NCBI GenBank assembly: GCA_902582235.1
Contig: CACHQX010000001.1
Span: 16,768-80,767, forward strand
Origin: an uncultured Pelagibacteraceae bacterium
Lineage (GTDB): Bacteria > Pseudomonadota > Alphaproteobacteria > Pelagibacterales > Pelagibacteraceae
Reading direction: 5' to 3'
DNA: 64,000 nucleotides
Below are positions 1-64,000 of the stretch, piece after piece; within the stretch, counting starts at the first letter, position 1; every line of letters starts with the position of its first letter. The position numbers were made by a program, and so were the translations under genes. The notes beneath the pieces were generated by a model, which was given only the letters and a program-made list of their open reading frames with translations, had not been told where the DNA came from and did not search any database.

Positions 1-23
1 GAATTAACTTTCCAATTTTTCAT
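1..23 (-). CDS. possible 5' end of a further minus-strand gene (cut by window start)
   Basis: On the minus strand an ATG at 23-21 opens the frame MKNWKVN and runs off the window. An AAGG sequence lies about seven bases upstream of the ATG, a reasonable ribosome binding site. The gene would follow glmS in the same direction. Seven residues do not allow an assignment. The Trp near the start is faintly reminiscent of class II DAHP synthases, but that is only a guess. Confidence 0.2.
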
Positions 24-81
24 ATTTCAACCTTAAGATGAATATATAACCAAATTATGACAAAAGAGAACACTTATTTTT

Positions 82-1902
82 TTACTCAACAGTTACTGAT
101 TTAGCCAAATTTCTGGGTTTATCGATGTCATAACCTTTTTTTAATGCTGAGTAGTAGGCGAGTTTTTGTAGAGGAATAGTAACTAAAAAAGGAAACAAAT
201 CATCATTTGTATTTTCAACTTCAATAGTCTCCCATATATTTTCAGAATATACTTCATCTTTACTTTTATTTGTAATAAGTAAAACTTTTGCTCCCCTAGC
301 TATTACTTCCTGCATATTCGAAATTGTTTTTTTATAATGTTGATCTCTTGGGGCAATTACAACAACAGGCATTCCATCTTCAATTAGCGCTAATGGACCA
401 TGTTTCATTTCACCCGCTGGATATCCTTCAGCATGTACATATGCTAACTCTTTAAGTTTTAGTGCTCCTTCCAATGCTATTGGAAAAGAGTAGCCTCTTC
501 CTAAAAACATTGATCCTTTTGCATCAATGAATGAACTGCATATTGATTGTATTTTGTCTTCAGTCATTAAAGATTTTTTTACTAACTCAGCAAGACTAAA
601 TAATTTTTTAATTCTTATTAGATAATCTTTTTTACTGATATCTTTTCTTTTTTGAGCTAATTTTAAGCAAAGTATATATAAAACAAGCATTTGTCCCAAA
701 AAAGCTTTAGTTGATGCAACGCCAATTTCTGGTCCACAATGAATTGGTAAGACAAACTTAGAGTCTCTTGCAATTGAACTTTCAATCACATTGACAACTG
801 AACATGTTTTCATCTTATTTTTATTACAAAGATCTAAAGCTGCATAAGTATCAGCAGTTTCACCTGACTGAGAAACAAAAACATAAAGACAATCTTTTTT
901 AAATTTATTTTTTCTATAACGGAACTCTGAAGCTATATCTACACTAACATCAAAAGATGTTAATTGCTCAAACCAGTACTTTGCAATAATACATGAATGA
1001 TAAGCTGTACCACATCCTATCAAAGTTATAGAATTTATTTCTTTTTCTTTAAATGGAAAATTAAAAATATTTATATCTTTATTAATTTTGTCTATGTACT
1101 CGTTTACACAATTTTTAATGGTGTTTGGTTGTTCATCGATTTCTTTGGCCATGAAATGTTTATAATCACCCTTTTCATAATTTTGTTCATCAGAAGACAA
1201 AAGTAATATTTTCTTATTTATTTTTTTTCCACTCTGATTAAAAAATTCAACATTATCTTTTTTTATAATACAAAACTCACCATCATTGAGATATGAAATT
1301 TTATTTGTCATAGATTTTAAAGCATAAGAATCTGATCCTAAATAGTTTTCACCAGGGCCGTATCCAACAGCTAAAGGTGAGCCCCTTCTAGCACCAACTA
1401 TTAAATTTGGATTATCCTTAAAGATTATACCTAAGGCAAAACTACCATGAAGTTTTTTTAGAACTTTAATAATTGCATCTTTAAGATTATCTTTTTTTAA
1501 ATATTCAGTAATAAGATGAACAATAACTTCTGTATCCGTTTGGGACTTAAACTTATGTCCTTTATTTATTAAAAACTTTTTTAACAATGTTGAGTTTTCA
1601 ATTATTCCATTATGAACTATAGATACATTTTCTGAAGAATGTGGATGAGCGTTAATTGTGTTTGGAACACCGTGTGTTGCCCATCGTACATGTCCAATTC
1701 CAACATTTCCTGTTAACTTTGATTTTGAAACAGCATCTTCTAAACTTTCAACTCTACCCTCACATTTAACTTCTTTAATGAAGCCAGAGTCAATCGTTGC
1801 TATTCCCGCAGAGTCGTAACCTCTATATTCTAATTTTTTTAGCGAATTTATAATTGGTGATGAAACCAATTTGTTGCTTGTTATTCCAATAATTCCACAC
1901 AT
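82..1902 (-). CDS. glmS: glutamine--fructose-6-phosphate aminotransferase (isomerizing)
   Basis: GlmS makes glucosamine-6-phosphate from fructose-6-phosphate and glutamine, the first step toward UDP-GlcNAc for peptidoglycan and lipid A. The protein starts MCGIIG, so Cys2 becomes the N-terminal nucleophile of the class II glutaminase domain (about residues 1-225). GHVRWATHG is the glutamine-site loop. Two SIS sugar-isomerase domains follow, with GCGTAYHS and SQSGETADT in the first, and the C-terminus KPRNLAKSVTVE is typical. The length of 606 residues matches the family. It lies three bases downstream of the glmU-like gene, so the two are surely co-transcribed. No glmS ribozyme is visible upstream, as expected outside Firmicutes. 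Confidence 0.97.
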   Translation of the reverse strand: MCGIIGITSNKLVSSPIINSLKKLEYRGYDSAGIATIDSGFIKEVKCEGRVESLEDAVSKSKLTGNVGIGHVRWATHGVPNTINAHPHSSENVSIVHNGIIENSTLLKKFLINKGHKFKSQTDTEVIVHLITEYLKKDNLKDAIIKVLKKLHGSFALGIIFKDNPNLIVGARRGSPLAVGYGPGENYLGSDSYALKSMTNKISYLNDGEFCIIKKDNVEFFNQSGKKINKKILLLSSDEQNYEKGDYKHFMAKEIDEQPNTIKNCVNEYIDKINKDINIFNFPFKEKEINSITLIGCGTAYHSCIIAKYWFEQLTSFDVSVDIASEFRYRKNKFKKDCLYVFVSQSGETADTYAALDLCNKNKMKTCSVVNVIESSIARDSKFVLPIHCGPEIGVASTKAFLGQMLVLYILCLKLAQKRKDISKKDYLIRIKKLFSLAELVKKSLMTEDKIQSICSSFIDAKGSMFLGRGYSFPIALEGALKLKELAYVHAEGYPAGEMKHGPLALIEDGMPVVVIAPRDQHYKKTISNMQEVIARGAKVLLITNKSKDEVYSENIWETIEVENTNDDLFPFLVTIPLQKLAYYSALKKGYDIDKPRNLAKSVTVE

Positions 1903-1905
1903 AAT

Positions 1906-2517
1906 TTATTTTTTTCTTTTATAATTTTTTACTTCAGTTTGTTTTGTTCTTGTTAATGCTAAAGAACCACTTTTTACATTTTGAGTTATTACAGAACTAG
2001 CGCCAACAATCGCTTTTTTTCCAATTTTAACAGGGGCAACTAACGATGTGTTTGATCCTATAAAAGCACCATCTTCAATTATTGTTTTACTTTTTTTAAC
2101 TCCATCGTAATTACAAGTAATTGTACCCGCGCCAATATTAGATTCTTTACCTACTGTTGCATCTCCAATATAAGTAAGGTGATTTGCTTTTGAATTCTTT
2201 TTCAGCCGAGATTTTTTAATTTCAACAAAGTTACCGACTTTTGAACCTTCTTCCAAAACAGTTCCGGGTCTTAAACGTGCGTATGGACCAATTGAAACAT
2301 TATTATCAACACTTACACCTTCAAGGTGTGAAAAGGCTAATATCTTAACATTATTTTTAATTTTTACTTTCGATCCAAAAACAACATATGGTTCGATTGT
2401 TACATTTTTTCCAATTTTAGTATCATTTGAAAAAAAAACAGTCTCAGGTGCAGTCATTTTTACACCCTGATTTAAAAATTTTTTTCTAAATTTATTTTGA
2501 ATATTAGTTTGTTTCAT
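1906..2517 (-). CDS. glmU: GlmU-type glucosamine-1-phosphate N-acetyltransferase, C-terminal domain only
   Basis: The 203 residues are almost entirely a left-handed beta-helix of hexapeptide repeats matching the C-terminal half of Glm[18 protein letters not shown], the catalytic-His segment [11 protein letters not shown] and [12 protein letters not shown]. This half acetylates glucosamine-1-phosphate with acetyl-CoA. The N-terminal uridylyltransferase domain of normal GlmU (about 450 residues in all) is absent. The 71 bases upstream are intergenic and then the divergent gph begins, so the domain has not been split off next door. The gene is in an operon with glmS. The uridylyl transfer must be supplied by a gene elsewhere. 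I am sure of the domain; the symbol covers only half the usual function. Confidence 0.88.
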
Positions 2518-2588
2518 TGATTTTTTCTTATAGATAAGTATTTATGATAAAGAATTCACAAAATATTTCTTAATAATACTTTTTTAAA

Positions 2589-3278
2589 ATGAGTCAAAAA
2601 TTCACAGTTTTAGTAGATTTAGATGGAACCATAGTAGATACAGCTCCAGATCTAATGAATGCACATAATTATGTAATGAAAAAGTTTGGGTACGAAACAA
2701 AGACAACTGAGGAAATTAGAAACCTTGTTGGTAAAGGTGCTGGTGCTTTAATTGGAAGATCTATATGGGGAACAGCCAAAAAAGAATTTGGGAAAATATC
2801 AGATAAAAAAGTAAAAGATGAAATGGTAAAAGATTTTATAGATTACTATGGAAAAAATATTGTAAATGAAAGTAAGATTATTGATGGCGTGATAGAATTT
2901 TTGAAATGGTCAAAACAAAATGGTATTTCACTGGCAGTTTGTACTAATAAACAAGAACATTTAGCAATTGATTTATTAAAAAAAATAAAAATTTTTGACT
3001 ATTTTGAATATGTCGCTGGTAGTAATACTTTTGATTATTGCAAACCAGATCCTAGACATTTGACTTCTGTAATTGAAATTCTTCAAGGAGACATAAAAAA
3101 ATCCTTAATGATTGGTGATAGTGAAACGGACTCTGCTGCTGCTAACTCTGCAAACTTACCATTTATATTGCTCGAGGACGGATATACTGATAAAAAAGTA
3201 AGTGAAATACCTCATGATCACTTGGTAACCAACTTTCAGGGTATTGAGAAAATAGTTTCAAAATATTTGAATACTTAA
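2589..3278 (+). CDS. gph: phosphoglycolate phosphatase-type HAD hydrolase
   Basis: This is a 229-residue HAD-superfamily phosphatase. Motif I is VDLDGTIVDTAPDL near the N-terminus, with the nucleophile and acid-base Asp pair. Motif II is the Thr in CTNKQ, motif III the Lys in KPDPRHL, and motif IV is MIGDSETD. The cap position and length fit the Gph group, which hydrolyses 2-phosphoglycolate formed for example during DNA end repair. It is divergent from glmU and stands alone, 34 bases ahead of the prp operon in the same direction, so read-through is possible. Substrate choice within HAD enzymes is hard to read from sequence, so the exact name is likely rather than certain. Confidence 0.82.
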   Translation: MSQKFTVLVDLDGTIVDTAPDLMNAHNYVMKKFGYETKTTEEIRNLVGKGAGALIGRSIWGTAKKEFGKISDKKVKDEMVKDFIDYYGKNIVNESKIIDGVIEFLKWSKQNGISLAVCTNKQEHLAIDLLKKIKIFDYFEYVAGSNTFDYCKPDPRHLTSVIEILQGDIKKSLMIGDSETDSAAANSANLPFILLEDGYTDKKVSEIPHDHLVTNFQGIEKIVSKYLNT

Positions 3279-3312
3279 AATAAATGAAGTACTAAACTCA
3301 AGAAGGAACAAA

Positions 3313-4815
3313 TTGAAAATACATAAAGTAAAAGTTTTCGCATCAAAAGATAAACTAAGTAAAAAAAATCAACTTGCATGGAAAATTGCAGAAATTGCTA
3401 GTGATAATGCTAAATTAAATAAAGATGCAGTTGACATGGTGATAAACAGGATGATTGATAATGCATCTGTAGCTATCGCTTCGTTAAACAGAAAAGCTGT
3501 AATTACCTCAAGAGAGATGGCAATGAAACATTCAAGGCGTAATGGTGCTACTCTTTTTGGAATTAATTCAAAAAAGAAGTTTGATTGTGAATGGGCTGCC
3601 TGGTCCAATGGAACTGCTGTAAGAGAATTAGATTTCCACGATACTTTTTTAGCAGCAGACTATAGTCATCCAGGAGATAATATTCCTGCCTTAATGGCTG
3701 TTGCGCAACAAAAGAAAGTCTCCGGCTTAAATCTTATTAAGGGAATTATTACTGCATATGAGGTGCAAGTAAATCTCGTTAAAGGTATCTGTCTACATAA
3801 ACATAAAGTAGATCATATCGCCCATTTAGGTCCAAGTGTTGCAGCTGGTCTAGGAACAATGCTTAATTTAAAAACAGAAACAATCTATCAAGCTGTTCAA
3901 CAAGCATTGCATGTAACTATCTCAACAAGACAATCTAGAAAAGGAGAAATTTCTAGTTGGAAAGCTTTTGCTCCTGCGCATGCTGGAAAACTTGGTATAG
4001 AAGCAGTCGATAGAGCAATGAGAGGTGAAGGAGCACCAAGTCCAATTTATGAAGGAGAAGATAGTGTGATAGCAAGAATATTGGATGGAAAAAAAGCATT
4101 ATATAAAGTTCCACTTCCAAAAAAAAATCAGGAAAAAAAAGCTATTCTTGAAACTTATACAAAAGAATATTCAGCAGAATATCAAGCACAAGCACTTATA
4201 GACCTTGCGAAAAAATTAAATAAAAAAATAGACAATTTAAATGAAATAAAAAAAATAGATATATACACAAGTCATCATACTCATTATGTAATTGGAACAG
4301 GAGCAAACGATCCACAAAAAATGGATCCTAATGCAAGTAGAGAAACTTTAGATCACTCAATAATGTATATATTTGCTGTTGCTTTAGAGGACGCTGATTG
4401 GCATCACGTAAAATCATATAGCAAATCAAGAGCAAGAAAGAAAAGTACTATAAAGATATGGAGATCTATTAAAACTCATGAGGATAAAAAATGGACGAAA
4501 CGTTATCATGATCCAAACCCAAAAAATAAAGCTTTTGGGGCTAAAGTTATAGTCACATTAAAAAATAATAATAAAATTATTGAAGAACAAGGTGTAGCTG
4601 ATGCTCATCCTTATGGTTTAAGGCCGTTTAAAAGAGCTAACTATATTAAAAAATTTTTAACCTTAACTAAAGACATGATACCTAAGAAAGAGTCAGATAG
4701 ATTTCTTAGGGATATTCAAAACTTAAGAAAATTAAAGTCAAATCAATTACACAAATTAAATATTGAAATTAATAAAAGAAATATTAAAAAAAATAAAAAA
4801 ATTGGTATTTTTTAA
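3313..4815 (+). CDS. prpD: 2-methylcitrate dehydratase (MmgE/PrpD family)
   Basis: PrpD dehydrates 2-methylcitrate to 2-methyl-cis-aconitate in propionyl-CoA breakdown. The 500-residue protein shows the MmgE/PrpD fold, with conserved stretches such as EWAAWSNGTAVRELDFHDT and SHPGDNIPALMAVA. The start is TTG at 3313, preceded by AAGGA at a good distance, and the next ATG codons would cut into conserved sequence. It opens a tight operon: its TAA overlaps the ATG of prpB by one base (TAATG). The presence of prpB and prpC makes the methylcitrate assignment firm. The hydratase completing the cycle would be an aconitase elsewhere. Confidence 0.93.
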   Translation: MKIHKVKVFASKDKLSKKNQLAWKIAEIASDNAKLNKDAVDMVINRMIDNASVAIASLNRKAVITSREMAMKHSRRNGATLFGINSKKKFDCEWAAWSNGTAVRELDFHDTFLAADYSHPGDNIPALMAVAQQKKVSGLNLIKGIITAYEVQVNLVKGICLHKHKVDHIAHLGPSVAAGLGTMLNLKTETIYQAVQQALHVTISTRQSRKGEISSWKAFAPAHAGKLGIEAVDRAMRGEGAPSPIYEGEDSVIARILDGKKALYKVPLPKKNQEKKAILETYTKEYSAEYQAQALIDLAKKLNKKIDNLNEIKKIDIYTSHHTHYVIGTGANDPQKMDPNASRETLDHSIMYIFAVALEDADWHHVKSYSKSRARKKSTIKIWRSIKTHEDKKWTKRYHDPNPKNKAFGAKVIVTLKNNNKIIEEQGVADAHPYGLRPFKRANYIKKFLTLTKDMIPKKESDRFLRDIQNLRKLKSNQLHKLNIEINKRNIKKNKKIGIF

Positions 4816-5711
4816 TGCACTTTATTAAAAAAAAAATAAAAGAAAAAAGAAAAGATTTTGTTGATAAATTAAAAAGTGGAAAAATTTTAAGAGTTCCTGG
4901 TGCATACAACCCTTTAACTGCTAAAGTAATTGAAGAAATTGGCTATGATGCTGTTTATGTTTCGGGTGGTGTTATGTCTAATGACCTTGGTTACCCAGAT
5001 ATAGGTCTTACAACACTTGAAGATGTGAGTAATAGATCAAAACAAATAGCAAGAGTTACAAACTTACCTACAATTGTGGATATTGATACTGGTTTTAAGT
5101 CTTGCAAAAAAACTATTAAAACTTTTGAAAAATTTGGTGTGACAGCGGTACATATAGAAGACCAAGTTGAAAGAAAAAGATGTGGTCACCTTGATAACAA
5201 AGAGCTTATTTCTGTTAAAAAAATGGTAAAAAAAATTGAAGAGTGTGTCAAAGCCAGAAAAGATAAAAATTTTAAGATAATTGCCAGATCAGATGCAAAG
5301 AGTGTAGAGGGTATAGATAAGATGATTGATAGATGTAAAGCATATATCGACGCAGGAGCTGAAATAGTTTTCCCTGAAGCTTTAAAAGATAAAGATGAAT
5401 TTGAAAAAGTGAGGAAAAGTCTAAGTTCATATTTACTAGCAAACATGACAGAATTTGGAAAATCAGATCTTTTAGATTATAAAGAGCTAGAAAACCTGGG
5501 TTATAATATTGTTATTTATCCTGTTACAACTCAAAGATTGGCAATGAAAAGTGTGGAGGAAGGTTTGAAGAAAATTTTTGAAGAAGGACATCAAAAAAAC
5601 CTTATTGATAAAATGCAAACTAGAAGTAGATTGTATGACTTAGTAGATTATGAAAAATATAATGCTCTCGACAAAAAAATATATAATTTTAGCACAGATG
5701 GACATGATTAA
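4815..5711 (+). CDS. prpB: 2-methylisocitrate lyase
   Basis: PrpB splits 2-methylisocitrate into pyruvate and succinate, the last step of the methylcitrate cycle. It is a 298-residue member of the isocitrate lyase/PEP mutase family. DIDTGF binds the metal, IEDQVERKRCGH carries the KRCGH catalytic-Cys signature, and YVSGGVMSNDLGYPD lies in the expected N-terminal strand. It overlaps prpD upstream and prpC downstream by one base each in the TAATG arrangement, so translation is probably coupled. A general oxaloacetate-decarboxylase-like role is the main alternative, but the context argues strongly for PrpB. Confidence 0.93.
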   Translation: MHFIKKKIKEKRKDFVDKLKSGKILRVPGAYNPLTAKVIEEIGYDAVYVSGGVMSNDLGYPDIGLTTLEDVSNRSKQIARVTNLPTIVDIDTGFKSCKKTIKTFEKFGVTAVHIEDQVERKRCGHLDNKELISVKKMVKKIEECVKARKDKNFKIIARSDAKSVEGIDKMIDRCKAYIDAGAEIVFPEALKDKDEFEKVRKSLSSYLLANMTEFGKSDLLDYKELENLGYNIVIYPVTTQRLAMKSVEEGLKKIFEEGHQKNLIDKMQTRSRLYDLVDYEKYNALDKKIYNFSTDGHD

Positions 5712-6835
5712 TGACTGAAGATATTAAAAAAGGTTTACTTGGAATTGTGGTTGATGAGACGGAAGTTTCAAAAGTAATGCCAGAAATTAACTCTCTTACA
5801 TATAGGGGATATGCTGCACAAGACCTTTGTGCAAAATGTAAGTTTGAAGAAGTTGCATATCTAATTCTAAATGGAGAGTTACCTTCTGAAAAACAATTAA
5901 AAAATTTTGAAAAAGTTGAGAGAAAAGAGCGAAACCTATCAAAAACATTATTGGAAAGTATTAAGAATTTTCCTAAAAAATCACATCCTATGGATGTAGC
6001 TAGAACAGCAGTAAGTATTATGGGATTAGAAGATAAAGAGACAAAAGATAATTCTCCAGAGGCAAACTTGAGAAAGGTAATGCGAATTTTTGCTAAGACA
6101 CCTGTTGCTTTAGCAGCTTTCTATAGAATTAGAAAAGGGAAGAAAATCATTAAACCAAAAAGTAATTTGTCATTCTCTGAAAACTTTTTTTATATGTGTT
6201 TTGGAAAAGTTCCCGAAAAAGAAATTGTAAAAGCTTTTGATGTATCTCTTATATTATATGCTGAACATAGTTTTAATGTTTCTACATTTACTGCAAGAAC
6301 AATCACTAGTAGCTTGTCAGATATACATGGTGCAATTACTGGTGCTATTGCAAGTTTAAAAGGACCCTTACATGGTGGTGCAAATGAAGAGGTGATGCAT
6401 ATGATGAATAAGATTAAAAAACCAGAAAACGCATTAAATTGGATAAACAACGCTTTAGATCAAAAAGCTGTTGTAATGGGCTTTGGTCATAGGGTTTACA
6501 AAAGTGGCGACTCTAGAGTTCCAACCATGAGAGAGTATTTTTCTAAAGTTGCAAAAGTAAAAAAAGATAAAAAGTTTGAAAAAATTTACGACATTGTTGA
6601 AAAAGTGATGATTGAAAGAAAAAATATTCATCCTAATGTGGATTATCCTACTGGACCAACTTACCATTTAATGGGATTTGACACCGACTTTTTTACACCA
6701 ATTTTTGTAATTTCCAGAATAACTGGCTGGTCTGCGCACATTCTTGAGCAACATGCAGCAAATAAATTAATAAGACCACTTGCTAGCTATAAAGGAAGTA
6801 GCTATCGTAAAGTTGTTCCTATAAATCAAAGATAA
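5711..6835 (+). CDS. prpC: 2-methylcitrate synthase (citrate synthase family)
   Basis: PrpC condenses propionyl-CoA with oxaloacetate. The 374-residue protein is a short type citrate synthase. GPLHGGANEEVM holds the first catalytic His region, GHRVYKSGDSRVPTM the second His, and DYPTGPTYHLMGF the catalytic Asp region. The C-terminal GWSAHILEQHAANKLIRP is also typical. Members of this length with prpB and prpD neighbours are methylcitrate synthases rather than housekeeping GltA. It ends one base before a convergent methyltransferase gene, leaving no room for a separate terminator. Confidence 0.92.
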   Translation: MTEDIKKGLLGIVVDETEVSKVMPEINSLTYRGYAAQDLCAKCKFEEVAYLILNGELPSEKQLKNFEKVERKERNLSKTLLESIKNFPKKSHPMDVARTAVSIMGLEDKETKDNSPEANLRKVMRIFAKTPVALAAFYRIRKGKKIIKPKSNLSFSENFFYMCFGKVPEKEIVKAFDVSLILYAEHSFNVSTFTARTITSSLSDIHGAITGAIASLKGPLHGGANEEVMHMMNKIKKPENALNWINNALDQKAVVMGFGHRVYKSGDSRVPTMREYFSKVAKVKKDKKFEKIYDIVEKVMIERKNIHPNVDYPTGPTYHLMGFDTDFFTPIFVISRITGWSAHILEQHAANKLIRPLASYKGSSYRKVVPINQR

Positions 6836-7462
6836 CTAATTAAAATTAAATTTTGCAAATCGTTCATGGACGATTTCATATTTTATTTTATTTTCATCAG
6901 AAAATTCTTTAATTGCTTGTCTTACTCCTAAAGCCTGACTTAAGTTAAGATCATCACATAGTATTGTTCCTTTATTTTTCAAAAGTCTATGACTATGAAC
7001 TAAATCATTTTTAACAGTATTATATTCATGACCACCATCAATAAATATAAAATCTACTTTTTCGAGTTCGATATTTTTTAATACTTCGTTTGAGTTTCCT
7101 TTTAAGAGAGTTATATTTTTTTTAAATTTAGAAAGTAAGTCTTCTACAGCTTCTAAGCTATAAGGGTTTTGTTTTTTTATAAATTTAAAATAAAAATTTT
7201 TTAGAGGATTATTAAAAGTTTTCACTGGAGCAACTTCATCTTTGTATTCATCTCCCTCATCAAAAATATCTATACCTGTATAACTAAAATTTGGTCCATG
7301 ATTTTTATTCATAAGCTCGCAGACATTTCTGGCTGTTACACCGTGGAATACACCAATTTCTAAAAAAGATTTAGGATTATTTTTTTGAATCTCTTCTAAG
7401 AAGAGATCCCCAATATTTTTTTGTTTAAGGCTTGTTTTTCTAAAGTACTTTTTATATTTCAA
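6836..7462 (-). CDS. class I SAM-dependent methyltransferase (TylF/Methyltransf_24-like)
   Basis: The 208-residue protein carries a Rossmann methyltransferase core. KSFLEIGVFHGVTARN is the SAM-binding motif I, ITLLKGNSNEVLK follows, and VDFIFIDGGHEYNTVKND is the acidic post-motif with a possible metal-binding DGGHEY. This DGGH pattern is typical of Methyltransf_24 enzymes, which often modify sugars or small molecules. It is the last gene of the nrdA-nrdB run, two bases after nrdB, and converges on prpC. Nothing indicates its substrate, and a link to nucleotide metabolism is not implied by the position alone. Confidence 0.75.
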   Translation of the reverse strand: MKYKKYFRKTSLKQKNIGDLFLEEIQKNNPKSFLEIGVFHGVTARNVCELMNKNHGPNFSYTGIDIFDEGDEYKDEVAPVKTFNNPLKNFYFKFIKKQNPYSLEAVEDLLSKFKKNITLLKGNSNEVLKNIELEKVDFIFIDGGHEYNTVKNDLVHSHRLLKNKGTILCDDLNLSQALGVRQAIKEFSDENKIKYEIVHERFAKFNFN

Positions 7463-7464
7463 TT

Positions 7465-8484
7465 TTATGAAAAAGCTTCAGTCCAATTTCCTTGTGTAGA
7501 TGCTTTTGAATACTCTGTAGCTCTTCCCTCAAAAAAGTTCATGTGCTCGACAGCATTCAACATAGTATCAAGCCAAGTAAGCGGATTTTTTTCTACATCA
7601 TAAATTGGCTCAAGACCTAACTGAACCAGTCTTCTGTTTCCAATAAATCTAATATAGTCCTTAACCTCTTGAGCTGTAAGACCTTTCATTGGTCCCATTT
7701 CAAAAGCTAAATCTATAAATGCATCCTCATGCTCTACAATTGTTCTACATGCATCATAAATTTCTTTTTTAAGCTTCGGAGTCCAGATCTCAGGATTTTC
7801 TTTTATAAATTCTTTGAAAATTCTGATCATTGAATTACAGTGAAGAGTTTCATCTCTTACTGACCAAGTAACTATCTGCCCCATACCCTTAAGTTTATTG
7901 TGTCTTGGAAAGTTTAATAAAATTGCAAAACTCGCAAATAATTGTAGACCTTCTGTAAAAGCACTAAATACAGCAACTGTTTTTGCGATATCTTCTTTTG
8001 AGTTAACATTAAAACCTTGCATGTAATCATACTTATCTTTCATCTCTTTATACTTCATGAAAGCTGAATACTCTGACTCAGGCATTCCAATAGTGTCTAA
8101 TAAATGTGAATAAGCAGCCACATGAACTGTTTCCATTGCAGCAAAAGCCGTCATCATCATTAAAACTTCTGTTGGTTTAAATACTGTTGTGTAGTGTCTT
8201 AAATAACAGTTATTTACTTCAACATCTGCTTGAGTAAAAAATCTAAAGATTTGTGTTACTAAATTTTTTTCAGGTTCTGATAAATTTTTCTGCCAATCTC
8301 TAACATCATCTCCTAATGGCACTTCCTCTGGTAACCAGTGTATTCTTTGTTGCGTTAACCAAGCATCATAACACCATGGATATCTGAATGGCTTATAGAC
8401 AGGATTTTCTACTAATAATCCCATTTTTTTTGGTTGAATGATTTTTCCTTTTTTCTCTTTTTTTACTACTGACATGATAGACAC
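7465..8484 (-). CDS. nrdB: ribonucleoside-diphosphate reductase, beta (radical) subunit
   Basis: NrdB holds the diiron-tyrosyl radical used by NrdA to reduce ribonucleotides. In 339 residues the metal ligands can be followed: Asp in TQADVEVNN, METVHVAAY (Glu, His at +3 and the radical Tyr at +7), Glu in FTEGLQLF, and VRDETLHCNSM (Glu and His). The conserved radical Tyr indicates a conventional class I type rather than a Tyr-less variant. The N-terminus has no ATP-cone. Its start overlaps the end of nrdA by 19 bases; an ATG three codons later is an equally possible start. Expression would follow the nrdA promoter. Confidence 0.95.
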   Translation of the reverse strand: MSIMSVVKKEKKGKIIQPKKMGLLVENPVYKPFRYPWCYDAWLTQQRIHWLPEEVPLGDDVRDWQKNLSEPEKNLVTQIFRFFTQADVEVNNCYLRHYTTVFKPTEVLMMMTAFAAMETVHVAAYSHLLDTIGMPESEYSAFMKYKEMKDKYDYMQGFNVNSKEDIAKTVAVFSAFTEGLQLFASFAILLNFPRHNKLKGMGQIVTWSVRDETLHCNSMIRIFKEFIKENPEIWTPKLKKEIYDACRTIVEHEDAFIDLAFEMGPMKGLTAQEVKDYIRFIGNRRLVQLGLEPIYDVEKNPLTWLDTMLNAVEHMNFFEGRATEYSKASTQGNWTEAFS

Positions 8485-10403
8485 TCCTCGTATTTGTTTT
8501 CGTCGGTTTCTTGTTGTTTTGATTTATAAACATTCGCAGTAATGTCGGTTGATCTCGCATCATTAACATTTTCCGCTCTTTGTATTGATTTAGACCTGCA
8601 ATAATAAAGACTCTTCAATCCTTTTTTCCAAGCTTGGAAATGAATTTGATGAAGATCTCTTTTATGAACATCTGCAGGTAAAAATAAGTTAATAGATTGT
8701 GCTTGAGAAATATGTGGAGTTCTATCCGCACTTAAGTCAACAAGCCATCTCTGATCCAATTCAAAAGCTGTTTTAAAAACATCTTTTTCTTCTTGTGTTA
8801 AAAAATCTAAATGTGATACAGAGCCTTGGTTAGTCGTAATTGTTGACCAAGTTTCATCTGTATCTTTTCCATGTTTTTCTAATAATTTTCTTAAGTATTT
8901 ATTTCTGACATTAAAAGATCCAGAAAGAGTTTTGTGGGTGTAACTATTTGCTGCAATTGGTTCGACTCCAGGGGAAGTTCCACCGCAAATAATTGAAATT
9001 GAAGCAGTTGGAGCAATCGCAGTTTTATTTGAAAATCTTTCTTTAAAACCATATTCAGCTGCATCAGGACATGCTCCTCTTTCTTCTGCTAAATCTTTTG
9101 AGGATTTGTCAACTTTCTTTTGAATATTTTCAAAAATCTTTTTGTTCCAAACTTTGCTCATTACTGACTCAAGAGGTATCATTTTTTTCTGATAATATGA
9201 GTGAAGACCCATAACCCCTAAGCCTACACTACGTTCTTTTGCAGCTGAATATGTTGCATCACTAAATTCTTCTGGCGCATTGTTAATAAAGTCAGTCAGG
9301 ACATTATCTAAAAATCTCATTACATCATCTATAAAGCTTTCATCGTCTTTCCATTCATCGTATTTTTCAATATTTAATGAAGATAAACAACAAACAGCAG
9401 TTCTATCTCTGCCCTCTTTATCAATACCTGTTGGAAGAGTAATCTCACTACACAAATTGGATGTTTTAACTGTTAAGCCAGCTAACTTATGATGTTGAGG
9501 TATTTGTCTATTAACTGTATCAATAAAAATTATGTAAGGTTCACCGGTTTCAACTCTTGCAGTTAATAATCTGATCCATAAATTTCTAGCTGAAACGGTT
9601 GATTGCACAGATCCATTTTTTGGACTCTTAAGTGCCCATTGTTCATCAAGTTCAACCGCTCTCATGAAAGCATCTGAAACAAGAACACCATGATGTAGGT
9701 TAAGAGCTTTTCTATTTGGATCTCCACCAGTAGGTCTTCTCATTTCAATAAATTCTTCAATCTCTGGATGATCAATAGGTAAATAACAAGCAGCAGAACC
9801 TCTTCTTAACGAACCTTGACTGATTGCCATTGTTAAAGAGTCCATAACTTTTATGAAAGGAATTATTCCGGAAGTTTTTCCAACTCTTCCAATTTTTTCA
9901 CCAATAGATCTAAGATTTCCCCAGTAACTTCCAATACCACCACCTCTAGCAGCTAACCAAACATTTTCACTCCAAAGACCCAAGATACCATTTAAACTAT
10001 CACTCGCTTCATTTAAGAAACATGATATTGGCAAGCCTCTTGTAGTTCCCCCGTTAGATAGAACTGGTGTTGCAGGCATGAACCAAAGATTACTAATATA
10101 ATTGTATAGTCTTTGTGCGTGTAAATTATCATCTGCATAATGACTTGCTACTCTTGCAAATAAGTCTTGGAAAGATTCATTCTCTCCTAAATATCTATCG
10201 CTAAGTGTTGCTTTACCGAAATCTGTTAGATTTTCATCTCTACTTCTATCAATCTTTATTGTAATACCTCTGGAGTTTTGAAATAGCTCTGTATTATTGT
10301 TTAAAGAGAATAAATCTGGACCTTTGGTCTTAGTCTTCTGATCAACCTGAGGTTTAAATTCAGAGACAGCTTTCTTTATTGCCTGAGACAAGACTTTGTT
10401 CAT
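8466..10403 (-). CDS. nrdA: ribonucleoside-diphosphate reductase, alpha (catalytic) subunit
   Basis: This is the catalytic subunit of class I ribonucleotide reductase. Active-site elements are visible: GLPISCFLNE (first redox Cys), NLCSEITLP (Asn, radical Cys, Glu), AVCCLSSLN (second redox Cys) and the C-terminal EECLSCQ shuttle cysteines. At 645 residues it is shorter than E. coli NrdA. The N-terminus has no ATP-cone sequence and enters the alpha-helical region directly (DFGKATLSDRYL), so the usual ATP/dATP activity switch is missing. The start ATG is preceded by AGGGAG. Palindromes resembling NrdR boxes lie just upstream. It is followed by nrdB with an overlap. Confidence 0.95.
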   Translation of the reverse strand: MNKVLSQAIKKAVSEFKPQVDQKTKTKGPDLFSLNNNTELFQNSRGITIKIDRSRDENLTDFGKATLSDRYLGENESFQDLFARVASHYADDNLHAQRLYNYISNLWFMPATPVLSNGGTTRGLPISCFLNEASDSLNGILGLWSENVWLAARGGGIGSYWGNLRSIGEKIGRVGKTSGIIPFIKVMDSLTMAISQGSLRRGSAACYLPIDHPEIEEFIEMRRPTGGDPNRKALNLHHGVLVSDAFMRAVELDEQWALKSPKNGSVQSTVSARNLWIRLLTARVETGEPYIIFIDTVNRQIPQHHKLAGLTVKTSNLCSEITLPTGIDKEGRDRTAVCCLSSLNIEKYDEWKDDESFIDDVMRFLDNVLTDFINNAPEEFSDATYSAAKERSVGLGVMGLHSYYQKKMIPLESVMSKVWNKKIFENIQKKVDKSSKDLAEERGACPDAAEYGFKERFSNKTAIAPTASISIICGGTSPGVEPIAANSYTHKTLSGSFNVRNKYLRKLLEKHGKDTDETWSTITTNQGSVSHLDFLTQEEKDVFKTAFELDQRWLVDLSADRTPHISQAQSINLFLPADVHKRDLHQIHFQAWKKGLKSLYYCRSKSIQRAENVNDARSTDITANVYKSKQQETDENKYEECLSCQ

Positions 10404-10436
10404 TATACTCCCTTTTTAACACTATTTGTTAGTAAA

Positions 10437-10451
10437 ACAACTATATGTTGT
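10437..10451. promoter_or_regulatory. NrdR-box-like palindrome upstream of nrdA
   Basis: The sequence ACAACTATATGTTGT is a perfect inverted repeat (ACAAC and GTTGT around TATAT), centred about 40 bases before the nrdA start. NrdR boxes are AT-rich palindromes of this general form and usually occur in pairs about three helical turns apart. A second site with a matching half lies roughly 32 bases further. That this is NrdR is an inference from family knowledge. Confidence 0.4.
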
Positions 10452-10468
10452 GTGCAGATTTCTTAATT

Positions 10469-10484
10469 ACACTATATAAATTAA
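10469..10484. promoter_or_regulatory. second NrdR-box-like half-site
   Basis: ACACTATATA at 10469-10478 matches the left half of the NrdR consensus as I remember it (ACACWATAT). The right half is degenerate (AATTAA). Its centre is about 32 bases from the centre of the palindrome at 10437-10451. A weaker ACACTATTTGTT element lies on the nrdA side at about 10419-10430. Confidence 0.3.
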
Positions 10485-10558
10485 AAATCAACAGAACATT
10501 TATAGAACATAAAAAAAATAGTTCAATAAAAAAATCAAAAAAATGTACATATATCAAC

Positions 10559-12004
10559 ATGGAAGTGGAAAAAAAAATCGACCCGTTAGGATTTAGAGAA
10601 TATGACGCTAGGTGGTTATACCCAAAAAGCATCAACTCGAAGGGAATCGAGGCCGTAGGAAAAGGATTCGGGACACAGGTTATTAACTCTGAAAAGAATC
10701 CTATTGTAATTGTAGGAAATGACTACAGATCTTATAGCGAAGAAGTTAAAAATAATTTTATAAAAGGACTATTATCAACTGGCTGTAATGTAAAAGATAT
10801 AGGTTTATGTTTATCACCCACAGTTTATTTTTCTCAATTTAAAATAAAATCAAATGCTGTTGCAATGATAACAGCAAGCCACAATGAAAATGGTTGGACA
10901 GGAATAAAGATGGGAATTGAAAAAGGTCTAACTCATTGCAAAGAAGAAATGTCAGAACTTAAATCGATAGTAATAAATGAAACATTTAAAGAAGGTTCGG
11001 GTGAATATGAAAAAGTAGAAAATTTTAATAAAGTATATATTGATGAGTTATCAAAAAATAAAATTAAGAAAAAGTTAAAAGTTGTAGCTGCATGCGGTAA
11101 TGGCACTGCTGGAATATTTGCACCTGAAATTTTAAGGAATATTGGTTGTGAAGTAATAGAGCTTGATTGTAACTTAGACTATAGTTTCCCTAGATATAAC
11201 CCTAATCCAGAAGATATGAAAATGTTACATGAAATTTCAAAATGTGTAAAAGAAAATAACGCAGACGTTGGTTTTGGCTTTGATGGTGATGGAGATAGAG
11301 TTGGAGTTATTGATAATAAAGGGAATGAAATATTTGCAGACAAAATTGGTTTGTTAATTGCTAGAAATATTTCAGAATTGCATCCAAATAATAAATTTAT
11401 TGTAGATGTAAAATCTACAGGATTGTTTAGCAAAGATGAAATTCTAAAAAAAAATAATTGTAAAACTCTCTATTGGAAAACAGGACACTCGTATATTAAG
11501 AGAAAAGTAAAAGAAGATAATGCGATTGCTGGCTTTGAAAAAAGTGGTCACTTTTTTTTTAATAAACCTTTAGGATTTGGTTTTGACGATGGAATTAATT
11601 CTGCAATTCAAATTTGTCATTTAATTGATAATCAAAATAAAAAATTGGATATTTTAATAAATGATTTGCCAAAAACTTTTCAAAGTCCAACTATGGGACC
11701 ATTTTGTAAAGATGAAGAAAAATATAAAGTTATAGACGAAATTATCTCTAATATAAAAAAACTTCAGACTGACAAACAAAAAATATGTAATCAGGAAATA
11801 ACTGACATACTTACGGTCAATGGTGTGAGATTTACTCTTGATGATGGATCTTGGGGTCTTGTAAGAGCATCTTCAAACAAACCATCACTTGTTGTTGTTA
11901 CAGAAAGTCCGGTATCAGATAAAATAAAAACCGATATCTTTAGATTTATTGATGATCTACTTCAAAAAACTGGAAAGATAGGTGAATACGATCAAAAGAT
12001 ATAG
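10559..12004 (+). CDS. phosphomannomutase/phosphoglucomutase
   Basis: This enzyme of the alpha-D-phosphohexomutase family interconverts hexose 1- and 6-phosphates for surface sugars. The phospho-Ser loop is ITASHNENGW, the metal loop GFDGDGDRVG, the sugar-binding loop GFEKSGHFFF, and the C-terminal phosphate-binding part RASSNKPSLVV. The track ORF begins at 10445, but the first 38 residues are basic, low in complexity and overlap the nrdA control region. The ATG at 10559 (MEVEKKIDPLGFREYDAR) places the conserved FREYDAR near the N-terminus as in relatives, giving 481 residues. It could feed the sugar genes at 33-40 kb with glucose-1-phosphate. AlgC/ManB-like; substrate preference not readable. 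Confidence 0.88.
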   Translation: MEVEKKIDPLGFREYDARWLYPKSINSKGIEAVGKGFGTQVINSEKNPIVIVGNDYRSYSEEVKNNFIKGLLSTGCNVKDIGLCLSPTVYFSQFKIKSNAVAMITASHNENGWTGIKMGIEKGLTHCKEEMSELKSIVINETFKEGSGEYEKVENFNKVYIDELSKNKIKKKLKVVAACGNGTAGIFAPEILRNIGCEVIELDCNLDYSFPRYNPNPEDMKMLHEISKCVKENNADVGFGFDGDGDRVGVIDNKGNEIFADKIGLLIARNISELHPNNKFIVDVKSTGLFSKDEILKKNNCKTLYWKTGHSYIKRKVKEDNAIAGFEKSGHFFFNKPLGFGFDDGINSAIQICHLIDNQNKKLDILINDLPKTFQSPTMGPFCKDEEKYKVIDEIISNIKKLQTDKQKICNQEITDILTVNGVRFTLDDGSWGLVRASSNKPSLVVVTESPVSDKIKTDIFRFIDDLLQKTGKIGEYDQKI

Positions 12005-12005
12005 T

Positions 12006-12407
12006 TTAAACTTTATTTCCTTTAATCAAAAAATAAAAGCCGCCAATAAAAAGAAAAATTTGCTCACTAGTAAATAATTTTTGAGTAATAAACCAATCTG
12101 GGTGAGCAATTATAAATATATTTGTCATGAGTATTACAATTACAAGTCCCGCAAATCTTGTAAGCGTATCTCCTATGGGATTTCTCAAAAAACCACTCAC
12201 AATTAAAATTATTCCAGATAAGAGTTCACTTAATGCAACAAATGTTGCAAGTGCTGGAGGTAAACCAAAATATTCAACTAGACCTGCTGGTGGCAAAGGA
12301 AATTTAGCATAACCGTGAATGATAAAAGCTATTCCAATACCAAATCTTAGTAAAAGAGAAGCCAATGCTTCAAAGTTTAGTAAAAAGTTTTTTAATTTAG
12401 AAACCAT
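12006..12407 (-). CDS. DoxX family membrane protein
   Basis: This is a 133-residue integral membrane protein with four probable helices. LLRFGIGIAFIIHGYAKF followed by LVEYFGLPPALATFVALSELLSGIILI is the usual DoxX-type opening with its HGxxK motif. Family members are linked loosely to thiosulfate oxidation, oxidative stress and redox membrane complexes, and most have no defined function. It is the last gene of the minus-strand run beginning with the TRAP genes, 58 bases after the second TauE gene. It is convergent with the phosphohexomutase with one base between them. Confidence 0.8.
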   Translation of the reverse strand: MVSKLKNFLLNFEALASLLLRFGIGIAFIIHGYAKFPLPPAGLVEYFGLPPALATFVALSELLSGIILIVSGFLRNPIGDTLTRFAGLVIVILMTNIFIIAHPDWFITQKLFTSEQIFLFIGGFYFLIKGNKV

Positions 12408-12465
12408 TAATTAAAATTTAAATAATTTATATTTAAGTTCAAGATAAGTTTTTGAATTATCACCA

Positions 12466-13296
12466 TTAAATATTAAAATATCTATAAAGAAATATTGTAG
12501 CAACTACATATAAAAAAATTCCAAAAAGTACTTGAACTTTTGACCTCTCAAGTTTGTGCACTGTATTAGCCCCAATTCTAGCCATTATTGTTGTAATAGG
12601 GACGAATATTAGAAAGGCAGGGATATTTACAAACCCAATGCTGAGGGGAATATCAACATTCTTAACTACTCCTGACAAGAAAAAACCAATTGCGCCAAAC
12701 AATGAAATTATAAATCCAATAGCTGCAGCACTCCCTATTGCTCTATTTATCGAGTAACCAAAGTATCTTAAAACAGGTACATTAATCATAGCTCCAGTAA
12801 TACCCATTGGAGCTGAAATTAAGCCAGAAATAAATCCAAATGAAAGACGGGGCAGCAAATTAAATGAAGGGTAAACTTTTTTATTTTTATTTTTTGCAAG
12901 GAGTAGATAAGCACCTAAAAAATAGACCATGATTGAAAAAAAAAGAACCAATGATTTAGTACTCATCATAGAAGCAATTATAGTCCCAGTTACGACACCA
13001 AAAACAACGAATGTTCCAAAAGTTTTAATTATACTTAAATCAACAGCACCATGTTTTCTGTGAGCTAATACTGATGAGAATGAAGTTAGTATTGTTATTG
13101 TAAATGCAGTCCCAACTGTAAGATGCATTAGATAATCTCTATCTATTCCAAAAGTTTCAAAAATAAAGAAAAGAAAAGGCACAGAAATTAATCCACCTCC
13201 AATTCCAAATAATCCCGCAAAAAAACCAACAGGAATAGCTGCAGCAATCATTAATAAAATGAAAAATATGTATTCGTTGAAAATAATCTGGTCCAC
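12466..13296 (-). CDS. TauE/SafE family anion exporter (copy 2)
   Basis: This 276-residue membrane protein has about eight helices and two homologous halves, the layout of TauE/SafE. The first repeat has GFFAGLFGIGGGLISVPFLFF and the second GLISAPMGITGAMINVPVL. Members export sulfite, sulfoacetate or related anions, or take up small organic anions. It lies nine bases downstream of a paralogue with the same architecture, suggesting either duplication with divergence or a heteromeric pair. Sulfite export would fit the sulfonate genes at 44-58 kb, but that is inference. Confidence 0.85.
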   Translation of the reverse strand: MDQIIFNEYIFFILLMIAAAIPVGFFAGLFGIGGGLISVPFLFFIFETFGIDRDYLMHLTVGTAFTITILTSFSSVLAHRKHGAVDLSIIKTFGTFVVFGVVTGTIIASMMSTKSLVLFFSIMVYFLGAYLLLAKNKNKKVYPSFNLLPRLSFGFISGLISAPMGITGAMINVPVLRYFGYSINRAIGSAAAIGFIISLFGAIGFFLSGVVKNVDIPLSIGFVNIPAFLIFVPITTIMARIGANTVHKLERSKVQVLFGIFLYVVATIFLYRYFNI

Positions 13297-13305
13297 AATT
13301 TTAAT

Positions 13306-14142
13306 TTAATTGATACTTAGATATTCTAAAAATGATCTAATTGATACCAAAATTAAAAAAGTTCCAAATATTTTGCTAAGTATTTTTTTATCGATTTTGT
13401 AGACTGCTTTTGCACCTAACCTAGCCATTATCATAGTAACTGGCACAAATACTATGAAGCCGAGTAAATTTATATATCCCAAACTGAACGGTGTATTAAC
13501 ATTATCAATAATTTTTCCACCAGTGATCATTGTAACTGATCCAGTAACAGCAATAAGGAAACCTACAGCTGCAGCTGTTCCAATTGATTTTCTAATATCA
13601 TAACCAAATGTTCTCATGAAAGGAACCATTAACGATCCGCCTCCAATTCCTAAAGGAATAGAAATAAATCCAATCAATATACCAGAAATATTTTTAACTA
13701 AATTTGATATTTGTTTTGGGTTATCAACTAATTTTTCTCTCAAAAAAATAAAAAAAAGTCCAACCATAAAAGCAAATATAGAAAAAAATAATACAAGCGC
13801 AGGAGTTTTCAAATTAACTGCCAAAAAAGTTCCAAAAAAAACTCCAATTAAAATAAAAATTCCAAATGATTTTACCATATTAAAATCTACTGCATCATGT
13901 TCTCTATGTGTTAAGGTAGATATAATTGAGGTTGGAATTATTATTGCTAAAGATGTACCAACTGCTAAATGCATCCTTGTTACAATGTCAAAGTCTAAAA
14001 CTGTAAACGCGTAGTAAAGAGCGGGAACCATAATGATGCCCCCACCTACTCCAAGTAAACCAGCCATAAATCCTGCAACTGCTGCGGCAATAGCTAAAAC
14101 AGTTAAAAGATAAAAAATTTCATTGATATTTAAATTTTCCAT
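13306..14142 (-). CDS. TauE/SafE family anion exporter (copy 1)
   Basis: This 278-residue paralogue of the next gene has the same two-repeat membrane layout. The signature GFMAGLLGVGGGIIMVPALYY lies near the N-terminus and GFISIPLGIGGGSLMVPFM in the second half. Its start codon overlaps the dusA stop by one base, so it belongs to the same transcript as dusA and the TRAP genes. Exported substrate cannot be read from sequence. Sulfite produced by sulfonate breakdown is the best guess from family members next to xsc genes. Confidence 0.85.
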   Translation of the reverse strand: MENLNINEIFYLLTVLAIAAAVAGFMAGLLGVGGGIIMVPALYYAFTVLDFDIVTRMHLAVGTSLAIIIPTSIISTLTHREHDAVDFNMVKSFGIFILIGVFFGTFLAVNLKTPALVLFFSIFAFMVGLFFIFLREKLVDNPKQISNLVKNISGILIGFISIPLGIGGGSLMVPFMRTFGYDIRKSIGTAAAVGFLIAVTGSVTMITGGKIIDNVNTPFSLGYINLLGFIVFVPVTMIMARLGAKAVYKIDKKILSKIFGTFLILVSIRSFLEYLSIN

Positions 14143-15149
14143 TAGGAATTTAATTGATTTGCTTTTTCATTGTTTTGCACAATAGTCATTATGTGTTTCG
14201 CTTTTTGAAAATCTGAGTCTCTAGCCATCATATTGTCACTTAAATATCTTTTCCAATCTTTAGAGCCAGGTTGGCCATGATAAAGACCAACTGTGTGTCG
14301 CATTATGTGATTTACTTTTGTACCAAGTTTTACTTCTTCCTCTAAATAACTAATAATCTGTTTTGCAATTTGTTCCCTTGATGGCACTTCATTTGTATTA
14401 AATATTTCTTTCTCAATATCAGTCAAAAAGTAAGGATTTTGATAAATTGCTCTTCCAATCATCACGCCATCGCAGTGTTCTAAATGTTTTTTAATTTCTT
14501 CAGTTTGTGAGACTCCTCCATTAATTATTATTTCAAGCTCTGGGTTTGCTTTCTTAATTTCGTAAACCATTTTGTAATTTAGTTTTGGTATATTTAAATT
14601 TTGCTTAGGAGTAAGACTTTTTAATAAAGCCTTTCTTGCATGAAGTATGACTGTTTTACATCCAGATTGTTTTATTTTGTTAATGAAATTATTTAAATAT
14701 TCAAAGTCCTCAATTTCATCAACTCCAATCCTAGTTTTAGCTGTAACCGGAATTTTGCATGAATTAACCATGTTATTAATACATTCTGCAACTAAATCAG
14801 GTTCTTTCATCAAACATGCTCCAAATGAATTTTTTTGCACTTTTTTGCTCGGACAACCCAAATTAATATTTATTTCATCATAACCAAATTGTTCTGCTAG
14901 TTTAGCAACTTCTGCTAGTTCATTTTTGTCTGAGCCCCCAACTTGAAGAGCAACAGGTTTCTCTTCCTCTCTAAAACCAAGTATTCTTTTTCTATCCCCA
15001 TGAATTGCTGATTTCGTTGCAACCATCTCAGAGTACAACATTACATTTTTGCTTATAAGTCTTAAGAAATATCTATCATGCCTATCAGTGCAATCCATCA
15101 TAGGTGCAACAGATATTTTTCTATTAATACTTTTGTTTTTAAAATCCAA
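14142..15149 (-). CDS. dusA: tRNA-dihydrouridine synthase A
   Basis: This FMN enzyme reduces uridines in the tRNA D-loop. The 335-residue protein opens with KISVAPMMDCTDRHDRYFLR, typical of the DusA branch, and has ININLGCPSKKVQKNSFGACLM with the catalytic Cys in NLGCPS. GVMIGRAIYQNPYFL lies near the FMN phosphate site. The HTVGLYHGQPGSKDWKRYL stretch is specific to DusA. It overlaps the TRAP dctM gene by 11 bases and the TauE gene by one, a housekeeping gene embedded in a transport operon, as often happens in compact genomes. Confidence 0.93.
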   Translation of the reverse strand: MDFKNKSINRKISVAPMMDCTDRHDRYFLRLISKNVMLYSEMVATKSAIHGDRKRILGFREEEKPVALQVGGSDKNELAEVAKLAEQFGYDEININLGCPSKKVQKNSFGACLMKEPDLVAECINNMVNSCKIPVTAKTRIGVDEIEDFEYLNNFINKIKQSGCKTVILHARKALLKSLTPKQNLNIPKLNYKMVYEIKKANPELEIIINGGVSQTEEIKKHLEHCDGVMIGRAIYQNPYFLTDIEKEIFNTNEVPSREQIAKQIISYLEEEVKLGTKVNHIMRHTVGLYHGQPGSKDWKRYLSDNMMARDSDFQKAKHIMTIVQNNEKANQLNS

Positions 15150-16470
15150 TTGGTTTACCCATTAATTTGTCAGGTAACCAAGTTACTATTTCTGGGAAAA
15201 TACACAATATTATAATACAAATGACCATCATTGCCATAAAAGGAATAGATCCTTTTAATATTTCAGAAAGACTTACGTCGGGTGTAATTCCTTTTATAAT
15301 ATATAAGTTTAATCCAACAGGTGGCGTGATCAATCCAATCTCCATATTAATCGTAAAGACAATTGCGAACCAATAAGGATCAAAGCCAAATTGAGTAATA
15401 ATTGGAAGTAATATTGCAGAAGTCATGACTATGACGGCAACAGGTGGTAAAAAGAAACCTGCAATCAACAAGAATATATTTATGTAAAAAAATAGGACCC
15501 ATTTATTTAATCCCATCTCTACAATAGTTTGAGCAATTGATTGTGTCACATAAAGAGTAGATAAGCTAAAAGCGAATATGTAAGAACCTGCAATGATAAA
15601 CATTATCATTACGCTTTCTTTCATAGATACTTTAACGATATCCCATATTTTTTTTGGTTGATAAATTTTGTAAACAATTGCAATCATAACAAATACAAGA
15701 AATGCACCTACTCCAGATGCTTCTGAAGGAGTTGCAACCCCACCGTATAGAACATATAAAACTCCAACTACTATTAATAAAAATGGAAGGACTCTTGGGA
15801 TGACTTCTAATTTTTCTTTGAGTGTTGGGGGTGTTCTATTTCTTAAAATTTCTGCTGATTGTTTATCAATGAAATAAGAATAGATGTAAGCCCATAACAT
15901 AAACAATCCAGCTAAAAGTAAACCAGGTATGACACCACATAAAAATAATCTTCCAATCGAAGTACCGGTTGCTAATCCATAAACAATTAAAACAATGCTA
16001 GGCGGTATTAAAACTCCTAGAGTTCCCCCTGCTGCTATACATCCAGTTGCTAATCTCGCTGAGTATCCTCTTTTTCTCATTTCTGGAATTCCCATTGTCC
16101 CTATTGCAGCACATGTTGCAGGACTTGATCCACTTAAGGCTGCGAAAATAGAACAAGCTCCAATATTTGAAACAACAAGACCGCCAGGCAACCTCCATAG
16201 CCACCTGTCTAAACCTGTGTACAAATCTTTTCCAGCTGGTGAGTTTGCAACAGCCATTCCCATCAAAATAAACATTGGTATAGACAGCAAAACAAATGAA
16301 TTTAAACCTGCGTAAAATGTTTCAGCAAAAACATTTAAAATTGAAAAACCTTCAGCGATAACTAAAAAGATTACCGAAATAAAACATAAGCCAAAAGCTA
16401 TTGGTATTCCTGAGAATAACATCACTACAGTTGCTACTCCAACTACTAAACCTAATAATAAAGGATCCAT
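15139..16470 (-). CDS. dctM: TRAP transporter large permease, DctM type
   Basis: This is the 12-helix ion-coupled subunit of a tripartite TRAP uptake system. The 443-residue protein has the DctM pattern: GIPIAFGLCFISVIF at the start, SSPATCAAIGTMGIPEM, the long GTLGVLIPPSIVLIVYG segment and NMEIGLITPPVGLNLYI near the end. It overlaps dctQ by one base and dusA by 11 bases. Partner genes are dctQ and dctP upstream. Substrates of TRAP systems are usually carboxylates or sulfonates. None is indicated directly, although the TauE genes downstream in the same run make a sulfonate worth testing. Confidence 0.93.
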   Translation of the reverse strand: MDPLLLGLVVGVATVVMLFSGIPIAFGLCFISVIFLVIAEGFSILNVFAETFYAGLNSFVLLSIPMFILMGMAVANSPAGKDLYTGLDRWLWRLPGGLVVSNIGACSIFAALSGSSPATCAAIGTMGIPEMRKRGYSARLATGCIAAGGTLGVLIPPSIVLIVYGLATGTSIGRLFLCGVIPGLLLAGLFMLWAYIYSYFIDKQSAEILRNRTPPTLKEKLEVIPRVLPFLLIVVGVLYVLYGGVATPSEASGVGAFLVFVMIAIVYKIYQPKKIWDIVKVSMKESVMIMFIIAGSYIFAFSLSTLYVTQSIAQTIVEMGLNKWVLFFYINIFLLIAGFFLPPVAVIVMTSAILLPIITQFGFDPYWFAIVFTINMEIGLITPPVGLNLYIIKGITPDVSLSEILKGSIPFMAMMVICIIILCIFPEIVTWLPDKLMGKPIGF

Positions 16471-16967
16471 TACTTAAACTCCTTTAATTTTCTTATATGT
16501 AAAATTAATTCAGATATATATGACATTGTCATAAGTATTGCGCCGATAAGCATTGATGAATAGGGTATCCAGAGTGGAGGACCCCATACTGTTCCAGTAT
16601 TGTAATTTTTTATAAATGCTTCGTAAGTAATTTCATAACTTACGTAAAATAAAATTAGAAAAAAAACTAAACAAAGACTGTCAGTAAAAATTTTAAGTTT
16701 AGTGACATTCTTTTCACTTAAAAAAGTATATAGATACTCCATATTAACATGACCTTTTTCACTTAAAACATATGCGGCACCTATAAATGTAGAAGCAACC
16801 AATAACATTGTGACAAGCTCTGTTTGCCACGTAATTGCATTCTTAAATAAATATCTCTCGAAAACTAATTCTGTAATGATAACGATTGAAAGAAAGAGAC
16901 AGCCAGCTGCAAAAATTCCGCAAGCTTTCGCAAGCCAGTTTGTCAATTTAATAAATTTATCAGTCAT
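16470..16967 (-). CDS. dctQ: TRAP transporter small permease, DctQ type
   Basis: This 165-residue protein with four hydrophobic helices has the DctQ pattern, including ITWQTELVTMLLVASTFIGAAYVL in the centre. It pairs with DctM to form the membrane part. Its ATG follows a strong hairpin immediately. The only Shine-Dalgarno-like sequence, AGGGG eight bases ahead of the ATG, lies inside the 3' arm of that hairpin. Translation initiation may therefore be held back compared with the upstream dctP gene. The overlap with dctM suggests coupled translation. Confidence 0.88.
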   Translation of the reverse strand: MTDKFIKLTNWLAKACGIFAAGCLFLSIVIITELVFERYLFKNAITWQTELVTMLLVASTFIGAAYVLSEKGHVNMEYLYTFLSEKNVTKLKIFTDSLCLVFFLILFYVSYEITYEAFIKNYNTGTVWGPPLWIPYSSMLIGAILMTMSYISELILHIRKLKEFK

Positions 16968-16972
16968 GAAAA

Positions 16973-16999
16973 ATACCCCTGCAGAAAAAGCAGGGGTAT
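16973..16999 (-). terminator. hairpin between dctP and dctQ, terminator/attenuator and RBS-masking
   Basis: A perfect 10-bp stem, ATACCCCTGC pairing with GCAGGGGTAT, encloses a 7-base loop. Read on the minus strand it is followed by TTTTT and then the dctQ ATG. This has the form of an intrinsic terminator. At the same time its 3' arm contains the AGGGG that would serve as the dctQ ribosome binding site. The expected effect is excess dctP product over dctQM. The structure is seen directly; its effect is inferred. Confidence 0.75.
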
Positions 17000-17012
17000 A
17001 ATTTTAATTTAA

Positions 17013-18023
17013 TTATTTTACAGCAAGAGCCATATCAATCAATTTTTGACCGTTTGGCACTTTTTCTGCAAAGTTTTTATATGAAGATTTTTTAGCAATA
17101 GCTAACCAAGCATCAAAGTCTTCTTGTTTCATATAAGACAATTCAACTCCAGCTTTTTTATAAGCTTTTTCCATTGTCGTATCTAAACCAGCAGCTTCTT
17201 TAGTCATAAACTTCTCTGCTTTTTTTCCAGCTTTCATTAAAGCTTTTTGTTGTTTGCTATCTAAGGCATCAAAAGATTTTTTTGACATTAAAATTGGCTC
17301 ATACATAAACCATAGACCAAATTTTCCTGGAGGTGTTGCACATTTTACTTGCTCATAAATTCTGTATGAAACAAAACTTCCTGAACTAGTATTTGCACCA
17401 TCTAATACACCTGTTTGCAAACCGTTATAGATTTCTGAAGATGGCATTGATTGAATACCTGCTCCTGCTGCTTCTAACATTTGGTTAAATGCTTTACCTG
17501 CAGCTCTAAACGTTTGACCTTTTACAGATGCTGGATTTGAAATACAATTTTTCTTTGAAACAAATCCACCTGCAAGCCAAGCATCAGACAAAACAACTAC
17601 TCCAGCATCATTGATGATTTTTTTAATTTCTGTCATCATTGGAGACGCATTAACTCTTAATGCATGTTTATGGTTTTTCACCATTCCAGGCATCAAAGTA
17701 ATGTCAAACTCTGGATGGAATTTAGCAGCGTATGCTAATGGGAAAGCTGAAATATCCAGCTGACCTGTTGTCATCGGTTTCCATTGCTCTTTTGGTTTGT
17801 AAAGTGATTTTGCAGGGTAAATTCTTATATCTACTCCTACATTTGCTTTTTTCATTTCATCAGCAATAATTTGAACCATTTCGTGTCTTACGTCGAAAGA
17901 CCCGTCGGCTCTTGGCGTACCTGGCCATTGGTGACTAGCTTTTAAAGTTACTGCAAAAGCTGATCCAATAGTTGTAGTTACGAAAACTAACGAAAGAAAA
18001 TATAAAGATATTTTTTTTAACAT
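17013..18023 (-). CDS. dctP: TRAP transporter substrate-binding protein, DctP type
   Basis: This is the periplasmic binding protein of the TRAP system. The 336 residues begin with a cleavable signal peptide (MLKKISLYFLSLVFVTTTIG, cleavage near SAFA). The DctP fold follows, with VKGQTFRAAGKAFNQMLEA carrying the conserved Arg that binds the substrate carboxylate or sulfonate, and SSEIYNGLQTGVLDGANT. It is preceded by GAGAGG near its ATG, a strong ribosome site compared with the other operon genes. The promoter must lie in the 91 bases shared with the divergent CoA-transferase gene. The ligand is unknown. Confidence 0.93.
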   Translation of the reverse strand: MLKKISLYFLSLVFVTTTIGSAFAVTLKASHQWPGTPRADGSFDVRHEMVQIIADEMKKANVGVDIRIYPAKSLYKPKEQWKPMTTGQLDISAFPLAYAAKFHPEFDITLMPGMVKNHKHALRVNASPMMTEIKKIINDAGVVVLSDAWLAGGFVSKKNCISNPASVKGQTFRAAGKAFNQMLEAAGAGIQSMPSSEIYNGLQTGVLDGANTSSGSFVSYRIYEQVKCATPPGKFGLWFMYEPILMSKKSFDALDSKQQKALMKAGKKAEKFMTKEAAGLDTTMEKAYKKAGVELSYMKQEDFDAWLAIAKKSSYKNFAEKVPNGQKLIDMALAVK

Positions 18024-18114
18024 TATTATTCCTCTCTATTATTATTTTATTGATGTATTAAATGTAACTTCTTGATAAGAGTCAATATGCTTTAAAATAC
18101 AATTGACGCTAATT

Positions 18115-19260
18115 ATGAACGGACCCTTAAAAGATATATTAGTTTTAGACCTAACTCGAGTGCTGGTTGGTCCTTATTGTACTATGATTTTGTCAGATTT
18201 GGGGGCGAGAGTGATTAAAGTTGAAGCACCTGAAATTGGAGATGACTCTAGAAAATTTGGACCTTTCATTGATGACCAGTCTGCATACTTTATGTCACTT
18301 AATAGAGGAAAAGAAAGTATAGCTTTAAATTTAAAAAATTCAGAAGATAAAAAAATTTTTGAACAAATACTAAAAAAAGCAGATGTGTTAGTTGAAAATT
18401 TTAAACCTGGAACATTAGAGAAATGGGGATTTGGTTGGAAGGATTTATGTAAAAAATATCCAAAATTAATTTATGCTTCTGCATCAGGTTTTGGTCAAAC
18501 AGGTCCATTAAGAGAATTACCTGCATATGATATGGTTGTTCAAGGAATGGGTGGATTAATGAGTGTAACAGGTCAACCAAATTCTGAACCAACAAGAGTT
18601 GGAACATCAATTGGTGATATTACTGCTGGTTTGTTTACTGCAATAGGTGTTAACGCAGCGTTATATGACAGAAAGAAAACAGGTAAAGGAACTTACATAG
18701 ACGTTTCGATGCTTGATTGTCAAATTGCAATTTTAGAAAATGCAATTGCAAGATACTTGGCAAAGAATGAAATACCTAAACCAATGGGGTCACGTCATCC
18801 ATCAATAGCACCTTTTGAAGCTTTTAAAACAAAAGACAGTCACATTATAATAGCTGCAGGTAACGACAAACTTTTTGAAAAACTCTGCCAAGTTTTGAAT
18901 ATCAATAATGTTTTAAAAGATGAAAAATTTAAAACAAATTCATCTAGGGCTCAAAATATGGATGAACTAAAGAAGATTTTAGAAAAAGAACTTTTAACTA
19001 AAAATACAAACGATTGGGTCTCATTAATGGAAAAAGAAAAAATTCCTTGTGGTCCAATCTTTAATATAAAACAAGCTGTTGAAAATCCTCAAATCAAGGC
19101 AAGAAATATGATTGTAAATTCATATCATAAAAAAATTGGTGAATTTAAAACTGCTGGTAACCCTATTAAGATGTCAAATTACAAAGATGAAGAAAAAAGA
19201 GGACATATACCAGATTTAGATGAACATAGAGAAAAAATAATTAAAGAGTTTTGTAATTAA
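18115..19260 (+). CDS. CaiB/BaiF family (class III) CoA-transferase
   Basis: This enzyme family moves CoA between carboxylic acids through an aspartyl-CoA thioester. The family signature DLGARVIKVEAPEIGDDSR and DVLVENFKPGTLEKWG are present. The catalytic Asp is probably in TSIGDITAGLF. The track begins at a TTG at 18103, but the ATG at 18115 (MNGPLKDILVLDLTRVLVG) is the usual family start, giving 381 residues. It is divergent from the TRAP operon, 91 bases away, so it may activate the acid that system imports. It overlaps cmk by 20 bases at the 3' end. Specificity (formyl-CoA, succinyl-CoA, carnitine-like) is not readable. Confidence 0.88.
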   Translation: MNGPLKDILVLDLTRVLVGPYCTMILSDLGARVIKVEAPEIGDDSRKFGPFIDDQSAYFMSLNRGKESIALNLKNSEDKKIFEQILKKADVLVENFKPGTLEKWGFGWKDLCKKYPKLIYASASGFGQTGPLRELPAYDMVVQGMGGLMSVTGQPNSEPTRVGTSIGDITAGLFTAIGVNAALYDRKKTGKGTYIDVSMLDCQIAILENAIARYLAKNEIPKPMGSRHPSIAPFEAFKTKDSHIIIAAGNDKLFEKLCQVLNINNVLKDEKFKTNSSRAQNMDELKKILEKELLTKNTNDWVSLMEKEKIPCGPIFNIKQAVENPQIKARNMIVNSYHKKIGEFKTAGNPIKMSNYKDEEKRGHIPDLDEHREKIIKEFCN

Positions 19261-19885
19261 TTTTTTCTATCTCCTGAGACATTTTAATTAATACTTTTTT
19301 TTTATTTAACTTATCTGTTCTTATCAAAATTGCATCACTCATTTTTTTTAATGGTGAATGTTTTCTTTTTTTATCAAGTTTAGTTCTTATACTTAAACTT
19401 TTCTTAACTTCTTTTAATGGGACTTTTTTCCTCAAATCTTTCCATCTTCTGACAGAGGCTTCGTTTAAATTACAAGTAAAATAAAAAGCTAAGTCATAAC
19501 GGGGATTTTTTTTTAAGATAGTGCTAGCTATGTCTCTACCTTCAACACATATTCTTTTATTTTGTTTGATAATCTTTTTTTGAAATTTTTTCATTATTTC
19601 TCTAACACCTTTATTTTTAGCTAAATAACCAACATGATTACTAATTTCCTGGGAGTGAAGAGATTGTTTTTTTATTTTATTATAAGAGATGTTTTTAAAT
19701 TTCCTCTTTAAAAAAGGAACTATTTTTTTAGGCTTATGCTTAATGATAACTTTGCTCGCATATCTGTATAGTAACCCAGAATTTATAAGAAAAAGTTTAT
19801 ATTTTTTTGAAATTAATTTTGCACCTGTGCTTTTACCGCTAGCAGCTTCTCCGTCACATGCAATTCTTAAAGACTTATTCATCAA
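19241..19885 (-). CDS. cmk: cytidylate kinase
   Basis: Cmk phosphorylates CMP and dCMP. The 214-residue protein starts with the P-loop CDGEAASGKSTGAKLIS, and VEGRDIAST is the NMP-binding segment. FTCNLNEASVRRWKDL corresponds to the region near the LID. The length fits the short bacterial type. The P-loop has GEAASGKST where many relatives have GPAASGKGT, a small divergence. It is convergent with the CoA-transferase gene, overlapping it by 20 bases. In many proteobacteria cmk precedes rpsA, but here the next gene upstream is rpoZ. Confidence 0.88.
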   Translation of the reverse strand: MMNKSLRIACDGEAASGKSTGAKLISKKYKLFLINSGLLYRYASKVIIKHKPKKIVPFLKRKFKNISYNKIKKQSLHSQEISNHVGYLAKNKGVREIMKKFQKKIIKQNKRICVEGRDIASTILKKNPRYDLAFYFTCNLNEASVRRWKDLRKKVPLKEVKKSLSIRTKLDKKRKHSPLKKMSDAILIRTDKLNKKKVLIKMSQEIEKINYKTL

Positions 19886-19935
19886 AACTATGTTTAATTA
19901 AATAACTTATTTTGATTATGATTGAAATATTATTG

Positions 19936-20457
19936 TTATGAATTTTCTGAGTTATCAGCTTCTTGCTGATCGTTTTCAGCTATTTCATCAAGAGAAACTT
20001 CGTTACTTTCTTGCTCCCCACCCTCTTCAGCTGGAGCATCATTTGATTGAGGCGCATCAGCATTTTGTAGTTCAGCTAAATCTTCTTTTGAAACTTGAAT
20101 TTTTTCAGGAACTTTTCTTGCTCTTTTAGACGGTAAAATAGGTGTTCCACTTTTTGAGATTTCACCTTTGTATAAATTTTCAAAATCATCTCCGATATCT
20201 TCATCTTCTTCACTTAGATCATCAACTTGTTCGATATGTTTTCTAAGTTTGTAAACAGCGCTATCTGTCAATTCACTTGTTTTAACATTTTCATTTGCAA
20301 TTTCTCTAAGTGCGATAACAGTATTTTTATCGTTATCTTTTTCTACACTTGGTTCAATTCCAGAATTTAATTGAGTAGCTCTTTCCTTTGCAACTAAAAC
20401 TAATTCGTAAGGGCTGTCTACTTTATCGATACAATCTTCTACAGTTACTCTTGCCAT
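19936..20457 (-). CDS. rpoZ: RNA polymerase omega subunit with a long acidic tail
   Basis: Omega helps beta-prime fold and assemble, and can take part in ppGpp binding. The N-terminal 70 or so residues are typical: [29 protein letters not shown] and [10 protein letters not shown]. The protein is 173 residues, against about 90-130 in most bacteria. The extra C-terminal part is acidic and low in complexity ([10 protein letters not shown], then [10 protein letters not shown] and [10 protein letters not shown]) and is likely disordered. It stands between cmk and an MFS gene on the same strand with 40-50 base gaps. Confidence 0.92.
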
Positions 20458-20499
20458 GCGGAGTATTTATACTCTGAGGTCTATAAAATCAAGGTGTTT

Positions 20500-21702
20500 T
20501 TATAAAATCGTTGGATTAAGTTTGTTTTTAATTGAAAACAGCAAAATTAAGGAAATTAAAATATAACCACCAGAAATCATTGCTATCTGCTCTATAGAAA
20601 AATCAAAGTCTATCATTAATCCAAAAAGAGCTGTTCCAAATGCTGTTGAAAACACCATTAATGCTGTGGTTAATGCTTTGATAGATCCTATAAATTTAAC
20701 TCCATATAATTCAGCCCATGTTGATGATCCTAAAACGTTAGCAAATCCATTTGATACTCCAATTAATCCAAGAAAGAAAAATGAGGAAACCGGCGATTGA
20801 AAGTAAATTAAAATTAATAAAGAAATCAAAAAAGGGATATTCATATATATAAGTAGTTTTCTACTTGTAAATTTATCAATTAAATACCCTGCTACGAATA
20901 AAGTTAACACTGATGCTATTGAATAAACCATAAATGATTGAGCAATAGTATATTCCCCCCAATTTTTCGCAGACAAAATAAATGATTGGTAAACAAATAT
21001 TCCTGTAGCGATCCAGGGCATTGCTAGCATATTTAATGCTATAATAATAAATCTATAATCTTTAATAACTTCAGATCTTTTCCATTGTTTTATGTTTTCT
21101 TTGGTAACTTTATTATCATCCTCTCTTGATGAAAGCTTAACCTCTTTAACTAAAAAGTAAGATACCAAAGGGAGAAATAAAATTATGGCAACTGAGATAA
21201 CGATCCATATATTTCTCCAATCCAGTATAGTAAGGGCATAAATTATTGTAACTGGCATTAAAAATTCTGCAGTAGATAAGCCAAACCATCCAGTACTAAG
21301 TGCTTTTCCTCGAGTATTTGAAAAGTACCTAGATATTGTAGTTGTAGCTGTATGAGACATCATTCCTTGACCAGAAAATCTCATTAGCAATATCGCAACA
21401 AAAAGAAATACTACTGAATTAATTTTTGAAAAGGTAAAAGTTGAAATTGCAAGTAATGATATTACAAAAAAAGAAAATTTTAATACATCAAAGTCATCTA
21501 TTTTCTTTCCAACCCAAATTAAAATTATACTACTTAATAACGTTGCTGATGCATAAATTGAGCCAAATTGTCCATGAGTTATATCTAATTCATTTCTTAT
21601 ACTTTCGTTGAACAATCCTAAAAAAAAACTCTGTCCAAAGCTTGAAAAAAATGTAAATATAAATCCAAAAATTATTACTTTAATACTTAAATTTTTTAAC
21701 AT
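20500..21702 (-). CDS. major facilitator superfamily transporter
   Basis: The 400-residue protein has about 12 hydrophobic helices in two halves with a basic central loop (EVKLSSREDDNKVTKENIKQ). LLMRFSGQGMMSHTATTTISRYF and the following helix resemble the conserved MFS region around loop 2-3 and helices 4-5. The C-terminal half repeats the pattern. It resembles oxalate/formate-antiporter and monocarboxylate-type MFS carriers, but this is a loose resemblance. Its start codon is only six bases from that of the divergent dehydrogenase gene, so promoters of the pair must overlap neighbouring coding sequence or give very short leaders. Confidence 0.82.
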   Translation of the reverse strand: MLKNLSIKVIIFGFIFTFFSSFGQSFFLGLFNESIRNELDITHGQFGSIYASATLLSSIILIWVGKKIDDFDVLKFSFFVISLLAISTFTFSKINSVVFLFVAILLMRFSGQGMMSHTATTTISRYFSNTRGKALSTGWFGLSTAEFLMPVTIIYALTILDWRNIWIVISVAIILFLPLVSYFLVKEVKLSSREDDNKVTKENIKQWKRSEVIKDYRFIIIALNMLAMPWIATGIFVYQSFILSAKNWGEYTIAQSFMVYSIASVLTLFVAGYLIDKFTSRKLLIYMNIPFLISLLILIYFQSPVSSFFFLGLIGVSNGFANVLGSSTWAELYGVKFIGSIKALTTALMVFSTAFGTALFGLMIDFDFSIEQIAMISGGYILISLILLFSIKNKLNPTIL

Positions 21703-21708
21703 TAAATT

Positions 21709-22578
21709 ATGTCTTGTAACGTTGCTTTCATTGGTCTTGGTGTAATGGGATATCCCATGGCTGGTTATATATCAAAAGGTGGGCACAATGTAACTGTTTA
21801 TAATAGAACCGGAGCTAAAGCTGATAAATGGCTAAAAGAATTTAAAGGAAAAAAAGCTGACACACCTAAAGATGCTGCGAAAGACGCTGATTATGTTTTT
21901 ACATGTGTAGGAAACGACAACGATCTAAGAGAAGTTACATTTGGAGATAATGGAATATTCAAATCAATAAAAAAAGGAGCAGTATACATTGATAACACAA
22001 CTGCTTCAGCAACAATAGCAAGAGAAATTTATTCACACGCTAAAAAAAATGGTTTTGGTTTTTTAGATGCACCCGTATCTGGGGGTCAAGCAGGTGCTGA
22101 AAATGGTGCGCTTACTGTAATGGTTGGTGGAGATCAAGAAGATTTTGATAAAGCATTAGATAAAATTGATTGTTACAGCAAAAAAGTAAAGTTGTTAGGT
22201 AAATCAGGTTCAGGTCAATTAGCAAAGATGGTTAATCAAATTTGTATTGCAGGGTTAGTACAAGGACTATCTGAAGCAATAAACTTTGGTCAAAAAGCAG
22301 GATTAAACATGGAAGATGTTATAGAAGTTATTTCAAAAGGTGCTGCTCAATCTTGGCAAATGGAGAACCGATATAAAACAATGTTAGAAGATAAATTTGA
22401 TTTTGGATTTGCAGTAGATTGGATGAGAAAAGATTTAAAGATTGCAATGGAAGAAGCAAAGAATAATGGATCATTAATACCAATCACAGAAATAATTGAT
22501 AAATATTATGCTGAAGTTCAAGACATGGGTGGTAAAAGATGGGATACTTCAAGCTTAATAAAAAGATTTAGAAAGTAA
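21709..22578 (+). CDS. 3-hydroxyisobutyrate dehydrogenase-family oxidoreductase
   Basis: This is a 289-residue beta-hydroxyacid dehydrogenase. FIGLGVMGYPMAGYISKGGH is the N-terminal Rossmann signature and NRTGAK suggests NADP(H) preference. LDAPVSGGQAGAENGALTVMVGG is the substrate-binding loop. The catalytic Lys is in GSGQLAKMVNQICIAG. Candidate activities are 3-hydroxyisobutyrate dehydrogenase or tartronate semialdehyde reductase (GarR/GlxR), which sequence motifs alone do not separate. It is five bases ahead of a flavin-binding protein gene and is probably co-transcribed with it. Confidence 0.87.
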   Translation: MSCNVAFIGLGVMGYPMAGYISKGGHNVTVYNRTGAKADKWLKEFKGKKADTPKDAAKDADYVFTCVGNDNDLREVTFGDNGIFKSIKKGAVYIDNTTASATIAREIYSHAKKNGFGFLDAPVSGGQAGAENGALTVMVGGDQEDFDKALDKIDCYSKKVKLLGKSGSGQLAKMVNQICIAGLVQGLSEAINFGQKAGLNMEDVIEVISKGAAQSWQMENRYKTMLEDKFDFGFAVDWMRKDLKIAMEEAKNNGSLIPITEIIDKYYAEVQDMGGKRWDTSSLIKRFRK

Positions 22579-22582
22579 AAGT

Positions 22583-23182
22583 ATGCAGCCTGCGTACTAT
22601 GAAGACTTCACAGAAATAAAGAAGAAAATCTGGTCAATGCTGGATGATGCAGTGACAAATAGAAGTTCTCAATTTAGAATTCCAACTTTTATATGTGGTC
22701 ATAATAACGATGTAGATGGAAGAATTGTTGTTTTGCGAAAATCAGATCAACAAAATAATTTAGTTCAATTTCACAGTGATATTAGATCAGATAAAATAGA
22801 AATACTTAAAAATAATCCCAACGCTGCTCTTTTATTTTATGATAAGGATGAAAAAATTCAGGTTCGACTTAAAGTAAACTGTATTATTAACCATGAAAAC
22901 GACATTACAAAGAGTTCTTGGGAAAAAACTCAACATATAAGCCGTAAATGTTATTTGGTTGATAATGGTCCAGGAACAGAGTCTGATGTTCCAACATCAG
23001 GACTAAAACCTGAGTTAGATAATTTTGATTATACAAAGGAGCAAAGTGAAGAAGGTTATAAAAACTTCACTGTTATACAATGTAAAATAAAATCTATTGA
23101 GTGGTTATATCTTGCTGCAAAAGGTCATCGAAGAGCAAAATTTGATTTGGAAAGTAATAAAGATTCTTGGTTAGTTCCTTAA
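22583..23182 (+). CDS. pyridoxamine 5'-phosphate oxidase-family flavoprotein
   Basis: The 199-residue protein has the split-barrel FMN-binding pattern. RIPTFICGHNNDVDGRIVVLRKSD is the first strands, LVQFHSDIRSDKIEILKNNPNAALLFYD the FMN phosphate region, and WLYLAAKGHRRAKFDL the C-terminal strand, which resembles the PdxH-like subgroup sometimes annotated pyridoxamine oxidase-like. It is shorter than a true PdxH and lacks a clear PdxH C-terminal signature, so a general FMN-dependent reductase or oxidase is more prudent. It overlaps the convergent carbonic anhydrase-like gene by four bases. Confidence 0.78.
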   Translation: MQPAYYEDFTEIKKKIWSMLDDAVTNRSSQFRIPTFICGHNNDVDGRIVVLRKSDQQNNLVQFHSDIRSDKIEILKNNPNAALLFYDKDEKIQVRLKVNCIINHENDITKSSWEKTQHISRKCYLVDNGPGTESDVPTSGLKPELDNFDYTKEQSEEGYKNFTVIQCKIKSIEWLYLAAKGHRRAKFDLESNKDSWLVP

Positions 23183-23691
23183 AAAATTGATTTAGAATAT
23201 TTTTTCCAATTATCTTGATAGTGCTTAGTGTTTTCAAACACTGCTTTTTTCTCTTCTTCTGTTACTTGTCTAATGATTTTTCCTGGAGATCCTACAACTA
23301 AAGAATTATCGGGTATCTCTTTATTTTCTGTGATCAGAGCCTTGGCTCCTATAATGCAATTTTTTCCTATCTTTGCTTTGTTCAAGATTACGGCACCAAT
23401 CCCAATTAAACTATTGTCACCAATTGTGCATCCATGAAGCATTACTAAATGTCCAATGGTTACATTTTTTCCAACTTTCAAAGGACAACCTGGGTCAGTG
23501 TGTAATACACAACCATCCTGAACGTTTGAGCCCTCACCAATGTGAATATTTTCAATGTCACCTCTTAAGGTTGCATTAAACCAAACACTTGTATTTTTAT
23601 CTAAAGTTACATCTCCAATAATAACGGCATTAGGTGCTACCCAATTTTCGCCAGAGTTTTTTGGTTTTTTATTTTCCAAATCGTAAAACAT
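23179..23691 (-). CDS. gamma-carbonic anhydrase-like hexapeptide-repeat protein
   Basis: This 170-residue left-handed beta-helix protein is of the gamma-CA/PaaY/CaiE group. Zinc-ligand histidines are visible in CVLHTDPGCPL and NVTIGHLVMLHGCTIGD. A short C-terminal helix (EEEKKAVFENTKHYQDNWKKY) closes the trimer in relatives. It may hydrate CO2, or hydrolyse thioesters as PaaY does. Its start is 17 bases from the divergent redoxin gene. The function is inferred from fold and ligands; activity in many bacterial members is weak or untested. Confidence 0.85.
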   Translation of the reverse strand: MFYDLENKKPKNSGENWVAPNAVIIGDVTLDKNTSVWFNATLRGDIENIHIGEGSNVQDGCVLHTDPGCPLKVGKNVTIGHLVMLHGCTIGDNSLIGIGAVILNKAKIGKNCIIGAKALITENKEIPDNSLVVGSPGKIIRQVTEEEKKAVFENTKHYQDNWKKYSKSIF

Positions 23692-23708
23692 AATTTATAT
23701 ATTCTAAC

Positions 23709-24263
23709 ATGGCACTTTTAAAAACTCCAATATGTGATTTCGGTCTGAATGCAGTAGATTTTAAGCTTAAATCAATTAATGGGGATTTATTAACATTGAA
23801 TGATGTTAAGGGTGATAATGGAACTTTGATAATGTTTATTTGCAATCATTGTCCTTATGTAAAAGCTATAATAAGAGAACTTGCAGATGATTGTGCAAAA
23901 CTTAAAAAAGATGGCATTAACTCAGTTGCGATAATGTCAAATGATACCATAAACTATCCTGAAGACTCTTTTGAAAATATGAAAAAGTTTTCTGATAGAT
24001 ATAATTTTTCATTTCCTTATTTAATTGATGAAACGCAAGAAATTGCAAAAAAATATGATGCGGTTTGCACTCCAGACTTTTTTGGCTACAACAAAAACCT
24101 TGAGCTCAATTACAGAGGAAGAATAAGAGAACTAAATGATTTAAAGCCTGTGGGTTCGGGTGACAGTGAATTGCTTAGATCAATGAAGTTAATTGCTAAA
24201 ACTCAACAAGGTCCAAAAGAACAATATCCTAGTATGGGATGCAGTATTAAATGGTTTAAATAA
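23709..24263 (+). CDS. thioredoxin-fold redoxin (AhpC/TSA-like)
   Basis: This is a 184-residue thioredoxin-fold protein of the redoxin group. The active-site segment is MFICNHCPYVKAIIREL, a CNHC motif in the position of thioredoxin CxxC. KYDAVCTPDFFGYNKNLELNYRGR contains the cis-Pro-like region (CTPDFF). There is no signal peptide, so it is cytoplasmic. Its stop overlaps the start of the glycosyltransferase by one base (TAATG), an operon link with no obvious functional meaning. A peroxiredoxin-like or resA-like role is possible. Confidence 0.85.
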   Translation: MALLKTPICDFGLNAVDFKLKSINGDLLTLNDVKGDNGTLIMFICNHCPYVKAIIRELADDCAKLKKDGINSVAIMSNDTINYPEDSFENMKKFSDRYNFSFPYLIDETQEIAKKYDAVCTPDFFGYNKNLELNYRGRIRELNDLKPVGSGDSELLRSMKLIAKTQQGPKEQYPSMGCSIKWFK

Positions 24264-25351
24264 TGAATTTAATTATCACAAGAAATTTTCCACCTGATGT
24301 TGGAGGTATGCAAAATCTTATGTTTGGCCTTACAAAATCACTGTCGGAACATATGATGGTTAAAGTATTTGCTGATGAACATTATCAGCAGGAAAAATTT
24401 GATGAAGATTTATCATTTTCAATTGAAAGAGTCGGAGGGCCAAAAATCTTTAGAAAATTTAGAAAAGCTTCATTAATTAATAATTACTTACAAAAAAATA
24501 CTAAAGTTAAAAATATCATCTCTGATCATTGGAAAAGTTTAGAAAACATCAATACCAAAATAAGAAAAATATGTCTTATTCACTCTAAAGAGATAAATCA
24601 TAAAAAAGATTCTTTTCTTAATAAACGAGTTGTTAGAGTGTTAAACAACTGCGATCATATCATTGCAAATTCAAACTTCACAAAAAATCTTGGTGTTGAA
24701 ATTGGTGTAAATGAGGAAAAAATCAAAGTTATTAACCCAGGGGTTTTTCCAAGAGAAGAAGTAAATCCAAAAATTGATGAAAAAATATTAAAGAAACTTG
24801 AAGGGAAAGAGCCAAGACTAATTACTGTTGCTAGATTTGATAAAAGAAAAAATCATGAAAAAATAATTATGTCTTTGAGAAATTTGAAAGAAATTTACCC
24901 GAACATTATTTATATTTGTATTGGTCAAGGCGATACTTTGGAATCTCAGAAAAAACTTATTAAAGAATTAAAACTTGAGAGTAATGTTTTGTTTTTGAAA
25001 AATTTATCTAAAGATGAAAAAAACTCTTTCTTAAAAAATTCAAATGTTTTTGTTATGCCATCAATTTCTTATAAAAAATCTGTAGAGGGATTTGGAATTG
25101 TCTATGTTGAAGCTGCTCAATATGGAGTTCCATCAATTGGTGGAAAGGTTGGTGGTGCGTCTGACGCAATTATCAATAATGAAACTGGCATACTTTGTGA
25201 CGGAAACAATTTAGATGAAATCTATCAAAGTTTAGTTGATATATTGCAGAATAATAAATTTAAGGTTTTGGGAAAAAATGCAAAAGAAAATGCAAAAAAA
25301 TTTCTTTGGCCAGAAATCTTAAAAAAATATTTAGAAATTTTAAAGAGCTAA
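24263..25351 (+). CDS. glycosyltransferase, family 4 (GT-B)
   Basis: This is a 362-residue retaining glycosyltransferase. The N-terminal PPDVGGMQNLMFGL loop is typical of GT4 acceptor domains. The C-terminal donor domain has LITVARFDKRKNHEKII, followed by KSVEGFGIVYVEAAQYGVPSIG, which contains the ExFGxxxxEA-type donor motif in the form EGFGIVYVEA. It probably adds a sugar to lipopolysaccharide or another envelope glycan. It converges with a GT9 enzyme, overlapping it by 12 bases. Acceptor and donor sugars are unknown. Confidence 0.87.
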   Translation: MNLIITRNFPPDVGGMQNLMFGLTKSLSEHMMVKVFADEHYQQEKFDEDLSFSIERVGGPKIFRKFRKASLINNYLQKNTKVKNIISDHWKSLENINTKIRKICLIHSKEINHKKDSFLNKRVVRVLNNCDHIIANSNFTKNLGVEIGVNEEKIKVINPGVFPREEVNPKIDEKILKKLEGKEPRLITVARFDKRKNHEKIIMSLRNLKEIYPNIIYICIGQGDTLESQKKLIKELKLESNVLFLKNLSKDEKNSFLKNSNVFVMPSISYKKSVEGFGIVYVEAAQYGVPSIGGKVGGASDAIINNETGILCDGNNLDEIYQSLVDILQNNKFKVLGKNAKENAKKFLWPEILKKYLEILKS

Positions 25352-26269
25352 TCTTTCAAAAACTTTCTGTGCACTTAGGTTTTTTAAATCACTAACTTGT
25401 ATTGCTTTAAAGTTTTCTCTTTCAATACTTACTTTATAAGCTGTCGTATGACTTCCAAACAACGACAGACCTTTTACATTCAAATGTGCTGCCATATGTG
25501 CAGGACCTGTATCATTAGCAACAACAAATTTACTTCTCTTTATTAAACCTGCCAGTTCTGAGATAGAAATTGCTTTGTCTTCACTTAAAATAGAAACAGC
25601 ATCTAATTCTTTTGCTTTTTCTATTTCACCAGGTCCAGGTGCTATCACTATTTTTAGATTAGGATGATTTTGTTTTATAAGTTTTATTAATTGATCGTAA
25701 TATGGCCATTTCTTTTGTTGTAAGTGTTCAGAGCAAAAAGGAAATAACAATATGTAATCAGATAAATCATATTTTGAAATAAGTTTATCTATATTTGAAC
25801 AACACCATGAAAAATCTGGTCTCAAAGTGTGAGATGTTTTTAAACCAGATATCTTTAATTGATGATCAAATCTTTCTAATACAGGTTTTTTATCAAATTC
25901 TTTTTTTGTTTCATTGGCTGGAAGAGTAGTTTCTGAAGAAGACCATTTATAAGATCCTAAGTTAGGAAATAAAATTCTTTTATAAAATGAAGTCCTTGAG
26001 GAATTCTGTAGATCATAGACCTTTGTAAACTTATGTTGTTTAATTTTTTTCATTAATGAAAAAAGATAGATCAAATTAAATCTAGACAATCTTTTATCGA
26101 CAATTACTTCTTTTATATTGGGATTTTTTTTGAAAAGATCTGAATATACTTGAGATGTTAATAGATAAATAAAATCATCTTTATGATTATCATAAATATC
26201 TTGAATTGCCCCACTCGCTTGAGCTATATCTCCTAGTGATCCGTGCTTTATGATTAATATATTAGACAT
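25340..26269 (-). CDS. glycosyltransferase family 9 (heptosyltransferase-like)
   Basis: This 309-residue GT-B enzyme of family 9, the ADP-heptose:LPS heptosyltransferase group, starts ILIIKHGSLGDIAQASGAIQDI, the usual GT9 N-terminus with the catalytic Asp region. The C-terminal SKFVVANDTGPAHMAAHLNVKGLSLFG is the nucleotide-sugar motif. The LPS inner core is the likely acceptor. The small gene on the other side (26302) is a DUF6165-like protein, which I recall occurring near such transferases. The promoter must be within the 32 bases between the divergent starts or inside the neighbour. Confidence 0.88.
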   Translation of the reverse strand: MSNILIIKHGSLGDIAQASGAIQDIYDNHKDDFIYLLTSQVYSDLFKKNPNIKEVIVDKRLSRFNLIYLFSLMKKIKQHKFTKVYDLQNSSRTSFYKRILFPNLGSYKWSSSETTLPANETKKEFDKKPVLERFDHQLKISGLKTSHTLRPDFSWCCSNIDKLISKYDLSDYILLFPFCSEHLQQKKWPYYDQLIKLIKQNHPNLKIVIAPGPGEIEKAKELDAVSILSEDKAISISELAGLIKRSKFVVANDTGPAHMAAHLNVKGLSLFGSHTTAYKVSIERENFKAIQVSDLKNLSAQKVFERLAL

Positions 26270-26301
26270 ATTTTTAACAATTTATCACACTATAAAATTT
26301 T

Positions 26302-26691
26302 ATGAATAAAATATTAGTTGAAGTATCTGTTGGTGAGTTATTAGATAAATTAACTATCCTTGAAATCAAAAAAGACAAAATCAAAGACGCAGAAAAATTA
26401 AAATTCATAAATTTAGAATATGATTCTTTAAAGGAACAATATGATAAAAATGTGAAAGTTGATGAAAAGATAAAGAGTCTTTTCTATAAATTAAAAGAAA
26501 TAAATGCTAAACTGTGGGATATTGAAGATAATAAAAGACAATGCGAAAAAGATTCAAAATTCGATGATCATTTCATTTTATTATCAAGAGAGATCCACTT
26601 CTTAAACGACAAACGAGCAAGTATTAAGTTAGAAATAAATAATCACACTGGATCTAAGATCAAAGAGATTAAAGAGTATACTAAATATTAA
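26302..26691 (+). CDS. DUF6165-like coiled-coil protein
   Basis: This is a 129-residue soluble, strongly helical and charged protein. MNKILVEVSVGELLDKLTILEIKKDKI opens it, and LNDKRASIKLEINNHTGSKIKEIKEY closes it. Heptad-like spacing of Leu and Ile suggests a coiled coil through most of the length. I associate this pattern with DUF6165, found beside LPS glycosyltransferases, but I cannot verify this here. No catalytic motif is visible. It ends next to the convergent speDE gene with no gap. Confidence 0.7.
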   Translation: MNKILVEVSVGELLDKLTILEIKKDKIKDAEKLKFINLEYDSLKEQYDKNVKVDEKIKSLFYKLKEINAKLWDIEDNKRQCEKDSKFDDHFILLSREIHFLNDKRASIKLEINNHTGSKIKEIKEYTKY

Positions 26692-27732
26692 TTATTTGTT
26701 TAGAGAAGATGCAAAATTCCAAGAACAATCAAAGCTTGGGATATAAACTCTATCTAATGACGTATTGCCAAAACTTTTTTCAAAAAGATTTAACCATTTA
26801 TCAACTTGTTTAGGTTTTTTATCTTGGCTTCCAACTTGTGCAGTTATTGTTCCATTTGGCTTAAGAATTCTTTTTAAAGATTTGATATTTTTTGCAGCCA
26901 AATCAATACAATACTGATCATCGTTTAAGTCCACATAAATTTTATCATACTTATTATCTTCAACTGATTTAATACTTTCAAATGCATCTCCCCATACACA
27001 TTGCACATGATTTTTTGTGGTTGCTTTCTTACTTACCTTAGATAAATATTTCTCACACATTGTTACAACTTCAGGATCTAATTCATACCAATCAATTAAT
27101 TTAAAACCTTTAGATATACATTCTCTCGCAACACCTCCGTCTCCTCCGCCAATAATTGCTGTTTTATCATTTGATGGATTAAGTTTTAAACCAGAGTTAA
27201 CAAATGTAGAGCTATATAAATGTTCATCGTTTTCCGCTACTTGAAGTTCACCGTCTATAAATAAGGATTTACCAAACTGTTCTAAATCTAAAATTTCAAT
27301 ATTTTGACCTACTTTTGAAGTGAAGTTTTCTAAAACATCTTTTACCATATAATATTTTTTTAAACCTGGTGAGCTATAAATATCATCATAATAACTTATT
27401 GTATCTCTATTGAATTCTTTTTTAACAATTCTTTTATGTTTAATTTCTTTTTTTAAAATATCGTAGGCAACATTAGGATTTATTTTACCGCATGTAAAAA
27501 AATCAAAACTAATAATTCCTCTTTCTGGGAAAGTATGAAAACTAATATGACTTTCGGCTAATAACGCTACAAGGGTAAAGCCCTGTGGTTCAAATTTGTA
27601 CTTAGAGATCTCTAAAACAGTTACTTTTGCCTTTTTTGATATCTTATAAACAAGTTTTTCAAAAAATTTTGGTTCGTACTCTTTTTTAGTACCTATAATA
27701 TCTAAAGTGACGTGCTCCCCAACCTTCGTCAT
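26692..27732 (-). CDS. S-adenosylmethionine decarboxylase--aminopropyltransferase fusion (SpeD-SpeE)
   Basis: One 346-residue chain holds two successive polyamine enzymes. Residues 1 to about 125 are a bacterial AdoMet decarboxylase: LLAESHISFHTFPERG contains the Ser that becomes the pyruvoyl group after self-cleavage, and DFFTCGKINP follows. From about residue 130 it is a spermidine synthase: FGKSLFIDGELQVAENDEHLY and the decarboxy-AdoMet motif IIGGGDGGVARE. The later aspartate motif, usually DSSDP or DSTDP, reads VDLNDDQYC, so the amine acceptor may differ from putrescine. Products are a polyamine and MTA. It is last in an operon with mtnA and a class II aldolase, which would handle the MTA. 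Confidence 0.9.
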   Translation of the reverse strand: MTKVGEHVTLDIIGTKKEYEPKFFEKLVYKISKKAKVTVLEISKYKFEPQGFTLVALLAESHISFHTFPERGIISFDFFTCGKINPNVAYDILKKEIKHKRIVKKEFNRDTISYYDDIYSSPGLKKYYMVKDVLENFTSKVGQNIEILDLEQFGKSLFIDGELQVAENDEHLYSSTFVNSGLKLNPSNDKTAIIGGGDGGVARECISKGFKLIDWYELDPEVVTMCEKYLSKVSKKATTKNHVQCVWGDAFESIKSVEDNKYDKIYVDLNDDQYCIDLAAKNIKSLKRILKPNGTITAQVGSQDKKPKQVDKWLNLFEKSFGNTSLDRVYIPSFDCSWNFASSLNK

Positions 27733-27738
27733 AAAAAG

Positions 27739-28386
27739 TTATCCTTTTTTATAGTTTTTAACTTTTTCTAATATTACATCCATCTCACTTGATGAAAGAA
27801 TCTTAGGTTCTCCTAACTTTATTGCATTTATATATTGATGGCAAATATTTTCAACTTCTTCTGCGAGTTCGAAAGCTGAGTTCAAGTTATCCCCATAAGC
27901 AACTTGACCGTGATTAGACATCAAGCATGCTTTTCTATTTTTTAAAGCTTCAACAATATTGTCAGATAATTCTTGTGTTCCAAAAGTTGCATACTTTGCA
28001 CACCTTATATTTTCTCCTCCAGCTAACGCTATCATGTAGTGAAAAGCTGGAATGTCTTTGTTATGTGCTGATACAGCCGTTGCGTGTGGTGAGTGCGCAT
28101 GAACGACGGCTTTTGCATCAGTCTTGTTTAAGTAAATATCTTTATGAAATCTCCACTCAGATGAGGGTTGCAAACCTTTTTCATCATAATTCCCTTTTAA
28201 GGATACAAATACGATATCCTCAGCTTTGAGACTGTCATACTTTTTGCCTGATGGAGTAATTAAAAACCCCTCTTCATTATTATTCTTAGCTTTAAGTGAA
28301 ATATTTCCTGATCTTAACGGAGATAAATTTGTACTATTTAATTTTAGAGCAAATTTTATTATTTCCTCTCTACTTTTAACGTCCAT
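27739..28386 (-). CDS. class II aldolase, FucA-like; probable 5-methylthioribulose-1-phosphate aldolase
   Basis: The 215-residue zinc aldolase resembles E. coli FucA along its whole length: PSSEWRFHKDIY has the catalytic Glu, VVHAHSPHATAVS two zinc His, IPAFHYMIALAGG and YATFGTQELS the rest. The Glu in SSEWRFH is that of aldolases, which argues against the dehydratase MtnB. No fucose genes are nearby. Instead mtnA is one gene upstream and speDE six bases downstream. This matches Ald2 of the DHAP shunt, which splits 5-methylthioribulose-1-phosphate into DHAP and methylthioacetaldehyde. Fold is certain; the substrate is inferred from context. Confidence 0.85.
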   Translation of the reverse strand: MDVKSREEIIKFALKLNSTNLSPLRSGNISLKAKNNNEEGFLITPSGKKYDSLKAEDIVFVSLKGNYDEKGLQPSSEWRFHKDIYLNKTDAKAVVHAHSPHATAVSAHNKDIPAFHYMIALAGGENIRCAKYATFGTQELSDNIVEALKNRKACLMSNHGQVAYGDNLNSAFELAEEVENICHQYINAIKLGEPKILSSSEMDVILEKVKNYKKG

Positions 28387-28699
28387 AATCTTTCAAATAT
28401 TTTATAAATAAATACCCAAAAATTACACCTACGCCTATTAGAATATACTGATAAAGCTTTAATAATAAAAACTGTGGTGGAAGCTCTCTTTCATAAGGGT
28501 TCTGCATAAAAAAGTTTTTTGAACCGTCTTCATACAAATCAACAGGTCCAATAACTAAATAAATTCCATAAATTGCTATATAAACGCATGGCGCTAAAGA
28601 AAGATAAATTAATGTCTTGTTATTTTTAACTATACTAAGCCAATTAGCTGAAACTCCAACTAATAAAAGACAAACAAGTGATAAAATAAGTGGGTTCAT
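28376..28699 (-). CDS. small membrane protein of the mtnA operon, unknown function
   Basis: This 107-residue protein has three probable helices: LILSLVCLLLVGVSANW, TLIYLSLAPCVYIAIYGIYLVIG and YQYILIGVGVIFGYLFI. Between the second and third is a polar loop, DLYEDGSKNFFMQNPYERELPP. It overlaps the aldolase by 11 bases and mtnA by four (ATGA), so it is translated as part of the operon. I recognise no family. A role in export or uptake of a product of MTA metabolism is possible but has no direct support. Confidence 0.7.
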   Translation of the reverse strand: MNPLILSLVCLLLVGVSANWLSIVKNNKTLIYLSLAPCVYIAIYGIYLVIGPVDLYEDGSKNFFMQNPYERELPPQFLLLKLYQYILIGVGVIFGYLFIKYLKDYGR

Positions 28700-29766
28700 T
28701 TAAATAAATTTTTCAATCCTTTTTCTGATGCTTCACAAATTCCTTTTTCTGTTATTAAACCAGTTATATATTTTGCTGGTGTAACATCAAATGCTAAATT
28801 CATGGCCTTACTTTTATTTGGGTATATCTGTATTTTTTTCAATTTTCCATTTTCATCAACCCCTTCAATTTTTGATAACTCCTCTGAACTTCTTTCTTCA
28901 ATTGGAATATCTTTAGAATTTTTAATTTTCCAATCAATAGTTGAACTTGGTAATGCTACATAAAAAGGCACATTATTGTCTTTCGCAGCAAGTGCTTTCA
29001 AATAGGTTCCCACTTTATTACACACATCTCCATTAGATAATGTGCGGTCAGTTCCCACAATACACATATCAACTTGCCCCCTTTGCATTAGAATTCCACC
29101 TGTGTTATCGGCAATAATTGTATTTTTAATGCCCTCTTCATTTAATTCATATGAAGTTAAATTCGCACCTTGGTTTCTGGGCCTGGTTTCATCTGCCCAA
29201 ACATGAACTGGAATACCTTTCTTGTGTGCGTGATAAATTGGTGAAGTGGCTGTACCCCAATTAATTGTTGCCAACCATCCTGCATTGCAATGAGTTAAAA
29301 TATTTACTGTATCCTTTTTTTTATTATATATTTTTTCAATTATTTTAAGACCATTTAAACCAATATTTTTACAAAACTTTATATCTTCCTCGCAAATATC
29401 GTTAGCTTCATTTATTGCGATATCTAAAATTTTATCACTGTTAAGACCTGAAATTTTGTTCATCATTCTATCTACTGCCCATTTTAAATTAATAGCCGTT
29501 GGTCTTGAATTAATTAGTTCTGTTGCTGATTTTTTCAAAAAAGATTGATCATTATTTTCTAATATTGCTAAAACTAAACCATATGCAGCAGTTGCTCCTA
29601 TTAATGGGGCACCTCTTACTTCCATTGTTTTAATGGCATTGATTGCTTCTTTTAGTGTTTTTAAATCTTTTATTACAAATTTATGAGGGAGCTTTGTTTG
29701 ATCAATTATTTTTACAACTTTATTTTCAAACCAGATTGTGCGGTGTTCTTTACCCTCAATTTTCAT
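28696..29766 (-). CDS. mtnA: S-methyl-5-thioribose-1-phosphate isomerase
   Basis: MtnA converts 5-methylthioribose-1-phosphate to the ribulose isomer in MTA salvage. The 356-residue protein has MEVRGAPLIGATAAYGL near the N-terminus, ILTHCNAGWLATINWGTA with the catalytic Cys, VDMCIVGTDRTLSNGDVCNKVGT with the catalytic Asp, and WADETRPRNQGANLT. These features separate it from eIF2B subunits. It overlaps its neighbours by four bases and one base. The presence of MtnP at 31 kb and a class II aldolase two genes downstream gives a complete short salvage route. Confidence 0.95.
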   Translation of the reverse strand: MKIEGKEHRTIWFENKVVKIIDQTKLPHKFVIKDLKTLKEAINAIKTMEVRGAPLIGATAAYGLVLAILENNDQSFLKKSATELINSRPTAINLKWAVDRMMNKISGLNSDKILDIAINEANDICEEDIKFCKNIGLNGLKIIEKIYNKKKDTVNILTHCNAGWLATINWGTATSPIYHAHKKGIPVHVWADETRPRNQGANLTSYELNEEGIKNTIIADNTGGILMQRGQVDMCIVGTDRTLSNGDVCNKVGTYLKALAAKDNNVPFYVALPSSTIDWKIKNSKDIPIEERSSEELSKIEGVDENGKLKKIQIYPNKSKAMNLAFDVTPAKYITGLITEKGICEASEKGLKNLFK

Positions 29767-30224
29767 TAGTCTATTATCTTCTTTTTTGCTTTAGTGTATT
29801 CTTCTTCAGAAAGATGTCCATCCTCATATAAATCTTTTATAGTTTTAAGTTGTTCAGCTAAATTCGTCTCAACTACATTTTTAGGTTTATCTATTATATT
29901 TGCTTCTAAATTTTCTGCACCAGGACATTTTTTTTTTCTCATCACTTTAATCAAATGAAATGACCTATTATTAGCTGCAAGTATTGCGTCATCTGCATTG
30001 TTTAATGATTGCGCCCATGCTGGCCAGAATAAAAGTGCTCTTGCAAAATTACCGCCTGATGCTTTTGATAATTCAGCCTCTTGTTTAATTTTTTTTGCTT
30101 CTTCAATTTCTTGTTTTAAATCTGCGCAATTTAAAAGATCGTCTCCTGGCTGAATTGTCTCTACCACTAAAGGTTTGGCGCACGAAAAAATAAAAAAAAC
30201 TATCAAAATTAAAATATTTTTCAT
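29766..30224 (-). CDS. SHOCT-domain lipoprotein
   Basis: The 152-residue protein has a short lipoprotein signal, MKNILILIVFFIFSCAKP, with the lipobox Cys at residue 15. The middle is helical (DLKQEIEEAKKIKQEAELSK). The end, LKTIKDLYEDGHLSEEEYTKAKKKII, is a SHOCT domain, a short helical C-terminal module of unknown role common in envelope proteins. It is the first gene of the mtnA-aldolase-speDE operon, overlapping mtnA by one base. Its function and its link to MTA salvage are unknown. Confidence 0.78.
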   Translation of the reverse strand: MKNILILIVFFIFSCAKPLVVETIQPGDDLLNCADLKQEIEEAKKIKQEAELSKASGGNFARALLFWPAWAQSLNNADDAILAANNRSFHLIKVMRKKKCPGAENLEANIIDKPKNVVETNLAEQLKTIKDLYEDGHLSEEEYTKAKKKIID

Positions 30225-30474
30225 TTATTAAAAATTAACTCTGATTCAGTAAAAATTATAGTTAAGCGTTCCATTAATAATTAAGATTAATTACCCGAGT
30301 AAAAAATTTTGCAAATGTGATATTTATGCAACAAAAAAATCCAATTTTTATGGGTTTTTTTTCAAATTCAACCTAAAAGCCTTATATTTTAAGCTCACTT
30401 TTCTATACTTTTAAGTAATATTTTGCTAAAGACACACTTGATATTAATTAATTAATAACAAAAGAGAGTACATT

Positions 30475-31134
30475 ATGAAAAAACTAGTTTTAAGCATCCT
30501 TTTCTTGCTTGGCCTTGTGTCAAATTCATATGCTACTGGTTCTGTAGGATTTACTGTTAGTTCAGCTGATATTAAATCAACTGTAAAAGATGATATCGAC
30601 AGCAACGGTACGACTGATACAACTAAGAACATTAGCAATGATGCTGTTTTTGCTTCTATTTTCTTCGAAAAAGCTATTAATGACAACATCAGTGTTGGTG
30701 TTGATGTAATACCTGGTACAGCAGAATTTGAAAGCAGATCGACTACACAAAGCTCTATTAAACAAAAGGGAAGCTCAACAACGACAGGAACTAACAAAGG
30801 TAACGTAGATGTTAGCAGACACGTAACATTATACGCACAGCCTCAAAAGGAAATCAGAGATGGCCTTAAAGTTTTTGGAACAGTTGGATACATAAGAGCA
30901 GATGCTGATTCAAGGTTGGTATCAATTTCATCAACAGATAAAGATGTTTCTGAAACTTTAAATGGAGTAAAATTAGGCCTAGGTCTTAAAAAAGAAACAG
31001 GTTTTGGTTTTATAAAATTAGAGTACAGTGAAACAGACTATGATGAAATTTCGGCTACAACAACAAATAGCACGAAAATTACAGCAGATATAGATACAGA
31101 TGTTTTAGCTTTATCTGTTGCTAAATCGTTCTAA
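30475..31134 (+). CDS. small outer-membrane beta-barrel protein
   Basis: This 219-residue protein has a clear signal peptide (MKKLVLSILFLLGLVSNSYA). The mature part alternates polar and hydrophobic residues in strands and is rich in Ser, Thr, Asp and Gly. It ends in LALSVAKSF, with the C-terminal Phe that the BAM complex recognises. It resembles OmpW/OmpA-barrel-size proteins of about eight strands. A monocistronic layout is likely: about 250 bases of upstream sequence, GAGAG before the ATG, and a strong terminator after the stop. It stands alone between the mtnA operon and mtnP. The ligand or role is unknown. Confidence 0.82.
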   Translation: MKKLVLSILFLLGLVSNSYATGSVGFTVSSADIKSTVKDDIDSNGTTDTTKNISNDAVFASIFFEKAINDNISVGVDVIPGTAEFESRSTTQSSIKQKGSSTTTGTNKGNVDVSRHVTLYAQPQKEIRDGLKVFGTVGYIRADADSRLVSISSTDKDVSETLNGVKLGLGLKKETGFGFIKLEYSETDYDEISATTTNSTKITADIDTDVLALSVAKSF

Positions 31135-31153
31135 ATACTAATCATAGAAAAAT

Positions 31154-31191
31154 TAAAAAAACCCTCTTCCTCTGGTAGAGGGTTTTTTTTT
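31154..31191. terminator. bidirectional intrinsic terminator
   Basis: The stem ACCCTCT (31161-31167) pairs with AGAGGGT (31177-31183), with a 9-base loop. A run of A precedes it and a run of T follows, so it can end transcription in both directions. It serves the outer-membrane protein gene on the plus strand and mtnP on the minus strand. The mtnP stop codon lies in the T-run. Confidence 0.88.
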
Positions 31192-32062
31192 ATTTGTTCA
31201 AAACCCTGCCAGCAATAGTTTTAAGTTTATCTTTTGTTTTTTTTGTTCTTTTTTCAGGCGCTGTTATAATTGCTAAATCTAAACAATTATTAGTTGGATC
31301 TTTTGGGTCTATATGTTTTTCAAAATTTTCAATAAGATTTTTAATCATATTTTTTGCTTTTGCAGCATTTCCCATGAGAACTTTAATAACTTGTTGAACA
31401 TCAACATTTTCATGATCTGGATGCCAACAATCATAATCTGTAACCATTGAAACAGATGCATATCTTATCTCGGCTTCCCTAGCTAGTTTTGCCTCAGGCA
31501 TATTGGTCATTCCAATTACATCAGCTTTCCAGGATCTATATAAATTTGATTCTGCTAATGTAGAAAACTGTGGGCCCTCCATTACAACGTAAGTACCACC
31601 TCTTTGATAATCTATTTTTTCTTTTTTGATGGCATCTTCACAAGCGTTCATAAGTCCAACTGAAGTAGGACTTGCCATTGATACATGGGCTACAATTTCA
31701 TCTTCAAAAAAAGTTTTGTTTCTTGCAAAAGTTCTGTCAATAAATTGATCGATAATAACAAATTTTCCTGGGGGCAAGTTTTCTTTAAGAGACCCTACTG
31801 CTGAAATAGATACAACGTCTGTAACTCCAAGTTGTTTAAGAGCATCAATGTTGGCTCTAAAATTTATATTGGATGGATTAATAAAGTGTCCTCTTCCGTG
31901 TCTTGGTAAAAAATAAACTTCTTTACTTTTATAATTCGTTTTTAAAATTTTGTCTGAAGGTTTTCCCCATGGAGTATTAATGTCTAATAACTCTCTATCT
32001 TTGAATTCTTCAACATCATATAGTCCACTTCCACCAATTATTGCTAATTTATTGTTTACCAT
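31190..32062 (-). CDS. mtnP: S-methyl-5'-thioadenosine phosphorylase
   Basis: MtnP splits methylthioadenosine (MTA) with phosphate into adenine and 5-methylthioribose-1-phosphate. IIGGSGLYDVEEF is the phosphate loop, FLPRHGRGHFINPSNINFRAN is diagnostic of the MTAP branch, and IGMTNMPEAKLAREAEIRYAS precedes VTDYDCWH. The track ORF begins at 32095, but the family start is the internal ATG giving MVNNKLAIIGG (32062), so I use that (290 residues). It is divergent from apt, which recycles the adenine, and one block away from mtnA. Its 3' end sits in a shared terminator. Confidence 0.94.
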   Translation of the reverse strand: MVNNKLAIIGGSGLYDVEEFKDRELLDINTPWGKPSDKILKTNYKSKEVYFLPRHGRGHFINPSNINFRANIDALKQLGVTDVVSISAVGSLKENLPPGKFVIIDQFIDRTFARNKTFFEDEIVAHVSMASPTSVGLMNACEDAIKKEKIDYQRGGTYVVMEGPQFSTLAESNLYRSWKADVIGMTNMPEAKLAREAEIRYASVSMVTDYDCWHPDHENVDVQQVIKVLMGNAAKAKNMIKNLIENFEKHIDPKDPTNNCLDLAIITAPEKRTKKTKDKLKTIAGRVLNK

Positions 32063-32103
32063 ATTCAAAAGATAGTTTATTAAATAATATAACACAAATT
32101 TAA

Positions 32104-32631
32104 ATGGACTTAAAAAAATTTATTAGATCTATACCTAATTATCCAAAGAAGGGTATTTTATTTAGAGACATTACCACTTTAATAAAAGATGAAAAAGCTT
32201 TCGAAGAGACAATTAATCAAATAATTGAAAGATCTAAAAAGTTTAAATTTAATAAAATTGCAGCTATTGAATCAAGAGGTTTTGTGTTTGCATCCGCTGT
32301 TTCATATACCCTCAAAAAACCGTTTATAATGTTAAGAAAAAAAAATAAGTTACCAGCAGAAACTCACTCAATTGATTTTGAATTAGAGTATGGAACTGCG
32401 ACTATTGAAGTACATAAAGACTCTATAAATAAAGACGATACAGTTTTAATCATTGATGATTTAATTGCTACTGGTGGAACAGCTGAAGCAGCTTCAAAAT
32501 TAATTGAAATTTCAAAGGGAAAAGTTGGAGCATTCATTTTTGTAATAAATCTCTTTGATTTAGGTGGATCTGATAGATTAATAAAAAAAGGTTTTAAAGT
32601 AGAGAACTTAATTGAATTTCCAGGTCACTAA
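32104..32631 (+). CDS. apt: adenine phosphoribosyltransferase
   Basis: Apt makes AMP from adenine and PRPP. In 175 residues IRSIPNYPKKGILFRDITTLI is the usual N-terminus, IAAIESRGFVFASAV is the adenine site, and VLIIDDLIATGGTAEAA is the PRPP-binding signature. It is divergent from mtnP with 41 bases between starts, and mtnP is the enzyme that releases adenine from MTA. The placement suggests a joint function. It overlaps the convergent GT2 gene by four bases. Confidence 0.95.
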   Translation: MDLKKFIRSIPNYPKKGILFRDITTLIKDEKAFEETINQIIERSKKFKFNKIAAIESRGFVFASAVSYTLKKPFIMLRKKNKLPAETHSIDFELEYGTATIEVHKDSINKDDTVLIIDDLIATGGTAEAASKLIEISKGKVGAFIFVINLFDLGGSDRLIKKGFKVENLIEFPGH

Positions 32632-33494
32632 TTTATTTTTGGTCTATACCAAGATTGCCTACCTAAAAAAGCATTAATAATACCTGACATTCTAGTCCTA
32701 TAAATATTTTTTTTTTTGTTAAAAGTGAACAAGCAGAAAGAATATTTTAGAAAATTTCCTACTAAACTACTTAATCCTAAAAAAGATGAAATAAAAATCC
32801 CCCTATGTTTTTTATTAAAATAAAGTTTTGACCACATCCAATGCCAGTTTCTTGAAAGTTCTATCTCTTCACTGTGTTTGTCGTCAACAGCCTGAGCTCC
32901 AAGATGATGAACCTTGGAATTAGTAATGATAAAGATTTTTCCACCTTTTTTTTTTGTTCTTAAACATAGGTCAACATTTTCTAAATACATAAAAAATTTT
33001 TCATCAAAGAAAACGTTATTGTTAAAATAATCTTTGTTAATTATCATCGAATAGCCATCAATTTCTTCAACCTCATAAATTATTTTGTCATCATTTTTTT
33101 GTGCTTTATCAAAATTTAATCTATAATTTGGATAATGTGGATTATCTGACAGAGGTGATAAAAGCGCAAAATTTTCTAATTTAGAAATTGAGTTGTTTAT
33201 ATTTTCTATAGTGTCATGTTTTAACAAAACATCTGGGTTTAATATATAAACATATTTTGTATTAGATTTAATAATACCAAGATTATTTCCAGCTCCCATA
33301 CCTACATTCTTAGATAAAATCACCTCAGTTTTATCATAATTTTGCTCTAATTCTTTTTTTAATTCTTCGTCAGATGAATTTTCAACTATTAATTTATTAA
33401 AATCCATTGGTAGAGAATTTAAGCAATCAAAGATTACTTTTCTACTATTAAATGTAACTATTACGAAGGTAAGATTATTACTTGTAAATTCCAT
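32628..33494 (-). CDS. glycosyltransferase family 2 (rhamnosyltransferase-like)
   Basis: This is a 288-residue GT-A enzyme. FVIVTFNSRKVIFDCLNSL is the N-terminal nucleotide site and KNVGMGAGNNLGI the conserved GNN segment. YVYILNPDVLLKHD holds the metal-binding acidic motif, and DEKFFMYLENVDLCLRTK the acceptor/base region. It resembles the dTDP-rhamnose-using WbbL-type GT2s. It sits at the left edge of the deoxysugar island, divergent from rfbB by 49 bases, so it is a good candidate to transfer the sugar made there. The donor is inferred from position. Confidence 0.87.
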   Translation of the reverse strand: MEFTSNNLTFVIVTFNSRKVIFDCLNSLPMDFNKLIVENSSDEELKKELEQNYDKTEVILSKNVGMGAGNNLGIIKSNTKYVYILNPDVLLKHDTIENINNSISKLENFALLSPLSDNPHYPNYRLNFDKAQKNDDKIIYEVEEIDGYSMIINKDYFNNNVFFDEKFFMYLENVDLCLRTKKKGGKIFIITNSKVHHLGAQAVDDKHSEEIELSRNWHWMWSKLYFNKKHRGIFISSFLGLSSLVGNFLKYSFCLFTFNKKKNIYRTRMSGIINAFLGRQSWYRPKIN

Positions 33495-33543
33495 GTGAGA
33501 ATGAAGTATACTTAAAATAACTATTATTGTAAAAAAAAAAGTA

Positions 33544-34566
33544 ATGAAAAAAATAATTGTAACTGGTGGTTTAGGATTTATTGGTAGTAATTTAATAAAA
33601 CTACTAATTAAGAAAAAATATTTTGTTATTAATATTGATAAAGTTAGTTATGCCTCAAATTTTTACAATACAAGAGATTTTTCTACTAAAAAAAATTATA
33701 AATTTATTAAATTAGACATAAATAATAGATCCAAGTTAAAAAAAATTTTGAACTTACATAAACCTTTTGCCATATTTAATTTGGCAGCAGAAACGCACGT
33801 TGATAGATCAATTGATGGTCCTGCTGAATTTATAAGAAGCAATATAGTTGGTGTGTTTAATTTGTTAGAAATATTTAGAGAATACTCCAAAAAAAATAAG
33901 AAAGCTAAACTAATTCATATTTCGACCGATGAGGTTTATGGAGATGTGCTAAAAGGTCGAAGCAAAGAAACTGATCCTTACAAACCTAGCTCTCCTTATG
34001 CAGCCTCGAAGGCTTCATCTGATCACTTGGTATATTCTTATATAAGAACATACAATCTTAACGCTGTTATTACAAATTGCTCAAATAATTACGGTCCTCA
34101 TCAGCACCCTGAAAAACTAATTCCAAAACTAATTTATAATATTATAAATAACAAACCCCTTCCACTCTATGGAAAAGGAAAAAATTCAAGAGAATGGATA
34201 TTTGTAGATGATCATTGTGCAGCCTTATTTAAAGTTTTACAAAATGGAATAAAAGGAGATTTTTATAATATTGGATCTAATATTAATAGCAGCAACTTGG
34301 ACATTGCACATCAATTAATCAATATTGCAAAAAAAAAATTCAACATAGGTAAAAATGTAAAAATTAAATTTGTTAAAGATAGACCAGGGCATGACTTACG
34401 CTATGCTTTAGATAGTAAAAAAATATTAAGAAAACTTAAATGGAAATCTAAAATTAATTTAAAAAAAGGTTTAGAAAATACATTTAATTGGTACTTTGAA
34501 AATATGAAATACTATACAACATTAAAAAAAAAGGATATCACAAAGAGACTTGGGGTAATAAAATGA
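33544..34566 (+). CDS. rfbB: dTDP-glucose 4,6-dehydratase
   Basis: RfbB converts dTDP-glucose to dTDP-4-keto-6-deoxyglucose. The 340-residue extended SDR has TGGLGFIGSNLIKLL as the NAD site and NLAAETHVDRSIDGP, diagnostic of this enzyme. HISTDEVYGDV holds the catalytic Thr-Asp-Glu and SPYAASKASSDHL the Tyr and Lys. NCSNNYGPHQHPEKLIPK completes the active site. Its end overlaps rfbA by four bases (ATGA). It gives the common precursor for all the deoxysugar genes that follow. Codons are very A-rich, as in the rest of the island. Confidence 0.96.
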   Translation: MKKIIVTGGLGFIGSNLIKLLIKKKYFVINIDKVSYASNFYNTRDFSTKKNYKFIKLDINNRSKLKKILNLHKPFAIFNLAAETHVDRSIDGPAEFIRSNIVGVFNLLEIFREYSKKNKKAKLIHISTDEVYGDVLKGRSKETDPYKPSSPYAASKASSDHLVYSYIRTYNLNAVITNCSNNYGPHQHPEKLIPKLIYNIINNKPLPLYGKGKNSREWIFVDDHCAALFKVLQNGIKGDFYNIGSNINSSNLDIAHQLINIAKKKFNIGKNVKIKFVKDRPGHDLRYALDSKKILRKLKWKSKINLKKGLENTFNWYFENMKYYTTLKKKDITKRLGVIK

Positions 34567-35432
34567 TTAACAAAGCAATTATTTTAGCAGGAGGAATGGG
34601 AACTCGTATGAGCCCATTAACAAAAGCAGTAAATAAACAATTGCTACCTATATACGATAAACCTTTAATTTTTTATCCATTGTCAATTTTAATGTTAGCA
34701 AAAATAAAAGATATTTTGATAATAGTTAACAAAGGACAATTAAACCAATATAAAAAAATTTTACCAGATGGAAAGCGACTTGGTATTAACATATTATATA
34801 AAGAGCAAAGTTCTCCTAAAGGTTTACCTGATGCATTTTTGCTAGGAGAAAAATTTATAAACAATAAAAACGTCGCATTAATATTAGGAGATAATTTTTT
34901 TTACGGTCAGAATTTAACTTCAAAATTAATCAATTGTACGAAACTTAAAAATGGTGCAAAAGTAATTCTCCATAAGGTTATTAAACCTGAATTGTTTGGT
35001 GTAGCAAAAATATCTAAAACTGGGAAAATTATCTCTTTAAAAGAAAAACCCAAAAAATATATTTCTGATCTCGCAGTTACGGGTTTGTATTTTTTTGATA
35101 AAAAAGTAGTCGAATATACAAAAAAACTTAAACCATCTTTGAGAAATGAACTAGAAATTACTGATTTGTTAAAAATTTATTTAAACAAAAAAAAACTTAC
35201 ATCCGATATTTTGGGACGAGGTGGTGCTTGGCTTGATACCGGTTCCATAGAGGACTTTTATAAAACCAGCGCTTTTGTTTCTGCGATAGAAAATAGGCAA
35301 GGTTTTAAAATTGCTTGTCTTGAGGAAATAGCTTTTAATAATAGGTGGATTGGAAAAAAGGAAATTTTGAATGCAATTCAATTTTATGGAAAGTGCGATT
35401 ATTCAAATTACCTAAAAAAATTAATTTCTTAA
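34563..35432 (+). CDS. rfbA: glucose-1-phosphate thymidylyltransferase
   Basis: RfbA makes dTDP-glucose from dTTP and glucose-1-phosphate. The 289-residue enzyme begins AIILAGGMGTRMSPLTKAVN with the nucleotidyl signature and KQLLPIYDKPLIFYPL. LILGDNFFYGQNLT holds the metal Asp, and GRGGAWLDTGSIEDF the C-terminal Asp. It overlaps rfbB and abuts rfbC with no gap. Its glucose-1-phosphate may come from the phosphohexomutase at 10.6 kb. Confidence 0.96.
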   Translation: MINKAIILAGGMGTRMSPLTKAVNKQLLPIYDKPLIFYPLSILMLAKIKDILIIVNKGQLNQYKKILPDGKRLGINILYKEQSSPKGLPDAFLLGEKFINNKNVALILGDNFFYGQNLTSKLINCTKLKNGAKVILHKVIKPELFGVAKISKTGKIISLKEKPKKYISDLAVTGLYFFDKKVVEYTKKLKPSLRNELEITDLLKIYLNKKKLTSDILGRGGAWLDTGSIEDFYKTSAFVSAIENRQGFKIACLEEIAFNNRWIGKKEILNAIQFYGKCDYSNYLKKLIS

Positions 35433-35951
35433 ATGAAAATTAAAAAAACGAAATTCAAAGGTCTAATTATTTTAAAAGGTGTTAAACATCAAGATAAAAG
35501 AGGGTATTTAAGGGAATTAATATTAGAAAAATTAATAAAAAAAAAATTTAAATTTCAAATACTATCTGTTTCAAAAAAAAACGTTTTAAGAGGTTTGCAT
35601 TTTCAAGTTAGGAAACCTCAAGGAAAATTAATTTCAGTTTTGAAAGGAGAAATATTCGATGTAGCTGTAGACCTGCGGAAAAAATCAAAAACATATGGAA
35701 AATATTTTTCAATAAATTTAAGTGAAAAAAATTGTACATCGGTTTTTATACCACCAGGATTTGCTCACGGCTTTCTAACGCTTAAAAAGGAAAATATTAT
35801 TTGTTATAGTTGTACTGAGTACAGATCACCGATCGATGAGAGATCACTTCTATATAACGACCCAAAAATAAAGATAAAATGGCCAGCTAAAAAGCTAAAT
35901 ATAAGTGTGAAAGATAAAAACGCAAAAAGTTTAGACATGCTATTTAAATAG
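35433..35951 (+). CDS. rfbC: dTDP-4-dehydrorhamnose 3,5-epimerase family protein
   Basis: RfbC-type cupins epimerise dTDP-4-keto-6-deoxyglucose at C3 and C5. In 172 residues LRGLHFQVRKPQGKLISVLKG holds the catalytic His and IPPGFAHGFL the conserved cupin turn. CYSCTEYRSPIDERSLLYNDP is the region of the catalytic Tyr. The order rfbB-rfbA-rfbC is a standard block, but rfbD is not next. In deoxysugar pathways like that of L-mycarose a related epimerase acts at C5 after C-methylation, so the actual substrate may be the branched intermediate. Confidence 0.93.
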   Translation: MKIKKTKFKGLIILKGVKHQDKRGYLRELILEKLIKKKFKFQILSVSKKNVLRGLHFQVRKPQGKLISVLKGEIFDVAVDLRKKSKTYGKYFSINLSEKNCTSVFIPPGFAHGFLTLKKENIICYSCTEYRSPIDERSLLYNDPKIKIKWPAKKLNISVKDKNAKSLDMLFK

Positions 35952-35952
35952 T

Positions 35953-36864
35953 TTATTTTGTAAAGTTAGTTCTAAAAACTGAATCATGTCTCATTCTTTT
36001 ATAATAAAAATTAAATTTTTTTTCTTTAATAATTTTTAGAACCTCTACAAAAAAATTTCTAAAGGAATTATCTTTTTTAAATTTAATCATTTTTTCTTTT
36101 TTTTTTGAAATTGATTTTAAAATTAAGTTTTCATCATAGGGGGGTGAAAAGACTCTTGTAATAAAACTTTTTGTTTTTTTATTGGTTATTATAATTTGAT
36201 TTTTATATTTCCCACCAAATTTAAAAAAACCATTATAATCCCCTTCTTTAAAACTCATTAAAAATTTAATCGACATAATTAGTTTATCTTTATTTTTTTT
36301 TAATGTTATTCTTTTTTTTATTAATTCTTTTAGATTAAATAATCTTGGTATTGATGAAATATAAGGCCCCATATCCATTAAGACACCACCTTGAAGTTTT
36401 TTAGACATTAAGATACTTTTTTTATCTGGTTTCGGAATTACAAATTTTGCATTAATTTTTTTGTATGTATCATTTTTATACATTCTGACTATTTTTTTTA
36501 TTTGGATGTGATAATTAAAAAAAGTGGACTCAACTAAAAGCCTCTTATTTTTTTTTGATAGCTTTATTAATTCATCCAACTGTTTCATATTAGAGGTGAT
36601 AGGTTTGTCGACTATAGTATTGTATTTACAATTTAAAGATTTTTTGGCCCATTTGTAATGTTTTGAATTAGGCAGAGAAATATAAACAATATTAGGTTTA
36701 CATTTCTTTAATGCTTGTTCATAAGATTGAAATTGTCCTTTTATACCAGGAATTTTTTTTTTATATGATTTTGAGGCTATAAATATTTTAATTTTTTTTT
36801 CTTTTAAAACACTTAAAACTCTTTTTTTTACAATATTTGAGTAGCCTAAAATTAAAATTTTCAA
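35953..36864 (-). CDS. Gfo/Idh/MocA oxidoreductase, probable sugar 3-ketoreductase
   Basis: This 303-residue NAD(P)-dependent enzyme of the Gfo/Idh/MocA family starts MKILILGYSNIVKKRVLSVL, a Rossmann fold with a degenerate glycine motif (GYSNIV). NIVYISLPNSKHYKWA and YNTIVDKPIT stand in place of the usual EKP motif, with the Lys kept, and RLLVESTFFNYH follows. In the kijanose and related pathways this family supplies the C3-ketoreductase (KijD10-like) that works directly after the 2,3-dehydratase. Here the dehydratase gene lies immediately upstream with no gap, so I assign the same role by context. Confidence 0.8.
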   Translation of the reverse strand: MKILILGYSNIVKKRVLSVLKEKKIKIFIASKSYKKKIPGIKGQFQSYEQALKKCKPNIVYISLPNSKHYKWAKKSLNCKYNTIVDKPITSNMKQLDELIKLSKKNKRLLVESTFFNYHIQIKKIVRMYKNDTYKKINAKFVIPKPDKKSILMSKKLQGGVLMDMGPYISSIPRLFNLKELIKKRITLKKNKDKLIMSIKFLMSFKEGDYNGFFKFGGKYKNQIIITNKKTKSFITRVFSPPYDENLILKSISKKKEKMIKFKKDNSFRNFFVEVLKIIKEKKFNFYYKRMRHDSVFRTNFTK

Positions 36865-38127
36865 TTAAATTGTTTCCTTAAAGTTTATAATACCAAAAAG
36901 CAATCTTGCTTCTATGTCAATTTTTTGCTTATGTATTAAATCAATTATTTGATTTTGAGATAACCATATATAAGATTCTGGTAACTCAACTTCTTGATCT
37001 TTATTCAGTTTACATGCCATATATTTAATTTGTGAATGATAAAATCTTCCTCCTTCATCGGATAAAGTATTATCGTAAATTTTATCTTTTGAATTTATAA
37101 AAAATTTAGAAATCAATTTTTTTTGAAAATTAGTTAAATCTTTACTTTTTTTATAACCGATAAATTGAGAGGTATTGACTGAGCAAGTGTATGTACCTGC
37201 TTTTGAACCTGGCTTTAGAATATATCTGCACAAATAATGGTTTGTATTTTTAAATTTTTTAGTTAAGAATCCGATGAAGGACATTTTTGATCCTTCAATA
37301 ATTGGCTGACACCAATTGGTTATTTCTCTTTTGTTAGTTTCAACTTTTATTCCAATTACTGAAAAATAATTATTTGTTTTATGAGAAATTTTTTTTTTGT
37401 TTAAATTCCAATCCTTAATCAAATTAAGATTTATAATTTTATTTTTAAGGAAATATTTTTTATTTAGAGAATTTTTCCACTTAGTTATTTTTTTTTTGTT
37501 ATTTAATGGAAAATCAGTTTTTCTCTTTTTTATAAAGGATGAAAAAACAGACAATGTATCCATGTTAATTAGATTCTTTTCTTTTAATAAATTCAAAATT
37601 TCAATTTTAGAAAACCATCTAAATTTTGGTTTTAAATCAATTTTTTTTGAAACATAGGAAATGATATTTGAATTTTTTTTATTATAATACCTAAAAGCTT
37701 GTTCAGTTTGAAGTGAGAAATGTTTGTTTTTTTTTTTAAAATAATTTAAAAATGGAATAGTTTCTCCTCCATGAATTCTTGAATAATTACTTCTTGTCGC
37801 TTGAACTGTGGGTGAGATTTGAATTTTGTTTATATTTCCTGGTTCTACTTTTGCTTGGAGTAAATATTTCTTAGTTTTGATATTTTTGATAATTCCCAAA
37901 ATACCAATTTCATTTTGAACTATTATTGGTTGATCCCATCTTTTTTTACTATAAAAATTTGAGTTAATTCTTAAACCAACTATTTTAAAAAATTTTTTAC
38001 TTTTATGATAAATTTCATTTTTTCCATAAACCCACTTAGCTAATTTTGATAAATCTTTTTTTTTAACACTCAAAAACTGTTTTCTTCTCTGATTACTTAG
38101 CCATTTTATTACATTTTTATTTATCAT
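36865..38127 (-). CDS. NDP-hexose 2,3-dehydratase
   Basis: This enzyme removes water from an NDP-4-keto-6-deoxyhexose to give the 3,4-diketo sugar, committing it to 2-deoxy products. The family is a tandem duplication, and two homologous halves are seen: KRWDQPIIVQNEIGILGI with QAKVEPGN and SPTVQATRSNYSRIHGG, then TNWCQPIIEGSKMSFIGFL with RYILKPGS and SVNTSQFIGY. At 420 residues it is a little shorter than actinomycete members such as TylCVI, EryBVI or KijB. These are best known from antibiotic clusters, so its place in a SAR11-type envelope island is notable. It overlaps the C-methyltransferase gene by four bases. Confidence 0.87.
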   Translation of the reverse strand: MINKNVIKWLSNQRRKQFLSVKKKDLSKLAKWVYGKNEIYHKSKKFFKIVGLRINSNFYSKKRWDQPIIVQNEIGILGIIKNIKTKKYLLQAKVEPGNINKIQISPTVQATRSNYSRIHGGETIPFLNYFKKKNKHFSLQTEQAFRYYNKKNSNIISYVSKKIDLKPKFRWFSKIEILNLLKEKNLINMDTLSVFSSFIKKRKTDFPLNNKKKITKWKNSLNKKYFLKNKIINLNLIKDWNLNKKKISHKTNNYFSVIGIKVETNKREITNWCQPIIEGSKMSFIGFLTKKFKNTNHYLCRYILKPGSKAGTYTCSVNTSQFIGYKKSKDLTNFQKKLISKFFINSKDKIYDNTLSDEGGRFYHSQIKYMACKLNKDQEVELPESYIWLSQNQIIDLIHKQKIDIEARLLFGIINFKETI

Positions 38128-39317
38128 TTAGTGAGAGTCATTACTCTTGGAACATGTGTAATAAATTTTCCACCTCTTTTAAAAAAATTTTTTTCTTTTT
38201 TAAAAATTTCTTTTTTAAAATTCCAAGCACCTAAAAAAGCATAATCTACAGTATCGTTCATTCCATATTCTGGTGAAATTATTTTAATATGTGTTCCTGG
38301 TGTATACTTCCCTTGTTTATTGTGTGTGGTGTCAGTAACATAGTCAATCATTTTTGAATTAAAATTACAATAATTGAAAACTGTTGTAGATTTATATGTT
38401 GCCCCATAACTAATAATTTTCTTATTCTTTTTTTTTAATTTTTTTATTAAATTAAATAGTCTTCTTTTTGATATATTAACTCGTTTTGAAAATTCTAAAT
38501 AACTTTTTATCTTATGAAGCTTGTAAGAAATCTCACTTTTTATAACTTTTTTTAATCTTGATGTATTTTTATATTTTCCATTTTCTTTACAAATATAATA
38601 TCTATTAGATCCGCCATGAGTTGGTAAATTTTCAACATCAAAAAGTCTTAATCCATAATCTTTAACTATGTTGTTTACAGATATCGTTGAAAAAACATAA
38701 ACATGCTCATCATAAAATTGGTCATAACTGTTATTTTGAAGAACTTTTAACAAAGAAGGGTCCTCTATTACAAAAACACCATCATCAGATAAAATATTAA
38801 AGATTCCTTCAAAAGTTTCTTTTAAATTTGGGATGTGGGAAATTGTATTTGCGGAGAAAATTAAATCAATTTCACCTTTTTTTTGTTTTATCAATTTTTT
38901 AGCAAGTTTTAAATTCCAAAATTCATCATATGTTTTAAATAATTTTTTTGTTAAACTTGCAAGATTTTTACATGGCTCCACAGCTATAACAGATTTTTTA
39001 TTAAAATTTTTTAAAAAAACACCATCATTACTTCCTATCTCCATAATTTTTTTTGGCCTGAATCTTTTGATAAGTTTTTTTGCAACCTTTTTAAAAGCTG
39101 ATCTCATAGTTTTTGACTCGGAAGCTCTATGAGCATATTTATCAGTATATTGTTTTTTTGGATTAACAGGCTTATCTATTGAAACTAAATAATTTTTCGT
39201 GTTAAAGCATATTTTTAAATTGTAGAAAAATTCATTACGTAAAGTATTTTTACCAATATCTTTTAAAAAAGAATTTGCGAGTGGTTGACGACCTAAGTTT
39301 AGAAATACTTTATTCAT
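38124..39317 (-). CDS. sugar C-methyltransferase (TylCIII/KijD1-like)
   Basis: The 397-residue protein has the three-part layout of C3-methyltransferases acting on dTDP-ketosugars. It begins with FLNLGRQPLANSFLK, normally part of a zinc-binding module. A SAM domain follows (KIMEIGSNDGVFLKNF, FSANTISHIPNLKETF and FVIEDPSLLKVL), then QFYDEHVYVFS and a C-terminal Rossmann-like domain (ISYGATYKSTTVFNYCN). The first CxxC of the zinc module is missing because the protein starts inside it, and no upstream in-frame codons supply it. It is the first gene of a three-gene minus-strand operon with the dehydratase and the ketoreductase. Confidence 0.85.
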   Translation of the reverse strand: MNKVFLNLGRQPLANSFLKDIGKNTLRNEFFYNLKICFNTKNYLVSIDKPVNPKKQYTDKYAHRASESKTMRSAFKKVAKKLIKRFRPKKIMEIGSNDGVFLKNFNKKSVIAVEPCKNLASLTKKLFKTYDEFWNLKLAKKLIKQKKGEIDLIFSANTISHIPNLKETFEGIFNILSDDGVFVIEDPSLLKVLQNNSYDQFYDEHVYVFSTISVNNIVKDYGLRLFDVENLPTHGGSNRYYICKENGKYKNTSRLKKVIKSEISYKLHKIKSYLEFSKRVNISKRRLFNLIKKLKKKNKKIISYGATYKSTTVFNYCNFNSKMIDYVTDTTHNKQGKYTPGTHIKIISPEYGMNDTVDYAFLGAWNFKKEIFKKEKNFFKRGGKFITHVPRVMTLTK

Positions 39318-39371
39318 TGTGCTTTTGATAATATGCTTATATATATATAAAATAATTTAATCTAAATAAAA

Positions 39372-40079
39372 TTGAAAAAAAATATAAATAAAATTGTTGT
39401 AAGCGGCGGAAATGGGAGATTTGCAAACGTATTGAAAAAGACTGTTGTTTCAAAAAATTACTACTTTCCTAGCAAATCTCAAATGAATATTCTAAATCTT
39501 GGATCCTTAGAAAAATACCTTAAATTGAAAAAGCCAAAATATTTTATACATGTAGCTGGATTATCAAGACCTATGAATATTCATGATAAAATAATTTCTA
39601 AGAGTATTGACATGAATATAATTGGCACATGTAACGTTGTTAAAATCTGTGAAAGACTTAAGATAAAGCTCATCTATTTCTCAACTGGTTATGTATATCC
39701 AGGAATTAAAGGGAATTATACGGAGGAAGACTCTGTAAACCCTATTAATAAATATGCAATTTCTAAACTTGGTGGTGAGTGTGCTGTTAAAATGTATGAT
39801 AATTCATTAATCTTAAGAATTATGATGTGTGAAAAACCATTTATCCACAAATCTGCTTTTTATGATGTTAAAACTAATTTTATTTTCCAGGAAGATGTTG
39901 CGAAGATGATACCAAAACTACTAAATAAAAAAGGAATTATAAACATTGGGGGAAAAACACAGTCTGTTTATAATTTTGCTAAAAAGTATAATAAAAAGAT
40001 TAAAAAAACTTCTGGAAAAAAAATCTTTCCACCAAATCCGTCAATGAATTTAACAAAACTAAAAAAGATTTTAAATTAA
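39372..40079 (+). CDS. short RmlD-like SDR, probable NDP-4-ketosugar reductase
   Basis: This 235-residue SDR is shorter than canonical RmlD (about 290). It starts at a TTG; the next in-frame ATG would remove the NAD(P) motif VVSGGNGRFANVL. YFIHVAGLSRPMNIHD, LIYFSTGYVYPGIKGNYTEED and NKYAISKLGGECAV carry the Thr and Tyr-xxx-Lys catalytic set in RmlD-like surroundings. In dideoxysugar routes such a 4-ketoreductase is the last step. It is divergent from the C-methyltransferase gene and runs up to the tRNA gene. Activity is inferred from context. Confidence 0.8.
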   Translation: MKKNINKIVVSGGNGRFANVLKKTVVSKNYYFPSKSQMNILNLGSLEKYLKLKKPKYFIHVAGLSRPMNIHDKIISKSIDMNIIGTCNVVKICERLKIKLIYFSTGYVYPGIKGNYTEEDSVNPINKYAISKLGGECAVKMYDNSLILRIMMCEKPFIHKSAFYDVKTNFIFQEDVAKMIPKLLNKKGIINIGGKTQSVYNFAKKYNKKIKKTSGKKIFPPNPSMNLTKLKKILN

Positions 40080-40093
40080 TAAAGTAAATATTA

Positions 40094-40170
40094 TGGTAGC
40101 GGGAAGTGGGATCGAACCACTGACCTCGGGCTTATGAGTCCCGCGCTCTAACCAACTGAGCTACCCCGCC
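40094..40170 (-). tRNA. tRNA-Met (CAT anticodon), elongator type
   Basis: The minus strand folds as a 77-base tRNA including an encoded CCA. The acceptor is GGCGGGG with TCCCGCT (G-U at 1-72 and 7-66), the D-stem GCTC/GAGC, the anticodon loop CTCATAA, and the T-arm AGTGG-TTCGATC-CCACT. The CAT anticodon could be Met or lysidine-modified Ile. The lack of the initiator's 1-72 mismatch and of three G-C pairs in the anticodon stem rules out the initiator form. The general sequence is that of alphaproteobacterial elongator Met. There is an A-G mismatch at 31-39. Confidence 0.93.
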
Positions 40171-40307
40171 ACAAAATTATTATTGATCTATAATACTTTT
40201 TATTTTTGTGCAATCAAGAATTTGTCTACTTTTTCTTTTTATTGTGTCATATGTAAGTTAAAATATATGTATTTTGAGTGAGTCAAGATTTATAAACACA
40301 TTAAGAT

Positions 40308-41414
40308 ATGAAAAATAAATTCATAAATAGATTTTTTCCAAAAAGGTTTGATAAGTATTGGAAAAAAATAGAGGACTCAAAAGACGTGAATGATACTCTT
40401 AGATATATTACTAACAATTTTATCAAATCTAAATCATACAAACTTGTCTCTAATTATTGGCATGTTCTAAATATTGCTAATTATAAATCGCTTTCTATGT
40501 TTGGAGTAAAAAAATATGGTTCTACGATAGCAAGAAATTACTACACTTTTACAAAAATTTATCATGATGAGTGGTTCGATGAAACTGTTAATAATTTAAA
40601 AGATACTCCATTTAAAATCGACAGTATAGAAGTATTTAAAAAACATGACGGATTTACTCTTGAGGAGAGCATAAGTTATAATTATCTTTGTTATTTACTT
40701 TTTTATAATCTTAAAAAAACTGATAATTTTCAAAATTTAAATAAATTAAAGGACCATACATATTTGGGGTTTAATGATCCTTACATTAAGATAGAAAATA
40801 TCAATGTAACAACAGATAAGATTGTTTCTTTAATGGATTATGGAAAAATACGAAAAGCATTTGATATTACAAAATTAAACAAGATACTTGAAATTGGTGC
40901 TGGTTCAGGCAGAACGTGTGAAGCTATCCTTTCAATAGAAAAAAATTTGAAATATATTATTTGTGATATAGTCCCAGCAATATATATATCTTACGAAAGA
41001 CTAAAGTTAGCATTCCCTAATAAAAAAATATCTTTATTGATTGATGAAAATGATAAAACTAAATTAGAGGAAAAAATTGAAAAAAGTGATATTGCTTTTA
41101 TTTTTCCACATCAGTTAGAAATTTTAAATAGGAAAAGCTTAGACTTGATTTTGGCAATAGATTGTATGCATGAAATGGACAAATCTACAATACAATATTA
41201 CTTCAAATTATTTAATCATATTTCAACAAGGTTTTATTTTAGCATCTGGAGCAAAACTGACGTACCTTATAGTAAAAATATTTTTAAGAAAAAAAATATA
41301 CTCGATTATAATGCTGGAGACTATAAAATACCAAGTAATTGGAAGAATATGTTTCAAGAAAAAATTGATTTTCCTTCCAATATGTTGGCTCTAGGTTTTA
41401 AAATAAAAGAATAA
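40308..41414 (+). CDS. putative sugar O-methyltransferase (NanM/TIGR04371-like)
   Basis: This 368-residue methyltransferase carries the SAM motif ILEIGAGSGRTCEAIL, then YIICDIVPAIYISYERLK and LDLILAIDCMHEMDKSTIQYYF. The pattern of a long N-terminal helical part followed by IGAGSGRTCEA matches the group named putative sugar O-methyltransferase. The gene lies just past the tRNA, with about 140 bases of upstream sequence for its own promoter. It faces a sulfotransferase gene, so this pair may decorate the glycan made by the island. Substrate inferred. Confidence 0.78.
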   Translation: MKNKFINRFFPKRFDKYWKKIEDSKDVNDTLRYITNNFIKSKSYKLVSNYWHVLNIANYKSLSMFGVKKYGSTIARNYYTFTKIYHDEWFDETVNNLKDTPFKIDSIEVFKKHDGFTLEESISYNYLCYLLFYNLKKTDNFQNLNKLKDHTYLGFNDPYIKIENINVTTDKIVSLMDYGKIRKAFDITKLNKILEIGAGSGRTCEAILSIEKNLKYIICDIVPAIYISYERLKLAFPNKKISLLIDENDKTKLEEKIEKSDIAFIFPHQLEILNRKSLDLILAIDCMHEMDKSTIQYYFKLFNHISTRFYFSIWSKTDVPYSKNIFKKKNILDYNAGDYKIPSNWKNMFQEKIDFPSNMLALGFKIKE

Positions 41415-41443
41415 TTAAAGTCACGAAAAACTGAATATTTTGA

Positions 41444-42289
41444 TTATTCAAATTTGTCTGGAATTTTTATATTTAATAAATCTAAGCTTTCTTTTGATAA
41501 TTCGATTGATTTTTTTATAGTTTCTGAGTTTAAAAAATCTTCTCCAAAATTTAAGCTCCCTTTATCATAAAACTCTGGATAAGAACTTTTAGCCTTAAAA
41601 TCTTTTAATGATGTGTTTTCTACTATGCTATTTATTGTAGGGTTATCATATTTGCAACCAATAAAATTAAAAACTTTTTTTATAACATCTGATTTTTTTG
41701 TACATAACAATTCATATGTTATAAATAACGAATTCTTATTTTTTTTTTCAAAAATTTTTTTAACTCGAGAATTCCACAAATTAGATTTGTGTATAACAAA
41801 TTTATCAAGATCTAATTTGCCATCAATTTCTAAAACTTTGATATGACCATATTCATTTTCTTTCTTGTATAATCTATGATTATGATTCCATAGGGATATA
41901 GCTCTATCAATTGGGTTTCTGAAAATTATAATTGATTTACTGTTTGTAAAATTATCATTTAAAATATTAAAGTTTTCTAACAAAAAATTATTATCACTAA
42001 TACCAACAAATTTTTTATCCAATTTCCTTTCTTCAGCAATATCATTTATTATTTTAAACAAAGCATTATCATAAACTTTAGAACTTACAGGTTTGACTTC
42101 TTTTAAACCTATTCTATCTCCAGTTTGCTTTATTCTTAAATTATAACCTCTATGAATTCTTATAAATTCTTGTAATAAGTAATTTAGATCATCTTCAAAT
42201 TGACAGCTAATATCATTGTGTAAATTGAGAATTCTTTGAAGCAAAGTAGTACCAGATTTTGCTATTCCTCCACAAAAAAATAAATTCAT
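41444..42289 (-). CDS. sulfotransferase family protein
   Basis: This 281-residue protein has the PAPS-binding loop CGGIAKSGTTLLQRILNLH at its N-terminus (5'-phosphosulfate motif) and KSIIIFRNPIDRAISLWNHNH as the 3'-phosphate motif. These mark a PAPS-dependent sulfotransferase. No signal peptide or membrane helix is present. It probably sulfates a sugar or lipid precursor of the envelope. It is convergent with the O-methyltransferase gene and lies 20 bases downstream of a BASS carrier gene. Whether the organism makes PAPS cannot be judged here. Confidence 0.85.
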   Translation of the reverse strand: MNLFFCGGIAKSGTTLLQRILNLHNDISCQFEDDLNYLLQEFIRIHRGYNLRIKQTGDRIGLKEVKPVSSKVYDNALFKIINDIAEERKLDKKFVGISDNNFLLENFNILNDNFTNSKSIIIFRNPIDRAISLWNHNHRLYKKENEYGHIKVLEIDGKLDLDKFVIHKSNLWNSRVKKIFEKKNKNSLFITYELLCTKKSDVIKKVFNFIGCKYDNPTINSIVENTSLKDFKAKSSYPEFYDKGSLNFGEDFLNSETIKKSIELSKESLDLLNIKIPDKFE

Positions 42290-42309
42290 TATTTAATAGT
42301 AAAATTAAA

Positions 42310-43164
42310 TTATTTCGAAGTGATTTTATTTATGTTTATATTACCAATATAAAACATTAAAGCAACGTATTGTATTAAAGCATAAATTGCTATCGGTGTA
42401 ATATATTCAATCTCATGAAATAATTGAGCTCCAACGATAAAGCCCATTGCACCATTTTGCAGCATAGCTTCAATCATAATAGTCCTTTTTACCTTAACAT
42501 CCCTTAATGTGTAACTTGTTATTATATAAACAGATGTCAAAACTGAAATAATCACAACGAAAGCAATTGCCCCTGCATCTGCGAAATAACCACCTAAATT
42601 TCCTTGTTCAGTAAATATTGCTACTAACAATATGATAATAAATAAAGCTAAAGCTGCTCTATCAAATTTTAAATTATTTTGCTCAGAAAATCTTTTAAAA
42701 TTTCCCCTTACAAGAATTCCAACAAAAGTTGGTAAAGCTATAAATAAAAACATTCTGACTGAGAATTTTAAAAGATTCAGATCAAATTCTACTGATGAAA
42801 AGAATGCAGCATATATCTTCAAAAACATTGGGATCGTTATAAATGATATCAATCCACAAATTGAGGTAATGCTTATTGATAAAGCTACATTTCCTCTAAC
42901 AAGTTTAGTAGCATAATTTGACATAACAGCAGAAGGCAGAATTAATAATAAGAATACTCCAAGTTGAAATTCGGCTTGCATTGGAAAAAAGGAAATAATG
43001 ATAATTCCAATTAATGGAAGCATTATCATTTGACATATTAGTGCTACAATAAGATTTCTAGGTTTTTTCAATACCTCAAAGAAATCTTTATAAGATAGAT
43101 TAAGACCCAAAGAAAACATGATAAAAATCATGCCAAGTGGTCCGACGGTTTTTACAAATTCCAC
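42310..43164 (-). CDS. bile acid:sodium symporter (BASS) family transporter, copy 1
   Basis: This 284-residue membrane protein has nine or ten helices. LGMIFIMFSLGLNLSYKDFFEVLKKPRNL, LLILPSAVMSNYATKLVRGNVALSISIT and EAMLQNGAMGFIVGAQLF are the conserved BASS elements, including the SN(YATK)-type crossover motif. Members take up organic anions with sodium. It is divergent from the double-HTH regulator gene with an inverted repeat between them, so that regulator may control it. A second BASS gene occurs at 55.4 kb. Confidence 0.86.
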   Translation of the reverse strand: MEFVKTVGPLGMIFIMFSLGLNLSYKDFFEVLKKPRNLIVALICQMIMLPLIGIIIISFFPMQAEFQLGVFLLLILPSAVMSNYATKLVRGNVALSISITSICGLISFITIPMFLKIYAAFFSSVEFDLNLLKFSVRMFLFIALPTFVGILVRGNFKRFSEQNNLKFDRAALALFIIILLVAIFTEQGNLGGYFADAGAIAFVVIISVLTSVYIITSYTLRDVKVKRTIMIEAMLQNGAMGFIVGAQLFHEIEYITPIAIYALIQYVALMFYIGNININKITSK

Positions 43165-43182
43165 AATTCCCTCACTCGCTTT

Positions 43183-43222
43183 ATGAACGAAAAAAAATAA
43201 AATTCAAGGCATTTTTGTTCAT
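43183..43222. promoter_or_regulatory. inverted repeat between the BASS gene and the regulator
   Basis: ATGAACGAAAAA (43183-43194) and TTTTTGTTCAT (43212-43222) are inverted repeats with one extra base in the left arm and 17 bases between. They lie in the 110-base divergent intergenic region. The site could be an operator for the neighbouring regulator, or a hairpin in either leader. Confidence 0.35.
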
Positions 43223-43274
43223 TTTGGGGTTGCTAAATCAAAAAATTTAGGATTATTTGCGTTAATAATAAAAA

Positions 43275-44279
43275 ATGTCTTTAAGAGAGCTAAAGTTTTC
43301 AGATCAAATTCAAGAAGAACAAGTTAAATCTGTCTATCATAAAAATTTTAATTATATCGTTACAGAAAGATTTTATTTCCAACAACAATGGCTACATGCT
43401 GCTTATAATAGATTTAAAGACTTTGATAAGTATTTAATCTTAATTCATCTAGTACACAAAACTTTTAAAGCATATGGAGATTTTCAAATTAAAAATTCAT
43501 TTGATGAGTTTTATGCAAAAGAAACTTATGAAATACAAAAAATAAATGTAATTGATTTATCAAAGGAATTACTAATTTCAAAGGAAACTACTAGAAGAAA
43601 AATTTTAGAAATGGAGAGAGATGGAGCTATTAAGAAAGATAAAAAAAAAATAATGATTAATCGTAAAGGACAAGAGTACCAAAAACCAAAAGACTCGATA
43701 CGAAATATGGCTAGATTACTTTCAAGATTTACTGAATTTCTAAGTCAAGCAGGATATTTAGATAAAAAAGTTGAAAATGCTGTTTTAGATAAAAAGATAA
43801 GAGATAATTTCACACAAATTTGGACTATCTTTTTTGAATTTCAAATACCAACTATTGTAGGTTGGAAAAAATTTTTTGGAGATATAGAGACCTGGGCTAT
43901 CTGGGCTCAATGTGCTTATAATCAAAATCTTGTAATGAATAAAGGTTTTAAAGAAAATATAAGTCCGGAATTAACAGCAGATAATTTTATTGAAAAAATT
44001 AACAATTGGGGAAACCAAGGTTTAAATGCAATGACCATATCTGAGTTATCAGGAATACCAAGACCTACAGCTCTTAGAAAATTAAATACTTTGCTTAAAA
44101 GAAAATTGCTTAAAAAGGATAAAAATAATCTTTATCTTTTATTCGGGTTACCAAAATTAGATACAAATACTATTGAAAAAGATGTAACTTTAAAAACAGT
44201 TCGTGATATTAATAAAAGCAATGAAGAAAGATTTATTAGAATGTTAACGAAAATATTGAATACTATCGTATTTAATTAA
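43275..44279 (+). CDS. double winged-helix transcriptional regulator, family not recognised
   Basis: This 334-residue soluble protein has two HTH-like segments. NVIDLSKELLISKETTRRKILEMERDGAIKKDKKKIMINR lies at about 95-135 and AMTISELSGIPRPTALRKLNTLLKRKLLKKDKNN at about 245-285. Both read as MarR/IclR-like wings that pair a recognition helix with a basic beta-hairpin. Between them is a helical domain rich in aromatic residues (WTIFFEFQIPTIVGWKKFF). No known effector domain is seen. It is divergent from a BASS carrier and convergent with a 62-residue gene, overlapping it by four bases. I infer DNA binding; the regulon is unknown. Confidence 0.75.
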   Translation: MSLRELKFSDQIQEEQVKSVYHKNFNYIVTERFYFQQQWLHAAYNRFKDFDKYLILIHLVHKTFKAYGDFQIKNSFDEFYAKETYEIQKINVIDLSKELLISKETTRRKILEMERDGAIKKDKKKIMINRKGQEYQKPKDSIRNMARLLSRFTEFLSQAGYLDKKVENAVLDKKIRDNFTQIWTIFFEFQIPTIVGWKKFFGDIETWAIWAQCAYNQNLVMNKGFKENISPELTADNFIEKINNWGNQGLNAMTISELSGIPRPTALRKLNTLLKRKLLKKDKNNLYLLFGLPKLDTNTIEKDVTLKTVRDINKSNEERFIRMLTKILNTIVFN

Positions 44280-44464
44280 AGAGAAGCAATAATACCAGTA
44301 ATTACTATCACTGAACCAATCAAACCTAAGAATAAAAGATTTTCTTTTCTTTCTTTTTTCTTCTCGTCTCTAACTCTTGATAGTAAATCGTTGATATCAA
44401 CTTTAATATTTGGCGTTTTTTTAAGCTCTACTTGTTGATCGTAATTTGATGTTTCCCCACTCAT
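44276..44464 (-). CDS. small single-helix membrane protein
   Basis: The 62-residue product has a charged, soluble N-terminus with NIKVDINDLLSRVRDEKKKERKENL and a C-terminal helix LLFLGLIGSVIVITGIIASL. The composition change at the membrane segment and the lack of an alternative gene in this strip support it as real rather than a chance ORF. It overlaps the 3' end of the regulator gene by four bases, convergently. Its function is unknown. The basic juxtamembrane stretch predicts a cytoplasmic N-terminus. Confidence 0.65.
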   Translation of the reverse strand: MSGETSNYDQQVELKKTPNIKVDINDLLSRVRDEKKKERKENLLFLGLIGSVIVITGIIASL

Positions 44465-44574
44465 GAGATGTATTTAACACCAACCGATTCGAATTTTCAA
44501 GAAAATCCTTGTTCAAAATGAGTTGAATGTTTTGGGCAGTATGTTACTTTATAACATCTTTGTCCAAAATGGTC

Positions 44575-47019
44575 TTATAATGAATTCAGTTTTTTGTCGT
44601 TTAAAGGTCGGGTAATCACAGAAGCTTGGTATTTTTTTTTCTCAATCTCTATCTCAAAGGCTTCTTTATCTATCCCGTCACTGCTTAATCCAGAGTTTAT
44701 ATATCCAAAAGCTAAATTTTTGTTGTAATTAAAAGAGTAACAGCCTGAAGTTGTACGTCCCACAATCTTATCTTTTAAATAAATGGGTTCATCATGAAGC
44801 AACAATGGTGCTCCTTCTTTAGAATTGTTCAAAATGAGCATTTTAAATTTCTTATGATCTTTTTGATCTCGTTTTTTCTCTAAAGCAGCCCTTCCAATGA
44901 AATTTATATTTTTTTTAAAACTTACAGCAAAGCTTAAACCTGCCTCAAATTGGTTTTCTTCAGGTGAAATATCGTGGCCCCAATGTAAATAACCACTTTC
45001 CATCCTCATAATATCCATTGCATGCATTCCACAAAGAGAAATTTTGTAAGTTTTTCCTTTATTGATTAAAATATCAAAAAGTTTTACTGCATTTTCTTTT
45101 TTAACATAAAGTTCAAAGCCTAATTCGCCCACATATGAAATTCTTTGGGCCCATACTTCTACATCATTTATTTTAACAAATTTTGCTGTAGCAAATTTGA
45201 AGTTTTCATTAGAAAAATCATCTGAGCTGATTGAAGAAATCATTTCTCTGCTTTTTGGACCGAATAAGCCTAGACAACAATAATCTTCAGTAACATCTGT
45301 TAGTTTCACATCTTTAGAAATATGCTTTAAAATATGAAATTTATCGTGTTCTCTATTTGCGGCAGATGAAACAATTCTAAAATAATTCTTTTTAATACAA
45401 ATAACAGTTAAATCAGTTTCAATTCCTCCATCTGAATTTAACATTTGCGTATATTTAATTTTACCAGGTTCATTTGGAATATTTGCTGTACATAATATTT
45501 GCAACTCTTCATGAACTTTTTCTCCTTTTAAATCAAATTTTGAAAATGGAGATAATTCAAATAAACCTATATTTGTTCTTGCATTTATTGTTTCAAACTT
45601 TGCGCTAGGATACCAGTTTTGATAATTGTAACTATATTTATAATCTTTATTTTTCTCGTCTTTTGAAAACCACATTGGTCTTTCATAACCACCAGATACA
45701 CCAAAACATGCGCCATGATCTTTTAATCTATCATGATAAGGAAGAGTAATTACATTTCTTGAAGTGTTGTGTTGTTTATACGGCCAGTGCATTCCATATA
45801 AATCACCAAGTGTTTCCGTCACTCTTTCTTTAATAAAATTAATACTAGAATGAAATTTTTGAAATCTTTTAATGTCGTAACTAAAAATATCTTCATTAAT
45901 ATGACCATTCATCATCCATTCGGCTGTTACTTTACCAACACCACCAGCACTTGCTATTCCAATACTATTTAAGCCACAACAAACAAAAAAGTTTTTAACT
46001 TCAGGAACTTCACCTAACAAAGTATTTGTATCTGGTGTAAAAGACTCTGGACCTGCAAAAAATTTTCTTATTCCTGTTTTTTCAAGAATAGGAAATCTTT
46101 TCATACACGCATTTAAATAAGGTTCAAAATGTTCTAAATTTTCTGGAAACTCACCAAAAGAAAAATTTTCTGGAACTTTATTAGTTTTATCAAATGCTGG
46201 AATAGATTTTCCCTCAAATATTCCTAAAAGTAATTTTCCAGCATCTTCTTTAAAGTAAGTTCTGCTATCAAAATCTCTGATTACTGGTAAATCTTTTGGT
46301 ACTTCTTTTACTGGTTCCGTAATTACATAAAAGTGTTCAGCTGGATATAATGGAATGCTAACACCTAACTTTTCTCCAATTTGTCTTGACCACATTCCTG
46401 TTGCTAAAACAATATATTCACACTCAATTTTTTCCCCATTAACAACTACACCTTCTATTCTTTTATTCTTAACTAAAATGTCTTTTACAGGTGAGTCTTC
46501 AAAAATTTTTGCACCTTCTGCTCTCGCAGCTTTAGCAAGTAATTGAGTTATTCCTGATGGATCTCCTGATCCATCTCCTGGCATTAAAATACCACCTAAC
46601 AGATCATCATTTTTAATTAATGGAACCTTTTCTTTAATTTGATCTTTATTTAAAATTTGTACATCAACATCAAAAAGTTGAGCAGTTGTTGCTTGTCTTT
46701 TTAATTCCTGCCATCTACCCTCTTCTTGAGCAATTGACATTGCACCATTTAAACGAAGTCCTGCTGAGTGATCTACTTTTTTTTCAAGTTCTTTATAAAG
46801 ATCTAACGAATATTTTCTGATTTTCGTAATTGTTGCAGAAGGTCCTAATTGACTAACCAGTCCTGCTGCGTGCCAAGTGGTACCTGAAGTTAGTTTATCT
46901 CTTTCTAAAAGGATAACATCTTTCCAGCCAAACTTTGCTAAATGGTAAGCACATGAACATCCAACAACCCCACCACCAATAACAACAACTTTTGTGCTAC
47001 TAGGTATTTTTTTACTCAT
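44575..47019 (-). CDS. dimethylglycine/sarcosine dehydrogenase-like flavoprotein (DAO + GCV_T)
   Basis: The 814-residue protein has an FAD oxidoreductase domain (about 1-400), starting VVVIGGGVVGCSCAYHLAKFGW, with TSGTTWHAAGLVSQ, where a His usually carries covalent FAD in this group. A folate-binding aminomethyltransferase (GCV_T) domain follows (about 430-800), with CCLGLFGPKSREMI and GELGFELYV. This layout oxidises N-methyl groups of dimethylglycine or sarcosine and passes the carbon to tetrahydrofolate. It lies four bases after ald and ends the aminotransferase-ald operon. The exact amine is unknown; glycine betaine breakdown is the likely source. Confidence 0.88.
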   Translation of the reverse strand: MSKKIPSSTKVVVIGGGVVGCSCAYHLAKFGWKDVILLERDKLTSGTTWHAAGLVSQLGPSATITKIRKYSLDLYKELEKKVDHSAGLRLNGAMSIAQEEGRWQELKRQATTAQLFDVDVQILNKDQIKEKVPLIKNDDLLGGILMPGDGSGDPSGITQLLAKAARAEGAKIFEDSPVKDILVKNKRIEGVVVNGEKIECEYIVLATGMWSRQIGEKLGVSIPLYPAEHFYVITEPVKEVPKDLPVIRDFDSRTYFKEDAGKLLLGIFEGKSIPAFDKTNKVPENFSFGEFPENLEHFEPYLNACMKRFPILEKTGIRKFFAGPESFTPDTNTLLGEVPEVKNFFVCCGLNSIGIASAGGVGKVTAEWMMNGHINEDIFSYDIKRFQKFHSSINFIKERVTETLGDLYGMHWPYKQHNTSRNVITLPYHDRLKDHGACFGVSGGYERPMWFSKDEKNKDYKYSYNYQNWYPSAKFETINARTNIGLFELSPFSKFDLKGEKVHEELQILCTANIPNEPGKIKYTQMLNSDGGIETDLTVICIKKNYFRIVSSAANREHDKFHILKHISKDVKLTDVTEDYCCLGLFGPKSREMISSISSDDFSNENFKFATAKFVKINDVEVWAQRISYVGELGFELYVKKENAVKLFDILINKGKTYKISLCGMHAMDIMRMESGYLHWGHDISPEENQFEAGLSFAVSFKKNINFIGRAALEKKRDQKDHKKFKMLILNNSKEGAPLLLHDEPIYLKDKIVGRTTSGCYSFNYNKNLAFGYINSGLSSDGIDKEAFEIEIEKKKYQASVITRPLNDKKLNSL

Positions 47020-47023
47020 TTAA

Positions 47024-48142
47024 TTAATTTTTGATTGCTTCACCTGCGCTAACATATTCGTAACCAAAAACATCTGCAACAGCTTTATAAGTCACATGGC
47101 CTTTGTGAACATTAAGTCCTGCCAAGAAATTCTTATCTTCGCCTAAAGCTTTTTGATAACCTTTATTTGCTAATTTTACTAAATATGGAAGAGTTGCTTT
47201 ATTAAGTGCGAATGTAGAAGTTCTTGGCACTCCACCTGGCATATTGGCAACACAATAATGAACAATATCATCTACTATGTATGTTGGATCTCCGTGAGTG
47301 GTTGGTTTACTTGTTTCAACACATCCACCTTGATCAATTGCAACATCCACAATTACTGAACCTCTTTTCATTAATTTTAGCATATCTTTAGTAACTAATT
47401 TTGGAGCTTCTGCACCAGGAATTAAAACACCACCAACTAATAAATCAGCTTCAGAAACTAATTTATTTAAATCAACTTTATCACTTTGCTCTGGAATAAT
47501 TTTATCACCAAACATTTTAACTAATTGTTTTAATCTTTCTTCAGACTTATCAACTATATGAACTTTAGCTCTCATGCCTGTTGCAATAATTGCAGCGTTT
47601 TCTCCAACTACTCCACCACCAAGAATTAATACATTTGCTGGCTCACCGCCTGGTGCTCCGCCTAATAAAATACCCCTACCCTTTTGATTTTTTTCTAAAC
47701 AATGTGCTCCAGCTTGAACTGACATACGTCCAGCAACCGCACTCATTGGTGCGAGCAATGGAAGTCTACCGTTATCATCTGTAACAGTTTCATATGCAAT
47801 ATTAATACTTTTAGATTTAATCAATCCTTCAGTAAGTTCTTTTGCAGCAGCTAAATGAAGATAAGTATAAAGAATTTGATTTTCTCTTAACATATCTACC
47901 TCAACTTTTTGAGGTTCTTTTACTTTTACAATAATGTCTGCATCATTAAAAATATCACCAGCTGTTTTTACAATTTTTGCACCAGCTTTAGTATATTGAT
48001 CGTTATCAAAACCAGCTTCGAAACCACCATTGTTTTCAACCAAAACTTCATGACCCTCACTTATTAAAGTTTTCACACTTTCAGGGGTTAAACCAATTCT
48101 TGTTTCTTGAGGTTTTATCTCTTTTGGGACACCAATTTTCAT
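47024..48142 (-). CDS. ald: alanine dehydrogenase
   Basis: Ald reversibly oxidises L-alanine to pyruvate, ammonium and NADH. The 372-residue protein begins MKIGVPKEIKPQETRIGLTPESV, with NADIIVKVKEP-type sequence in the form DADIIVKVKEPQKVE. NAD binding is in VLILGGGVVGENAAIIATG, and DVAIDQGGCVETSKPTTH is the conserved active-site region. It sits in an operon eight bases after an omega-amino acid:pyruvate aminotransferase, whose alanine product it would turn back to pyruvate. That pairing is typical of taurine use. Confidence 0.95.
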   Translation of the reverse strand: MKIGVPKEIKPQETRIGLTPESVKTLISEGHEVLVENNGGFEAGFDNDQYTKAGAKIVKTAGDIFNDADIIVKVKEPQKVEVDMLRENQILYTYLHLAAAKELTEGLIKSKSINIAYETVTDDNGRLPLLAPMSAVAGRMSVQAGAHCLEKNQKGRGILLGGAPGGEPANVLILGGGVVGENAAIIATGMRAKVHIVDKSEERLKQLVKMFGDKIIPEQSDKVDLNKLVSEADLLVGGVLIPGAEAPKLVTKDMLKLMKRGSVIVDVAIDQGGCVETSKPTTHGDPTYIVDDIVHYCVANMPGGVPRTSTFALNKATLPYLVKLANKGYQKALGEDKNFLAGLNVHKGHVTYKAVADVFGYEYVSAGEAIKN

Positions 48143-48150
48143 AAAGAAAA

Positions 48151-49491
48151 TTAATTTTTTTTACTTTTACTGTAATTAGTAATTCCAGTTCTTAATTTTT
48201 CTATTATTTCATCAATATGTTTTTTCTCACATATAAACATAGGTGCAATAATAAGTGCATCACCAGTTGCTTTGAAATTAACTCCAGCATCATAACAATG
48301 TTTGAAAGTTGCAAGTCCTGCTTTACCGGGTTTTCCATCCATCTTAATATCAATTCCACCCATCATTCCGTATCCCCTAATATTTTCAACAACATCTATA
48401 TCTTTTAGTGAAAACAATCCTTCTTGGAAGTATGGACTTAACTCTTTTGCTCTTTTAAAAATATCTTCCTTTTCAAAAATATCCTGTACTGCTAAAGCAG
48501 CAGCTACAGATATAGGAATTCCAGAATATGTGTATCCATGAAATAATTCTACAGCACCTTTAGGAGATGCATCCATGACTGCATCATAAATTTCTTCTTT
48601 ACATGCAACAACACCAAACGGAACAATTCCATTAGTTGTAGCTTTTGCCATCGTCATAATATCTGGAGTTACACCAAATTCTTGTGCACCGAAAGCAGAT
48701 CCTGTTCTGCCCCATCCTGTTATTACTTCATCAAAAATTAAAAGAATATTATGTTTGTCACAAAGTTCTCTTAATCTTTGTAAGTATCCAACTGGAGGAA
48801 CTAGTGTTCCAGTAGAACCTGCAATTGGTTCTACAATACATGCTGCAATATTTTCTGATCCAAAGTTTGTACAAATTCTTTCTAAGTCATTTGCAATATC
48901 AGCACCAGTTTCTGGTTGACCAGATACAAATTTATGTTCGTCTAAGTGGGTATGTCTCATATGCACTACACCTGGCATCAAAACACTTGCATATGCTTTA
49001 ACGTTGTTAATCATACCGCCAACAGAAGTAGCTCCAATATTCATACCGTGGTATGCTCTTTCTCTTCCAACAAATCTAAACCTTTGACCTTCACCTCTTG
49101 CTTTGTGATACGCTACACTAATCTTAATTGCAGTCTCTACAGCAGTAGATCCACAAATTGTATAAAAAATTCTATTTAAGTTTCCTGGAGTATGTTTTGA
49201 AATTCTAGTTGCTAATTCAAAAGATCCACCAAAACCTTGTTGAAAGGGTTGAGCATAATCTAATGTTTTTAATTGATTTGTAATTGCATCAATAATTTCC
49301 ATTCGACCATGACCGAGTGGATTACAAAAAAGTCCAGAGCTTGCATCTATTTGAGTATTTCCCTCGTGGTTTTTTAGATAAACGCCTTTAGCTTCAGTAA
49401 TTAATCTTGGTCTTTCTTTGAAATCTTTGTTGGATGTAAACGGCATCCAATGTTCATTAAGTGAATTTGGTATTGATGGTTTTTGACTCAT
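48151..49491 (-). CDS. class III omega-amino acid:pyruvate aminotransferase (taurine or beta-alanine type)
   Basis: This 446-residue PLP enzyme has EHWMPFTSNKDFKERPRLI at the start, the form shared with beta-alanine:pyruvate transaminases. ICGSTAVETAIKISVAYHKARGEGQR and LIFDEVITGWGRTGSAFGAQ follow, and the PLP Lys is in MTMAKATTNG. It transfers the amino group of a substrate such as taurine, beta-alanine or hypotaurine to pyruvate. Ald lies downstream and the divergent tauABC 180 bases away. Context favours taurine:pyruvate aminotransferase (Tpa). Sequence alone cannot exclude beta-alanine. Confidence 0.85.
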   Translation of the reverse strand: MSQKPSIPNSLNEHWMPFTSNKDFKERPRLITEAKGVYLKNHEGNTQIDASSGLFCNPLGHGRMEIIDAITNQLKTLDYAQPFQQGFGGSFELATRISKHTPGNLNRIFYTICGSTAVETAIKISVAYHKARGEGQRFRFVGRERAYHGMNIGATSVGGMINNVKAYASVLMPGVVHMRHTHLDEHKFVSGQPETGADIANDLERICTNFGSENIAACIVEPIAGSTGTLVPPVGYLQRLRELCDKHNILLIFDEVITGWGRTGSAFGAQEFGVTPDIMTMAKATTNGIVPFGVVACKEEIYDAVMDASPKGAVELFHGYTYSGIPISVAAALAVQDIFEKEDIFKRAKELSPYFQEGLFSLKDIDVVENIRGYGMMGGIDIKMDGKPGKAGLATFKHCYDAGVNFKATGDALIIAPMFICEKKHIDEIIEKLRTGITNYSKSKKN

Positions 49492-49516
49492 TTTTATTTA
49501 TCCTTAATAATTAAAC

Positions 49517-49532
49517 TAATTAATATTAATTA
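49517..49532. promoter_or_regulatory. 16-base perfect palindrome in the aminotransferase leader
   Basis: TAATTAATATTAATTA is a perfect palindrome downstream of the likely start of the minus-strand transcript. Being made only of A and T in an AT-rich genome, it may be chance. Its position just after the -10 would suit a repressor site. Confidence 0.25.
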
Positions 49533-49545
49533 ACTATAAAAATCT

Positions 49546-49554
49546 ATTATACCA
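49546..49554 (-). promoter_or_regulatory. extended -10 promoter of the aminotransferase-ald operon
   Basis: On the minus strand TGGTATAAT is a full extended -10 element, about 55 bases ahead of the aminotransferase ATG. A similar sequence, TGCTGGTTATAA, lies in mirror orientation for tauA on the other side of the same intergenic region. No good -35 is present, as expected for extended -10 promoters. Confidence 0.5.
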
Positions 49555-49637
49555 GCACAACCAAAAATTGAATAGTCTATTTTGACACCCATTCCTGTTA
49601 ACAACTTCATTTACTTTGGTTCTATTTTCAACTTAAA

Positions 49638-49650
49638 TGCTGGTTATAAA
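49638..49650 (+). promoter_or_regulatory. probable extended -10 promoter of tauA
   Basis: TGCTGGTTATAAA precedes the tauA ATG by about 20 bases and mirrors the element at 49546-49557. A start so near the ATG would give a very short leader that still includes the GGAGAGG ribosome site only partly. The element could therefore be a regulator site instead; a TTGACA at 49582-49587 offers an alternative -35. Confidence 0.35.
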
Positions 49651-49671
49651 TTTAAATAAGGAGAGGAATAA

Positions 49672-50613
49672 ATGAGAAAAATACTAAGTTTTATTCTTGG
49701 AAGTATATTAGCTCTTAACTTAACTATTTCAGTTGCTAATTCAGCTGCAAAAGAAGTTAGAGTTGCTTACTTTTTAGAATGGCCTAGTCCAAACCTGGAG
49801 GACATGCAGAAGAAAAATTTTGCTAAAGCTTTAGGTGTACCAGTTAAGTGGACTAACTTCACAAACGGTGGAGCAATGACTGACGCTATGTTAGCGGGCG
49901 ACATCGATATTTCTTACTCACAAGGTTTAGTACCTTTCATAAACGCAGTTAAATCAAAAGCACCTATTAAGCTTGTTGATATAGCTATGGAATATGGAAT
50001 GGGTGGAACAACTTGTGTAACTTCAAATGCTTCAGGTATTACGAAAGCTAATGCTACTGAACTTGAAGGTAAAAAAGTTGCTGTACCACTAGGAACAATG
50101 GCTGAATACGTTTTTGATGAAAGTATGAAAGTTGTTGGCGCAGACAGAAAAAAAATGGATATCATTCAAATGGACCCTGAAGAAGGTGCTGCTGCTTTAG
50201 TAAGCGGTGATGTTGTAATGGCATGTTTATTTGGTGGTAATTCAATTAAAGCTGCAACAGCTGTTGGAACAAGACTACTTACAGTTCAAGAAGCAAGAGA
50301 CGCTGGTATATTAGGAATAGACATTACTTCAGTAACTACTAAGTTTATGAAGGAAAATCCTGAAATGCTAAGAACTTTTATTGAAGTTACTCATGAAGCT
50401 AATGCTAGATACAAAGCTGGTAAAAGCGACATGAATTCTATGTCTAAAGCTTCTGAAATGAAAGTTGGTGATATGAAAGAAACTTTAAGTGGTTTCAAAT
50501 TTTTAACACCAGCAGAGACTAAGCAATCTATGACTAAAGGAAATCTTGATGCATTCTTAAAAGGAATGGGAACACCTAGAGGAAACGTAGACACTAGTTT
50601 CTTACCTTTATAA
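49672..50613 (+). CDS. tauA: taurine-type ABC transporter, periplasmic binding protein
   Basis: This 313-residue binding protein has a signal peptide (MRKILSFILGSILALNLTIS, cleavage near ANSA). EVRVAYFLEWPSPNLEDMQKK, GDIDISYSQGLVPFINAVK and CVTSNASGI belong to the TauA/SsuA (NMT1-like) group, with ELEGKKVAVPLGTMAEYVF as the hinge region. GGAGAGG just before the ATG is one of the strongest ribosome sites in the window. A terminator follows the gene before tauB, consistent with high production of the binding protein. The ligand is taurine by homology and by the neighbouring aminotransferase, but other sulfonates are possible. Confidence 0.9.
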   Translation: MRKILSFILGSILALNLTISVANSAAKEVRVAYFLEWPSPNLEDMQKKNFAKALGVPVKWTNFTNGGAMTDAMLAGDIDISYSQGLVPFINAVKSKAPIKLVDIAMEYGMGGTTCVTSNASGITKANATELEGKKVAVPLGTMAEYVFDESMKVVGADRKKMDIIQMDPEEGAAALVSGDVVMACLFGGNSIKAATAVGTRLLTVQEARDAGILGIDITSVTTKFMKENPEMLRTFIEVTHEANARYKAGKSDMNSMSKASEMKVGDMKETLSGFKFLTPAETKQSMTKGNLDAFLKGMGTPRGNVDTSFLPL

Positions 50614-50633
50614 TCATAAGGTTAAATATTTAA

Positions 50634-50672
50634 ATAGGCGCCAATTTTTTTTAATTGGTGCCTATTTTTTTT
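50634..50672 (+). terminator. intrinsic terminator between tauA and tauB
   Basis: ATAGGCGCCAATT (50634-50646) pairs with AATTGGTGCCTAT (50653-50665), 13 pairs with one G-U, around a loop of six T. A run of eight T follows. It lies 20 bases after the tauA stop and 28 before the tauB ATG. Since tauBC have no clear separate promoter, partial read-through is likely. Confidence 0.88.
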
Positions 50673-50699
50673 ATATAAATTTTAATGTAAGGTCTTGTT

Positions 50700-51497
50700 A
50701 TGAGTGATTTAGTTTCTCAAAATCTAAATATGATCTTTAAATCTCCAAAAGGAGAAACTGTTCATGCATTAAAAGATTTAAATTTCACAATCAAAAAAGG
50801 AGAACTATTAACAGTTCTTGGTCCATCAGGATGTGGAAAAACAACTTTACTAAATATTGCAGCTGGTTTTATTAGACCTACATCAGGAACGATTACTTTG
50901 GGTTCAAATGAAATAAATGGTCCTGGAGTTGATAGAGGAATGGTATTTCAACAAGGAGCTTTGTTTGAATGGTTAACAGTTTCTGAAAATGTAAACTTTG
51001 GATTAAGAATGAAAAAAAAAGATCCAGGTGAAACTCAAAAAAAAGTTGATGAGTGGTTAGAAATAGTTGGTTTAAAAGGTTTTGGAAATACTCCTACTTA
51101 TCAATTATCAGGTGGTATGCAGCAAAGAGTGGCGCTTGCAAGATGTTTAATTAATGATCCTGATTTAATTTTAATGGATGAACCTTTAGGTGCATTAGAT
51201 GCTTTAACTAGAGAAAAAATGCAATCACTTGTTTTAAAAATTTGGAAAGAAACTGGAAAAACAATTATTCTAATAACTCACTCAGTTGAGGAAGCTTTAT
51301 TATTAGGTGAAAGATTATATGTAATGGCGCCAAGGCCAGGTAGAATACATAAAGAATACAAACTTCCATTTGCAGAAATGGGACTTAAAGAAGATTTAAG
51401 AGAAATTAAAAAAAATAAAGAATTTTCATCAAAACGAGAGGAAATCCTATCCATGATATGGAACATGGAAGAAGAAATAATGGGGAAAGATAATTAA
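50700..51497 (+). CDS. tauB: taurine-type ABC transporter, ATP-binding protein
   Basis: This is a 265-residue ABC ATPase. VLGPSGCGKTTLLNIAAGF is Walker A, VFQQGALFEWLTVSENV the Q-loop with the following segment, YQLSGGMQQRVALAR the ABC signature, and LILMDEPLGALDALTRE Walker B with the D-loop. LITHSVEEALLLGERLYVM has the H-loop. The sequence belongs to the TauB/SsuB/NrtD type. It abuts tauC with no gap and lies behind the terminator following tauA. Confidence 0.93.
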   Translation: MSDLVSQNLNMIFKSPKGETVHALKDLNFTIKKGELLTVLGPSGCGKTTLLNIAAGFIRPTSGTITLGSNEINGPGVDRGMVFQQGALFEWLTVSENVNFGLRMKKKDPGETQKKVDEWLEIVGLKGFGNTPTYQLSGGMQQRVALARCLINDPDLILMDEPLGALDALTREKMQSLVLKIWKETGKTIILITHSVEEALLLGERLYVMAPRPGRIHKEYKLPFAEMGLKEDLREIKKNKEFSSKREEILSMIWNMEEEIMGKDN

Positions 51498-53423
51498 ATG
51501 TTTACCCAATTTATTACAATACTAATACTGGTATCTATTGTTGGATGTATTCTTTATGGAAGAAGATTAATTCGAACAGAAAAAGTTGACGCTGTATTTG
51601 GTAACCCTGAAAGAGCTAAAGGTGGAACGCATTGGATTATTGTTGGGAGCAGTGCGATACTATTAATTTGGTTATATTATTCTTGGGATATAGCAAAAGG
51701 TTTTTATCCTAAATCTGCTAATGAATTGTGCCAAGTTGCTAAAGTAAATGAATCTCTTTTAGGTTTAAAGTATCAATTTCCAATAGAAGAAAGAGAATTT
51801 AAAAGTACTTCAATAATAAAAATTGAAAATAAAAACCTTCAAATAATCACTAACGAAATACAAAGCTCCCCAGACTTAAGTAGTCCACAGAAAACAACTT
51901 TAGTAGGATTTATCAACGAGACGAGACAGTTAATTCCATTACTAACGAACGAAAATTTAATGGAAACAGATACAAAAATTCAGATTAAAGAGATGACTGA
52001 AGAAATAAGGCTTTTAACTTCGAACTTTAAAAAGAACGATTACCCATTTGAAACTGATGAACAAAAAAATGAAAGATTAAAAGCAGTATCTGAAGAAGGT
52101 GGTTGGGGTATTACAAAAGTTCAATCTGGTACTGGTTCAATAGAAAACACAATTGAAGTTCCTTTAGTCCCAGCTACTAATAAAGGTCTTAAATTTGATG
52201 CTGCTGCAAAAGAACTTGAGATTATAAATGATAAATTCTTTAAGTTAAGAAATCATAATCCACAATTTAAAAATTCTATTAAAGCTTTAAAGGATAAAAT
52301 TAAAGAATATAGAGGTGGCTTAGACGATACAGAAGAAGTAGCTTCTACCTTTGCCAAAAATATTGTTAAAATTGCAAGAAGAATAGAGTTTGCAAGTATT
52401 TATCCGCCTAATGCTCTCAATGAAATGCAAAAAGCAATTGTTGAATTCGATAATGTTCAAAAATCTGAACAAGGCGGATTACGATTTGTAGATATGTTTT
52501 TATTTCCTGCGGGAACAATTGTATCAAGTGGAACAAGTTGTTCTGAACAGGGTTCTGGAAGATGGTTACCTAAACCATCAGATACTCTTAATAAATTTAT
52601 CTTAATGTCAAAACCAAGCGTCGGTTACAAAAATATACCTTTACTTTGGATTGATATGATGGATGTAAGTAAAATAATTGGATTTATTTTACCAGATTGG
52701 ATTGCTGACGTTCTTCCAGGGGAATACCCTATTCATACCAAAGACGGTGTAGTTGAACAGAACTTTAAAGGTAGAGTTCTTAAAGTTGTAACAGGAGATT
52801 TTAAATTATTTAAAATTCCTGTTCCTTATGGACACATTTGGGATTCATTTTTAAGAGTATTTTTAGGACTTATCTTTGGAATTTTAATTGGAGTTCCACT
52901 TGGATTGTTTATGGGTTTAAATAGATTTGCTAAAGGTTTCTTTGATCCTTTAATTGAACTTTACAGACCTGTGCCACCATTAGCATGGGCTCCTCTAATC
53001 ATTTCAGTTCTAGGTATAGACAATACAGGAAAAGTGTTTTTATTGTTTATGGTCTCATTATCAATCATGATTATTTCTGCACGAGCTGGTGCATCAGGAA
53101 CACAACTATCAAAAATTCATGCAGCTCATTCACTTGGTGCATCCAAAAAACAAATTTTAAGATACGTAATCTTTCCTAATTCTTTACCAGAAATTCTCAC
53201 AGGAATTAGAGTGGCGGTTGGTATGTGTTGGGGAACTCTTGTTGCAGCAGAATTTTTAGCAGGTACTACAGGAATTGGATTTGTTGAAAATGTCGCAAAA
53301 AAATATTTCCAATATGAAGTTATTTGGATAACAATTTTCATTATGGGTATGCTGGGACTATTATTCGACGTTACATTAAGAAAAATAATAGATAAAACTA
53401 TTCCATGGCGTGGAAAAGGTTAA
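51498..53423 (+). CDS. tauC: taurine-type ABC permease with a large N-terminal extension
   Basis: Only the last 200 or so of 641 residues form a normal TauC permease: IWDSFLRVFLGLIFGILIGVP, then VPPLAWAPLIISVLGI and the EAA loop AAHSLGASKKQILRYVIFP, ending with IWITIFIMGMLGLLFDVTLR. TauC is normally about 275 residues. The extra 440 start with two membrane helices (about 4-22 and 46-64) followed by a soluble, partly coiled-coil stretch that should lie in the periplasm. It may interact with TauA or the substrate. There is no frameshift or stop, so this is a genuine long form. It overlaps the next gene by 19 bases. Confidence 0.88.
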   Translation: MFTQFITILILVSIVGCILYGRRLIRTEKVDAVFGNPERAKGGTHWIIVGSSAILLIWLYYSWDIAKGFYPKSANELCQVAKVNESLLGLKYQFPIEEREFKSTSIIKIENKNLQIITNEIQSSPDLSSPQKTTLVGFINETRQLIPLLTNENLMETDTKIQIKEMTEEIRLLTSNFKKNDYPFETDEQKNERLKAVSEEGGWGITKVQSGTGSIENTIEVPLVPATNKGLKFDAAAKELEIINDKFFKLRNHNPQFKNSIKALKDKIKEYRGGLDDTEEVASTFAKNIVKIARRIEFASIYPPNALNEMQKAIVEFDNVQKSEQGGLRFVDMFLFPAGTIVSSGTSCSEQGSGRWLPKPSDTLNKFILMSKPSVGYKNIPLLWIDMMDVSKIIGFILPDWIADVLPGEYPIHTKDGVVEQNFKGRVLKVVTGDFKLFKIPVPYGHIWDSFLRVFLGLIFGILIGVPLGLFMGLNRFAKGFFDPLIELYRPVPPLAWAPLIISVLGIDNTGKVFLLFMVSLSIMIISARAGASGTQLSKIHAAHSLGASKKQILRYVIFPNSLPEILTGIRVAVGMCWGTLVAAEFLAGTTGIGFVENVAKKYFQYEVIWITIFIMGMLGLLFDVTLRKIIDKTIPWRGKG

Positions 53424-54466
53424 TTCTATTTTTATTTATATTTTCAGTATCAGCTGAAGCAACAGAATTTAAAATAAATAAAATTGCAGATTTAGATGCT
53501 CCTTGGGGCTCAACTTTCATATCTGATAAAGAATTATTGATTACTGAGAAGTCAGGTAAAATTAAATTAATAGAATTGAGCGCTGGAAATGTTTCTGAAG
53601 TAATTCATAATCTTAAAATATTAGAGGACGGTCAAGGAGGTTTATTAGATATTTTATATAAAGATGATGTTGTTTTTGTTAGCTACTCAGAGGATCACGG
53701 AAAATTTAAATCTACTACTTCTATTGCAAGAGCAAATTTAGATAGAGGTGAATTAAAATTTGATAATATATTTGTTGCTCAACCTCCTATTAATTCAGGT
53801 TATCATTTTGGTTCTAGGCTAGCAATTAAAGATGAGTTTCTTTTTGCATCCGTTGGCGAAAGAGGTCAAGGGATGATAGCGCAAGATCCAACTCAACATC
53901 CCGGCAGTATAATAAGAATAAAATTGGATGGAAGTATTCCAAAAGATAATCCTAAATTTATAGACAAAAAAGATTGGTTACCCGAAATATTTCAAATTGG
54001 TGTAAGAAACCCACAAGGTTTAACGGTATCTCCTTTTGATCAAAAAATTTATGCAAGTAATCACGGAGCAAAGGGTGGTGACTGGTTTGGAGAAATTAAG
54101 AAGAGTGAAAATTATGGATGGAAAATATTAGGTTGGGGTGGAACAAATTATAGTGGAACTAAGATAGGACCAAAATGGATGCCTGGTTACACAAAAGCTA
54201 TTAAATATTGGGTTCCTTCAATTGCAACAAGTGCAATAACAATTTATAAAGGTAATGAATTTAAAGAATGGAATGGTCAAGCATTAGTAACATCTTTAAA
54301 AGATATGTCTTTAAGAAAGCTTGATTTTTCTGACACAAAAAATGTGCGAGAAGAAATTATATTTCAAAATCAAATTGGAAGAATTAGAGATATTCAGGTT
54401 CATCCCGTCAATGGAAAGATTTATTTTCTTGGTCAGGACGGTTTATGGTTAATGGAAAAAAACTAA
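53405..54466 (+). CDS. PQQ-type aldose/sugar dehydrogenase (GSDH family)
   Basis: This is a 353-residue secreted beta-propeller enzyme. It starts with a signal peptide (MAWKRLILFLFIFSVSAEA). LDAPWGSTFISDKELLITEKSGKI, FGSRLAIKDEFLFASVGERG, GVRNPQGLTVSPFDQKIYASNHGAKGGDWFGEI and NYGWKILGWG are hallmarks of the soluble aldose dehydrogenase (YliI/Asd-like) group. These use PQQ, which such a small genome may have to import. It overlaps tauC by 19 bases and the Ldh2 gene by 22, so it is part of the tau transcript. Substrate unknown. Confidence 0.87.
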   Translation: MAWKRLILFLFIFSVSAEATEFKINKIADLDAPWGSTFISDKELLITEKSGKIKLIELSAGNVSEVIHNLKILEDGQGGLLDILYKDDVVFVSYSEDHGKFKSTTSIARANLDRGELKFDNIFVAQPPINSGYHFGSRLAIKDEFLFASVGERGQGMIAQDPTQHPGSIIRIKLDGSIPKDNPKFIDKKDWLPEIFQIGVRNPQGLTVSPFDQKIYASNHGAKGGDWFGEIKKSENYGWKILGWGGTNYSGTKIGPKWMPGYTKAIKYWVPSIATSAITIYKGNEFKEWNGQALVTSLKDMSLRKLDFSDTKNVREEIIFQNQIGRIRDIQVHPVNGKIYFLGQDGLWLMEKN

Positions 54467-55464
54467 AAAAAATTCTTATTCAAATTTTCAAAAAACGAGG
54501 ACTAAGTATATCTCATGCAACAATAAGTGCTGATGCTTTAATCAATGCTGAGTATGTGGGTGCATATGGTCATGGTATTTCAAGACTAAAAATGTATTGT
54601 GATAGAATAAAGAAAAAAGTAATTAATCCAAAGCCAAAGATAAAGATTAAGAAAATATCTAACTCCATATCTTTTATTGATGCAAACAATTCAATTGGAT
54701 TTGTAGCTGCAGATACTGCTATTAAAACTTTAATAAAAAATACAAAAAAAACAGGAATTGGATTAGTTGGAGTTAAAAACTCAGGTCATTATGGCTTGTC
54801 AGGTTATTACGTTGAACAAGCAGTAAAAAAAAACTTAATGGTTTGGTGTTTTACTAATGCTCCGCCTGCAGTTGCACCTTATGGGGCAAAAAAGACTTTG
54901 TTTGGGACTAATCCAATTTGTTTTGGAACTCCTTCAGGAGGAAATGTTCCATTTATTTTAGACTCATCTGTTTCAATGATTAACAGAGGTATTATAAGAG
55001 TTGCTGCAAGACTTGGTAAAAAAATTCCAGTTGGTGTTGCCTTAGATAAAAGTGGAAACCCCACCACAGATGCTAAAAAAGCTTTAAAGGGAGTTCAGCT
55101 TCCAATCGCAGGCTTTAGAGGATCAGGACTTGCATGGATGGTTGATATTTTAAGTGGAGTAATTACTGGAGCTGCTCACGGTGGAAAGGTTAGAGACCCA
55201 TTCGATGATTTTAGAGGACCACAAAACGTCGGACATTTATTTTTAGCTATTAAGCCTAGCATCTTTATTGGGAAAAATTATATCAAAAGAATAAAAGAAA
55301 ATATAAGAATTATAAAAAAACTTCCGCGAGCAAAAGGTTTTGCCTCAATTTCTTATCCAGGGGAAAATAAAGCAAGAAGATTTTCAAAAAACTCTAAAAA
55401 GAAAATTAATTTACCGAGAGAAATAAAGAAAGATTTAGAAAAATTAATTAGCGCTTCTTCTTAA
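54445..55464 (+). CDS. Ldh2/malate-L-sulfolactate dehydrogenase family oxidoreductase
   Basis: The 339-residue NAD(P)-dependent 2-hydroxyacid dehydrogenase is of the Ldh2 (YlbC/ComC) fold, not the Rossmann lactate dehydrogenase type. HGISRLKMYCDRI, VGVKNSGHYGLSGYYVEQA with the active-site His, and KKTLFGTNPICFGTPSGG are typical. Family substrates include malate, lactate, ureidoglycolate and, for ComC, (R)-sulfolactate. Its place in the tau transcript, close to an hpsN-like gene, makes sulfolactate a reasonable candidate, but this is inference. It overlaps the convergent BASS gene by 21 bases. Confidence 0.86.
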   Translation: MVNGKKLKKILIQIFKKRGLSISHATISADALINAEYVGAYGHGISRLKMYCDRIKKKVINPKPKIKIKKISNSISFIDANNSIGFVAADTAIKTLIKNTKKTGIGLVGVKNSGHYGLSGYYVEQAVKKNLMVWCFTNAPPAVAPYGAKKTLFGTNPICFGTPSGGNVPFILDSSVSMINRGIIRVAARLGKKIPVGVALDKSGNPTTDAKKALKGVQLPIAGFRGSGLAWMVDILSGVITGAAHGGKVRDPFDDFRGPQNVGHLFLAIKPSIFIGKNYIKRIKENIRIIKKLPRAKGFASISYPGENKARRFSKNSKKKINLPREIKKDLEKLISASS

Positions 55465-56298
55465 TAAAAATACAAAAGTAAATCCAGTTATATACATTAT
55501 AAGTGCATAAGCACCAGTTGGTATTGCAAATAATATATCAGAGCCAAAAATTTGTGTAGAAACAAACAGTGCTAAAGTTCCATTTTGTAAGCCACACTCT
55601 AAAGCAATACACTTAAGTTGTTTAACGCCTGATGCAAAAATTTTACCAAGATAAAACGCAATTATCATCATGGTAACATTTAAAAGTAAGGCAATAAGAC
55701 CTGCTTGTTTCAATAAATTTATTAGGTTTTCTCTTTCTTCATAAAACGCAGCAAAGAAAAAAATTGCAAACAATACAATGTTGAGTTTATTAAATATTTC
55801 TACTTTTGAAGCTACAAAATTTTCTGCAAATTTTCTTATAATCATTCCTAATATAACTGGCACAGTAACAACTAAAAACATCTTAATTGCGATACCAATC
55901 ATTGATATATTTTCTGCAATATTTGTAATTCCAAACAAATCAGCAGATGTAAAAATTATAAAAGGGACTGTAATAATACTTAATAAACTTATTATCGCTG
56001 TTAAAGAAATTGATAATGCTACATCCCCGTCAGCAAATTTAGTCATAATGTTTGAGGTAACTCCTCCTGGTGCTGCTGCAATAATCATTACACCAATTGC
56101 GATTTCAGGAGGTGTTTTTAAAATCATAATTAATAAGTAAGCAACGAGCGGAAGAATTATTAACTGTGAAACAAAACCAACAATAAAATCTTTAGGTGTT
56201 TTTAGTACTCTTGTAAAATCTTCAAGTTTTAAACCTAATCCTAAACCAAGCATTATTAATGCAAGGATTATCGGTGTTATTTTTGTTACGATTTCCAC
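55444..56298 (-). CDS. bile acid:sodium symporter (BASS) family transporter, copy 2
   Basis: This is a 284-residue membrane protein with nine or ten helices. MLGLGLGLKLEDFTRVLKTPKD, AAPGGVTSNIMTKFADGDVALSISL with the crossover SN motif, and ALECGLQNGTLALFVSTQIFG are BASS elements. It differs clearly from the copy at 42 kb. Flanked by the Ldh2 gene and the pta-like gene, it may carry an organic anion used by those enzymes. It is encoded against the direction of both neighbours and has its own start region of about 68 bases shared with pta. Confidence 0.87.
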   Translation of the reverse strand: MEIVTKITPIILALIMLGLGLGLKLEDFTRVLKTPKDFIVGFVSQLIILPLVAYLLIMILKTPPEIAIGVMIIAAAPGGVTSNIMTKFADGDVALSISLTAIISLLSIITVPFIIFTSADLFGITNIAENISMIGIAIKMFLVVTVPVILGMIIRKFAENFVASKVEIFNKLNIVLFAIFFFAAFYEERENLINLLKQAGLIALLLNVTMMIIAFYLGKIFASGVKQLKCIALECGLQNGTLALFVSTQIFGSDILFAIPTGAYALIMYITGFTFVFLLRRSAN

Positions 56299-56366
56299 TC
56301 TTTATATTACCACAAATATGCTCAAATTCCTTTATACTCATTATAAAAACAAATATAAGATTTTAA

Positions 56367-57278
56367 ATGATTTCAGATAAGCAAATAGTGTGTCCGAACA
56401 ATCTTTTGGATGCAGCTAGCAAAAAGAAGGGAGTTAGTGCAGCAATTGTCAATGCTGGAAAGCCTTTGCCTATGCTTTCAGTCATGGACGCTGTTAAAGA
56501 AAATTTGATTAAACCAATTTTTATAGGGGATAAAGAACAAATTCAAAATTGTGCTGAAGAAATTAAATTTGATATTTCTCAATATGAAATTATTCATGAG
56601 CCAGTGGAAAATAATACTGCAATTGTAGCCGCTAAATTAGCAAAAACAGGAAAGATAAAAATTATTGTTAAAGGTCATATTCATACAGATATATTAATGA
56701 AGGAGGTTTTAAAAAGAGAATATCAGCTTTTAGGAAAAACTAGGCTTAGTCATATATGGCATATGACATTAGACAAAGAGGACAAACCTCTAATAATAAC
56801 TGATGGTGCTTTAAATGTTTTACCTAACGTTAAAACTAAGATGCATATTTTAAAGAATGTAATAAATTTTTCTAAGAGAATTGGAAATAATAGACCTAAA
56901 GTTGCAGTCTTATCTGCCACAGAAGAAGTTCTTGATAGTATACAAAGTTCAATGGAAGCAAAAGAAATTACTGAATTATCAAAAAAAGAAAATTTAGATG
57001 CAGATGTTTTTGGTCCACTAGCATTTGATAACAGTATCTCAAAAAAATCAGCTTCTATTAAAGGAATTAAAAATATTGTTGCAGGTGATGCTGATGTTTT
57101 ATTGGTTCCAAGTGTTGAGGCAGGAAATGCATTGGTTAAAATGATGATATATTTTATGGGAGCGTGCGCAGCAGGAGTTGTAGTTGGTGGGAAAGTTCCT
57201 GTAGTTATTACAAGTAGATCGGATGAGGCAGTTGCAAGATTAGCTTCTATAGCTGCAGCAGTAGTTGCATTAGATTAA
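56367..57278 (+). CDS. phosphate acetyl/butyryltransferase family protein
   Basis: This 303-residue protein of the PTA_PTB family resembles the short Pta types. IIVKGHIHTDILMKEVL lies near the active site, LIITDGALNVLPNVKTKMHIL follows, and ADVLLVPSVEAGNALVKMMIYF with GKVPVVITSRSDEAVARLASIA are the CoA-site signatures. It converts acetyl phosphate (or butyryl phosphate) to the acyl-CoA. In taurine degraders Pta follows Xsc, which releases acetyl phosphate. Xsc is not in this window, so the pairing is only suggested. It is 23 bases ahead of the hpsN-like gene. Confidence 0.84.
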   Translation: MISDKQIVCPNNLLDAASKKKGVSAAIVNAGKPLPMLSVMDAVKENLIKPIFIGDKEQIQNCAEEIKFDISQYEIIHEPVENNTAIVAAKLAKTGKIKIIVKGHIHTDILMKEVLKREYQLLGKTRLSHIWHMTLDKEDKPLIITDGALNVLPNVKTKMHILKNVINFSKRIGNNRPKVAVLSATEEVLDSIQSSMEAKEITELSKKENLDADVFGPLAFDNSISKKSASIKGIKNIVAGDADVLLVPSVEAGNALVKMMIYFMGACAAGVVVGGKVPVVITSRSDEAVARLASIAAAVVALD

Positions 57279-57301
57279 GAATGAAATATAAATTTATATA
57301 A

Positions 57302-58588
57302 ATGACAATTAAATATTTAAAAAAAGCAACTAAAACTGCTTCAACGGATGACACTAAAACAAAAGAGATTGTACAAAATCTTTTAAAAGAACTTGAAAAA
57401 TCAAAAGAAGAAGGTTGTAAAGAATTAACAAAAAAGTTTGACAAATACGATGGTGAAATAATTGTTTCTAAAGAAAAAATTGAAGATATTAAAAAGAAAT
57501 TAGATAAAAAGACTAAGGACGATATTAAGTTTTCTTATGATAGAGTTAAAAAATTTGCTGAAGCTCAATTAAAAAATTATGGGAAAGATTTTGAAGTAGA
57601 ACTTTCAAATGGATTATATGCTGGACAAAAACTAGTACCAGTAAATACAGCTGGATGTTATATACCCGGTGGTAGATATGCGCACATTGCTTCAGCTGTG
57701 ATGAGTGTAACTACTGCAAAAGTAGCTGGAGTAAAAAACATTATCGCATGCAGTCCACCAAAAGAAAATATAGGCGCCCACCCTTCTATAATTTATACGG
57801 CTGACTTATGTGGTGCAGATGTAATTTTAAATCTAGGTGGTGTGCCAGCTATAGCTGCAATGACTTATGGTTTATTTGGTAATGCGCCTGCAGATATTTT
57901 AGTTGGACCTGGAAATCAATTTGTTGCTGAAGCTAAAAGAATTTTATTCGGTAAAGTTGGTATAGATTTATTTGCTGGACCAACAGAGATTGGAATTATA
58001 GCTGATGAAACAGCAGATCCGGAGATTGTTGCGGTTGACTTAGTAGGACAAGCAGAACATGGTTACAACTCACCAGCATGGCTATACACAACAAGTCGAA
58101 AGTTGGCTGATGCTGTAATGAAAAGAGTTCCTGAATTAATTGAAGAATTACCAGAGGTGCCAAGATTAAGTGCTGAAGCAGCATGGAGAGATTATGGTGA
58201 AGTTATTTTATGTGATACTGATGAGGAAATGGTCAAGGTAAGTGATGATTATGCGCCTGAACATTTAGAACTACAGACAAAAGACTTAAAATGGTTCCAC
58301 GAAAGATTAAAAAATTACGGATCATTATTTATAGGTGAAGAAACTACTGTTGCATACGGTGACAAATGTTCTGGTACAAACCACATATTGCCTACTAAGG
58401 GAGCTGGAAAATATACTGGTGGTTTATTTGTAGGTAAATTTATTAAAACATTAAGTTTTCAAAGAATGACTAAAGAGTCTACAAAAGAAGTTGGTGCTGC
58501 TGCTGCTAGAATTTCAAGATATGAAGGTATGGAAGCGCATGCAAGAACTGGTGATGTAAGGCTTAGAAAATACGGTTATTCAAATTAA
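57302..58588 (+). CDS. hpsN: histidinol dehydrogenase-family enzyme, probably sulfopropanediol 3-dehydrogenase
   Basis: The 428-residue protein has the HisD fold: ADILVGPGNQFVAEAKRILFG, zinc ligands in LVGQAEHGYNS and near the end in RYEGMEAHARTGDVRL, and EETTVAYGDKCSGTNHILPT. Several segments match my memory of HpsN rather than biosynthetic HisD: LYAGQKLVPVNTAGCYIPGGRYAHIASAVMSVTTAKVAGV is one, quoted in part. HpsN oxidises (R)-2,3-dihydroxypropane-1-sulfonate to sulfolactate. No other histidine genes are nearby, whereas sulfonate-type genes are. It is co-transcribed with the pta-like gene. HisD remains the main alternative. Confidence 0.78.
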   Translation: MTIKYLKKATKTASTDDTKTKEIVQNLLKELEKSKEEGCKELTKKFDKYDGEIIVSKEKIEDIKKKLDKKTKDDIKFSYDRVKKFAEAQLKNYGKDFEVELSNGLYAGQKLVPVNTAGCYIPGGRYAHIASAVMSVTTAKVAGVKNIIACSPPKENIGAHPSIIYTADLCGADVILNLGGVPAIAAMTYGLFGNAPADILVGPGNQFVAEAKRILFGKVGIDLFAGPTEIGIIADETADPEIVAVDLVGQAEHGYNSPAWLYTTSRKLADAVMKRVPELIEELPEVPRLSAEAAWRDYGEVILCDTDEEMVKVSDDYAPEHLELQTKDLKWFHERLKNYGSLFIGEETTVAYGDKCSGTNHILPTKGAGKYTGGLFVGKFIKTLSFQRMTKESTKEVGAAAARISRYEGMEAHARTGDVRLRKYGYSN

Positions 58589-58597
58589 AAGTTCATT

Positions 58598-60763
58598 TTA
58601 AAATTTACTGGATAGAGATAAATTGGCACTATTATTTTCTTGGTTTGAAAAATCATTTTCTAAATTAAACTCCATATTAAAAAGATCTAGCGCTTTAGAA
58701 ATCCTAAAGTTTGAAGACATATCGTTATCAAGATCTAATACAAGCTCTGTTTCTTTTTTATATAAAAAGCCTGCTGATAATGTAAATTTATTAATAAAAC
58801 CATGGCCCTTAATCTGTTGTCTTTCGTAATCAGTACTAATCGTTAATCCTTGTTCATGCTTTAAATCTAAACCAAGTCCTGCTGTGTATATATCTCTATT
58901 TTTGTTATCAGCTTGATATTCAAAACTTTCGCTATCTGATACATAACTTGTTACCACTTTAGAGTTTGAGGCAAACTCTTTACCATATTCAAGATTAACT
59001 CTAGATTTTACATTTGAGTTTTCTAAATTAATATCTCTATCAATTAGTACACCTAAAGAAGCCATTAAAGATTTAATATCTTGATCATTATAGCTAATAG
59101 CATTAGTGCCACTTTCGGTATAGCTATCAAGCGCTGTATAACTTCCGTCAATACTACCTATTGAACTAACAGTTAAGTCACTACCTTCATACTCTCTACC
59201 AATATCAAGTGAACCAAAAACTTGCTTACCATCACGGTCACTGGTATGAGTGTTGGTGTTTCCTTCGTCTTTCCTTACGATATCGCTATCTAAATAACTA
59301 ACTCCAAAAACATGTTTTAAAAAATTCTTGTCTTCTAAACTATTAATCCCATAAACAGAAAAACTTAAAGCATTGGTGTCAACTGCAGAACCAAAGGTTC
59401 CAATATCAACATCAGTGTTACCCACTCTTACAGCTACTCCTAATATTTGGTCTTCATCCATTTTTCTATCGGCACCTACAGTTATACCAAATCCATCTAT
59501 ATCTTGTGCAGAGCTTAAGGAAGTCTCACCAATTTTTCCAAAACTAATACTACCTTCAGTCCATGCTTCCCAGTCATTAGGTAAAATTTGATCTAACTTT
59601 TGAATTGGATTGAATTTAGCTTGAGTAGAACTTGCAACATTATTCGATACTTTCTTAAATAATTCATTTTGAAAGAGCAACTCTATTCTTTGAGCGCTCG
59701 TGTTTTGATATTTATTTGCTCTTAATATATCTAGTCTTTTAAAAGTAGCCACTCTTGTATCTTCAGCAAACTTTTTAGCAGTATTAATTTGTGCATCATT
59801 TATACCTCTTACATCTTTAATTTTTGGTGGCTCTTCACATTTTCCTGAACTAGTAACTTTAAAAGCACAGCTTAAGGTATATTCATTTATATCATCTCCA
59901 TCATTACTTACCACAAACATTTTGGTACCAGTAATATTAAAAGCTATACCTTGAGGATTGGTAGCTTGACTACTAATATCAAAACTACCTACATGAGTTA
60001 CAGTTGATGTTAAATCAAAGCCTACTGATAATGTATATGAATTTATCTCATTACCATTATCACCTACCACAAACATCTTGGTTCCATCATTATTAAAAGT
60101 AAGACCCCTAGGAACACCATCTTGATCGGTAATATCAAAACCTGTTCCATCTCCATTTATGTCATTGAAAGTTGCAGTTGTTAAATCAAAACCTGTTGAT
60201 AATGTATATACATATATCTCATTATCAGTATTACCTATGTAATACATTATGGTTCCATCATTATTAAAAGCAATACCTCTGGTTTTATCATCTTGAGCAC
60301 TAACGTCAAAACCTGTTCCGTCTCCATTTATGTCATTGAAAGTTGCAGTTGTTAAATCAAAACCTGTTGATAGTGTATATTAATTTATATCATAAGCAGT
60401 ATTACCTATCACAAACATCTTGGTTCCATCATTATTAAAATAAATATATATAGGCTTATCATCTTGAGCACTAACGTCAAAACCTGATCCCTCTCCATTT
60501 ATGTCATTGAAAGTTGCGGTTGATAAATCAAAAGCTGTTGATAATGTATATTCATTTATATCATTATCAGTATCACCTACCACAAACATCTTGGTTCCAT
60601 CATTGTTAAAAGCAATACCTCTAGGCGTAGTATCTTGAGCACTGACGTCAAAACCTGTTCCATCTCCATTTATGTCATTGAAAGTTGCCTCTGCTTGAAC
60701 CTTACTAACAAAAGTTAAATTAAAGATTAGAAATAATATAAATATTCTTTTCAAGACGTTCAT
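58598..60763 (-). pseudogene. autotransporter with beta-propeller repeats, interrupted by one in-frame stop
   Basis: The two track ORFs 60380-60763 and 58598-60247 are in the same frame and belong to one gene of 722 codons. It encodes a signal peptide (MNVLKRIFILFLIFNLTFVS), five repeats of 57 residues of the type FNNDGTKMFVVG, a linker, and a C-terminal autotransporter-like barrel of about 280 residues ending in SSKF. Codon 128 is TAA where the other repeats have GAA (DIN-stop-YTLS for DINEYTLS). The fragment after the stop lacks a signal peptide. A sequencing error, read-through or a true inactivation are all possible. The coding sequence beyond the stop shows no further damage. Confidence 0.85.
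59865..60690 (-). repeat. tandem 171-bp (57-residue) coding repeats
   Basis: The segment gtcattgaaagttgc recurs at 60161, 60332, 60503 and 60674, exactly 171 bases apart. Four copies are nearly identical and a fifth towards 59.9 kb is diverged. Each encodes FNDINGDGTGFDVSAQD, then FNNDGTKMFVVG, then INEYTLST-like text. The near identity points to recent expansion or recombination between copies. Confidence 0.92.
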
Positions 60764-60838
60764 AGCTAAAAAAAGAAACTAATAACAAAGGTAAACTTTA
60801 AGAGAAAGCTTAAATAATGCCTGATTTATTTAAAAAAT

Positions 60839-61282
60839 TTAGTGGCAAGCAATATTAAATTTTTTTAATCTCCAATAATTATAAGGCCAAGGTGTTACAA
60901 AACCTACTATCAACATTAATGGAACAACCCACCAAGTTAATATTGCTCCGCCTGTTAAAAGATAATCTGTTAGATTCATTGCAACTTCCATACTAATCAT
61001 AGATATAAAACTCATCCCTATTGCAGTATTGAATGCTTTTTTAAAATCAAAATTTTGTCTCATGAGTATAACCGTTTCCAAAATTATACTTGTAATTAAT
61101 CCATTGATTATTGCTAAAGTCATTATACCAAGAACTGGAAATGGAATTTTACTTAATTGAAAAAATAAAATTGTTCCAAAATCACCAATAGAGCATCCAA
61201 GTAAACACCAAGCTGTGTTTTTTGCACTTCTTTTCCACGTGTGTTTGCAAGACCAATTAAAGGTTAAACTCTCTGAGCTCAT
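60839..61282 (-). CDS. DUF4396-type membrane protein
   Basis: This 147-residue integral membrane protein has three to four helices. FNWSCKHTWKRSAKNTAWCLLGCSIGDFGTI is the diagnostic opening, with a Cys-His pair (SCKHTW) that could bind metal. WWVVPLMLIVGFVTPWPYNYWRLKKF closes it. I place it in DUF4396, proteins sometimes found with copper or cupredoxin genes. It is 21 bases downstream of the cupredoxin gene and thus third in the alternative oxidase operon. Function unknown. Confidence 0.75.
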   Translation of the reverse strand: MSSESLTFNWSCKHTWKRSAKNTAWCLLGCSIGDFGTILFFQLSKIPFPVLGIMTLAIINGLITSIILETVILMRQNFDFKKAFNTAIGMSFISMISMEVAMNLTDYLLTGGAILTWWVVPLMLIVGFVTPWPYNYWRLKKFNIACH

Positions 61283-61303
61283 TTAAGTAAATTTTTTATA
61301 GAG

Positions 61304-61813
61304 TTATTCTAACTCTACTTTAGCTACCATACCAATTTGATAATGGCCAGGAACATTACATGCAATCTCAATATTCATAGCATTTTCAAACTTCCAAACT
61401 AAATCACCTTTTTCATTTGGAGCTAAAAGAACACTATTACTGTGTGAGTGTCCCATTGCCTTATCCATTTTTGCCATTTTTTTCATTTTTTCTTTATCAA
61501 TCGAGTCTGCTAATAAAATTTCATTTTCAACCATTCTCTCCATCTCTGGCTGATGTTTTTTATGCATCATTGCATTTGCTATATTAAATTCGTGAACAAG
61601 GTTACCTGCATTAACTACTTCAAATTTAATTGTCTCACCCTTTTTAATATTAAATGATTTTGGTTCATAATAATTATCATACATCTTTACTTTAATTGTT
61701 CTATCTACTTCACTAAGTTTTCCTTTTGAACCTATCATCATATTTTTATCTGCAAATGAAGCTGATGTAAAAATAAAAAATATAGTCAATATATATAAAT
61801 AAATTTTATTCAT
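61304..61813 (-). CDS. periplasmic cupredoxin
   Basis: This 169-residue secreted copper protein has a signal peptide (MNKIYLYILTIFFIFTSASF). A cupredoxin fold follows, with a first His ligand in VVNAGNLVHEFNIANAMM and a C-terminal cluster IACNVPGHYQIGMVAKVEL giving Cys, His and Met ligands of a type 1 site. A Met/His-rich insert (MMHKKHQPEMERM, and MAKMDKAMGHSHS) suggests extra copper binding. It overlaps the alternative oxidase gene by eight bases. It may carry electrons or supply copper; that it serves the oxidase is unlikely, since the oxidase is a diiron enzyme. Confidence 0.87.
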   Translation of the reverse strand: MNKIYLYILTIFFIFTSASFADKNMMIGSKGKLSEVDRTIKVKMYDNYYEPKSFNIKKGETIKFEVVNAGNLVHEFNIANAMMHKKHQPEMERMVENEILLADSIDKEKMKKMAKMDKAMGHSHSNSVLLAPNEKGDLVWKFENAMNIEIACNVPGHYQIGMVAKVELE

Positions 61814-62489
61814 AATTTCCTTTTAAATTTTCTTTTGTTGTGATTTCTTTTTTAGATGTATTAACTTTTTCTTTTGTTTTTCTGTCGTCTATTACATCGG
61901 CAAAACTATGATTTACATCTCGATGTCCTGCCTCATCATCTCTAATAACTTTTACAACATCTTTTAGCGTTGCATGTAATGGTAAATTCCAATAATTAAT
62001 TGCAACTTCAGGAGCAGGTTGATCTTTAATTTTGCCAGTTTCTAATTCATGTAAGTATTCTGTGTAACTTCTAACAGCTTCTTCCTCAAAATAACCAACA
62101 ATTCTATGTGCGGTTCTTTGAGAAATTAAATAAATAATTGCATAAGTAATTATGAAAATAAATTGAGCAATCATAATAACTATTCTTTCAATAAAAGTTG
62201 GTTTCGCAATATGAATGAATGTCATTAAGTGCATTCTTTCATTTTCAGCTTCATCTAGAAGGATTTTGATCCATCCTTTGTCATCCTCCATCTTTCTAAG
62301 AGATTTTAAATGGATTAACATTCCGGCAACCATACCTGGAACTGCGGCTACAGTTTCTAATACTACAGCTCTATGACCGTACCTTTTTTTGAAAAAAGTA
62401 TCTGCGATGAACCTTAAAAATTTTGTGAAAGATAAAGCTACCTTATCACTAAAATTACTTGGTCTGTAATGACTTTCTAAGTTACTCAT
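61806..62489 (-). CDS. aox: alternative oxidase (ubiquinol oxidase, non-proton-pumping)
   Basis: AOX oxidises ubiquinol with oxygen at a diiron centre without pumping protons. The 227-residue protein shows all ligand motifs: VLETVAAVPGMVAGM (Glu), LLDEAENERMHLMTF (Glu, Glu and His), GYFEEEAVRSYTEYL (Glu) and VIRDDEAGHRDVNHSF (Glu and His). It is a monotopic membrane enzyme with the hydrophobic surface IERIVIMIAQFIFIITYAI. The length is that of short bacterial AOX without the plant N-terminal region. It leads an operon with a cupredoxin and a DUF4396 gene. Bypass of the cytochrome chain under copper or iron stress, or in strong light, would be a plausible role. Confidence 0.95.
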   Translation of the reverse strand: MSNLESHYRPSNFSDKVALSFTKFLRFIADTFFKKRYGHRAVVLETVAAVPGMVAGMLIHLKSLRKMEDDKGWIKILLDEAENERMHLMTFIHIAKPTFIERIVIMIAQFIFIITYAIIYLISQRTAHRIVGYFEEEAVRSYTEYLHELETGKIKDQPAPEVAINYWNLPLHATLKDVVKVIRDDEAGHRDVNHSFADVIDDRKTKEKVNTSKKEITTKENLKGNYE

Positions 62490-62549
62490 AGGGACTATTT
62501 AATCATTATTTAAAAAAAACCAATGGGGCTAAATTGCATTCAAAAAACG

Positions 62550-63203
62550 TTATTTTTTCTTGTTTATTACTAGAGACAATTTTCGAGGAAAACTGCCCTC
62601 ATCAAAATTTTCAATACTTATATTTATAAATCCATCTAAAAGATTCTTAATTTTGTTTTCTGAAAAATAATGAACAATAAAACCATTCATTTCATACATA
62701 TCCTCTCCTCTATGCGTTCCCTTCTTAAAATCACCATCCGTATGATTTCTTACAGTGTAAATATTAAAACCGTCTTTTTTTAAAACTCTTAAGATTTCTT
62801 TATTTAAATCTTTTAAATCTTGATTTGTAAGAGCCATACAAAATAACATATGTGAGTAACATGCTTGAAAATTTTCATTATCAAAATTAAATTTTTTCCT
62901 GATATCGTAATTCTCAACTTTTACTAAAGCGTCTAAATTGTTTTCTTTAGATCTTTTTTTTATAATATTTGTTGCAGACAAACTGTAATCGATTGCGTGA
63001 ACATGAATATTATTTTGTGCAAAATATATTGTGTCTCTTCCAAGACCTGCGCCAAGTTCAATAATATTTGTAATGTTATTTTTTTTAAAGGTTTCGAGGG
63101 CTTTCTTTGCTGAGAAGCTTGGTTCAAAACCGAACATCTCAGGCTTATTTGAGAAATTATTTTCCCAATGCTGAGATTGCTGGTTTAAAAGTTTTTTGTC
63201 CAA
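62550..63203 (-). CDS. class I SAM-dependent methyltransferase
   Basis: This 217-residue protein is of the Methyltransf_11/25 type. ITNIIELGAGLGRDTIYFAQNN is motif I, VHAIDYSLSATNI the acidic loop, and FQACYSHMLFCMAL replaces the usual post-motif. EILRVLKKDGFNIYTVRNHTDGDFKKGTH is the conserved distal part. It resembles thiopurine/tellurite-type (TehB-like) small-molecule methyltransferases by general layout only. It lies one base downstream of the peroxiredoxin gene, so is co-transcribed with it. Substrate unknown. Confidence 0.8.
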   Translation of the reverse strand: MDKKLLNQQSQHWENNFSNKPEMFGFEPSFSAKKALETFKKNNITNIIELGAGLGRDTIYFAQNNIHVHAIDYSLSATNIIKKRSKENNLDALVKVENYDIRKKFNFDNENFQACYSHMLFCMALTNQDLKDLNKEILRVLKKDGFNIYTVRNHTDGDFKKGTHRGEDMYEMNGFIVHYFSENKIKNLLDGFINISIENFDEGSFPRKLSLVINKKK

Positions 63204-63204
63204 T

Positions 63205-63867
63205 CTACTTAGATGGATCTGGAACTTTTCTTAAATAAGGTTTAATTGCATTCCAACCTTTAGGAAACAATTTTTTAGCTTCATCATCCTTTACAGCAGG
63301 TACAATGATTACTTCCTCACCTTTTTTCCAATCTGCTGGAGTAGCCACTTTATGTTTTGCAGTCAGCTGCATAGAATCTATTGATCTCAATAGTTCCAAA
63401 AAATTTCTTCCAGTTGCCATTGGGTAAGTTAAAAACAAACCAATTCTTTTATCAGGTCTTATAATGAAAACTGTTCTAACTGTTTGATTGTCTACTGCAG
63501 TTCTCCCCATTGAAGTTGTTCCCGCATCACCTTCTAACATATTATAAAGTTTTGCAATTTTAAGATCCTCATCAGCTATAATTGGATAGTCTGGTTTTTT
63601 TCCAGTTACATCTTTTATATCCTCTAACCACTTTACGTGATCTGAAACCGGATCAACACTTAAACCAATAACTTTTACATTTCTTTTTTCAAATTCAGGT
63701 TTTAATTTTGCAAGAGAACCTAATTCTGTTGTGCAAACAGGTGTAAAGTCTTTTGGGTGTGAAAATAAGACACCCCAACTATCACCTAGCCATTCATGAA
63801 ATGAAATATCGCCAATTGTTGTTTTAGCTTTAAAGTCAGGCGCTAAACTATTTATTTTTAGAGTCAT
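63205..63867 (-). CDS. 1-Cys peroxiredoxin (Prx6 type)
   Basis: This 220-residue thiol peroxidase has the peroxidatic Cys in SHPKDFTPVCTTELGSLA, with the Pro-x-x-x-Thr-x-x-Cys pattern. VDPVSDHVKWLEDI is typical of the Prx6 group, and TVRTVFIIRPDKRIGLFLTYPMATGRN holds the conserved Arg. The C-terminal extension (PADWKKGEEVIIVPAVKDDEAKKLFPKGW) is also typical of Prx6. There is no clear resolving Cys. GGAGATG just before the ATG is a good ribosome site. It probably removes hydrogen peroxide or alkyl hydroperoxides in the cytoplasm. Confidence 0.94.
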   Translation of the reverse strand: MTLKINSLAPDFKAKTTIGDISFHEWLGDSWGVLFSHPKDFTPVCTTELGSLAKLKPEFEKRNVKVIGLSVDPVSDHVKWLEDIKDVTGKKPDYPIIADEDLKIAKLYNMLEGDAGTTSMGRTAVDNQTVRTVFIIRPDKRIGLFLTYPMATGRNFLELLRSIDSMQLTAKHKVATPADWKKGEEVIIVPAVKDDEAKKLFPKGWNAIKPYLRKVPDPSK

Positions 63868-63942
63868 TTACATCTCCTTTTTAAAAACAAATTATATGCA
63901 AGATTGATTTGCTATGCAATTTTTTATAAGATGATAATTAAT

Positions 63943-64000
63943 ATGATTTTTAAACAACTATTCGATAATAAGTCTTCAACCTATACGTACATACTGTCAA
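63943..64000 (+). CDS. 5' end of an ETHE1-like metallo-beta-lactamase-fold gene (cut by window end)
   Basis: From the ATG at 63943 the frame reads MIFKQLFDNKSSTYTYILS and leaves the window. This opening (QLFD, then SSTYTYIL) is characteristic of ETHE1/persulfide dioxygenase-like MBL-fold hydrolases, as I remember the family. An in-frame ATG at 63931 is an alternative start. The gene is divergent from the peroxiredoxin gene with 75 bases between them. A role in oxidising sulfane sulfur would suit the sulfur theme, but only 19 residues are visible. Confidence 0.6.
   Translation, partial: MIFKQLFDNKSSTYTYILS

Follow-up and report, generated by a model that had tools for sequence, protein, structure and literature searches.

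Fusions of AdoMet decarboxylase (SpeD) and aminopropyltransferase (SpeE) in a single polypeptide have been characterized from two SAR11 bacteria, "Candidatus Pelagibacter ubique" HTCC1062 and HTCC7211. Expressed in Escherichia coli, both give rise to spermidine in a delta-speD strain, so that their SpeD domain is evidently active, and to spermine plus thermospermine in a delta-speE strain (PMC11107197); norspermidine is formed from diaminopropane and spermidine from putrescine (PMC11107197; Li et al. 2024). According to PMC8437039, the fusion gene and its broad substrate range had already been described by Green et al. 2011. The literature searched does not show spermine in native SAR11 product pools.

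The window analyzed here, by which we mean the whole stretch of 64,000 nucleotides from an uncultured member of the Pelagibacteraceae, carries a gene of the same kind on its minus strand (26692-27732). It has an ATG start and encodes 346 residues without an internal stop; this ORF, its Pfam domains and its full-length homologues bear out the preliminary description of a decarboxylase and an aminopropyltransferase in one uninterrupted chain. Pfam matches comprise AdoMet_dc (residues 7-109, 8.2e-27), Spermine_synt_N (119-167) and Spermine_synth (170-338, 3.6e-22). The decarboxylase domain, of class 1b (27406-27714, minus strand), scores above curated cut-offs (94.1 bits versus 25 for Pfam AdoMet_dc; 95.8 versus 75.65 for NCBIfam TIGR03330), and the processing and catalytic residues S63, H68 and C83 of the T. 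maritima enzyme align with S61, H66 and C81, all of them invariant. The aminopropyltransferase domains (26719-27378, minus strand; residues 119-338) display the attributes of that superfamily, namely a Spermine_synth score of 79.3 bits, a tetramerisation domain (27.6 bits), the GGG[DE]xG motif and a DxxD loop. Against the canonical SpeE equivalog TIGR00417 this part reaches 96.6 bits, far under the cut-off of 249.55, and the protein is therefore not classed as a canonical SpeE. The HTCC1062 (WP_011282223) and HTCC7211 (WP_008544956) proteins have the same architecture and length, approximately 76% identity to the window protein, and its DLNDDQ[YF]C, GGGDGG and PSFDCSWNF motifs. By analogy with them, the window gene very probably encodes the SAR11 bifunctional polyamine enzyme, acting as a forward aminopropyltransferase with relaxed specificity. 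Since fusions with the same motif have already been characterized, the finding represents known biology and is ordinary for SAR11.

In the pathway proposed, the SpeD domain of the window copy would cleave itself at S61 to generate a pyruvoyl group and then decarboxylate AdoMet; the C-terminal aminopropyltransferase would transfer the aminopropyl group to putrescine, yielding spermidine and, owing to its relaxed specificity, could also use spermidine (giving spermine and thermospermine) or diaminopropane if present. The genes alongside would be suited to handling the by-product, methylthioadenosine (MTA). Along the minus strand, the order is methylthioadenosine phosphorylase (MTAP/MtnP; 31190-32062), two ORFs that few relatives possess, mtnA (methylthioribose-1-phosphate isomerase, above its NCBIfam cut-off; 28696-29766), a hydrophobic ORF of 107 residues without a family (28376-28699), a class II aldolase resembling fuculose-phosphate aldolase (27739-28386) and the fusion itself, an arrangement kept in most relatives. 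The adenine phosphoribosyltransferase gene apt (32104-32631, plus strand) adjoins that for MTAP divergently, and its product may recover the adenine. The 107-residue ORF, which overlaps both mtnA and the aldolase gene, occurs in 24 of the 77 relatives' loci with sufficient flank. From mtnA through the fusion, neighbors among the four genes either overlap or are separated by 6 bp, a spacing that suggests an operon.

Acireductone dioxygenase was absent from all 46 genomes searched, and the neighboring aldolase could be rejected as MtnB (75.7 bits versus a cut-off of 137.05). Given this absence and an aldolase that resembles fuculose-phosphate aldolase rather than MtnB, MTA salvage by a DHAP shunt, as described for other bacteria (PMC10986504), is the best inference from the MtnP, MtnA and putative Ald2 genes present, the aldolase being the probable methylthioribulose-1-phosphate aldolase (Ald2) of such a route. 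MTAP is encoded in 38 of the 43 fusion-bearing genomes. Four others (G012, G067, G093 and G103) have a short ORF of the nucleosidase family beside the fusion instead, and in the remaining one (G099) the fusion lies at a contig end; neither type of gene was found in the three genomes (of 46) that lack the fusion. The MTAP-MtnA-Ald2 set is common to the window and HTCC7211, whereas HTCC1062, which we take to be G103, has the short nucleosidase-like ORF (L132:9820-10344). In compact form, the locus shows how a bacterium among the most abundant in the ocean would make polyamines and clear the by-product, MTA disposal being arranged in either of two ways at this one site.

The proximity of these disposal genes supports aminopropyl transfer in vivo, and bears on the possibility that the enzyme functions mainly in reverse, scavenging imported spermidine and norspermidine to give putrescine and diaminopropane. 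Reversal of SpeE has been proposed for HTCC7211, in which putrescine rose after spermidine feeding and diaminopropane after norspermidine feeding; however, the effect was unclear in HTCC1062, an alternative Dys2 enzyme was not excluded in the case of norspermidine, and other SpeE enzymes are irreversible (PMC8437039). The forward direction is favored both by the active SpeD that shares the polypeptide and by the MTA disposal encoded next to it, and we consider a predominantly reverse role unlikely.

A further alternative, which was the central proposal of the preliminary description, concerns the substrate-binding loop, VDLNDDQYC (26908-26934, minus strand; residues 267-275), from which it had been reasoned that the acceptor might be an amine other than putrescine. 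The loop does depart from the DSTDP found in 10 of 12 comparison SpeE sequences (eleven alphaproteobacterial and one from a phage; the other two read DSSDP and DRPDP), but what had seemed unusual proves to be a fixed SAR11 signature in which both functional aspartates are conserved. All 105 fusions read from the genus have DLNDDQ[YF]C, with DLNDD invariant, and the same loop recurs in a related genus (L136); the two single-contig genomes presumed to be those of HTCC1062 and HTCC7211 encode VDLNDDQFC. In HMMER alignments to solved enzymes, D268 and D271 match both aspartates of DLADP in Medicago thermospermine synthase, DLTDP in Pyrobaculum SpeE and DSSDP in the Plasmodium enzyme; the DxxD pair is thus retained, and loss of the substrate aspartates is ruled out. 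In the B. subtilis enzyme (DSTEP), Glu occupies the second of these positions. Leu after D268 is common to thermospermine-type enzymes (DLxDP), and the odd change is that of Pro to Asp at position 272. The best sequence matches in the PDB, Medicago truncatula thermospermine synthase (6bq2) and Pyrobaculum calidifontis SpeE (7xif), have a DLxD loop like that of the window fusion, but differ from it in having GGGEGS/A in place of GGGDGG, Pro after DLxD, and no SpeD domain.

GGGDGG, the second motif binding decarboxylated AdoMet (27133-27150, minus strand; residues 195-200), has the Asp and Gly of spermine synthases, and the alignment places a Glu (E217) in motif 3. Under published rules, Asp and Gly in motif 2 with Glu in motif 3 constitute the spermine-synthase pattern (PMC11107197), which the window fusion, by our reading of the alignment, appears to fit. 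The acceptor-side loop PSFDCSWNF (26713-26739, minus strand; residues 332-340) has Phe where spermidine synthases have Tyr, as does P. calidifontis SpeE.

That the LNDD motif marks agmatine, diaminopropane or another amine as acceptor, with putrescine excluded as a substrate, therefore seems very improbable. The characterized orthologues do accept diaminopropane and spermidine, but with an identical motif they also convert putrescine to spermidine in E. coli (PMC11107197), which undoes the inference drawn from the loop; the two aspartates are retained and, as described below, the genome encodes a route to putrescine. The preliminary description had named characterized relatives with the same LNDD motif that are ordinary spermidine synthases as evidence that would refute its proposal; this is largely what the orthologues provide, except that they are broad spermidine, spermine and thermospermine synthases and not strict spermidine synthases. 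Agmatine as the main acceptor was likewise rejected; in the relevant section of a JBC study, which does not name the Pelagibacter fusions there, no thermospermine synthase save that of T. thermophilus is reported to use it. A false lead is thereby removed, in that the odd loop carries no signal of a new acceptor, and the curated SpeE models are seen to under-score the SAR11 family.

The window indeed has no speA, speB or speC near the fusion, as first noted; the genome nevertheless encodes putrescine synthesis elsewhere, in a cluster on contig C4 (L114:2513-6772) comprising in a row an alanine-racemase-fold decarboxylase, a deoxyhypusine-synthase (DHS)-like gene, N-carbamoylputrescine amidase and agmatine deiminase. 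Such clusters have been described, and arginine is the substrate shown for homologues of this enzyme from Pelagibacter (PMC9992855); with the C4 cluster, this makes it likely that putrescine is supplied from arginine via agmatine, besides uptake. The DHS-like protein scores above the cut-off of NF002699 (1,9-bis(guanidino)-5-aza-nonane synthase), which suggests the coupling of two agmatine molecules rather than simple formation of homospermidine.

The fusion is widespread in the genus. It was found in 43 of 46 near-complete Pelagibacter genomes, a sample selected for completeness and including several single-contig assemblies, and full-length homologues occupy 80 loci of public Pelagibacter-type genomes, by which the source of the window is identified as Pelagibacter (SAR11). 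Identity between the window protein and its SAR11 orthologues is 73-99% over 345-346 residues, apt and DUF6165/GT9 flanks are shared, and orthology, the invariant DLNDD and local gene order together place the window gene in the SAR11 AdoMetDC-APT family. The notion that sequencing or assembly joined the two genes artificially, for which one could cite the origin of the window in a draft genome of 26 contigs, has practically no probability, as the same open frame of 344-348 residues recurs at 105 loci and in complete single-contig genomes, and stop-free full-length homologues in most genus-mates rule out an assembly or frameshift error. Another alphaproteobacterial locus (L138) likewise has SpeD and SpeE in one frame, but with 27% identity to the window fusion and the canonical DSTDP it is probably a separate, independent fusion event. 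Genomes of another family in the same order (G037-G060) have neither the fusion nor the DHS-like gene, G050 alone giving a single weak match to SpeD; polyamine synthesis there must therefore differ.

Structural prediction from sequences of the genus alone gave a poor AlphaFold model (pLDDT 58.9), which was set aside; with viral homologues added to the alignment, the mean pLDDT was 85.7 and the pTM 0.71. The best full-length fold matches of this model in the PDB are chains of human spermine synthase (3c6k; 368 columns, E 2e-24), at approximately 21% identity. The N-terminal domain of the human enzyme is AdoMetDC-like but is not a working decarboxylase. Superposition over both domains gives an rmsd of 9-10 (9.6 for 3c6k), so that the relative placement of the domains is unsupported; they may be arranged differently in the window protein, or the model may be wrong there. 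As modeled, the likeness is architectural, and indicates neither a common origin of the fusions nor the channelling of decarboxylated AdoMet between domains that the preliminary description proposed.

A scan of viral contigs revealed full-length fusions with approximately 61% identity to that of the window. Seven uncultivated, pelagimyophage-like IMG/VR contigs (L158-L164), all shorter than 10 kb, carry an apparently intact fusion between nrdA and nrdB (L158:2807-3850; L161:3001-4044; L160:563-1606; also L159, L162, L163 and L164). There, nrdB follows the fusion immediately or after a short distance, nrdA immediately precedes it where the contig reaches that far, and primase and ruvC genes are found around them; the nrdA and nrdB genes share 88-90% identity with their counterparts in Pelagibacter phage Mosig EXVC030M. 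This cultured phage and HTVC008M have the same nrdA-nrdB locus, but other small ORFs fill the slot of the fusion. In the tree, six of the seven phage contigs form one clade apart from bacterial sequences (support 100/100); L160, the remaining one, shares 94% identity with L158. Another viral-contig locus (L165) was set aside: it groups with bacterial G186 in the tree, and no nrdA or nrdB lies beside its fusion.

Among 50,697 phage genomes, no record with 80% of the fusion was present, and a Microcystis phage SpeE used as query retrieved no relatives from the viral contigs. PMC9992855 lists SpeD and SpeE in viral genomes solely as unfused pairs, from one phage and two viruses, and the open papers on SAR11 phages that were searched mention nothing similar, apart from one that has a speH gene in phages of freshwater; for this reason the phage copy, judged from open papers and contigs under 10 kb, is probably undescribed. 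On balance, we favor the view that the cargo between nrdA and nrdB in uncultivated T4-like pelagiphages is a complete, catalytically intact fusion of the host type, in which case a single phage gene could convert host putrescine and AdoMet to spermidine or spermine in the course of infection and couple this to nucleotide synthesis. A functional phage copy would extend the metabolic repertoire of infecting pelagiphages to the making of polyamines. The catalytic motifs are kept in the phage fusions, with the exception of L160, in which DLNDN replaces DLNDD; by this comparison of sequences, position 272 appears to tolerate change while D268 and D271 stay in place.
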